Notes under the pieces: generated by a model
The model's input: the letters and a program-made list of their open reading frames with translations, nothing else
What the model was told of the DNA's origin: nothing
The model's database searches: none
Program-made: the position numbers and the translations under genes
Shown here: piece after piece, positions 1 through 34,119 of the stretch
Layout: each line of letters starts with the position of its first letter
Numbering within the stretch: the stretch's first letter is position 1
Source: a virus
Reading direction: 5' to 3' (one strand)
DNA length: 34,119 nt
Virus record (IMG/VR): IMGVR_UViG_3300022752_000217
Location: 1-34,119 of that record

Positions 1-42
1 ACATTCAAAAAGTTCTTGTTTGTCTGTGTATAGTGTATACAT
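1..42 (-). CDS. 5' end of an unidentified gene, cut by the window edge
   Basis: An ATG at 42-40 opens a frame that stays open to the left edge, giving only MYTLYTDKQELFEC. Its A is shared with the last base of the TAA stop of the preceding gene (TAATG overlap). The same junction is used between the two genes before it, which supports this start and suggests translational coupling. Too little is present to assign a function. Confidence 0.5.
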   Translation of the reverse strand, partial: MYTLYTDKQELFEC

Positions 43-392
43 TATATATCAATTTTTACGTCTATTCCTAGTACTTCTTTAGCAACTAGTTTTACATCTC
101 GTATAAATATTTTGGTTTTATGTACTTCTTTAGTTTCTTTATACTCTTTTCCCTGGATTGTGCAAAGTAATTTGATAAATTGTTTTTTCTTTTCAGGGTT
201 TTGGTTTAAATAGTCATCAGGAGCTTTACCTCCTTGCATTGCTCCAATTATTTCAATAATTAAAGCGCAATCATTCCATAAATTTGTTCCAGTTACTATT
301 TCGTTTGGTGGATATATTTTTCCATCAGTTGGATTTATTGCATTCCAATTAAAGTTTGCTGTGTTCCATTGAAAAGGTATTCTTGTTGACAT
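42..392 (-). CDS. Hypothetical phage protein, 116 aa
   Basis: I do not recognise a family. The N-terminal part is rich in Asn, Trp and aromatic residues (FQWNTANFNWNAI). The C-terminal half is lysine-rich with alternating charge and looks helical. There is no signal peptide or membrane segment. The ATG at 392 overlaps the TAA of the upstream gene by one base and its own stop overlaps the next ATG in the same way, so it sits in a tightly coupled run. Its neighbours, a fibre-like protein upstream and a membrane protein before that, do not settle its role. A virion accessory or assembly role is only a guess. Confidence 0.6.
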   Translation of the reverse strand: MSTRIPFQWNTANFNWNAINPTDGKIYPPNEIVTGTNLWNDCALIIEIIGAMQGGKAPDDYLNQNPEKKKQFIKLLCTIQGKEYKETKEVHKTKIFIRDVKLVAKEVLGIDVKIDI

Positions 393-757
393 TAAAATTC
401 TCCTCCATTTATATAAGATGATGTTTGAGCAATTTCAACATATGAAGCACTTAAAGAATATGAAGCACTTTCAGCATTTAAAGCATATGAAGCAGTTGAA
501 ACTATCACATCAAGAGAAGCGGTAAATGTACTTTTATCTCCTTTATAAAACTCTATATATGGTAAAAAATCTGATGTCCCTAAAAATACAGAAGCGGATA
601 TAATAGTGTTTCCTACATTTATATCTTCTAAATTTGTAAAAGACTGATTATCATTAAATGTATAAACATACGAATCAGGAGTATAATATACTCTTCCAGT
701 AGAAGGGTCAGTAACCTGAACCCACTTGATAGGGGTATTATTTAATAGTGGCTCCAT
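392..757 (-). CDS. Small fibre-like or decoration protein, 121 aa, with SASY repeats
   Basis: The first third (KWVQVTDPSTGRVYYTP) looks like a small beta domain. The C-terminal part, about residues 85-115, carries the repeated pattern SASYALNAESASYSLSASY. Ala/Ser/Tyr repeats of this type are common in phage tail-fibre and virion-surface proteins, where they form trimeric helical or beta stems. It is preceded by an exact copy of the ATATTTATAAT element ending five bases before the ATG, the same element that heads the tail genes, so it is probably expressed late as a virion protein. It is far shorter than a normal tail fibre, so a fibre-tip, connector or capsid-decoration role is equally possible. 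The functional assignment is inference. Confidence 0.6.
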   Translation of the reverse strand: MEPLLNNTPIKWVQVTDPSTGRVYYTPDSYVYTFNDNQSFTNLEDINVGNTIISASVFLGTSDFLPYIEFYKGDKSTFTASLDVIVSTASYALNAESASYSLSASYVEIAQTSSYINGGEF

Positions 758-762
758 TTCAT

Positions 763-773
763 ATTATAAATAT
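763..773 (-). promoter_or_regulatory. Late-promoter-like element ATATTTATAAT upstream of the fibre-like gene
   Basis: Exact copy of the 11-base element on the coding strand, ending five bases before the ATG at 757 and touching the stop codon of the upstream membrane-protein gene. It is the only copy found outside the tail cluster. Confidence 0.55.
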
Positions 774-1834
774 CAATATGTTTTGGTGTTATCATCACTT
801 AAAGAAGATAACTTGTTGTATAAATTTAATAAAACTATTCCCTTTTTTTTACTAGCAATGTTTGAATTTTCTACTTTTTGAATTTCCTGTAAAACATTTT
901 GTCTTTCTATATTAGTATTAGGGTTTACTATAGGTTTAGGTTCTACGATTGGTTCTACTATAGGTTCTATTACAGGTTCAGGTTCAATAGGTTCAGGTTC
1001 AATAGGTTTTGGTTCACCATAAATGTTTATTTTAGGTTTAACGCGATCAAACGCTTGGTTTGTAGCTATAACAAGGGTTATGGCTAGTGGATCAAAAACA
1101 AAAATTAACATGAATATGAACCAATTTGCTACCGTTTTTACGTCCGCTCCTGTAATTTCACTTACATATTGTATAGCACCTAATTCATTACCTTTACTTG
1201 CTTTAGCTTCCATATCTAAAACTTTAATATCTAGGTTAGTAATTGAATCATTTAACGCGTCTATTTTGTTAGATATTTTATCTTTATTAGTTTGTGCTGT
1301 AAAAAGTTGAGTTTCAAATGATTTACGGTTAGCATTATTTGCTTTGGTAATTACTTGACCTGTTTTTTTATCTACTGATTGGGTTGTTGTATTTGTAGAT
1401 AAAGCATTTCGTAACTGGGATATATCTTTGTCTAAAATTGTTTTTTCTTTTTCTAATTCAGATTTAATTTCTTTAAATCTCTGTTTTTTAACTTCTATAT
1501 TTTGGATTTGTTTTCCTCCAATTTCAAGTTTAGCAATATTTTCTTGAAATCCGGTACTTAATAGTCCATAGATTCCAATTGAAGTGATTAAAGATAAAAC
1601 TATAAGTGCTAAAGTTAAATATACTTTTAAAAGTGTATGTGTTTTTTTCCAAGCATTATGAAGGTAAGTTGCAATAGCTATTTTAGATATTTCTAAAAAC
1701 GATCCCATTACAATTACAGGTATAGCTACACCTGCAAATACTATAGATAAACCTATTACACTATAATAAGCTGCTGTAGTTGAAAGGCCAATTGCACAAA
1801 ACAGCAAGAACCAAGGTAAAAATTTTTGTTTCAT
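773..1834 (-). CDS. Phage membrane protein with coiled coil and Pro/Glu repeats, 353 aa
   Basis: The N-terminus holds hydrophobic segments at about residues 5-25, 27-47 and 63-88. A long charged, Gln/Lys-rich coiled-coil-like stretch follows at about 95-215. Another membrane segment (WFIFMLIFVFDPLAITLVIAT) lies near 238-258. The tail is a low-complexity region built from EPKPIEPEP-like units (about 275-305) resembling the periplasm-spanning region of TonB in composition only. I chose the start at 1834 (MKQKFLPWF). The longer frame to 1873 would read through a rho-independent terminator hairpin. The gene follows the lysis module. An envelope role is plausible, but no known family was recognised. 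Confidence 0.7.
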   Translation of the reverse strand: MKQKFLPWFLLFCAIGLSTTAAYYSVIGLSIVFAGVAIPVIVMGSFLEISKIAIATYLHNAWKKTHTLLKVYLTLALIVLSLITSIGIYGLLSTGFQENIAKLEIGGKQIQNIEVKKQRFKEIKSELEKEKTILDKDISQLRNALSTNTTTQSVDKKTGQVITKANNANRKSFETQLFTAQTNKDKISNKIDALNDSITNLDIKVLDMEAKASKGNELGAIQYVSEITGADVKTVANWFIFMLIFVFDPLAITLVIATNQAFDRVKPKINIYGEPKPIEPEPIEPEPVIEPIVEPIVEPKPIVNPNTNIERQNVLQEIQKVENSNIASKKKGIVLLNLYNKLSSLSDDNTKTY

Positions 1835-1837
1835 GCA

Positions 1838-1867
1838 GAAAAAATAAGGAGCTCTTAATAGAGCTCC
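1838..1867 (-). terminator. Rho-independent terminator after the lysis genes
   Basis: On the minus strand a perfect 7-bp stem, GGAGCTC/GAGCTCC (1867-1861 with 1854-1848), encloses a six-base loop TATTAA and is followed by TTATTTTTT. It lies 22 bases beyond the holin stop codon and only four bases before the ATG of the next gene, so it should end or attenuate the transcript carrying the RNR and lysis genes. Confidence 0.8.
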
Positions 1868-1888
1868 AAACATTTTTTAAAAAATTAA

Positions 1889-2056
1889 TTACTTTTTGTT
1901 TTTATCAATTACTGACCATATAACACCAGCTAATGTAAGGGCACTACCTGAGATTTCAGTCCAAGTGGCTTCATCAAGGATTCCTTTCATAACTAAAATA
2001 CCACCTATAAAAGTTAAAGTATGGCGAGCGATTCCTAAAATTTGTTCTTTTGTCAT
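1889..2056 (-). CDS. Small holin-like membrane protein, 55 aa (Pam3-gp28-like)
   Basis: The frame reads MTKEQILGIARHTLTF at the start and ends in DKNKK. It has two short hydrophobic segments, about residues 12-26 and 37-50, joined by a polar turn (DEATWTEIS), with a lysine-rich end. Size, charge pattern and the TxEQILGxxRHxLT start resemble the Pam3-gp28 family of putative phage holins (recognised from memory, not searched). It lies 26 bases after the endolysin stop and just before a terminator, a typical holin position. It would form lesions in the inner membrane that release the endolysin. The function is inferred from family likeness and context. Confidence 0.72.
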   Translation of the reverse strand: MTKEQILGIARHTLTFIGGILVMKGILDEATWTEISGSALTLAGVIWSVIDKNKK

Positions 2057-2082
2057 TTTATTTTGTTTTATTGATTAATTAT

Positions 2083-2601
2083 TTATTGTTCGTTTGTAGT
2101 AATAGTTCCTTTTGCTTCTAAAAATACTTTTTTTACGTTATCTGGTTGGGATATTTTCCATGCTGTTCTTCTTGCTTGATATAATCTAGATTTAACAATT
2201 CTAGATACACTTACAGCATTGCCTTGATTTCCACCTAATACATGATAACAATCATGATCTTCTCCTACATAGATTCCAACATGACCTCCACCATCTCTTT
2301 TAAAAGTAAGGATATCACCTAACATAGGTTCGTTAGCCTTAGTACCATAATTAGCCCAAGATAAAGCCCATAATGGTTTATCTACTACTTGTAAACCAGC
2401 AGTGTGAGCACAATATGCTACAAATAACCCACACCAAGGAATTTCATCAGCTGTGTAAGTTTTAGATAAACCTAATTCTTTTGCCCAACCCATAATTACA
2501 GGGTTATGTTCTTTACCTACAATTTCTTTAACTCCCATGTGTTTTACTGCTTCTACTAAAAGCTTTGGGGATTTTTCTTCTTTTAACCAATCGTAGCTCA
2601 T
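2083..2601 (-). CDS. Endolysin, CHAP / NlpC-P60-like peptidoglycan hydrolase (TIGR02594-like), 172 aa
   Basis: The pattern KEIVGKEHNPVIMGWAKELGL, then PWCGLFVAYCAH (Cys57), then LGDILTFKRDGGGHVGIYVG (His107), then VLGGNQGNAV is that of the TIGR02594 / CHAP-type cysteine amidases and endopeptidases. Cys57 and His107 are the expected catalytic pair. The length suits a single-domain endolysin with a short C-terminal extension. There is no signal peptide, so a holin would be needed for access to the wall. Membrane-protein genes lie on both sides (88 aa upstream, 55 aa downstream), forming a lysis cassette. The substrate bond, amide or peptide, cannot be told from sequence alone. Confidence 0.88.
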   Translation of the reverse strand: MSYDWLKEEKSPKLLVEAVKHMGVKEIVGKEHNPVIMGWAKELGLSKTYTADEIPWCGLFVAYCAHTAGLQVVDKPLWALSWANYGTKANEPMLGDILTFKRDGGGHVGIYVGEDHDCYHVLGGNQGNAVSVSRIVKSRLYQARRTAWKISQPDNVKKVFLEAKGTITTNEQ

Positions 2602-2602
2602 A

Positions 2603-2869
2603 TTAATCGTTTTTAATTTCTTCTTCTTTAAAAAAGTTTGTTAAAAATTTACCTAAAACACCTAAAATAATAGAAGTAACAATCATTGATTTAATCTCAA
2701 ATGCTGTAAAAATATCTTTAAGATTATCAAATTGCCATAATCCACCAACTGCAAGTACTGAAGATAATGCTAATAAGGTGTCACCTATTTTTCTCCATTT
2801 TTTTGGTGTAGGTTCCCAATAGTTTTTTCTAAAAGTTGATAACGTTTTTTTCATTCTTTTGTTATACAT
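2603..2869 (-). CDS. Small two-segment membrane protein in the lysis cassette, 88 aa
   Basis: A basic N-terminus (RKNYWEPTPKKWRKIGD) is followed by two hydrophobic segments (DTLLALSSVLAVGGLW and KSMIVTSIILGVLGKFL) and an acidic end (FFKEEEIKND). The layout fits a holin, an antiholin or another lysis regulator. The frame is open back to an ATG at 2917, but that overlaps the nrdA coding end. An ATG at 2869, four bases beyond the nrdA stop, is preferred, and one at 2854 is also possible. The stop lies one base before the endolysin ATG, so the two are coupled. Which of this protein and the 55-aa protein is the true holin is undetermined. Confidence 0.72.
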   Translation of the reverse strand: MYNKRMKKTLSTFRKNYWEPTPKKWRKIGDTLLALSSVLAVGGLWQFDNLKDIFTAFEIKSMIVTSIILGVLGKFLTNFFKEEEIKND

Positions 2870-2873
2870 ATGT

Positions 2874-4598
2874 TTAACCTTCGCAACTAATACAAGAATC
2901 ATCTCGTTGAATTGCATCTCCTCTTAAGATGCTTTCAGATCGCATGTAGTATAAAGTTTTAATACCTTCTTTCCATGCTAATTTATGTACGTCACTAATA
3001 TATTTTGGTGAATCAGATGGGTCAAAAGTTAAATTTAATGAAATTGCTTGGTCAACATATTTTTGACGAATACCATTTTGGCGAACAATTTCATATGGGT
3101 TGATTTCTTTGAATGTTAAGAAAATTTCTTTTTCTTCAGGTGTTAAAATATAATCAGGTAATCCCATTACTGAACCTTTGTCTTTAGCTATTTGGTCCCA
3201 AACACTATCGATATTATATCCTTTTTCTTTAAGTAATTTTTCAAGTGTTGGATTACGTTTGATAAATGTACCTTTAGCTGTTTTTAAATTGAATACGTTT
3301 GCTGGGATTGGTTCAATTGAAGGTGAAACACCTCCTGAAATATGGGCATTAGAAACTGTTGGGGCAATTGCTAAATGATGGGTGTGGCGCAGTCCGGTAC
3401 CTTTACACCATTCAGGTTCTCCATATAATTCAGCTTGGGCGCGGGAAGCCTTTAGTGCTTCTTTTTCAATAAAATTAAACATAACTCGTGTGTAGGAGTT
3501 TGCTTGCAATCCCGCAAACGGTATTCCTTTTTCTTGTAAAAATGTATGCCATCCTAAAACACCAATACCAATTGCTCTACCTTTAGATGCTGAGCGGTAG
3601 GTGTTTTCCATAAAACGGATGTTTTTTGAGCGATCAATAAATTCTTGTAATACACCTTCTAAAAACCAACAAGTTAATTCAGGTAAAGTCATACCATTTT
3701 CAAATGTGTATTCTTTCCATTCATCCCATCTTGCTAAATTAAGAGAAGATAAACAACAAATAAATGAATGTAGTTCATCTGTGTATAATGAAATTTCAGA
3801 ACAAATGTTTGTCATCGAAACATGTAAATTGTTCTTTTTATATGCTTCAGGATTTGCATTGTTTACATTATCCTCAAACATGATATAAGGTTCACCTGTT
3901 TCTAAACGCGTTTTTAAAATTTCACCCCATAATTTAAGTGCTTTAGGGTCACGTTCTTCAACTTTATTCATAAATTCATCATCAATTACTATACATTGAT
4001 GCATGTTTAAACATTGGCGATTAACATCTCCTTTTGGACGACGAATCATTAAAAACTCTTCAATGTCAGGGTGATTGATACTAAGATTAACAGATGCTGC
4101 TCCACGTCTAACTGAACCTTGGTTAGTTGCTAAAATAGTTGAATCGTAAATTTTAATCCACGGAACTACACCTTCAGAAGTTCCATTATCTTTAATGGGT
4201 TTACCACGTCCTCTAATTCGAGATACACCAATACCTACACCTCCACCTTGAGATGATAAACGCATCAATTCTGAGTTGGCTAAAGCAATTCCTTCAATTG
4301 AATCGTCTGTATCGATTCCAAAACATGAAATAGGCATTCCACGTTCTGTACCTAAATTTGAAAGTACAGGTGAAGCTAAACATAACCAATTTTTTACCAT
4401 TGCTTCATAAAAGAATGGTTGTAAATCTTTACGTTTTAGTCGACGAGCAGCTGCTTTAGATACTCGTTTAAATGCGTCAAAAACATCTTCATCAGGTAAC
4501 AAATACCCTTTTGAAATCATTGATAAACCAACTTCGTTAAACCAAGTAGGGTAATTTTTACCCTTAATCCAATTTGTTGTATCTACTTGTATGCTCAT
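2874..4598 (-). CDS. nrdA: Class I ribonucleotide reductase, large (alpha) subunit
   Basis: Reduces ribonucleoside diphosphates to deoxyribonucleotides for phage DNA synthesis, together with NrdB. Visible landmarks: Cys92 (PISCFG) and Cys281 (CCLSSLNL) as the redox pair; the active-site triad Asn264-x-Cys266-x-Glu268 (TNICSE); the tyrosine pair Tyr550-Tyr551 (TLYYMRS) for radical transfer; and a C-terminal Cys569-x-x-Cys572 pair for re-reduction. These match the E. coli residues C225, C462, N437/C439/E441, Y730/Y731 and C754/C759. At 574 aa it is shorter than cellular NrdA, and no N-terminal ATP-cone is seen, so dATP inhibition through a cone is not expected. nrdB lies upstream, separated by the methyltransferase-like gene. 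Confidence 0.95.
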   Translation of the reverse strand: MSIQVDTTNWIKGKNYPTWFNEVGLSMISKGYLLPDEDVFDAFKRVSKAAARRLKRKDLQPFFYEAMVKNWLCLASPVLSNLGTERGMPISCFGIDTDDSIEGIALANSELMRLSSQGGGVGIGVSRIRGRGKPIKDNGTSEGVVPWIKIYDSTILATNQGSVRRGAASVNLSINHPDIEEFLMIRRPKGDVNRQCLNMHQCIVIDDEFMNKVEERDPKALKLWGEILKTRLETGEPYIMFEDNVNNANPEAYKKNNLHVSMTNICSEISLYTDELHSFICCLSSLNLARWDEWKEYTFENGMTLPELTCWFLEGVLQEFIDRSKNIRFMENTYRSASKGRAIGIGVLGWHTFLQEKGIPFAGLQANSYTRVMFNFIEKEALKASRAQAELYGEPEWCKGTGLRHTHHLAIAPTVSNAHISGGVSPSIEPIPANVFNLKTAKGTFIKRNPTLEKLLKEKGYNIDSVWDQIAKDKGSVMGLPDYILTPEEKEIFLTFKEINPYEIVRQNGIRQKYVDQAISLNLTFDPSDSPKYISDVHKLAWKEGIKTLYYMRSESILRGDAIQRDDSCISCEG

Positions 4599-4610
4599 TT
4601 ATTTTGTTTG

Positions 4611-5126
4611 TTATTTTTGAAATACTATTGTTATAGCATCTGGGTCATCTTCAGATCCTAAAATTTCTTCTTTATCTATTTGGGCCTCTATTGGGGTATA
4701 GTTAGAAAGATATGGGAGAATTTTTTTAATTTGATTTAATGATGTTTTTAATATTAAAAACCCCCCAGGCTTTAAAGAATTATTTATACTTTTTACAAGA
4801 TTACCTTTGTTATTAATAAAATGAATAACACTAGATAAGTTTATATAGTCTTTAGGGGGTAAACTAAATTCATTTTCAAGATCTTGTTCTATAAATTCAT
4901 TATTTTCTTCTGGTTCTTCTATATCTACTACTACTGAATTTGGGATTGGGTATTCTGAGCCTCCAAAGTCATATACTTTATCTGAGTTAATTTTTAATCT
5001 TCCATATGGGCTAATAATTTTAGAATCATTATTTATTGGAATATCATATTTATTTAAATAATCTAACAATTTATTCAAATCAGAATTTTTATTATTTTCG
5101 TTTAATAAATCAATTAATTTTATCAT
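4611..5126 (-). CDS. Methyltransferase-like protein, 171 aa, between nrdB and nrdA
   Basis: The middle reads DFGGSEYPIPNSVVVDIEEP, which resembles motif I and the acidic SAM-ribose-binding strand of class I methyltransferases, though the usual GxGxG is not intact. Then PPKDYINLSSVIHFINN and SLKPGGFLILKTS resemble motifs IV and V/VI. The fold therefore looks like a small or degenerate SAM-dependent methyltransferase; activity is uncertain. The N-terminus (MIKLIDLLNENN) is an amphipathic helix with an L-N-E triplet, like capsid-targeting peptides of T4-type phages. The gene fills the gap between nrdB and nrdA with spacings of 11 and 12 bases, so it belongs to the same transcript. No link to nucleotide metabolism is visible. 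Confidence 0.6.
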   Translation of the reverse strand: MIKLIDLLNENNKNSDLNKLLDYLNKYDIPINNDSKIISPYGRLKINSDKVYDFGGSEYPIPNSVVVDIEEPEENNEFIEQDLENEFSLPPKDYINLSSVIHFINNKGNLVKSINNSLKPGGFLILKTSLNQIKKILPYLSNYTPIEAQIDKEEILGSEDDPDAITIVFQK

Positions 5127-5137
5127 AAGTTATAATT

Positions 5138-6088
5138 TTATAAATCGCTCCAATCAGCAGTTGATTTTGAATAATCTGTTACTCGGTTTGCGAAAAAATC
5201 TTGATGTGTTTTTCCGCTTGTTAGATGGTTAAACCATTCCATTTCTCTCATTAAATTAGGATCTACATCATTGTAAAGTGGACTATAACCTAATTCGTTT
5301 AATTTTTCGTTTGCACGTGCTTTAATAAAGTTTTTTAATTGATCTTTTGATAAACCTTCAATATTACCCATTTCAAATGCTTTGTCTATAAAGTCAAATT
5401 CTAAGTTAACTGAAGTTTCACATGCTTTATAAATTTTACCCATTAATTGGTGTCCATCTAAATCAGGGTTTTCACTAACTAATGTTCTAAATAACCAACA
5501 TCCTGCTTTTGAATGTAAAGATTCATCTCTAACACTCCATTCAACAATTTGGCCTGTTCCTTTCATCAAATTACGAAGTTGAAACGACATCAAAACAGCA
5601 AATGAAGAAAATAAATTTACACCTTCAGTAAATGCAGAAAATATAGCTAGTGAAAGTGCTTTTTCATGTAATGTTTCTCCAGGTGTTTCAACTAAACGAT
5701 CAATTTTTGCTTTAGCTTCTTCATCTTCTAAAAATGCTTGAAAATCATCTAAACCAAGCTCTTCATTTAAACGAGCATATGCTTCAGCATGAATACTTTC
5801 AAAATCAGCAAATACGCGAGCCATTGCTTGTACTTCAGGTTTTGGAAACCATATAGATACTTTTGTTGACCAATAGTCGTTTACGTGTACTTCTGTTTGA
5901 GCAAATGACTTTAAAATGTTTCCAATTAAATTTCGTTCAGAATCATTTAATTTAAGTTTCCAATCATTTAAATCTGAAGCTAATGGTACTTCATCAGCCA
6001 GCCAGTGTGCTCGGTGTTGATCTTTGTAAAAATCAAATGCGGTTTGATATTCAAACGGCTTATAAAAATTGCGTGGTTCAGTTATCAT
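5138..6088 (-). CDS. nrdB: Class I ribonucleotide reductase, small (beta) subunit, with Glu as first metal ligand
   Basis: Ferritin-like radical-generating partner of NrdA. Spacing lets the metal ligands be assigned: Glu66 (QTEVH), Glu97 and His100 (ESIHAEAY), Glu155 (FTEGV), Glu189 and His192 (DESLH). The intervals 31 and 34 match E. coli D84-E115 and E204-E238. The first ligand is therefore Glu where E. coli has Asp, while a tyrosine (Tyr104) remains at the E. coli Tyr122 position. Glu at that site is a feature of subclass Ic (Mn/Fe) and Id (Mn2) reductases; with Tyr kept, Id is the closer fit, known from Flavobacterium among others. The start overlaps the helicase stop by four bases (ATGA), showing coupling. 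Confidence 0.95.
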   Translation of the reverse strand: MITEPRNFYKPFEYQTAFDFYKDQHRAHWLADEVPLASDLNDWKLKLNDSERNLIGNILKSFAQTEVHVNDYWSTKVSIWFPKPEVQAMARVFADFESIHAEAYARLNEELGLDDFQAFLEDEEAKAKIDRLVETPGETLHEKALSLAIFSAFTEGVNLFSSFAVLMSFQLRNLMKGTGQIVEWSVRDESLHSKAGCWLFRTLVSENPDLDGHQLMGKIYKACETSVNLEFDFIDKAFEMGNIEGLSKDQLKNFIKARANEKLNELGYSPLYNDVDPNLMREMEWFNHLTSGKTHQDFFANRVTDYSKSTADWSDL

Positions 6089-7437
6089 GTGTTTAGTTCA
6101 AAAAATTTACTTGCTAGCATTTTTCTGTCAAGGTCTTCATATTCCTCATTTGACATCTTTTTTGGAGCATCAGTTTCTTCATCATAGTGGTTTCCTACTT
6201 TAATTCTACCGGTTGAAGTGTCAACTTCAACTTGGAAGGTAAGTCCATCCATCCCATATCTATTTTTCATAATATGAAGTCTTCCTGTTCCGTTAACTTT
6301 ATCTTCTTTTTTCCTTGATAATGATATTGAAAGGTCAGTTATCATCATTTTGTCGTAACTTCCCGCGGCTTTATCGCCCTCAATAACATCATCCTTGGCT
6401 CCTGCGCGATTTACTTGCGAAACTGACCAAATTGGTATGTTTAATTCGCGAGCTAATCCCTTGGTGCTTGTATAAATATCATCAATTTCTTCCTTACGGT
6501 CACCTCTTTTTCGTCTTGAAGAAAGAAGATCAATATAATCTATAATGATAAGATCTGGAGTAATTCCTAGATCTTTTACTTTATTTATATGTGCTTCTAT
6601 TGTAGAAATTGTGGTTTTTCCCATTGGAAATTCACGGATAATCAATTCACCTGGTAAGTCAGAAGTTGATGCTTCTACGTTATTTTTATGTTTTTCTAAT
6701 TGATCTACAGGTACACCAGTAAAGAAAGCGTCATATCGTCTTCCAGTATATGCTTCACTTAATTCTAAAGTGTAGTGGATAACATTGTATCCCATTTTTA
6801 CAGCATAACCACCTAAAGCAACTAGTGTCCAAGATTTACCTCCTCCAGGATTACCAAAAATTAAACCTAAATCTCCGTTACCTAAACCACCTTGAACTAG
6901 TTCATTAATTTCAGGCCAAGGAGTAGGTACTATTGTTCTATGATCTTCACGATAACGTGATTCAGTATCTTTTTTATATTCGTGTCCAATGTTTTTATCA
7001 GCACCTGCTTTCATTGCTGATTCAATCATATATTTGATTGAGTCGTAGTCACCTGCTTTTAGCAAGTCAACACTGCTTAACAGTGCTTTTTTAAGTTGTT
7101 GGTTTTTACAAAATGTAGAAAATTCTTCTTGTACGTACTGTAAATCTTCTAAGTCAGCTCTATAAGCTTCTCGTAATTGTTCTTTTACAGATACTTTAAG
7201 TACTTCATTTTCCAATTTTTTCATTTCAACTTTTAAAATATCCATTGAAATGGTAGTATGGTACTTTTCGTAGTACTTTAAAATTTCATTTATAACCCAT
7301 TTATGAGCCGGATTACTAAAATATTCATCGCTTAATACATCGTTTATATTTTGTAAAAATTCTTTATGTGTTAATAAAGAAGATATAACTTTCATTTGAA
7401 ACGATGGTCCGTATTCATCAATTGATTGTAAGGTCAT
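6085..7437 (-). CDS. Replicative DNA helicase, DnaB family (T4 gp41-like), 450 aa
   Basis: Unwinds DNA at the phage fork as a hexamer. An N-terminal helical domain (about residues 1-140) precedes a RecA-fold domain. Walker A is GNPGGGKS at 195-202; Walker B is DLIIIDYIDLL near 295-305; the sensor motif is SVSQVNRAG near 338-346. Downstream KAAGSYDKMMITDLSISL matches the DnaB-type C-terminal motor. Length is close to T4 gp41 (475 aa). It lies at the end of the replication block, 30 bases after the RNase H-like gene, and overlaps nrdB by four bases, so replication and nucleotide supply share one transcript. No primase gene lies in this window. Confidence 0.92.
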   Translation of the reverse strand: MTLQSIDEYGPSFQMKVISSLLTHKEFLQNINDVLSDEYFSNPAHKWVINEILKYYEKYHTTISMDILKVEMKKLENEVLKVSVKEQLREAYRADLEDLQYVQEEFSTFCKNQQLKKALLSSVDLLKAGDYDSIKYMIESAMKAGADKNIGHEYKKDTESRYREDHRTIVPTPWPEINELVQGGLGNGDLGLIFGNPGGGKSWTLVALGGYAVKMGYNVIHYTLELSEAYTGRRYDAFFTGVPVDQLEKHKNNVEASTSDLPGELIIREFPMGKTTISTIEAHINKVKDLGITPDLIIIDYIDLLSSRRKRGDRKEEIDDIYTSTKGLARELNIPIWSVSQVNRAGAKDDVIEGDKAAGSYDKMMITDLSISLSRKKEDKVNGTGRLHIMKNRYGMDGLTFQVEVDTSTGRIKVGNHYDEETDAPKKMSNEEYEDLDRKMLASKFFELNT

Positions 7438-7467
7438 TTTATAACTTTTATTAAATTTAATAACTTT

Positions 7468-8496
7468 TTATTTGTTTTCCAACAAATATTTAAAAATATC
7501 TTGAACCCAAAACTCAGTGTTTCGGATTAAATTCCCAATTTGATCTTCGTTACACATTTCAACAAATGTACTAGGAAAAAATTGAAGGTGAGTATTTTCA
7601 ATAAATTTGTCTATAAACATTTTATCTGTATCGCTTATCATAGGATTAGATAAATTCATAACTCTATGTTTGTCTTCTAACAAAGGAACATCATGTAATA
7701 CTCTTGCATACACAATATGTTCTTTTAATTTAGCTTCAGCAATATCTATCAAATCATCAAACGATAAATTACGTTCAGCTAATTCAGGAAATCTTTTAAA
7801 CAAACCTTTAGGTCCTAATCCTTTAATACCTGTAATTCCATCAGAATTATCACCCATCAACAGTTTGTATAACAAAAAATTGTGTGGGGGTACATTAAAT
7901 TTTTCTTTTACAGTGTCAGTTGTATAGTATTCTTTTTCAATTGGACGATACACAATTACTTTTTCAGTTACTAATTGCAAATAATCTTTGTCACTAGATA
8001 CTATAAATACTCTATCTTCTGGTTTTACAGGAAGTTCAGAACTTAAATAAGCGATAATATCATCTGCTTCTACTCTGGGTAAAGATATAGTTTTAACTGG
8101 TAGTGTTTTTAGATACTGTATAATTCGAACAATTTGATCTACTTTAGAGTCATCTTCTTCTTCTAAACTGTCAAATAATTCATGTTTAGTTACCCGAGTT
8201 ATATTTCTGTTTGATTTATATTCAGGTATAATGTTTTTTCTATTGTTAGAGGAACCAGCACCGTCAAACACTACATAAACTTGTGTTGGTTGGATGTTGC
8301 GGATTAAAGCCCCTAAAGAACGAAAAAATCCTCCTAAACCTCCAATATGGACTCCGTTTGAATTGACTGCATTGATTGCACTAAAATTTCTAAAAAAAAG
8401 GTTAAGTCCATCTATGAGCAAATAGCGCTCTGATTGGGGTGTTTCGTCTCCGTTTTCTTGAATATTGTTTAAGAGGTTTAAGAGGTCTTTTTTCAT
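7468..8496 (-). CDS. 5'-3' exonuclease / flap nuclease (T4 RNase H-like), 342 aa
   Basis: Removes RNA primers and 5' flaps from lagging-strand fragments. FEN/PIN-type metal residues are visible in order: Asp29 (LLIDGLNLFFR), Asp78 (VVFDGAG), Glu143, Asp145 and Asp146 (RVEADDIIAYL), Asp169 and Asp171 (VSSDKDYLQLV), then Asp216 and Asp219 (GDNSDGITGIKGLGPKG), which also forms the helix-hairpin DNA-binding loop. Length is near T4 RNase H (305 aa). It lies directly after uvsX with three bases between stop and start. The family A polymerase in this operon has no 5' nuclease domain of its own, so this protein probably supplies that activity in trans. Confidence 0.92.
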   Translation of the reverse strand: MKKDLLNLLNNIQENGDETPQSERYLLIDGLNLFFRNFSAINAVNSNGVHIGGLGGFFRSLGALIRNIQPTQVYVVFDGAGSSNNRKNIIPEYKSNRNITRVTKHELFDSLEEEDDSKVDQIVRIIQYLKTLPVKTISLPRVEADDIIAYLSSELPVKPEDRVFIVSSDKDYLQLVTEKVIVYRPIEKEYYTTDTVKEKFNVPPHNFLLYKLLMGDNSDGITGIKGLGPKGLFKRFPELAERNLSFDDLIDIAEAKLKEHIVYARVLHDVPLLEDKHRVMNLSNPMISDTDKMFIDKFIENTHLQFFPSTFVEMCNEDQIGNLIRNTEFWVQDIFKYLLENK

Positions 8497-8499
8497 TTA

Positions 8500-9585
8500 T
8501 TAATCTTCGTTTTCAAATAAATCAGGTGTGGGTGCTTTTTCGTCCCATTCACTATTGTCTTCTTGTACTGTATAATTACCTTTCCCTAAAATATCTGCCC
8601 ATTCTTGTGAATGTGTATCTTTATATTTTTTAATCGCGTTTGGATCATCTTTAATGAAACCATGTACTGTTGAAACAATAGTTCCCATTGTAGTAATACC
8701 GTTGATATGGTTTTTATCACAAGCAATTTTTGTACGCAATGCAAATTCAACTTTTTTCTTGTCTTTAACAGCATTTAACTTTGAAGTACCAGCATTTGTA
8801 ACATTTCCAAAAGTCAAACACAATGAAACGTCATAATAGAATGTATCTCCACCTTTATTTGTCATTCTAGGCTGTGACATAGGAGTTAAAGCCGGAGCAA
8901 CACCTACTTTGTTTACAATAAACAAGGTATTCGTGTATTTTGAACTTTCCTTACGAGACATTACAATCTGTTGATTAATAAAGTTACCGAATTGAGTTGC
9001 AATGGCTCCTGCGTTCCACATTGGGTTATTTTTCCCTTGTTCAATAGACATTTGACATGGAATTGAACCAACTGAATCCCAAATGAATAGTAGATCGTAT
9101 GGTAAATTGCCTTTTTTCTGTTCTGTTAGCAGGTCAATAATAAATTCAGCAATATCTTCAATTGAATTTAATGTACTTCTATCTCTATAGATAAAGAAAC
9201 CTGTTTGATCAACAATTTCACCTGTTTCAGTGTCAACAACATCTTCAATTTCAAATCCCATTGTTTTCCAATGGTTCCAATCGTGTTTCATTTCGGTAAT
9301 GATTAACACAGGTAATACTCCCATTTTTTGAGCATTAACTGCTACCTCAATAGTCATAGTTGATTTACCTGTGTTACTTTTACCTCGAACCATTGAATTA
9401 TGTCCCATAGGAATACCTGGAATGGATAATGCTTCCTGTAAAGCGGGGGAAAATGGAATCCACTTTTGTTCTTTGAATTTAACATTTGATGCTAAACCCT
9501 TATTTGCCTTAAATTTATCTAAATTGAACGCAGATTTTAGTTCCTTGTCCGCCGCTTCAGTAAGCGATTTTCTTCCTTTAGCCAT
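8500..9585 (-). CDS. uvsX: UvsX-like RecA recombinase, 361 aa
   Basis: Strand-exchange ATPase that drives recombination-dependent replication and repair. Walker A is GKSNTGKST at residues 68-76, and Walker B is LLFIWDSVGS near 165-174. The remaining order (ITEMKHDWNHW; MWNAGAIATQFGNFI; FIVNKVG; then an acidic end) follows T4-type UvsX rather than bacterial RecA. Length is close to T4 UvsX (391 aa). The gene lies between the ssDNA-binding protein gene and the RNase H-like gene, matching its functional partners. No uvsY was recognised in the window. The acidic C-terminus (DLFENED) resembles the tail of the adjacent gp32-like protein and may bind shared partners. Confidence 0.93.
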   Translation of the reverse strand: MAKGRKSLTEAADKELKSAFNLDKFKANKGLASNVKFKEQKWIPFSPALQEALSIPGIPMGHNSMVRGKSNTGKSTMTIEVAVNAQKMGVLPVLIITEMKHDWNHWKTMGFEIEDVVDTETGEIVDQTGFFIYRDRSTLNSIEDIAEFIIDLLTEQKKGNLPYDLLFIWDSVGSIPCQMSIEQGKNNPMWNAGAIATQFGNFINQQIVMSRKESSKYTNTLFIVNKVGVAPALTPMSQPRMTNKGGDTFYYDVSLCLTFGNVTNAGTSKLNAVKDKKKVEFALRTKIACDKNHINGITTMGTIVSTVHGFIKDDPNAIKKYKDTHSQEWADILGKGNYTVQEDNSEWDEKAPTPDLFENED

Positions 9586-9601
9586 AACTTGTTTATTTTA
9601 A

Positions 9602-10423
9602 TTAAAATGGAGCATCATCATCATCTTCACCAAACAAATCGTCAAATTGATCTGCTTTTGATTTTTTAGCTGCTGGTTTAGTAGACAAACTATAGTTTGA
9701 TTTTGGTTCTTCTTTTACTTCATCAACTGCTTCCTCTGTTGTTTCTTCTTCATCTTCAGGATTTAACCATTCTTGAAGTGCTTGTTTAATAGTATCAAAT
9801 GGAAGTGGTTTGTACAAATCTTTTGGATTTTCTTGCTCTTCTAACCATTTTTCGATTTGTTTAGAATCATCAGATAATGGAGAAGTTTTCATTGACGGAG
9901 CAATAGTTGTCTTATTGTATTTTGTACCTGTAGCTTCAGGCCCTACTGTAGTTATTTTAATATCACGTCCAGACATAATATCTGTAAAATCACCTACTTC
10001 TTCATCAGAAGCCATTTGCAAAAATGCTTCGTAAATTTCTTTACCAAATTCCCATAATTGAACACCTTCAGCTTCTTCACCACGTACAATTACAGGAGCA
10101 TAGATACGAGTTTTCGGATCTAATTTTTTAGCTAAACGCCAATTTTCTTTGTCGTTTGTTCCACGTAATTGTTTTGCAAATTCTGCAATTGGATCTTTTT
10201 CACCCCAGTTTAAAGGTGAAGCAATTACTTTACGGCTTCCGATACCGTAGTAAAATTTCATTTCTGTAAATGGGAATTCTTTGTTGTATTTAAAAGGTAC
10301 AACACGGATTGTTTGTTTTCCAATGGTAGGCTTAAATCGCTTAACATTGCTTGAATTATTACTTGAACCATTAGAGGTTTTTTGCATTGATTCAAGTTTT
10401 TTCTTGATTGCATCTAAATTCAT
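9602..10423 (-). CDS. gp32-like single-stranded DNA-binding protein, 273 aa, without zinc ligands
   Basis: Coats ssDNA at the fork and recruits replication and recombination enzymes. A basic N-terminal arm (residues 1-30) ends in SSNVKRFKP, like the T4 cooperativity region. The core has the gp32 pattern IRVVPFKYNKEFPFTEMKFYYGIG, then SPLNWGEKDPIAEFAKQLR, then RIYAPVIVRGEE and VQLWEFGKEIY. The C-terminus is acidic and ends DDLFGEDDDDAPF, the usual protein-interaction tail. There is not a single Cys or His in the protein, so the zinc site of T4 gp32 (His64, Cys77, Cys87, Cys90) is absent. Position beside uvsX and the polymerase supports the call. Confidence 0.9.
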   Translation of the reverse strand: MNLDAIKKKLESMQKTSNGSSNNSSNVKRFKPTIGKQTIRVVPFKYNKEFPFTEMKFYYGIGSRKVIASPLNWGEKDPIAEFAKQLRGTNDKENWRLAKKLDPKTRIYAPVIVRGEEAEGVQLWEFGKEIYEAFLQMASDEEVGDFTDIMSGRDIKITTVGPEATGTKYNKTTIAPSMKTSPLSDDSKQIEKWLEEQENPKDLYKPLPFDTIKQALQEWLNPEDEEETTEEAVDEVKEEPKSNYSLSTKPAAKKSKADQFDDLFGEDDDDAPF

Positions 10424-10486
10424 AATATAACTAAAATTAAATTGTTTACAACGTTTAATATAATAACTTTTTTTTAAATAACCAAA
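10424..10486 (-). promoter_or_regulatory. AT-rich leader before gene 32 with an inverted repeat
   Basis: This 63-base gap is the longest in the replication block. It contains an imperfect inverted repeat at 10436-10459 (attaaa-ttgt / acaa-cg-tttaat on the plus strand) and a T-rich run on the plus strand at 10468-10475. It could hold a promoter, an operator or a translational control site; T4 gene 32 is autoregulated through its leader. No specific function can be demonstrated. Confidence 0.3.
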
Positions 10487-10948
10487 TTATAGTTCAACTA
10501 TTTTAAAAATCTTTGTATTTAATTGCTTAATCTCATTGTGTTGAGTTAACAAAATACAATTTCTATAGTGTTGCCAGTTTACTGGGAAACGGGTGTCTAC
10601 GACTCCACCATTTAACTTTTTAATCAACTCGTTTAATGCGTTGATAGTATATAATGTGTTTGATTCTTTTTTTCTATGTACAAGAATTGTGTTATCGGGA
10701 ATATCATTTACATTTCCTTGATCTACATTGTATGTAATAACGTATTCGTTATTGCTTTTAATGTGTAGTACAAACATTTTATTGTACATGATAGTATAAC
10801 GACTAGATAACGCACTAACCAACGCCTCTAACTCATTCAATGGTGCAAAAGTACAAAATAATCGATTGTTCATCAATAAATTTTCAAATGTAAGATCATA
10901 GTCGTATTGATCATACATATGACAAGGTTGTTCTAAAGTACTATGCAT
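10487..10948 (-). CDS. Hypothetical protein in the replication block, 153 aa
   Basis: Not recognised. The protein is mixed alpha/beta by eye, with hydrophobic strands (YTIMYNKMFVLHI and EYVITYNV) and a helical stretch (LYTINALNELIKKL). It has no membrane segment, signal peptide or obvious catalytic motif. The ATG at 10948 follows the polymerase stop by five bases; an internal ATG at residue 11 (MYDQYDYDL) is a possible alternative start. Its place between the DNA polymerase and the ssDNA-binding protein suggests a replication accessory role, such as a clamp-interacting or polymerase-associated factor, but nothing in the sequence shows this. Confidence 0.6.
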   Translation of the reverse strand: MHSTLEQPCHMYDQYDYDLTFENLLMNNRLFCTFAPLNELEALVSALSSRYTIMYNKMFVLHIKSNNEYVITYNVDQGNVNDIPDNTILVHRKKESNTLYTINALNELIKKLNGGVVDTRFPVNWQHYRNCILLTQHNEIKQLNTKIFKIVEL

Positions 10949-10953
10949 AACTT

Positions 10954-12201
10954 TTATTTAAGTTCGTGGTAGTTTTTACCTATTTTTGTTTTAATTTGTA
11001 ATTTTTTATCTTTAAATACCTGTTTTATTTGCTCTATTACATCCATTTCATTTTCATCCACATCAAACAAAAACGAATCGTACACATATAACACGAGTTT
11101 AGTATTTTTCCCTCGCAAAATCTTAAATATCTCATATAAGATAAGAACATTATTTGCGGTCTCCAAGTTCTGTAAAACATAATTTAAAAGCTTTTGCGGA
11201 TTCATGTTTTCCAGATCATTTTTTACAAATTTATAATCTGAGATAGGACACTCAATATATCCATTAAGGTTAAATAATTTCCATAAACTATCTGTATATT
11301 CTTTTACTTGTTGAAAAAAGTCCAAGGTTTCGTATTCTTTCCATATACCTCCATAAAGTTGTTTAAACGTAATCTCTTTTGCTTTTGCATAGTCCACCCC
11401 ATACATTTTAGAAAAAGATAAGTGGATATCATCACTACCAAAGTCGTAATTACAAAGATTAGCCAAAAGGGTAGGGTGGTAAGCAGATATATCAAACTCA
11501 ATAAAACTCTGATTGCGGGGTATAAAACATTTTCTTTCTTCATTGTCTTTATTTAGGGCTGAAAAATTAATACTGTTAAAAGCATTTGATGGTCTTGTTG
11601 TTAATGTGTTTAGGTTATATTGTGTGTATATAAATTCGTCTACTTGTTGGTCAAAGTACTGTTCAAATAATTGAGGATCCACTTTTATACCCGCTCGTTC
11701 TAGTTGATTAAACACCAATGCTGCTTTGTTGTAAAAAGGATTTGATTCGTCTTTAAAGTTTAAGTAGTTTTGTTCACATACCTCATAATGTTTTACAATT
11801 GGTACTATTGTGTTTAAATCTTGAATATTTGGGTATTTGTTGTAAATGTAATTGTGAGCTGTTGTTAATTGTGGTATATACGTATGGGGGGAGGGAGTGG
11901 GTTGGTAACAATGCTTAATGCAAAAATAATGTAAAAATTCCTTTCTATCCCTTACGTAAATGTTTTTTATACTGTTTAATACTTTTAAACAATCATCTAT
12001 TGTAGAATTTATTGTTTCACTATGATTTATAGGAATGATATATCCTTTATCATCTCTTTCAAAACGAAGGTATACAGCACATACACTATTTTCAACAGGA
12101 TGTAAATTATGTGAAGTAGGGATTACTTCAACATATGCGGTTTGATAACGAATACGACAAATTGTTTCTATATGTTTAGGATCTTCTATAAGCCAATACA
12201 T
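10954..12201 (-). CDS. Compact, divergent family A DNA polymerase, 415 aa
   Basis: Polymerase motifs of the Pol I family are visible in order. TTRPSNAFNSINFSAL (about 201-216) corresponds to the TGRxSS...NLQNIP region. Motif A is FIEFDISAYHP with Asp237. Motif B is AKAKEITFKQLYGG with Lys275, Phe279, Tyr283 and Gly284 (E. coli K758, F762, Y766, G767); the motif B arginine is replaced by Tyr271. Motif C is YVYDSFLFD, where Asp375 is kept but the usual HDE reads YDS. Residues 1-150 look like a shrunken exonuclease domain without its DxE metal residues. The Klenow fragment is about 600 aa, so this enzyme is much reduced. T4 itself uses a family B polymerase. Confidence 0.78.
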   Translation of the reverse strand: MYWLIEDPKHIETICRIRYQTAYVEVIPTSHNLHPVENSVCAVYLRFERDDKGYIIPINHSETINSTIDDCLKVLNSIKNIYVRDRKEFLHYFCIKHCYQPTPSPHTYIPQLTTAHNYIYNKYPNIQDLNTIVPIVKHYEVCEQNYLNFKDESNPFYNKAALVFNQLERAGIKVDPQLFEQYFDQQVDEFIYTQYNLNTLTTRPSNAFNSINFSALNKDNEERKCFIPRNQSFIEFDISAYHPTLLANLCNYDFGSDDIHLSFSKMYGVDYAKAKEITFKQLYGGIWKEYETLDFFQQVKEYTDSLWKLFNLNGYIECPISDYKFVKNDLENMNPQKLLNYVLQNLETANNVLILYEIFKILRGKNTKLVLYVYDSFLFDVDENEMDVIEQIKQVFKDKKLQIKTKIGKNYHELK

Positions 12202-12224
12202 GCTTTGAAGATACTAAAGATTTT

Positions 12225-12851
12225 TTAGGATTCCACGTAATATTTTAAGAATTTACCTTGAAAATATTGAGAAAACCCATACCATTTTTGGGTATTTTCA
12301 ATATTAACAACTAATCCTTTGTTTGCTTTATAAACAACATCTTTATCTCCAGTAAGGTACCATAAAATGTAAATAGGAGTATATAAATCCCAAGCTATAT
12401 TTTTATTTTTAGAAAATAAATATTTATATGTTTGTTCATCAATTTCTAAATAAATATTTTCATTATTTTTTTTGCAAAAATATCTTGTAAATACTCCTAA
12501 ATCATAGTTTTGTTGAGTAGGTATAGTTAAATTAAACTTTGGAATAGATCTTTTAATTGGGATTTGCACATTAGGAATAGAATTGTACTGGATTGTAATA
12601 AGTTCATCTTCTAAAGATTCTATAAAGTTTTGATTTAAGGTTATGTCTAGGGGTATTATTTCAGAAGTGTCAGGGAGGGTTGTTAATAAAAGAATATTAA
12701 GACCATCTTGGGGAGTTTTGCCGGTATATTTTTGGTTATTAGATAGTTCATAGTAATATCCTTTATAGTCTTCATTAGTGGTAGAAAGATAGTATTCTCC
12801 CCCATTAGTATAAAGATTAGGTTTAATTTGAGATTTTGGATAATATGGCAT
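12225..12851 (-). CDS. Hypothetical, probably structural protein, 208 aa
   Basis: Not assigned to a known family. The N-terminus (PNLYTNGGEYYLSTTNEDYKGYYYEL) is rich in Tyr, Asn and Gly and looks like beta structure, as in virion proteins. The C-terminal part (IAWDLYTPIYILWYLTGDKDVVY) is aromatic. There is no signal peptide, and the hydrophobic patch is too polar to be a confident membrane helix. It lies six bases after the M15 peptidase gene and is the last gene of the baseplate block, 23 bases before the polymerase gene. A baseplate or tail-associated role is likely from position only. Confidence 0.6.
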   Translation of the reverse strand: MPYYPKSQIKPNLYTNGGEYYLSTTNEDYKGYYYELSNNQKYTGKTPQDGLNILLLTTLPDTSEIIPLDITLNQNFIESLEDELITIQYNSIPNVQIPIKRSIPKFNLTIPTQQNYDLGVFTRYFCKKNNENIYLEIDEQTYKYLFSKNKNIAWDLYTPIYILWYLTGDKDVVYKANKGLVVNIENTQKWYGFSQYFQGKFLKYYVES

Positions 12852-12857
12852 ATATTA

Positions 12858-13583
12858 TTAATATTGGGTATAATTATTAACATCTCCAGGAGAACCAGTA
12901 TGAGCTTCAAATTTTTTGTTTATTACATGATTTGTTTCTCCTATACTCCAATGCCACCACTCATTAGAAACCCTTCTTAATCCGGCGTCATATAAAGCTT
13001 TATAAAGAATACCATGAGATGTTATATCGGTTAAAAATGAAATTGTTTTTCCTGAAGTAGTAGTATATTTCCCCCCTTGATTTAGGTCTATAGCTTGTCC
13101 AGCTACATGATATCCTTTGCATGGGCTAGCTTTTGTAGGTCCTTTTTTTCCTCCGTTTACCCAGGTATCATAAGCTGATTTTTGGGTAGAAAAAGATCTA
13201 TAGCTATCTCCTACAAGAGGTTTATCTAAAGTTTTAATTTTGGTTAAAAAATTATCATATGCTATTTCTAATCGATTAATAAATTGTTTATTACCTTTTG
13301 CAAAACCTCCATATGCGTTTTTAATTTTTGAGGTTATTATTTCTCCTTTAAGTTTTCCTTTAAGAGGAGGACAACCAGGACCATTCCCTTCATTTACTAC
13401 TTCAAAATCTTTTAAATTAACAGAAGTTACTGCTGATTGGATTGTTGAAGATACAGCATTTGTAGGAGGTGTTGAATTGTTTACTGGGGGGTTGTTATTT
13501 GGTAGGCTTATAGTTTTAGTTGCATTTCCTATAAGGTCAGTGACAATTTGAAAAACTTGATCATATGTTGTAATAAGAGCCAT
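12858..13583 (-). CDS. M15 (VanY-like) D-Ala-D-Ala peptidase, tail-associated, 241 aa
   Basis: Zinc-dependent peptidase signature: GYHVAGQAIDL with His159 and Asp166, followed by EWWHWS with Glu208 and His211, matching the SxHxxGxAxD and ExWH motifs of M15 carboxypeptidases. An N-terminal segment (about 1-60), rich in Pro, Asn, Ser and Thr, probably links or anchors it. It overlaps the upstream 882-aa baseplate gene by one base and lies far from the lysis cassette. It therefore most likely acts in the virion, cutting peptide cross-links as the tail penetrates the wall, the job done by the gp5 lysozyme in T4. No signal peptide is present. Confidence 0.85.
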   Translation of the reverse strand: MALITTYDQVFQIVTDLIGNATKTISLPNNNPPVNNSTPPTNAVSSTIQSAVTSVNLKDFEVVNEGNGPGCPPLKGKLKGEIITSKIKNAYGGFAKGNKQFINRLEIAYDNFLTKIKTLDKPLVGDSYRSFSTQKSAYDTWVNGGKKGPTKASPCKGYHVAGQAIDLNQGGKYTTTSGKTISFLTDITSHGILYKALYDAGLRRVSNEWWHWSIGETNHVINKKFEAHTGSPGDVNNYTQY

Positions 13584-16231
13584 TATTCTTCGTTTTGTGA
13601 TATTACTACAGTTTCAATAGTAGTTTCCCATATGTTTTCTTTTAAAGAATGGTTAACTCCTTTAATTATAAATTTTAAAGCTTCTGGATAATTTTGGGGT
13701 AAAAATTTAGTATCTACTTTTACAGCGTTATATATTTTTATACCTGAAATTCCTTCCATAGTAATTGAAAGGCTGATAGGAATAAAACCTTGGGTCGGAG
13801 CCCCATATTTAGGAACTTGTTTTTGTATTTCAGATTGACAATATTTAAAAAATTCAGTAGCTATTGTTACATTTTTATCTATTACTTCATCACTTAAACC
13901 ACAAGTATCTTGAAATGTATGAGTATCATTCCAAAAATATGCGTTAACATCTAATTTAACGTATCCAAAAGCAGATATAGATTCTTCCCATATATTTTTA
14001 ACAAATTCATCATTAGGTTCTGCTACAGATCCTGAATTTGCTATAGATTCTGGGTCTCCTGGGATAAGTTCTTCTTTAAATCTATCTATAAGGCCTTTGT
14101 TCCATTTAGAAAACATAGTATTTTCTGTTCCTTTAACATATCCTCCTGCAGTAGAACCAACAGTTGCCATAGTAGCAAAATCATTTGTAATTTCTGTTTT
14201 TAAATTAAAATTTTTAACAAATGTTGATTCTTCTTTTTTAGGATCATATCCATAAAGTCTTAAAATATATTGATCATTAATAATGTTTGGGTTATAACTT
14301 CCATCAATTATTTTTATAGTATTTATTTCTTCATCTAAAATAACTTCTAAATTATTTACACCTCCTAAAGCTTTATTAAGTTCATTACATATATCTTGTA
14401 AAAAATCAAATAAAGCTATATTTCCTTTTTCATCAATATTTGAATTAAGACTAGATAATATTTGATTATGATTAACATATATATTCATCAGATAAGCAAA
14501 TCCTTTAGAAGGATTTTTCCAATCAGGTAAAGTAGGAAAAAAATTTTTTAGTGAATTTTTTCCAATAATTTCTCCTCCTTTTACTATGCATACTCTAGGA
14601 TCAAAAGAAACTTGATAAGGCATATGATACATATAATTAGACCACTGATTAAAATCAATTTTTACTAAAGGAATGTTAGTTCCTTTAATTTTAGGAATAG
14701 CAAAATCGTTAATAAATTGTAATAAATGTCCAAATCTCATATAAAATCCACTATCATTTATATATGAAGTATCATTTTCACCATTATTATAATTTAAATA
14801 AAAAACATCATTTTTTGCTTGTTTAGTATTAGATATATTTAAAGATGGCAAAGATTTTACATACACAAAATAAGTACTAAATCCACCTTCAAGGGTGTTT
14901 GGGTCAAAATAAACAGCATAATATACAATTGTATAACAGTTGTAATTATAATCAGATAATGCCTCTTCAGCACTGTCAGGATCTACATAACTTGAATTAA
15001 CCTCAGGATAAATACCATATGTTCCGTTACCTGCTGTTTTAATCCAATTTTTTGCTTCTTCTTTACTATTTAATGGAGGAGATTCATCATATACTGGGTG
15101 AGAAACTTCAATAGTTTGGTCTTTAGGGGGATTAATAAAATAACCTGCTAATGGAATGCGTTTACCGTTTAAAGTAGAATATACTTCACAGTTATCAATA
15201 TCTGCTCTTTCATCACTGGTTTTACCAGTTTCATTATTGTTATCTTTATCTAAAAATATTTTTTGTAAAAAAAGATAAGAAGATATAATATTATCTGATG
15301 GAGAAGGAAGGATTGTTATATCAGTACTAACTTCTTCATTGTAAAGAACATATGATTGATTAATAAAATCATTTACAATTTTTGATGGAGGAATATTTAA
15401 TTTTAAAGATTCTACTACATCTCCTAAACTAATAAGACTTAAAGTAATATCATATGATCCATCTTGATTAAAAGTCCAACTAAAATTAACTACTTTACAC
15501 AATAAACCATCATAATTTCCATTTTTTCCTCTTCTATATCCTTCTATAACAGGAAGAAATCCTAAAAATGATTTAGTTTTCCATTTATCTGAAAACCATC
15601 CATTACTAGAAGTATCTTCAATTAAAGTAGTATAATCAGAAATTAAATTTCCCTTATTATCTAAATAAGGAGACCACCCCCACTCTAAAAACATGGTATA
15701 CCCTATTCTCAAATAAAGCAAATCTATAATTTGAAATTGTTCAGGAGTATAACATTTTAATGTTACTTCAGCTCGTTTAATTGAACCACGATTTAAACAT
15801 TTTATTTCTACTCCTGTAATGCCAGGCATAGGAGCAAGACCAAAATCTCCAGTATTTTCATTTGATATAGATTTATTAGCAGAAACATTATATGTTCCTT
15901 TATAATAATCCCAAACATTATTAGATCCATCAGCATATGTTCCTCGTTGTTTTAGTTTATCACCTTCAAGTCGAGAAATTCCACCAAATAAAACATTATT
16001 TTTAGCTAAAGTAGTCCATGCAAGACCATCTCTAATTTTTTCTTTTGCTGTTCTATCAGTATCTATAGAAATACCTGAAGCTAATTTAACCCATGCTGTT
16101 TTAGAATTCAAATATGAAATATATTCTGGGGTTCTAGGATTTTGGGTAGTGCCCGATCCATGAGCTTTTTGTCTAATATTTATTTGACTAGCTACATATG
16201 GTTTAAAAGGTTCTCCTATTATATTTGGCAT
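13583..16231 (-). CDS. Large baseplate (possibly hub) protein, 882 aa
   Basis: No cysteine-protease, glycosidase or other enzyme motif is seen. The N-terminal third includes ITGVEIKCLNRGSIKRAEV and a Trp-rich stretch (FLEWGWSPYL). Near residue 265 is NFSWTFNQDGSYDITLSLIS, and the protein ends in FIIKGVNHSLKENIWETTIET, a pattern often seen at the end of gp27-like hub proteins whose last domain resembles tail tube. The central part is Asn/Asp/Tyr-rich. It sits between a gp53-like wedge gene and the M15 peptidase, and overlaps the peptidase gene by one base, so the two may form a hub-plus-enzyme pair comparable to T4 gp27-gp5. The hub assignment is inference. Confidence 0.6.
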   Translation of the reverse strand: MPNIIGEPFKPYVASQINIRQKAHGSGTTQNPRTPEYISYLNSKTAWVKLASGISIDTDRTAKEKIRDGLAWTTLAKNNVLFGGISRLEGDKLKQRGTYADGSNNVWDYYKGTYNVSANKSISNENTGDFGLAPMPGITGVEIKCLNRGSIKRAEVTLKCYTPEQFQIIDLLYLRIGYTMFLEWGWSPYLDNKGNLISDYTTLIEDTSSNGWFSDKWKTKSFLGFLPVIEGYRRGKNGNYDGLLCKVVNFSWTFNQDGSYDITLSLISLGDVVESLKLNIPPSKIVNDFINQSYVLYNEEVSTDITILPSPSDNIISSYLFLQKIFLDKDNNNETGKTSDERADIDNCEVYSTLNGKRIPLAGYFINPPKDQTIEVSHPVYDESPPLNSKEEAKNWIKTAGNGTYGIYPEVNSSYVDPDSAEEALSDYNYNCYTIVYYAVYFDPNTLEGGFSTYFVYVKSLPSLNISNTKQAKNDVFYLNYNNGENDTSYINDSGFYMRFGHLLQFINDFAIPKIKGTNIPLVKIDFNQWSNYMYHMPYQVSFDPRVCIVKGGEIIGKNSLKNFFPTLPDWKNPSKGFAYLMNIYVNHNQILSSLNSNIDEKGNIALFDFLQDICNELNKALGGVNNLEVILDEEINTIKIIDGSYNPNIINDQYILRLYGYDPKKEESTFVKNFNLKTEITNDFATMATVGSTAGGYVKGTENTMFSKWNKGLIDRFKEELIPGDPESIANSGSVAEPNDEFVKNIWEESISAFGYVKLDVNAYFWNDTHTFQDTCGLSDEVIDKNVTIATEFFKYCQSEIQKQVPKYGAPTQGFIPISLSITMEGISGIKIYNAVKVDTKFLPQNYPEALKFIIKGVNHSLKENIWETTIETVVISQNEE

Positions 16232-16237
16232 AACTAA

Positions 16238-16561
16238 CTATTTAAATTGAAAAATTTTATTTATATTTTCATATTCACTAATAATTATAGGAATCCTATT
16301 AGCATTAGGGATTCTTATTTGGGATCCAATTTTAGGAAATAATGTATCTGCAGAAGTTATATCAGTATTAGCTCTAGCAATTATCCACCATAAATCTGAA
16401 TTTTTATAGTAAGTTTGAGCTAAAGTATCATATCTATCTCCTTGTGTAATGTACACATAGATATCTTGAGAATTACGAGGAATAGAAGGGTATTTTAAAT
16501 TAATATATCTTCTTGGACCATCAGGAGTTGATACAATAGAAATAAATGAATATCTAGCCAT
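16238..16561 (-). CDS. Baseplate wedge protein, gp53-like with LysM fold, 107 aa
   Basis: The segment at about residues 33-95 (DIYVYITQGDRYDTLAQTYY, then DLWWIIARAN and then GSQIRIP) has the LysM-like pattern found in T4 gp53 and related small baseplate and tail proteins: a 'large interval' strand, two helices with the WW/IIARAN core, then a final strand. T4 gp53 is 196 aa, so this is a short version. Its ATG lies inside the last eight bases of the upstream 774-aa gene, indicating translational coupling. It most likely joins baseplate wedges or binds the central spike region. It should not be read as a peptidoglycan-binding lysin. Confidence 0.68.
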   Translation of the reverse strand: MARYSFISIVSTPDGPRRYINLKYPSIPRNSQDIYVYITQGDRYDTLAQTYYKNSDLWWIIARANTDITSADTLFPKIGSQIRIPNANRIPIIISEYENINKIFQFK

Positions 16562-18878
16562 TGGTTTTTATTTTTTGGTAAATATAACTATTTGCAGTGT
16601 TAAAATAAGATTCAGGTCTAAAGTTATGGATAGGAGTAAACTTAACCCCGGATACTTTAATATATTTTGGAGCTTGTTTTCCTTCTTTTGTTTCCCAAGG
16701 AGATTCATCCATAACTTCATATGTAACCCCATTCATTATTCCCCACTGCCCGTACACATAATTACCTATGGTTAATCTATGTAAATTACCAGCCATATAT
16801 CCTGCACTTGTGTATGTAGGAGCCATAGACGCTGCTAATGCATTTAGTTGCAAATACATAGTATCAAGATTAGATTCATTATCAGCTACGATAGTAAATC
16901 CAAAATTTATATCCCTAGTAAAATTATTATATTTATAAAACTTTTCTCCTCGCCCCATATAAGATTGAGCACTCCATTCATTATTAAATGAATCTTGTAT
17001 AGTATCTATATATGCTCTAAATTTGAGAGTCATACTGCTATCTGAAGGAGAGGTTGGGTTTACTATTTCAATGCGAAAATCAATTAAATCATATCCACTA
17101 TTAATAGGGGCAGATTTACGTTTTTCAGCTGAACTGTAATATATTTTATCAATTATTTTAGCATCATCCCCTATATAATTTGAGGATGTCGTAACCATGT
17201 CATATACTGTATACTTTCCTTCAGGAGCATCATTAAATCCTCTAATTTTACGACTAGTCTCTCTAAAATCAGGTGCTATACCTCTAAGATATTGATTTAA
17301 CATATAAGATAAATTCCCTTCACTATCATAATAATACCCAGCATTTTTATCTAAGTTAGCTAAATATCCTTTTTTATGGTGTTTTGGAGATACTGTATAT
17401 GGTTCATTTAAGTTATCATTAAATAAAGTATTTTCTGAGGAATATTGGCCTAAAATAGTTCCTGGAGAGGTATCCCCTGTATCTTTAGCCCCAACAGCAA
17501 CTACATGTCCTAGTACAGGATCATATATAGGATCTACTACTATTTGTCTTCCATTACCGTCAACTCCTGGAGTTGTACCTATACCAGCAGCACGTAAACG
17601 TTCATTTATAGAAGAAGTATATGATATATCTGATGGAGATATATTAGTTTGGTATACAGTTCCTTTAGTAAGATATGTTTTAAATCCTATTGCAGGTAAT
17701 AAAGATCCTGATTGATATATGTTTTGTTCAGGAGTAAAATTGTATGCGTAAGAAATGTATCCTTGGGGATTTATTAATCCATTATTTCCATTTGAAGCTG
17801 TAATTGTAATCTGTTGAGCAGATATAGAATTAAATTTATATGATGCTCCAACAGGTAATTGAAATAAAGATTGGTTTATTTTATTTATGTCTTTTCCTTG
17901 TGAAAGATAATCTTTTATATCATCTCTAACTTCTAAAGTAATATTTCCTGAATTATTTACTTTATAAACTGAGTAATTAAAATTGTATTGGTATGAATTT
18001 TTTCCATCAGTGATTAAAAAGTTAGGTAAGTTTTCAAAATTAGTAACACCATTAGGACTTAAATATATGTATTGTTCAGATGCTTGAATAGGGGTTATAA
18101 ACTTAGTTCGTTCTATTTGAATTTCTTGTTTTCCAACTAAATAATCTTTTGGTTTAGGTATTAATGTTTTTAAAGGAACACCATCATTTCCGGTTGCAAA
18201 TTTAATTTTAGTTTTCCCAATTCCTAAATTTGAATCTGATCCACCTCCATAAGAAATTAAAACGTTATTTTCTAATGTAGGATTTAAATTATATCCTTTA
18301 ACAAAAGCAAAATTGTTTTCTCCATTATTTGATGGTATAAGAGTAGCAAGTCTAACTAATCTATTATTGTTTATATCTATTCTTCCAGTAAGTTGGTTTT
18401 GAGATATAACATCTTGATATTTGTTAATAGATAAATTAGATATTAACCCTGTAGGATCTAAACCTTGTTTATTTAAATGACCTCCAGCCCATACTATTCC
18501 AGCTTCAGCTAATGTAGATAATGGAGTATATGCTCCTTCATTCAAAGCACCCCCAGCATAACCTAATCCTTTAGAAGCTTCTGTTTTTGTTCCTACTCGA
18601 GAAAGCAAATTTTGTTTTGCAACAAATAAAAGTCCACTTGGATTTTTAATGTCTACAAAATATTTTGCTAAACGAGCAACGTCTTCAGCAGCTTCTATTG
18701 GGGCTAATATTCCTCCTCTTAAAACAAAATCATTGTAAAAAGATGGATTTTGTATTTTAAGAGAAATTCCTTTAGAAATGTATGGTTGATTACTACTTCC
18801 CCCTTCTGGTCTGTCTTTACCAAATTTAAGTGATTTTAGTTGGGTATCCCCATTATTTAATTTTAGTAAAAGACCCAT
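16554..18878 (-). CDS. Large tail/baseplate structural protein, 774 aa
   Basis: The C-terminal 250 residues contain YDLIDFRIEIVNP, then TLKFRAYIDTIQDSFNNEW and DINFGFTIVADNESNLDTMY, and then a tail-tube-like stretch (HRLTIGNYVYGQWGIMNGV, YEVMDESPWE). Alternating strands of this sort are found in baseplate proteins that cap or initiate the tube (T4 gp48/gp54 role). The N-terminal part (LRGGILAPIEAAEDVARLAKYF) is more helical and may be a separate domain. No catalytic motif is visible. Its position between the tape measure and the gp53-like gene supports a baseplate role; the specific equivalence to gp48 or gp54 is only a suggestion. Confidence 0.55.
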   Translation of the reverse strand: MGLLLKLNNGDTQLKSLKFGKDRPEGGSSNQPYISKGISLKIQNPSFYNDFVLRGGILAPIEAAEDVARLAKYFVDIKNPSGLLFVAKQNLLSRVGTKTEASKGLGYAGGALNEGAYTPLSTLAEAGIVWAGGHLNKQGLDPTGLISNLSINKYQDVISQNQLTGRIDINNNRLVRLATLIPSNNGENNFAFVKGYNLNPTLENNVLISYGGGSDSNLGIGKTKIKFATGNDGVPLKTLIPKPKDYLVGKQEIQIERTKFITPIQASEQYIYLSPNGVTNFENLPNFLITDGKNSYQYNFNYSVYKVNNSGNITLEVRDDIKDYLSQGKDINKINQSLFQLPVGASYKFNSISAQQITITASNGNNGLINPQGYISYAYNFTPEQNIYQSGSLLPAIGFKTYLTKGTVYQTNISPSDISYTSSINERLRAAGIGTTPGVDGNGRQIVVDPIYDPVLGHVVAVGAKDTGDTSPGTILGQYSSENTLFNDNLNEPYTVSPKHHKKGYLANLDKNAGYYYDSEGNLSYMLNQYLRGIAPDFRETSRKIRGFNDAPEGKYTVYDMVTTSSNYIGDDAKIIDKIYYSSAEKRKSAPINSGYDLIDFRIEIVNPTSPSDSSMTLKFRAYIDTIQDSFNNEWSAQSYMGRGEKFYKYNNFTRDINFGFTIVADNESNLDTMYLQLNALAASMAPTYTSAGYMAGNLHRLTIGNYVYGQWGIMNGVTYEVMDESPWETKEGKQAPKYIKVSGVKFTPIHNFRPESYFNTANSYIYQKIKTNG

Positions 18879-18889
18879 TTAAATTAATT

Positions 18890-19186
18890 TTACTGTGGTA
18901 AATTATTCAAATATGGCAAACCTTGTCCACCCGGTGATACAGGAGGAATAATTCCATTTATATCTAACAGTGATGGAAGTGGAATTTGGTTTGGTGTTCC
19001 ATCTTGATAAGCATTATAATCAGCAGTTACTTGACCTGTATTAGCACCATTTAATGAATATCCAGGTTGGTTTCCATCAGCATGTAATTTTGATTGCTGT
19101 GTTGCAAGTGGATTGACTATTGGAGTAGCTCCATCATAAGCTGTAAAAGCAGATCCTTGAGTTGTTAATTTAGTTAAAATTCCCAT
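18890..19186 (-). CDS. Small Gly/Pro/Asn-rich virion protein, 98 aa
   Basis: Not recognised. The sequence is poor in charged residues and rich in Gly, Pro, Asn, Gln and Leu (GNQPGYSLNGANTGQ; PGGQGLPYLNNLPQ), suggesting an extended or disordered protein. There is no membrane segment. It is preceded by an exact ATATTTATAAT element and followed by the 774-aa baseplate gene after 11 bases, so it probably heads the baseplate transcript. A role as a small baseplate component or assembly factor is inferred from context alone. Confidence 0.6.
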   Translation of the reverse strand: MGILTKLTTQGSAFTAYDGATPIVNPLATQQSKLHADGNQPGYSLNGANTGQVTADYNAYQDGTPNQIPLPSLLDINGIIPPVSPGGQGLPYLNNLPQ

Positions 19187-19199
19187 AATTATTTATTTT

Positions 19200-19210
19200 A
19201 TTATAAATAT
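19200..19210 (-). promoter_or_regulatory. Late-promoter-like element ATATTTATAAT before the baseplate block
   Basis: Exact copy on the coding strand, 13 bases from the ATG at 19186. It lies between the tape measure stop codon and the 98-aa gene, and would drive the baseplate genes down to about 12.2 kb. Confidence 0.6.
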
Positions 19211-19216
19211 TACATT

Positions 19217-21943
19217 TTACTGAATTAGCACGGCTGCTTCATTTCTTTTATTTACTGCAGCAATTAACCTATCAAATTTATCTCCCATATCGTTAAAAGC
19301 AGGTGGTTCTTTTTTAGGTGAAGTTTTATTTGAAACAGATATAGCACCTTTAGGAGCAGACATTACATCATCTCCTTTTTTAAATAAATCTGTTCCTGCT
19401 ATTACTGTATCTTTATTGTTTAATTGAATAGCTCCTTCAGGTCCAAATAAAGTACGTTTACCATATCCTGATGATCCATCTCCTGGTGACATAATGTCAT
19501 TACCTTTAGACATAAGGGAAGCTCCTAAAGCTATAACTCCGGCAGCCGCTCCTGCTCCTAATAACCAACCAATATAAGGAATCTTAGCAGCAGATTCATA
19601 TGCAGACATTGCTGCGCTGGCTATACTTTTAAATGCATCTTTTATAGTAATAAGGAGTCCTATTCGTTTTATTGCATTGATAGCAGTTTCTATACCAAGT
19701 TGAAGTTTTTCAATAGCTAATTTTCCTTTTTCTATTATAAAGTTTTTAGTATTAATAAGAAATTCACTATTTAAAACTCCTATAATAGCATTTTTAGTAG
19801 CTAAATAGGCAGTTGATAAAGTATTTTTAATTTTTTGATATGCATTTCCTAGTTTTTCCTGAATATTAGTTAAAATAACAGTATCTAAAGTTTTATTTTT
19901 ATAGAAATTAGCAGCTCGTGATTGAGCTACACTTTCTTTTTGAAGCATATTATGTGCTTTAACAGCAGCAGCTGCTTGTTTATCAGTTACTAACCCTAAT
20001 TTTTTAGCTATGTTTGATCTTCCTTCAACAGTAAAAATAGCAGTTTTAGTAGCTAAATAAGCTTTATTTATTGCTTGAATAGAAAACATAAGAGTTTTCC
20101 AGTAAAGTAATCCTTTAATTAAAGGGCTTAAAAAACTAATAATTTGACCAAATACTCCTACTATAGGTCCTACAATTTTAAATATATCGCTTAAAACATC
20201 AAAAACAGGCATTAAAGCATTTCCTATGTTAACGAATATTTCTTTAAGTTTTTCTACAGTTTTATTAAATCTTTCTTGAATACTTTGTTGTTCATAAAGT
20301 TCAGCATTTGCATCTTTACCTAATTTTGCTTGAATTTCAGATTGAGATAAACCCTGTGCTCTTAATTCATTATATCGTTCTTGTGCTGATTGGCCCTCTT
20401 TAGCTCCTAATTTTTGGAGCATAACTTGATCAGTTAAAGATTTAGCTAATTCATCACGAGTCATTCCAACAGATTTAGCTAATGCATCTTGTTGGATTAC
20501 ATTCATTTTGCCAAAGTCAGCAGCTGATCCTAATTGTTTTGCAACTTCAGCAGCTGCGTCTGCGGTTTGACCATTTAAAGCTAATGCTCTAGCACGTTCA
20601 AAATTTAAATTCTTTCCAACTAATAGTTCAGCACTTAATTCATTTTCAATAGATGACTCAAATTGAAGTAAACTTTCAGATATTTTTTCAGTTTGTTCAA
20701 GACTTAATCCAAATTGTCTTGCTTTAATAGCAGCTTCAGCTAATTTTTCAACACTTCCTCCTAAAGATAATTTTAAAGCATCACTAGCTTTTGATATGTC
20801 TTTAAGTATTTGTTTTTCATTAATAGCTAATTTATTTCTACCAGCATATGCTCTAGCAGCACCTAATAACTTTTCATTAGTTTCATCTAATGTGTCATTG
20901 TTTAAAGTAGCTATTCGTTGAATACCAAAAATTTCATCATTAGTTAACCCAGCCATTTCCCTCATTTTAGTGAAAGTGACTAAATCTTTTTCTGTTAATT
21001 TAACTCGAGCACCTATAGAAGCATTTACTGCTAGAAGACTTTCTTGTAAATCTTTTGTATTTACATTAGTATTATACGATGCATTAGCTATACCAGTGAG
21101 TTCTCTTCTAAGATCTAAAGCTTCAGAATAAGTGATATTCATCTTTTTAGCCATATCTCCTGAACCATCATCTATCTGCTTCATAGCATCTAAAGTAAGC
21201 AGTATTGAAGTTTGAAGAAGGTTAGTAAATGAAAGAGCATCCTTTAAATTATTGCCTAAAATTTTAGTAAAAGTAGACATAGGTTTAAAGTCTTTATCTC
21301 CTATACTTGCTGCTTCTTGACCTAATTTTTGAGTTTTATCTACAGCGTCTGCTATACCTAAATTAATACCGGTTTTACCTAAAATTTTATCTAATCCTTT
21401 AGCTAAAATTACTGATGCCCCTAATTGTTTATTAGTTTCTTCATGTGTCTTTAAAACTCCTTTAAGACCTTTTTCATAATCATTTAAGGAATCTATAACT
21501 GATTGGATTTCTCTTTTTTGTTTTTGACTTAAACCTCCTAATTTTATAGCTTGTTTAAGTTCTTCTCTTTGGGCTTTAAGTTTTTCTTGGGCTTTTTCTA
21601 CACTTTTTTTATCTAAAGACGCTTCTCCTCTTCTTACTAAAAGGGTTTCTCGAGCAGTAGTAGAAATTTTGCTTATAATACTTCGAGAAGAAGCAAGGTA
21701 TTTATTTTGTTCTGATAACTCATTAACTGAGTCTTTAAAAGATTGGGCTATATAATTTAAAGAATTACTAACTTTATCTACTTTATCTTGAAATGTAGCT
21801 AATTGATCATTCCATTCATCTAACCCAGCATTTCCTGATTTTAATGCATTTATAACCCTTTCTAAAGATTTTTGGCCAACTTGATCTAATGAAGCTTTAA
21901 GACGATTAAGTTTCTTTTCTATTTCTTTTATATCATCAGTCAT
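19217..21943 (-). CDS. Tape measure protein, 908 aa
   Basis: Sets tail length and is ejected with the DNA. The N-terminal 180 residues are charged coiled coil (SLDKKSVEKAQEKLKAQREE). The middle is a helical Ala/Leu/Lys-rich region (LAEAAIKARQFGLSLEQTEKI). A hydrophobic segment follows (LMPVFDVLSDIFKIVGPIVG, continuing to GLLYW), with a second at 788-812 (IGWLLGAGAAAGVIALGASLM). The C-terminal part has the GNDIMSPGDG and GPEGAIQLNNKDTVIAGTD motifs common in tape measures. Using the usual rule of about 0.15 nm per residue, a tail near 135 nm is expected (inference). The gene directly follows the frameshifted assembly-protein pair, the classic position, and is preceded by an ATATTTATAAT element. 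Confidence 0.92.
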   Translation of the reverse strand: MTDDIKEIEKKLNRLKASLDQVGQKSLERVINALKSGNAGLDEWNDQLATFQDKVDKVSNSLNYIAQSFKDSVNELSEQNKYLASSRSIISKISTTARETLLVRRGEASLDKKSVEKAQEKLKAQREELKQAIKLGGLSQKQKREIQSVIDSLNDYEKGLKGVLKTHEETNKQLGASVILAKGLDKILGKTGINLGIADAVDKTQKLGQEAASIGDKDFKPMSTFTKILGNNLKDALSFTNLLQTSILLTLDAMKQIDDGSGDMAKKMNITYSEALDLRRELTGIANASYNTNVNTKDLQESLLAVNASIGARVKLTEKDLVTFTKMREMAGLTNDEIFGIQRIATLNNDTLDETNEKLLGAARAYAGRNKLAINEKQILKDISKASDALKLSLGGSVEKLAEAAIKARQFGLSLEQTEKISESLLQFESSIENELSAELLVGKNLNFERARALALNGQTADAAAEVAKQLGSAADFGKMNVIQQDALAKSVGMTRDELAKSLTDQVMLQKLGAKEGQSAQERYNELRAQGLSQSEIQAKLGKDANAELYEQQSIQERFNKTVEKLKEIFVNIGNALMPVFDVLSDIFKIVGPIVGVFGQIISFLSPLIKGLLYWKTLMFSIQAINKAYLATKTAIFTVEGRSNIAKKLGLVTDKQAAAAVKAHNMLQKESVAQSRAANFYKNKTLDTVILTNIQEKLGNAYQKIKNTLSTAYLATKNAIIGVLNSEFLINTKNFIIEKGKLAIEKLQLGIETAINAIKRIGLLITIKDAFKSIASAAMSAYESAAKIPYIGWLLGAGAAAGVIALGASLMSKGNDIMSPGDGSSGYGKRTLFGPEGAIQLNNKDTVIAGTDLFKKGDDVMSAPKGAISVSNKTSPKKEPPAFNDMGDKFDRLIAAVNKRNEAAVLIQ

Positions 21944-21956
21944 TTAAATGATTTTT

Positions 21957-21967
21957 ATTATAAATAT
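21957..21967 (-). promoter_or_regulatory. Late-promoter-like element ATATTTATAAT before the tape measure
   Basis: Exact copy on the coding strand, 13 bases from the ATG at 21943, placed just before the stop of the frameshifted reading frame at 21971. Confidence 0.6.
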
Positions 21968-21970
21968 AAG

Positions 21971-22285
21971 TTATTTATATTTTACTGTTGATTTTTGGGG
22001 AGAAGAATTTTTTAAAAATTCAGGAGCAGTTACTTTTCCATCAGACCCAATTACTGTTTTAGCATTTCCACCTTTACTTTGACTTTCAACAGCTGCTTTT
22101 TCTTCATCGTAAAAATTTTGAATTTGTTTAAAGGTAAATTTACGAAGCCAAATTGGCATATTATAAATAGTATGCCAATCATAACCACCTTTTCCGTGGA
22201 AAACTATTTGATGAATTTGAGTAAATATAGCAGCTCTAGCTTGAGGTGCTATATCAGAAGTCAGGCCAAAAAAAGTTAAGTCCAA
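21971..22285 (-). CDS. Second reading frame of the tail assembly protein, probably made by frameshift
   Basis: The frame encodes GLTSDIAPQARAAIFTQIHQ, then FHGKGGYDWHTIYNMPIWLRKFTFKQIQNFYDEE, a well-formed helical sequence, so it is surely translated. It has no ATG near its beginning: the only candidate before the conserved part is TTG at 22285, and the first ATG is at residue 43, inside the KGG...NMPIWLR block. It overlaps the end of the gp26-like gene by about 30 bases in the +1 frame. Ribosomes could enter it from that gene at a T7 run, giving a fused protein of about 330 residues. It lies directly before the tape measure, where G/GT-type chaperone frameshifts occur. Independent TTG initiation is the alternative. 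Confidence 0.7.
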   Translation of the reverse strand: MDLTFFGLTSDIAPQARAAIFTQIHQIVFHGKGGYDWHTIYNMPIWLRKFTFKQIQNFYDEEKAAVESQSKGGNAKTVIGSDGKVTAPEFLKNSSPQKSTVKYK

Positions 22286-22982
22286 TTGGGATATTGACTC
22301 TATCGCTACTTTCGTCGGGAAAAAAAGTTAGATCAACATCGGGTTGAATCTCTCTAATATATTCTCTTAAAGCCCTAGAATCTTGGGCTAAAAGATAATT
22401 GTCTACAAATTCTCGAATATCTTTTTTATCCCTTTGACCATTAACAGACGTAATAATGTATTTTAATCGAGTTGAAAGTTCTGGAGAAGCATCACGATTA
22501 ATCTTTTTTAAGCCTTCTAACTCACGATTAACATCTTGTTCGTCTTTATGGGTTAAAAATTTAAATGTAATTAAATTACCTGATTTAGGGAGAGCAAAAG
22601 TAAATTCGTTTGTACGGTCTTTAAATAATTCTTCTTTTAATGGTTTATTTTCAATTTGAGATAAATCTACTGTATGGGTTTCATTTAAATAATTAAAAGT
22701 ATATTCAGCACCATATCCTAAAATACGAGCAGCAATCATAATTGCGTTTTTATCACCAATTAATAGATCATCATAATTAATTTTAGATACAACTAATGAT
22801 TTTAATAACTTATCAATTACAGTACCATTGTTTATATATGATTGGTTTGTAAGAATATCTTCTTCTTTAGCAGTCATATATTTAATTTCAATAACGCCTT
22901 TTGCTAATTCAGAATCTTCAGGATAAAGCAAGCCTTTTGATGGCAATTCAACTGTTTCAGTTGGCAATTTAAATTCACTCAT
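22254..22982 (-). CDS. T4 gp26-family baseplate / tail assembly protein, 242 aa
   Basis: The sequence KGVIEIKYMTAKEEDILTNQ, then VIDKLLKSLVVSKINYDDLLIGDKNAIMIAARILGYG is the pattern I associate with the T4 baseplate gp26 family (Pfam T4_baseplate), whose members lie before the tape measure in many T4-like phages. The C-terminus reads VNIPIGLNFFWPDF. T4 gp26 is needed for baseplate hub assembly. Near its end are two runs of seven T, and the second allows entry into the overlapping downstream frame. This makes it a candidate for the 'G' partner of a G/GT-type tail chaperone pair. The start at 22982 has no Shine-Dalgarno sequence, like the other genes here. Confidence 0.75.
   Translation of the reverse strand: MSEFKLPTETVELPSKGLLYPEDSELAKGVIEIKYMTAKEEDILTNQSYINNGTVIDKLLKSLVVSKINYDDLLIGDKNAIMIAARILGYGAEYTFNYLNETHTVDLSQIENKPLKEELFKDRTNEFTFALPKSGNLITFKFLTHKDEQDVNRELEGLKKINRDASPELSTRLKYIITSVNGQRDKKDIREFVDNYLLAQDSRALREYIREIQPDVDLTFFPDESSDRVNIPIGLNFFWPDF
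22266..22277 (-). other. Candidate +1 / -2 frameshift site (AAC TTT TTT TGG)
   Basis: In the gp26-like frame the codons are AAC TTT TTT TGG CCT GAC TTC TGA. A tRNA-Phe on the second TTT can move one base forward and still read TTT, after which GGC CTG ACT continues in the open downstream frame. A two-base backward slip gives the same result. The zero-frame stop follows four codons after the last TTT. A second T7 run at 22320-22326 in the same overlap is an alternative site. Confidence 0.55.
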
Positions 22983-23023
22983 AATTTTTATTTGTTATAA
23001 CTTTATTGTCTTATATACATATA

Positions 23024-23395
23024 TTAAAGAGTAGAAATGTTATCAGGATTTACATTATATGATAAAACTCCTTTTACTTTTAATATTTCTTTGCGTATGT
23101 CTTCCATTTTTGAACGATCAAAACCACCTTTTGCAATCCAAGGATGACCATCTACTTTAATTGTCATTATAGTTTGAAATTTTTCTGTGTTTTGTTCATT
23201 ATATGGCATTGGTTCTTTTGAAGATGCTACTGTAACTCCTGGAATAGAACGAATATCAGAGAATATTTCTTTTTGAGGGCGTTGTTTAATGTTAGAAATT
23301 AACATTCCTACCATTTTAAATTTGTCTTGGTATTCCTCGTTTAGTCGCTTGTTAAGCTCCTCTTTAACTAAAGTACGTAAATGGTTTAGTTTCAT
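23024..23395 (-). CDS. Hypothetical protein, 123 aa, with basic amphipathic N-terminus
   Basis: Not recognised with certainty. Two similar alpha/beta halves are suggested by SDIRSIPGVTVASSKEP followed by IMTIKVDG, and EDIRKEILKVKGVLSYNVN, as in ferredoxin-like folds. The N-terminus MKLNHLRTLVKEELNKRLNE is an amphipathic helix ending in L-N-E, a possible cleavage site of a T4 gp21-type prohead protease, which would mean packaging in the capsid (inference). An exact ATATTTATAAT element lies three bases from its ATG, so expression is probably late. It is the gene directly after the T9SS-type protein gene. Confidence 0.6.
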   Translation of the reverse strand: MKLNHLRTLVKEELNKRLNEEYQDKFKMVGMLISNIKQRPQKEIFSDIRSIPGVTVASSKEPMPYNEQNTEKFQTIMTIKVDGHPWIAKGGFDRSKMEDIRKEILKVKGVLSYNVNPDNISTL

Positions 23396-23398
23396 ACT

Positions 23399-23409
23399 AT
23401 TATAAATAT
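23399..23409 (-). promoter_or_regulatory. Late-promoter-like element ATATTTATAAT after the T9SS-type gene
   Basis: Exact copy on the coding strand, only three bases from the ATG at 23395 and four bases beyond the stop codon of the 819-aa gene. If it acts as a -10 element, the transcript would begin inside or at the start of the coding region, so the mRNA would be leaderless. Confidence 0.5.
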
Positions 23410-23413
23410 TGCA

Positions 23414-25873
23414 CTATCGAATAAGGGTAACATTTCCTTTAATTAAGGTTTCTTTATCTGTATTTTTATCTCCATACACTATAATCCAAGTGTATGTTCC
23501 ATCTTGACACATTGTATTGTTATATGTTCCGTCCCAAGCGGCTGCACTATCATAACTTTTAAATACTAATTCTCCCCAACGATTAAATATAGTTAAATAA
23601 AAATCAGTAGGGTCAAAACCTGAAGTAAATACTGGAAGCCAAGTATTGTTATTTTCATTTCCATCTGGGGTAAATGTATTTGGGATATAAATTAGTTCTT
23701 CGGGACATCTTTGAATAGTTGTTGCAAATGTTACAGGATATGATACACACCCATTTTGATACCCTACTACTGAAAAAGTAAATGTTCCAAAACTATTCCA
23801 TGAAATAGGTAAAGTTGGGTTTGCAATACTATCTTGATTTAAGATCCATACTATATTACCTCCACCGGAAACAGTTGCACTATAAACTCTACTTATACTG
23901 TCCCCTTCACATAATTCTATAAATTCAGATGTTGAATTTCCTAAATTATTTTGAATTTGTGAAATAGCGGGTCTAGGATAAACGGTTATTGAACGAGTAG
24001 TATCAAAAGTACAATTTGATTGTACATAAGTATATGTTATTGTATTAGTTCCTGTAATTAAAGGTGAAGGGCAAAATGTATTTCCATTAATACCATTACC
24101 GGTAAATGTTCCTCCAATAGGATTTCCAATTAATGTTACGCAATTAGCGTAGTCACATAACGGAGCAATTGAATCTATCGTAGGTAAAACGTTTAAAATA
24201 TAAACGTCAACCGCTTGTGGTAAACTTGTACAACCGTTTTGATTTATCGCTACTACATTAACAGCTCCTGGTATAAATCCTGGGGACAATGTTGACCAAT
24301 TTACTGTAATATTATTAGTTCCTTGACCTAAAGTAATATTTCCTATGCTTGACCAATTATAAGAATATCCTGCACCTAAGTTAGGTACTGAATAAGTTTC
24401 ATTAGTAGATAAATAACATATGGTATCTAATGAAGTAATATTTCCTACTACAATCATTGGTGGGTTTATTAATGTAATAGTATTTGAAGCAGGACAACCA
24501 TTTGCATCTGTTACGGTTACATTATATGTTCCTGCACATAAACCAATAGCAGTTTGTGTAATTTGACCATTACTCCATAAATAAGTGTATGGAGCAATAC
24601 CATCAATTGGATTTACTATTGCAGTTCCATTGCAATTTCCAAAACAAACAGGATTATTTGCTGCCATTAACGGTAATTGTAAAGCAGGAGGATTAATTAA
24701 AGTAGCATTTGCAGTTACAGTACAATTGTTTATATCAGTTACGGTTACAGTATATGTTCCTGCACATAAATTATTAATTGTTTGTGTTGTTTGACCATTA
24801 TTCCAAATATATCCAATAGGGGGAGTACCATTTGTTGGATTAACTGTAATAGAACCATTACAATCCCCATTACAAAGTGGATTTGTTGTTACAAAATTTG
24901 GTTGATTTAAAACAGGAGGACCAGGTTGTACAAATACTGTATCAGGACCTAATCCAACTCCAGCATTACATGTTGACCATCCAGTATTACATGCAGGATA
25001 TTCTAAATGACAAGTATAATTTGCACCTTGAACAGGAGGAGTTACTGTAATTTGATTTACACCTGTTGCAATTGGAACTGGGTTGCCTACTTGGTACCAA
25101 GTAAGAGTTGGAATAACGGATGGTCCACTTGGTGTCCATCGCCTTGCATCATTTACAGCAGTCCATTGTTGTGAATTTCTTCCTGCAACTGTTACAGCTT
25201 GGGTTCCTGTTGCATCATGAATTCCATGTACCGCAGTACCACCTGCCCATTGTGGGCAATTTGGTTTATTAGCAATATATGTTTCAATGTAATTTGTTGA
25301 TTCATATAACACAATATGAAATGTACCTTGTAAATTTGTACATGAATACATTGGAACTCCAATCCAACTTACAACTAGTTTTCTACAAGGTGCTGTACCT
25401 TGTACTTGATAACGTACTTGCCCACCAATTCCAGGGTTCCAATCTTGCCAAGGACCCATAATGCAATTTTTAGGAACTGCAGCATTTGCTGTTGGTATAG
25501 ATAAAGATGTAAATGTAAATGGTTGTGCTCCAGCACCTAAAGATACCCAACCATTTGATCCAATTCTAAATTGTGTATAAGTTTGTCCATAAAAGCAAAA
25601 TGTAAATCCAATATTAAATGTATTTGATTGGGTATCATCTCCTAAAGGTACTAAAGCTCCATTATTTATTTGAGCAATGTATGGTATTTGAGAAACAGTG
25701 TAATTTGTTGTTTGATTAGGGTTATTACCAGCAACACATTGACTTAAATCTGCGGTTAAAGTAGTTGAAATTACACCACAAGGTAAGTATTGATTAGGAC
25801 CTAAAAAAGGGCAAAATTGACTATAAACAAAACTAGTTAATAGTACAAATAAAAGTGTTTTAAATGTTTTCAT
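23414..25873 (-). CDS. Secreted SprB-repeat protein with type IX secretion C-terminal domain, 819 aa
   Basis: A Sec signal peptide (MKTFKTLLFVLLTSFVYS, cleavage probably before Gln19) leads a Cys-rich exported protein. Residues about 85-250 form a beta domain (FTFCFYGQTYTQFRIGSNGW; VRYQVQG; VVSWIGVP), recalling NIDO-like domains. Two SprB-like repeats follow at about 334-396 and 410-472 (NPLCNGDCNGSITVNPTNG; LCAGTYTVTVTDINNC). Residues about 728-819 are a gliding-motility-type (type B) T9SS domain: IYIPNTFTPDGNENN, then LTIFNRWGELVF, AAWDGTYNN, CQDGTYTW and KGNVTLIR. Such proteins are exported to the surface by Bacteroidota. The gene is co-oriented inside the tail cluster, between a terminator and a late-promoter-like element. 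Host acquisition is likely; superinfection exclusion, receptor decoy or virion adhesin roles are all guesses. Confidence 0.9.
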   Translation of the reverse strand: MKTFKTLLFVLLTSFVYSQFCPFLGPNQYLPCGVISTTLTADLSQCVAGNNPNQTTNYTVSQIPYIAQINNGALVPLGDDTQSNTFNIGFTFCFYGQTYTQFRIGSNGWVSLGAGAQPFTFTSLSIPTANAAVPKNCIMGPWQDWNPGIGGQVRYQVQGTAPCRKLVVSWIGVPMYSCTNLQGTFHIVLYESTNYIETYIANKPNCPQWAGGTAVHGIHDATGTQAVTVAGRNSQQWTAVNDARRWTPSGPSVIPTLTWYQVGNPVPIATGVNQITVTPPVQGANYTCHLEYPACNTGWSTCNAGVGLGPDTVFVQPGPPVLNQPNFVTTNPLCNGDCNGSITVNPTNGTPPIGYIWNNGQTTQTINNLCAGTYTVTVTDINNCTVTANATLINPPALQLPLMAANNPVCFGNCNGTAIVNPIDGIAPYTYLWSNGQITQTAIGLCAGTYNVTVTDANGCPASNTITLINPPMIVVGNITSLDTICYLSTNETYSVPNLGAGYSYNWSSIGNITLGQGTNNITVNWSTLSPGFIPGAVNVVAINQNGCTSLPQAVDVYILNVLPTIDSIAPLCDYANCVTLIGNPIGGTFTGNGINGNTFCPSPLITGTNTITYTYVQSNCTFDTTRSITVYPRPAISQIQNNLGNSTSEFIELCEGDSISRVYSATVSGGGNIVWILNQDSIANPTLPISWNSFGTFTFSVVGYQNGCVSYPVTFATTIQRCPEELIYIPNTFTPDGNENNNTWLPVFTSGFDPTDFYLTIFNRWGELVFKSYDSAAAWDGTYNNTMCQDGTYTWIIVYGDKNTDKETLIKGNVTLIR

Positions 25874-25884
25874 AGCCTTAATAT

Positions 25885-25927
25885 ATAAAAAAAGAAAATA
25901 AAAGCCCCAAATTTCTTTGGAGCTTTT
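25885..25927 (-). terminator. Strong rho-independent terminator between tail tube and T9SS-type gene
   Basis: On the minus strand a 12-bp stem (arms 25927-25916 and 25911-25900, one G-T wobble) encloses a GAAA loop and is followed by ATTTTCTTTTTTT. It lies 21 bases after the tail tube stop codon. The secreted-protein gene begins 12 bases beyond its T tract, so that gene is either transcribed by read-through or from a promoter hidden in this short interval. Confidence 0.88.
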
Positions 25928-25947
25928 GTATATTTTGTTTTTTGTTC

Positions 25948-26436
25948 TTAGTAATTCAAAATACAGTAATCTGGTTGAACTGTTACTTGAATGTTTACTG
26001 CAGTTCCATCATCATCCCAGTTATATTCACCAAATGTAACGTTAGTAATAACAGCTCCTTTAACAATCCATTCAGAAACAATATCACCTACAGGACCTAA
26101 AACATTAAAGGTAATATCTTTCTTATAAAAATCTGAGTAACCATCACGTCCTGTTACTGATTCATGTCCTAAACGTACCCATTCCATTACTGCTTGAGCA
26201 CCAGAAGGTGTAATAGGGTCAAATAAAGTAAATTGAATTGTACTCCATTTTGTTTTTCCTTTTACGTAACGTTGAACGTTAATATGGTTAAGAGCTACAG
26301 CAGTTTGTTCTAAAGTTACAGCACCCATTTGTTTAACAAGATATGAAGGAACTCCATCCATATAAAGAATAAAACGGTTTGTTTGTTTTGGTTCAAACGC
26401 TGTAAAAAATATTTCGTTTGGATTTAAAATTGCCAT
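25948..26436 (-). CDS. Tail tube protein, T4 gp19-like, 162 aa
   Basis: Forms the inner tube of the contractile tail. Length matches T4 gp19 (163 aa). Features: NRFILYMDGVPSYLVKQMG at the start, VKGKTKWSTIQFTLFDPITPSGAQAVMEWVR in the middle, and VKGAVITNVTFGEYNWDDDG followed by VNIQVTVQPDYCILNY at the end, all usual in gp19/tube-family proteins. It directly follows the two sheath genes, the T4 order (18 then 19). An exact ATATTTATAAT element lies 20 bases from the ATG, and a strong terminator follows, so the tube gene is bounded as its own unit, fitting a protein needed in many copies. Confidence 0.93.
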   Translation of the reverse strand: MAILNPNEIFFTAFEPKQTNRFILYMDGVPSYLVKQMGAVTLEQTAVALNHINVQRYVKGKTKWSTIQFTLFDPITPSGAQAVMEWVRLGHESVTGRDGYSDFYKKDITFNVLGPVGDIVSEWIVKGAVITNVTFGEYNWDDDGTAVNIQVTVQPDYCILNY

Positions 26437-26456
26437 TTGTTTTCTATTTTTATTTT

Positions 26457-26467
26457 ATTATAAATAT
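26457..26467 (-). promoter_or_regulatory. Late-promoter-like element ATATTTATAAT before the tail tube gene
   Basis: Exact copy on the coding strand, 20 bases from the ATG at 26436, the widest spacing of the set and enough for a short untranslated leader. Confidence 0.6.
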
Positions 26468-26483
26468 CTATAATTTTGTTTTT

Positions 26484-28202
26484 TTATCCTGGAAATTCAG
26501 CTCCTGTTGGTAACAAGATGAAATCCAAAGAAATAAATTCTGCTGTACGAGTTGGTTGAACATAAATTTGTCCTACTAATTGATTTTGATCAATTATTGC
26601 TGGTCCATTATTTGAATTATCCATAATTACTTTAAATGCATACAATCCTTGTTTTTGTTGGATAGCTTCTAAATATGGATTAACTTTAGCTAAAAATGAA
26701 GTTCTAGTTTGAATTGTGTTTTGTTCAAATACGATAGTATTTGCAATTTGACGAATATAATTTTTTAATTCAATCATCAAACGGCGTACATTTACACGAT
26801 CAAGAGCTGATTGTTCTTTTTGTAATGTTTTTTGTCCATATACTACAACCCCTTGTTTAGGTAATGTTGCAATTGGGTTAATATTACTAGCGTATAAATT
26901 ATCTCTATTACCTTGAGTTAATTTTAATTCAGCTTGTAATACTGTAGATAACCCACCACGATTAATACCTGCAGGTGCAAACCAAGGAGCAGATACTTTA
27001 TCATTAAATGCATAAACACCAGGTACTACTGTTGAAGCTGGAACCCAAACATGTTTTCCTGTTGCTGGGTCGATAATACGAACCCAAGGCCAATAAGCTG
27101 CAGCGTATGAAGTATTTCTAGTTTGAGCCTGGGTAATTGTTGAAGATACATTACTTCCATAAGATACTAAATCAGCTACAAACATATTATCACCTCTAGC
27201 AATTGTATTAGTAATAATATTTGTTATTTGAGCTGTATGAGTATCATCTAATAATCCTGGGGTAAATAATAAATTAAACTGATATGATTCAGGATTTCCA
27301 AGCAATGCAATCATATTGTTATAACTAGCACCAACTAATCCCTGAGTATTGGTAGAAATTTTATCATATAAATTAATAGTATTATTTACAGTTCCCCCGG
27401 CATTGTAAAATGATCCACCTGCTGAACCACTTCCATTTACTGGAATAGAAGCAGTATATGCAGGAATTGCAATCCCATTTGCATCAAAATAATTTGGAGT
27501 TGTATAATTTACTGCTTTTACACGAACAAATTTTGAATTATTTGGATAACTTCCAGATAATTCCATTTGGTTAGTAATTGAATTATATTGTAATTTTTGG
27601 TCACCAATTACTTGAGAAATATAACGAGATGAATTCGGGTCTAAATTTACATTATTCCATGTTTCAAGTATAACTTTATTATTTTCAGTATCATTACCAC
27701 GTCTAACTAATACATTAAAAGTACCTGATCCTGTATTTGAATTAGTAACTTCCCAACGAACGTTTTCAGCAGATCCTGAATTTAAAACTCCATTATTGCC
27801 TAGCATGTTAGAACCAGAGTTATTGTTAATGGTTCCTTCAGAAATTGTTTCTAAAACAAATGAAGCTGAGGTAAAATAATTAGGAATAATAGTACTTTGT
27901 GCAGATGTCCAGTTAGCTGATTCTGTTACAACACGAGCAACTAATAATGAAGTACCGCCGTAATTAAAATAGTTGTAAGCAGCTATTGATGTTAAATACG
28001 AATAAGCATTACCACCACTAATAAAAGAATCTCCAAATAACATTTGGAAATCAGAATAAGAAGTTACTAGAGTTGGTTTTTCTACGGGACCTTTTACTGT
28101 AGGACCTATAATAGCAGCACCTGCTTGAACCGGTTGTCCTGTCAAAAAGGTGTTATCTATTTCGCTGAGTGATACTCCAGGAGAAGTTGTGAATTTTGCC
28201 AT
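26484..28202 (-). CDS. Tail sheath protein, T4 gp18-like (copy 1), 572 aa
   Basis: Contractile sheath subunit. The N-terminus reads TSPGVSLSEIDNTFLTGQPV, then AGAAIIGPTVKGPVEKPTLV, the standard phage-sheath start. The C-terminal domain has AYWPWVRIIDPATGKHVWVPAS, then APAGINRGGL, YGQKTLQKEQSALDRVNVRRL and ending QPTRTAEFISLDFILLPTG, the conserved sheath core. Residues about 120-330 form the variable outer domain. It is shorter than T4 gp18 (659 aa). The next gene upstream is a full paralogue sharing both ends and most of the core. An exact ATATTTATAAT element precedes the ATG. Confidence 0.95.
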   Translation of the reverse strand: MAKFTTSPGVSLSEIDNTFLTGQPVQAGAAIIGPTVKGPVEKPTLVTSYSDFQMLFGDSFISGGNAYSYLTSIAAYNYFNYGGTSLLVARVVTESANWTSAQSTIIPNYFTSASFVLETISEGTINNNSGSNMLGNNGVLNSGSAENVRWEVTNSNTGSGTFNVLVRRGNDTENNKVILETWNNVNLDPNSSRYISQVIGDQKLQYNSITNQMELSGSYPNNSKFVRVKAVNYTTPNYFDANGIAIPAYTASIPVNGSGSAGGSFYNAGGTVNNTINLYDKISTNTQGLVGASYNNMIALLGNPESYQFNLLFTPGLLDDTHTAQITNIITNTIARGDNMFVADLVSYGSNVSSTITQAQTRNTSYAAAYWPWVRIIDPATGKHVWVPASTVVPGVYAFNDKVSAPWFAPAGINRGGLSTVLQAELKLTQGNRDNLYASNINPIATLPKQGVVVYGQKTLQKEQSALDRVNVRRLMIELKNYIRQIANTIVFEQNTIQTRTSFLAKVNPYLEAIQQKQGLYAFKVIMDNSNNGPAIIDQNQLVGQIYVQPTRTAEFISLDFILLPTGAEFPG

Positions 28203-28213
28203 TTTATTTTTTT

Positions 28214-28224
28214 ATTATAAATAT
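28214..28224 (-). promoter_or_regulatory. Late-promoter-like element ATATTTATAAT between the two sheath genes
   Basis: Exact copy on the coding strand, 11 bases from the ATG at 28202. Each sheath gene has its own copy, so their levels could be set independently. Confidence 0.6.
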
Positions 28225-28248
28225 CAATTTTTTTTCTAAAATATACTA

Positions 28249-30357
28249 CTAAGATGGGAATGTTGCACCTGTAGGTAATATATTAAAGTCTAATATAATA
28301 AACTCAGCAGTTCTAGTAGGTTGCAAATATATTTGACCTATTAATTGATTTTGATCAACTACTGAAGGTGGGTTGTTGGTTTCATCCATTACTACTTTAA
28401 ATGCTGTTAAACCTTGTTGTTGTTGAACAGAAGCTAAATATGGATTAACTTGAGATAAAAAGTTATTTCTAGTTATAATATTATTTTGTTCAAATACTAA
28501 AGTATCAGCTATTTGAGAAATGTAGTTTTTAAGTTCAATCAATAAACGTCTAACATTTACACGATCTAAAGCACTTTTTTTCTTTTGTAATGTTTTTTGT
28601 CCATATACTACAACTCCAGTATTAGGAAAAGTAGCAACAGGGTTAACATTATTTTGGTAAAGTAAATCTCTATTTACTTGAGTTAATACTCTTTCAGTTT
28701 GAATAGCATTTGCAATAACTCCTCTATTTATTCCAGCAGGAGCAAACCATGGATGAGTTGTACTATCATTAAATGCATATACCCCAGGAATTAATGTTGA
28801 TGCAGGAACCCAAACTTGGGTTCCAGTATTGGGATCAATAGTTTTAACCCAAGGCCAATAAGCTGCAGCGTATGAAGTATTAAATGCAATTGCATTAGAT
28901 GTTACCGGAAGTAAATTTGAATTATATCCAACTAAGTCTATAATAGTCATTGCGTCTCCTCTATTTTGAACAGTAGTAATTAAGCTAGAAACTACATTAA
29001 AATGAGAAGGAAAATTTGTTCCATCTCCTATTAATCCAGGAGCAGTTATAAAATTATAATTATATGCATCTTTATTTGCTAATAATGAAATTGATTCTGT
29101 ATAATCATTAGATGTTAATCCTTGAATATTTAAGTTAGAGATATTTTCATAATAAGCTCCAGCAACACCTGAAGGGATATTTTTTCCTGTAGCACTACCA
29201 AAAGAACCACTAGAATAATAAGGAATGGAGCCTGTAAATTGTGGTTTTGGATTTCCTACATTATCTAAATAATCTGGGGTAGGTGTTTTTACTTGTTTTA
29301 TTCTTATATAGTTAGATTTATTAGGATAATTACCTGATAATTGGACATAATATTCTCCAGTAGATAAATCTTGAAGAACAGTTTCAATTTGATTACCTAT
29401 TACTTTTTCAATATAATTAGAAGAATTAGGGTTTAATGATAAATTAGTCCAAGATTCTAAAATAGAAGGAGCAATATTTGAATCATTTCCTTGTCTAATT
29501 AATAAAGTAAAAGTACCATCATTAATATTAGTAGAATTAATTTCCCATCTATAATTTTCTGAAGATCCACTTAATAAAGTTCCATATAAACCTAAAGGAC
29601 CAGTACTATTCATTAATTCTCCTTCAGATAAAGTTTCTAAAATAAATGCTTCAGTATTAGTACCACCTGAAAAATAAACTGTAGTGCTTCCAGAAATGTA
29701 ATAATATGCATTTCCTAATAATCCATTAGGATTTGTAGATGTTAATATTAAATTTGGAGAAGTAGCACTTGAACTTATATATTGCCAAGATGAACTATAA
29801 GGTGCTACTGAACTACTAACGTTAAATATTTGAGAAGAAGATAAAGCATAGTTTGCTATAGTAGAAGCAGCAAATGATGCCGTATTAATATAAACAATAG
29901 TAGAAGTATTAGTAACTGTTGATCCTGTAAAATATAAAGTAATTCCATTTACATTTAATGAACTTGAACCTACTGCGGCTACACTAGCAGAAACAAATGT
30001 TAAATCAATTGTAGCTGAAGCAGAAGTAGCTGCAGTAGAAGTTGGAATTACTGATGAGGTTGCTGGGGTAAATGATCCACTTACAACTCGGGTTACTAAT
30101 AGTGAAGTACCACCACTATTAAAATAATTATATGCTGAAATTGATGTAAAATAAGTATATGTTTGGCTACTACTTTTAAATGTAGATCCAAATTTATTCA
30201 AATAATCACTATAAGTAGTAACTAATGTAGGTATTCCTACTTTACCTTTAACTGTTGGACCTATAATAGCAGCACCTGCTTGTACAGGAGCTTGTGTTAT
30301 AAAAGATTGGTCATTTTCTATTGCTAATACACCAGGTGATACAATTGTTTCTGCCAT
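28249..30357 (-). CDS. Tail sheath protein, T4 gp18-like (copy 2, with inserted domain), 702 aa
   Basis: Paralogue of the neighbouring 572-aa sheath. Shared marks: VSPGVLAIENDQSFITQAPV, AGAAIIGPTVKGKVGIPTLV, AYWPWVKTIDPNTGTQVWVPAS, YGQKTLQKKKSALDRVNVRRL, QPTRTAEFIILDFNILPTG. The 130 extra residues fall in one block at about 106-236, rich in Ser, Thr, Ala and Asn with beta-like alternation (SLNVNGITLYFTGSTVTN; NAYYYISGSTTVYFSGG). It probably forms an extra domain on the sheath surface. Both copies look intact, with no frameshift or internal stop. Mixed sheaths, or one copy acting at the tail end or in a different host, are possible; the sequence does not decide. Confidence 0.94.
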   Translation of the reverse strand: MAETIVSPGVLAIENDQSFITQAPVQAGAAIIGPTVKGKVGIPTLVTTYSDYLNKFGSTFKSSSQTYTYFTSISAYNYFNSGGTSLLVTRVVSGSFTPATSSVIPTSTAATSASATIDLTFVSASVAAVGSSSLNVNGITLYFTGSTVTNTSTIVYINTASFAASTIANYALSSSQIFNVSSSVAPYSSSWQYISSSATSPNLILTSTNPNGLLGNAYYYISGSTTVYFSGGTNTEAFILETLSEGELMNSTGPLGLYGTLLSGSSENYRWEINSTNINDGTFTLLIRQGNDSNIAPSILESWTNLSLNPNSSNYIEKVIGNQIETVLQDLSTGEYYVQLSGNYPNKSNYIRIKQVKTPTPDYLDNVGNPKPQFTGSIPYYSSGSFGSATGKNIPSGVAGAYYENISNLNIQGLTSNDYTESISLLANKDAYNYNFITAPGLIGDGTNFPSHFNVVSSLITTVQNRGDAMTIIDLVGYNSNLLPVTSNAIAFNTSYAAAYWPWVKTIDPNTGTQVWVPASTLIPGVYAFNDSTTHPWFAPAGINRGVIANAIQTERVLTQVNRDLLYQNNVNPVATFPNTGVVVYGQKTLQKKKSALDRVNVRRLLIELKNYISQIADTLVFEQNNIITRNNFLSQVNPYLASVQQQQGLTAFKVVMDETNNPPSVVDQNQLIGQIYLQPTRTAEFIILDFNILPTGATFPS

Positions 30358-30374
30358 TGTAAATAAATTATTTT

Positions 30375-30385
30375 ATTATAAATAT
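30375..30385 (-). promoter_or_regulatory. Late-promoter-like element ATATTTATAAT before sheath copy 2
   Basis: Exact copy on the coding strand, 17 bases from the ATG at 30357. Confidence 0.6.
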
Positions 30386-30403
30386 GATATATTTTAAATT
30401 AAA

Positions 30404-30667
30404 TTAATCTAAGTTAATAAACTCACCAGTTTCTGGGTTAAGATTAATTTTACCATATTTGTTAAGTAAAGATTGGGTAAACTCTTTTTCTTTACTAGAA
30501 ACCTCAAGTAAATATTTTTTAGCATTTTGATAACGTTCTTCAATTTGAAGTTTAACCATTTCAATTTCACCTAATTCTAAAATTAAAACTTGAGTTTGTT
30601 GTTGTATTTCCTTTAATGTATTTTTTTCCTCTTCTGTTAAAAACTTTTTTTCTGAAACTATTCCCAT
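30404..30667 (-). CDS. Small coiled-coil protein, 87 aa
   Basis: Almost entirely charged helix: KKFLTEEEKNTLKEIQQQTQ, then a heptad-like run (LELGEIEMVKLQIEERYQNA), ending in a short turn (NLNPETGEFINLD). No membrane segment, enzyme motif or known family was recognised. It lies between the neck operon and the sheath genes with its own ATATTTATAAT element 11 bases from the ATG, so it is probably a late gene. A tail-assembly chaperone or scaffold-like role is possible but inferred only from shape and place. Confidence 0.65.
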   Translation of the reverse strand: MGIVSEKKFLTEEEKNTLKEIQQQTQVLILELGEIEMVKLQIEERYQNAKKYLLEVSSKEKEFTQSLLNKYGKINLNPETGEFINLD

Positions 30668-30678
30668 AAATTTATTTT

Positions 30679-30689
30679 ATTATAAATAT
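30679..30689 (-). promoter_or_regulatory. Late-promoter-like element ATATTTATAAT before the coiled-coil gene
   Basis: Exact copy on the coding strand, 11 bases from the ATG at 30667 and one base beyond the stop codon of the 48-aa gene. Confidence 0.6.
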
Positions 30690-30690
30690 G

Positions 30691-30837
30691 TTATTTTCCT
30701 TGAGAAACATACACTTTTACGTAATTTTTGCTTGTTTTATTTTTACTAGTTTTAGATTTTGCATGTACCCCTGGTCTTTTTCTTTTAGGTTTTTGAACAA
30801 ATGAAATTACAGATTGAGATTTTGCTTTTGCTGCCAT
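30691..30837 (-). CDS. Very basic 48-aa protein
   Basis: A short frame reading MAAKAKSQSVISFVQKPKRK at the start, then RPGVHAKSKTSKNKTSKNYV and a YVSQGK end. About a third of its residues are Lys or Arg and there are no acidic residues. Its ATG follows the stop of the gp15-like gene after a single base (TAATATG), exactly the junction used between the gp13-, gp14- and gp15-like genes, which is good evidence that it is a real gene and the last member of that operon. Its charge suggests binding to DNA, RNA or an acidic virion surface. The function is unknown. Confidence 0.75.
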   Translation of the reverse strand: MAAKAKSQSVISFVQKPKRKRPGVHAKSKTSKNKTSKNYVKVYVSQGK

Positions 30838-30838
30838 A

Positions 30839-31744
30839 TTATTTACTATTTAAATTATTAACTACTTCTGCTATAACAATAACCTGAGCTTTACTATTAT
30901 ATTTTTTAATAGCTGTGATTTCTTTTTGAATGGTATCAGGAACAATATATCCAAATAATTTAATTGAAAATGTTCCTTTAATAACACGATTTGTTGAATC
31001 TGATACTTCTATTGCTGTTGAGTATGAATCAATAGATGCTTTAAATTTAAAACGTTCTGGGTCTCCCCAGTATGAATCTGAAGCATAGTTAATTGCTTCA
31101 ATAATTTTATTCATTTGTTCAACATAGTATGTTTGAATAGCGCAAGAATATGTCAAATTAACATAATCAGGTACCACATTAACTACAAATTGTTCAACTG
31201 GTTTATGGTTAGTTAACACACTAAAATTTGAATATGCATTTTTTGAATTATACGTCTTCATTAAAGATGTATATAAATGAGGGTGATTAGCATCTAATTT
31301 GTTTGTTAGAGAACGATTTTTGTCCATTGTATCTCTTTTAAACATAATTAAAGGAGCCATAATAGCGCCATTTTTATCTTTATAATATCCGTCTTTTTGC
31401 ACCGATTTCCATTTTTCAGGTGAACCATATATTACAGGTACTGCTAATCTATTTCCATTTTGATAAACAGTTGGACGGATAACATTCTGAAAATAAAACA
31501 TTATAGATTCGTCAATATCTTGAAGACCTACAGTAAATGGTTTTACATCATCTCCTTTAAATGACATTTGTTCGGAACGATTAAAATCTATTCCGCTTTG
31601 ATCTTTATCTGTAAATTGATTAAATTGAGAAGGTATATTAGGATTACCATAAGACTTATCCGTTTCAGGAAACACATATGGTTCTATCTGACTATTTTGT
31701 ATCTCTAATTGAGATTTCGGGTTAGGTTTTCTAGCTGATGGCAT
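30839..31744 (-). CDS. Tail completion / sheath-stabilising protein, probably gp15-like, 301 aa
   Basis: After a disordered Pro/Asn/Gln-rich N-terminus (1-60), the body reads IMFYFQNVIRPTVYQNGNRL, then VPVIYGSPEKWKSVQKDGYY, PLIMFKRDTMDKNRS, then TYSCAIQTYYVEQMNKIIEAI and FSIKLFGYIVPD. The order of a 'VPVxYxSxExW' strand, a 'PLI' strand, a tube-contact segment and a final strand resembles T4 gp15 (272 aa), which caps the tail and stabilises the sheath. The gene follows the gp14-like gene with one base between stop and start, the T4 gene order 13-14-15. The match was judged by eye only. Confidence 0.65.
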   Translation of the reverse strand: MPSARKPNPKSQLEIQNSQIEPYVFPETDKSYGNPNIPSQFNQFTDKDQSGIDFNRSEQMSFKGDDVKPFTVGLQDIDESIMFYFQNVIRPTVYQNGNRLAVPVIYGSPEKWKSVQKDGYYKDKNGAIMAPLIMFKRDTMDKNRSLTNKLDANHPHLYTSLMKTYNSKNAYSNFSVLTNHKPVEQFVVNVVPDYVNLTYSCAIQTYYVEQMNKIIEAINYASDSYWGDPERFKFKASIDSYSTAIEVSDSTNRVIKGTFSIKLFGYIVPDTIQKEITAIKKYNSKAQVIVIAEVVNNLNSK

Positions 31745-31745
31745 A

Positions 31746-32318
31746 TTATATTCTTTCTCTAGTTATTTGTACTTTATCTGCATGTACATAATGTGCTGTA
31801 CAAATAACGGATAAATTTGTTCCAAAATTGTCTAATCCTGGATTTAATGGGTTTATGTTATATGGGTAAGCTGGGTCTTTTCCAACAAATAATTGGTTAT
31901 CGTTTACATTATCAATTTCCCAATATGAATCATTCCACATTATTATATCTCCTACTTCAAAAATAATATCAGCTCCATAAGGTGTACCATTATAATTACC
32001 TATATCAGGACCCCCACCAGAATTAACAGGATTTTTACCACGTAAATCGTCACGTAAAAACTTAAATGTCATTGGTCTTTCACTAGATACACCAAAGTCA
32101 TCAACTGGGCTGGAGTAGTCTCCTCTATCAATTAACACGTTTAAAAGCACAGGTTCTTCATAGTATTTAGCACCAGCAGCTTCACCATAAATGTTAACTT
32201 TAGTTTCTGCTGTTTTTAAAGCATAAAATACACATTGTTGTGTGATAATATCCCATAACAGCTCACGATTAAGGTGTCTAAATAAAGAAACATCACGTTG
32301 TGTGCCAAAAAGCGCCAT
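31746..32318 (-). CDS. Neck protein, probably gp14-like, 190 aa
   Basis: Conserved-looking parts: RHLNRELLWDIITQQCVFYAL near the start; EEPVLLNVLIDRGDYSSPVDDFG in the middle; then FEVGDIIMWNDSYWEIDNVNDNQ, a strand pattern typical of head-tail connector and neck proteins in which the 'GDII.W...YEI' stretch is a hallmark. T4 gp14 is 256 aa, so this is a compact version. Both flanking junctions are TAATATG, coupling it to the gp13-like and gp15-like genes. It would join the filled head to the tail. Confidence 0.7.
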   Translation of the reverse strand: MALFGTQRDVSLFRHLNRELLWDIITQQCVFYALKTAETKVNIYGEAAGAKYYEEPVLLNVLIDRGDYSSPVDDFGVSSERPMTFKFLRDDLRGKNPVNSGGGPDIGNYNGTPYGADIIFEVGDIIMWNDSYWEIDNVNDNQLFVGKDPAYPYNINPLNPGLDNFGTNLSVICTAHYVHADKVQITRERI

Positions 32319-32319
32319 A

Positions 32320-33471
32320 TTATCCTATATAAATTGTCATTGGAACATCATTTAATATTTTATTTTGATTTTCTGCTTCTAATGCTTTATTTTCTAATAA
32401 AGTTTTACGAGAAGTAGTATCAAAATATGTTCGTAAACGTTCAATTAATGATGTTTTTTCACTAGTTGCAGCTGCAATTAAATCTCCTTGATTTAATGTT
32501 ACTTCAGATCCTGGGATAGGTAGGGTTGTATATTTTCCTCTAACATATCCTAAAATTTCTTTTACAATTGCTAATCCATATTCAAAAATCCATTGGCGAC
32601 CAATTGAATTTATTTGCCTATAAGTTGGATTTTGATATGGTACATTTGAAGCATTAGTAATCATATCTTGTCCAGTACTAGGAGTATATGGAACATTCCT
32701 ATCAGATTCTAAAATATATTCAAATTTTAATTTTTGTCTACCTCCTCCTAATGGAATAGGAAAAATACGCAATTTATTATTTACAAGTTCAAATGTAAAT
32801 TGAGATTTTCTAATTTGATCGTTAAGTTCTATTGCTTGAATTTTTTGTAAATCATAGTTAATAGGCATTAACATAAAATTAATTGCGGGAGAATATGAAC
32901 CCCACCCAAAACTATCAAGCATTTGCATCATTCCGGTACCCGTACCAGCATATGGGTCAAAATAACGAGTAATTGCTGGGGGTGCTTCATAAAATATACG
33001 TTTTATTTCAATACGACCTTGGATCCCATTATCAATAGCCCATTGGTTCATATCATAATTTTGTTGTCCTGCAATTAAATCAAGAGATCCTGAATGGTAA
33101 TCAATGGTTCCTCCAACACCTGCTTCTTCTCCATATTGTTGAGACAAACGAATAACAGATGCCATATTTTCTTGAATAACTCTATTATTAGCTGCGCCTA
33201 TGGTTTGAGGATTTCCTTGAAAAGACAATAAATTTTCTGCTACTTGATAAGCATATAATTCATTTCCATAAGTTGTTACAGCATCTTCAAGTGCAGTATA
33301 AAAGTTAATGTTTTGTAATTCAACTTCAACTAAAGGATATCCTAAACGTTGTGCAGCAAATTTTGCAAACTTATCTGCATCGATTTGAAACTGTAAATCA
33401 TTATCATAAAATCCAAACGGTGTATCTCCTGGTTGAAATGAACTTGAGCCGGGCCAAATAGGGATGTTCAT
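32320..33471 (-). CDS. Neck protein, gp13-like, 383 aa
   Basis: An N-terminal helical portion (FAKFAAQRLGYPLVEVELQN, then INFYTALEDAVTTYGNELYA) is the usual start of gp13-type head-completion proteins. It is followed by VIRLSQQYGEEAGVGG, a beta region (IEIKRIFYEAPPAITRYFDP) and a C-terminal helix set (GLAIVKEILGYVRGKYTTLP). T4 gp13 is 309 aa. It opens the neck operon and is preceded by a terminator followed at once by a one-mismatch copy of the late-promoter-like element. The protein would sit at the portal end of the filled head to prepare it for tail joining. Confidence 0.78.
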   Translation of the reverse strand: MNIPIWPGSSSFQPGDTPFGFYDNDLQFQIDADKFAKFAAQRLGYPLVEVELQNINFYTALEDAVTTYGNELYAYQVAENLLSFQGNPQTIGAANNRVIQENMASVIRLSQQYGEEAGVGGTIDYHSGSLDLIAGQQNYDMNQWAIDNGIQGRIEIKRIFYEAPPAITRYFDPYAGTGTGMMQMLDSFGWGSYSPAINFMLMPINYDLQKIQAIELNDQIRKSQFTFELVNNKLRIFPIPLGGGRQKLKFEYILESDRNVPYTPSTGQDMITNASNVPYQNPTYRQINSIGRQWIFEYGLAIVKEILGYVRGKYTTLPIPGSEVTLNQGDLIAAATSEKTSLIERLRTYFDTTSRKTLLENKALEAENQNKILNDVPMTIYIG

Positions 33472-33482
33472 GTTATTATTTT

Positions 33483-33493
33483 GTTATAAATAT
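33483..33493 (-). promoter_or_regulatory. Late-promoter-like element (one mismatch, ATATTTATAAC) before the neck operon
   Basis: Ten of 11 bases match the consensus, 11 bases from the ATG at 33471. It follows the T tract of a terminator with one base between. This terminator-then-element arrangement is the best local argument that the element starts transcription. Confidence 0.6.
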
Positions 33494-33494
33494 G

Positions 33495-33521
33495 AAAAAA
33501 AAGAGCCTCATTTAGAGGCCC
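33495..33521 (-). terminator. Rho-independent terminator before the neck operon
   Basis: On the minus strand GGGCCTC/GAGGCTC (7 bp with one G-T wobble) encloses the loop TAAAT and runs directly into TCTTTTTTTT-type sequence. It closes the transcript of the 121-aa gene at 33545-33910. Confidence 0.85.
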
Positions 33522-33544
33522 ATTTTAAACTATTTTTTTTAAAA

Positions 33545-33910
33545 TTAATCTTCTATATAATTAATTCCTATGTTAATAGAACATGTTCCTTTAATAACTG
33601 AATCTGATAAAGTGAATGTAGATGGATTAAATGTAGTTTTTAAACTTGCTGTACTACTACTTGATATAAAAAATATTATACTTCCTGTATCATTTGATGA
33701 AGAAGGAGCATAAGTTAAATAAGCTCCTATACTTCCTGTGTAACTTCCAGAAAGTCCAGTAAATGAACCAGATGATAAAAAATAAAATGATCCTGTATCT
33801 ACTCTTTGCCATGTTCCTGTTATAGTATTACGGGAATCAGATGCAATAGATGGGGAAATACTATTTGAAGTTTGAGTTAAAAGTGCACTATATAAAAGTT
33901 GAAATGGCAT
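33545..33910 (-). CDS. Small Ser/Gly/Thr-rich, probably virion-surface protein, 121 aa
   Basis: Composition is dominated by Ser, Thr, Gly, Ile and Phe with beta-like alternation. Short repeats are seen in SGSFTGLSGSYTGSIGAYL and again in TGSIIFFISSSSTASLKTTF. Such sequences are usual in decoration proteins and fibre tips of marine and freshwater phages. There is no signal peptide or enzyme motif. It is the last gene before a terminator and follows the truncated gene at the window edge after 16 bases. A head-decoration or fibre-type role is inferred. Confidence 0.6.
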   Translation of the reverse strand: MPFQLLYSALLTQTSNSISPSIASDSRNTITGTWQRVDTGSFYFLSSGSFTGLSGSYTGSIGAYLTYAPSSSNDTGSIIFFISSSSTASLKTTFNPSTFTLSDSVIKGTCSINIGINYIED

Positions 33911-33926
33911 GATAATTTATTTTTAA

Positions 33927-34119
33927 TTAAAGTGATACGTTATAAGATACTTGAAGTTTAGCATTAGAAATATTAACTGGGTTGAATGAGTTATCGTAAA
34001 CGTTTAATTCAAAAATAGGACAAAATTCAGCATTATAATATGCATCAAGTAATCCTTGAACAGGATGAACAAATGATCCTACATAATTTCTTCCTAACAT
34101 TTTAAACCCACCTCCGGCT
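33927..34119 (-). CDS. 3' end of an unidentified gene, cut by the window edge
   Basis: The frame is open from the right edge to TAA at 33927-33929. It reads GGGFKMLGRNYVGSFVHPVQ, then GLLDAYYNAEFCPIFELNVY, then NPVNISNAKLQVSYNVSL at the end. An internal ATG (MLGRN) is a possible start, but the frame continues in-phase beyond it to the edge, so the protein is probably longer. The mixed beta pattern suits a virion protein. The family is not recognised. Confidence 0.65.
   Translation of the reverse strand, partial: AGGGFKMLGRNYVGSFVHPVQGLLDAYYNAEFCPIFELNVYDNSFNPVNISNAKLQVSYNVSL

Follow-up and report, generated by a model that had tools for sequence, protein, structure and literature searches.

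A putative type B cargo of the host type IX secretion system, encoded at an insertion hotspot between phage tail genes

Phages encoding cargo of the bacterial type IX secretion system (T9SS) are already on record. Cryophage encodes T9SS type A cargo, for which superinfection exclusion was suggested (PMC7468147, 2020), and crAss-like phages of cluster 2 encode T9SS-domain proteins (PMC6949934, 2019). Both precede the protein analyzed here, for which an earlier note had known of no described system of this kind. Like our protein, the Cryophage proteins carry a T9SS sorting domain, vary between variants, and were proposed to use the host system (PMC7468147). Their domains, however, are of type A and sit on two glycoside-hydrolase-type proteins and one PA14 protein of a single phage, whereas ours is of type B, on an adhesin-like protein that belongs to a clade spread across many large phages. 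The crAss-like proteins likewise place T9SS sorting domains in phage genomes near structural genes; they lie upstream of the head section, together with BACON proteins, and the accessible text describes no SprB/CHU_C type B family (PMC6949934). In the literature searched (subscription papers and preprints excluded), we found no type B family with SprB repeats that is conserved among large phages.

We analyzed a 34-kb viral record, hereafter the window (the whole stretch of DNA), which carries T4-like replication genes and tail genes on the minus strand. Judged by its sequence, one of the encoded proteins is a phage-encoded type B (SprB-like) T9SS cargo with the following features.

23414-25873, minus strand: cargo ORF, 819 aa, phage-encoded T9SS type B cargo as predicted from sequence
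25820..25873, minus strand: Sec-type signal peptide, aa 1-18, predicted cleavage before Q19 (from the sequence and the invariant +1 Q)
24920..25819, minus strand: N-terminal beta domain (N-domain), aa 19-318
24788..24895, minus strand: SprB repeat 1, aa 327-362 (PF13573)
24554..24664, minus strand: SprB repeat 2, about aa 404-440 (second stretch of PF13573, boundary set by eye)
24224..24448, minus strand: PKD-like domain, aa 476-550 (PF19408)
23690..24223, minus strand: beta-rich, probably Ig-like stalk, aa 551-728 (from strands of the full-length model; no Pfam match)
23417..23689, minus strand: type B T9SS C-terminal sorting domain, aa 729-819 (PF13585 and TIGR04131)

The earlier note had read a Sec signal peptide, a Cys-rich beta N-domain, two SprB-like repeats, and a gliding-type C-terminal domain from the letters, and all four were recovered. 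The C-terminal domain matched CHU_C (PF13585; 1.7e-14, 54.2 bits against a Pfam cut-off of 27) and TIGR04131, the NCBIfam profile of the T9SS type B sorting domain (43.7 bits against a cut-off of 35), and the motifs quoted in that note were located within aa 730-819: IPNTFTPDG (aa 730-738), NRWGE of the quoted IFNRWGE (aa 764-768), WDGTYN (aa 780-785), DGTYTW (aa 791-796), and VTLIR (aa 815-819). The domain shows five conserved blocks; type B domains are described as having five conserved motifs, A-E, whose letters the text of the reference paper does not print. Both SprB repeats (PF13573; 3.2e-14, 52.7 bits against 28) and PKD_6 (PF19408; 3e-9) also exceeded their curated Pfam cut-offs, and the two kinds of profile proposed in the note as a check, sorting-domain and SprB-repeat, thus both matched. 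The signal peptide, MKTFKTLLFVLLTSFVYS followed by Q, was assigned by eye and by conservation in aligned relatives, whose N-termini have a charged and hydrophobic start and an invariant +1 Q that is kept in divergent phages. There are 11 Cys within the N-domain. A weak, below-cut-off Pfam match to "Toxin_4" on a short Cys-containing stretch was rejected as chance.

The N-domain was modeled as mostly beta (pLDDT 93.8) and the full-length protein as a string of beta domains (mean pLDDT 75.9, pTM 0.34); one row, from an annotated record, was left out of the model input. Pfam searches with the N-domains of 83 relatives gave mostly weak matches to NIDO (15/83) and Ig_7 (10/83). A fold search of the N-domain against the PDB yielded no useful match (best TM ~0.19 among the matches listed), and one against BFVD yielded an uncultured phage protein at TM 0.52, the others being weaker. 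By sequence, a single PDB relative was recovered, GhpA of Aureispira (PDB 9flp), whose repeat/PKD stalk aligns to the repeat/stalk region (profile 326-722, E = 2e-47). GhpA, however, is a 5898-aa bacterial protein, and the phage N-domain is unmatched by sequence. Since GhpA matches only the repeat/stalk region and the N-domain lacks a close solved fold, the ligand is not readable from structure. SprB and other type B adhesins of Flavobacterium johnsoniae share with our protein a signal peptide, SprB repeats, and a type B sorting domain (PMC12618676, PMC9143113). SprB, a host adhesin of very large size, is paired with an adjacent SprF of its own, whereas the phage-borne protein comes with no shuttle gene; because of its 819 aa and the lack of an sprF-like neighbor, we did not file it as SprB.

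An adjacent PorP/SprF gene is common for type B cargo, not universal. Orphan type B cargo is known, and orphan substrates share a shuttle (PMC12618676), so a missing neighbor of this kind does not exclude type B cargo. No PorP/SprF-family Pfam match was obtained among the neighboring ORFs of the window. The family was likewise found in 0 of 24 phage records searched, many of them fragments, in a search made in two parts: the control was silent in the first, and in the second, on further phages, two Bacteroidota genomes matched, with 10 and 17 members. Export would then need a host shuttle; because many of the records are fragments, this does not prove that phages lack one. Type B cargo is recognized strictly by its shuttle, so export by any given host is not assured, and type B shuttles are scarce, overproduced type B fusions remaining unsecreted unless an extra shuttle is supplied (PMC12618676).

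The cargo gene lies in a tail locus, whose features are given below.

25948..26436, minus strand: tail tube gene (phrog_4542), upstream flank of the insertion site
25900..25927, minus strand: intrinsic terminator between the tail tube and cargo genes, present in filled and empty sites
25871..25891, minus strand: TATATATTA box just 5' of the cargo start codon, weakly promoter-like
23398..23408, minus strand: late-promoter-like motif TATTTATAATA of orf123, directly after the cargo gene
23024..23395, minus strand: orf123, without assigned function, downstream flank of the insertion site
22254..22982, minus strand: baseplate hub gene (phrog_150)
23398-23408, 26456-26466, 28213-28223, 30374-30384, 30678-30688, 33482-33492: examples of late-promoter-like TATTTATAAYA copies

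All neighbors had been described as tail genes on the same strand. This is right for the tube and two sheath genes upstream and for the hub and a tape-measure-like gene downstream; orf123, directly downstream, has no tail annotation. The two adjacent sheath genes (26484-28202 and 28249-30357) encode proteins of 572 and 702 aa, both assigned to phrog_23.

In a scan with the hub protein, 80 loci had the tube gene as well; the cargo gene stood between tube and hub in 6 of these and was missing from 74, among them that of the cultured Flavobacterium phage immuto_2-6A, in which the tube gene adjoins the hub gene. Of the sites in the closest relatives, which all have orf123, six are filled and six are empty with the same flanks, and the cargo gene sits between the conserved post-tube terminator and the TATTTATAA motif of orf123. 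The tube-hub junction is an insertion hotspot, since elsewhere it holds varied, unrelated small genes (L200, L207, L210, L213, L228, L239, and others). By its layout, the cargo gene is an optional accessory, moron-like insert between conserved phage genes. It has a terminator upstream and, downstream, the late motif that belongs to orf123; support for a promoter of its own is weak, and there is no terminator after it. Four loci (L183, L185, L186, and L189) combine N-domains 68-71% identical to that of the window with hub and orf123 genes that are 80-87% identical, and these diverged N-domains next to closer flanking genes suggest allele exchange at the insertion site.

The window has 10 copies of TATTTATAAYA where 0.66 would be expected; all lie on the coding strand, and nine directly precede an ORF, mostly of a structural gene. 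The motif is missing at the cargo start in the window, where TATATATTA is found instead. In phages with the cargo gene elsewhere, TATTTAT lies ≤35 nt from the start codon in 24 of 39 distinct upstream regions, compared with 1.6 expected from shuffles. Because of this enrichment, late expression of the cargo family is likely; timing is less certain for the window gene, because the clear late motif is missing there. A scan for sigma-70 promoters gave fewer sites than in shuffled sequence and was discarded.

Scans of IMG/VR returned 53 relatives with the protein query and 190 viral relatives with an alignment query. On 23 contigs the cargo gene directly follows the tail tube gene, at 77-91% identity (~78-87% for full-length copies), and orf123 and the baseplate hub gene come after it where the contig continues. 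Other phages have it next to GroEL, thymidylate synthase, or topoisomerase genes. The earlier idea of a phage T9SS cargo in a tail cluster is partly borne out: by sequence, the protein is a type B cargo that is selected and not chimeric, and a search for the same domain beside tail genes, which the earlier note had proposed, gives the 23 contigs; the link to tails is local, given an optional insert that is found in unrelated contexts in other phages. Sheath relatives were found on 11 of 19 contigs where the cargo gene lies elsewhere, so many of these phages are contractile-tailed. Relatives reside on contigs of up to 436 kb and in the 635-kb record LR745206, which has four CHU_C matches, two in L056 and the others near 499 kb and 579 kb. 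On another contig (L054, 7932-8797, plus strand), two overlapping frames have partial N-domain matches with no CHU_C on the contig, and may be a decayed copy.

Compared with ten relatives, dN/dS was 0.16-0.25 overall and 0.12-0.31 for the sorting domain, values by which the cargo gene is under purifying selection. Across phages, conservation is highest in the N-domain (aa 19-318); the SprB part differs in length and in the number of its repeats. In N-domain trees built by quick searches with midpoint rooting, long branches removed, and sampling ranked by similarity, all 70 sampled viral sequences formed one clade (SH-aLRT 99), as had 65 of 65 in an earlier tree (SH-aLRT 98). This clade stands beside chromosomal proteins of Bacteroidota. 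Among the nearest are L057 (817 aa) and L058 (815 aa), chromosomal orphans that resemble the phage protein in compact length and in their N- and C-terminal domains (N-domain ~63-67% identical), but have chromosomal-type neighbors and fall outside the phage clade. That they are prophage genes was rejected, as their neighbors look chromosomal. The L058 contig is filed under a gammaproteobacterial MAG, although its genes look like those of Bacteroidota; a genome from the Bacteroidota class searched has an N-domain identical to that of L058, and L058 is likely mis-binned. The N-domain family is present in 166 of 395 genomes of the class of L057, the presumed host class (E ≤ 1e-15). The T9SS signal and the nearest cultured relatives, which are Flavobacterium phages, point to a Bacteroidota host.

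We consider it probable that a host-derived accessory gene, whose sampled viral copies form a phage-specific clade, provides infected Bacteroidota cells with an adhesin-like coat that is phage-encoded and T9SS-exported. This reading goes beyond the sequence in proposing actual export, a place on the cell surface, late timing, an orientation, and a purpose. The chain would reach the periplasm by Sec, and its type B C-terminal domain would hand it to the host T9SS and a host PorP/SprF-family shuttle. The shuttle would place it on the outer surface, presumably with the conserved N-domain outward on the SprB/PKD/Ig-like stalk. The likeliest purpose, which we suggest hesitantly, is altered adsorption at the infected or lysed cell, through masking of receptors or displacement of host surface cargo, which would keep progeny or rivals from binding to that cell. 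Next, and somewhat unlikely, infected cells might be made to stick to other cells. If the coat exists, these large phages would use the secretion system of their host to remodel its surface during infection, to an extent for which the literature searched has no report, and this would offer a testable route to phage control of adsorption, superinfection, or aggregation in Bacteroidota.

Other explanations bear on the same data. The bacterial look of the domain content would fit an assembly chimera of host and phage DNA, which the earlier note had named as fatal to its claim; however, 23 syntenic contigs from many metagenomes share the upstream neighbor at 77-91% identity and relatives have matching empty sites, so we rejected the chimera, whose chance is negligible. 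Capture of a host gene by chance, functionless for the phage, would agree with the abundance of such genes in host genomes and with the gene being optional. It is nevertheless very unlikely in view of a phage clade of at least 70 sequences with intact frames and a dN/dS of ~0.2, repeatedly present in phages of different gene order.

A virion structural protein, namely a beta-rich decoration of the tail or whiskers with secretion-like ends that only bind the host surface, is improbable: the signal peptide and the complete type B sorting domain are maintained under selection, the gene is missing from 74 of 80 tube-hub junctions, including those of six close relatives, and it adjoins non-tail genes in other phages. 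In its favor are the position among tail genes, a weak PHROG match to Hoc-like head decoration via the repeats, and the fact that Ig-like domains are common on phage particles. We give a small chance to a competitive cargo, which at high expression would fill the scarce type B shuttle or T9SS and strip host adhesins such as SprB, its own display being secondary. The behavior of overproduced type B fusions described above (PMC12618676) and the finding of no phage shuttle speak for it. A sorting domain alone would suffice to jam the system, yet it is the N-domain that is most conserved across phages.

The adhesin-like coat may have a second form. In three phage contigs, a second cargo is divided among three neighboring genes, whose products each begin with a signal-peptide-like stretch, and further loci of this type were recognized.

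L261 2277-4483, minus strand: three-gene cargo locus
L262 2118-4326, minus strand: three-gene cargo locus
L263 224-2435, plus strand: three-gene cargo locus
L265-L344: three-gene cargo loci

The middle gene had 100 viral relatives in the scan, and all three genes were recognized in 66 loci. The first and second proteins of the 52 distinct sets terminate in H-N or H-D, with H in 52/52, a count that is unbiased only for the second gene because the first was selected by requiring that H. In the second protein, PI-x precedes the terminal H-[ND] in 52/52 sets, and in 39/52 there is a one-base overlap between genes 2 and 3. The head (first) proteins vary in length and domain. Aligned to the window protein, the split points are domain borders. 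Host genomes have the middle module in four of 395 (E ≤ 1e-15), only within long frames of at least 531 aa.

Type V pili are built by donor-strand assembly, and by analogy the PI-x-H-[ND] tails may each supply a donor strand that completes the following subunit. We tentatively propose that Bacteroidota phages as a class build T9SS-exported adhesin fibers on infected cells, in a one-chain form (window) and a three-chain form whose exchangeable head, PKD linker, and type B anchor would be exported as separate proteins, the first two with tails that may be donor strands. The N-domain and the three-chain sets are defined proteins to assay.

At positions 10954-12201, the window encodes a 415-aa protein whose match to a DNA polymerase family covers only a C-terminal portion of it (phrog_17 positions 956-1232), which suggests a split polymerase.
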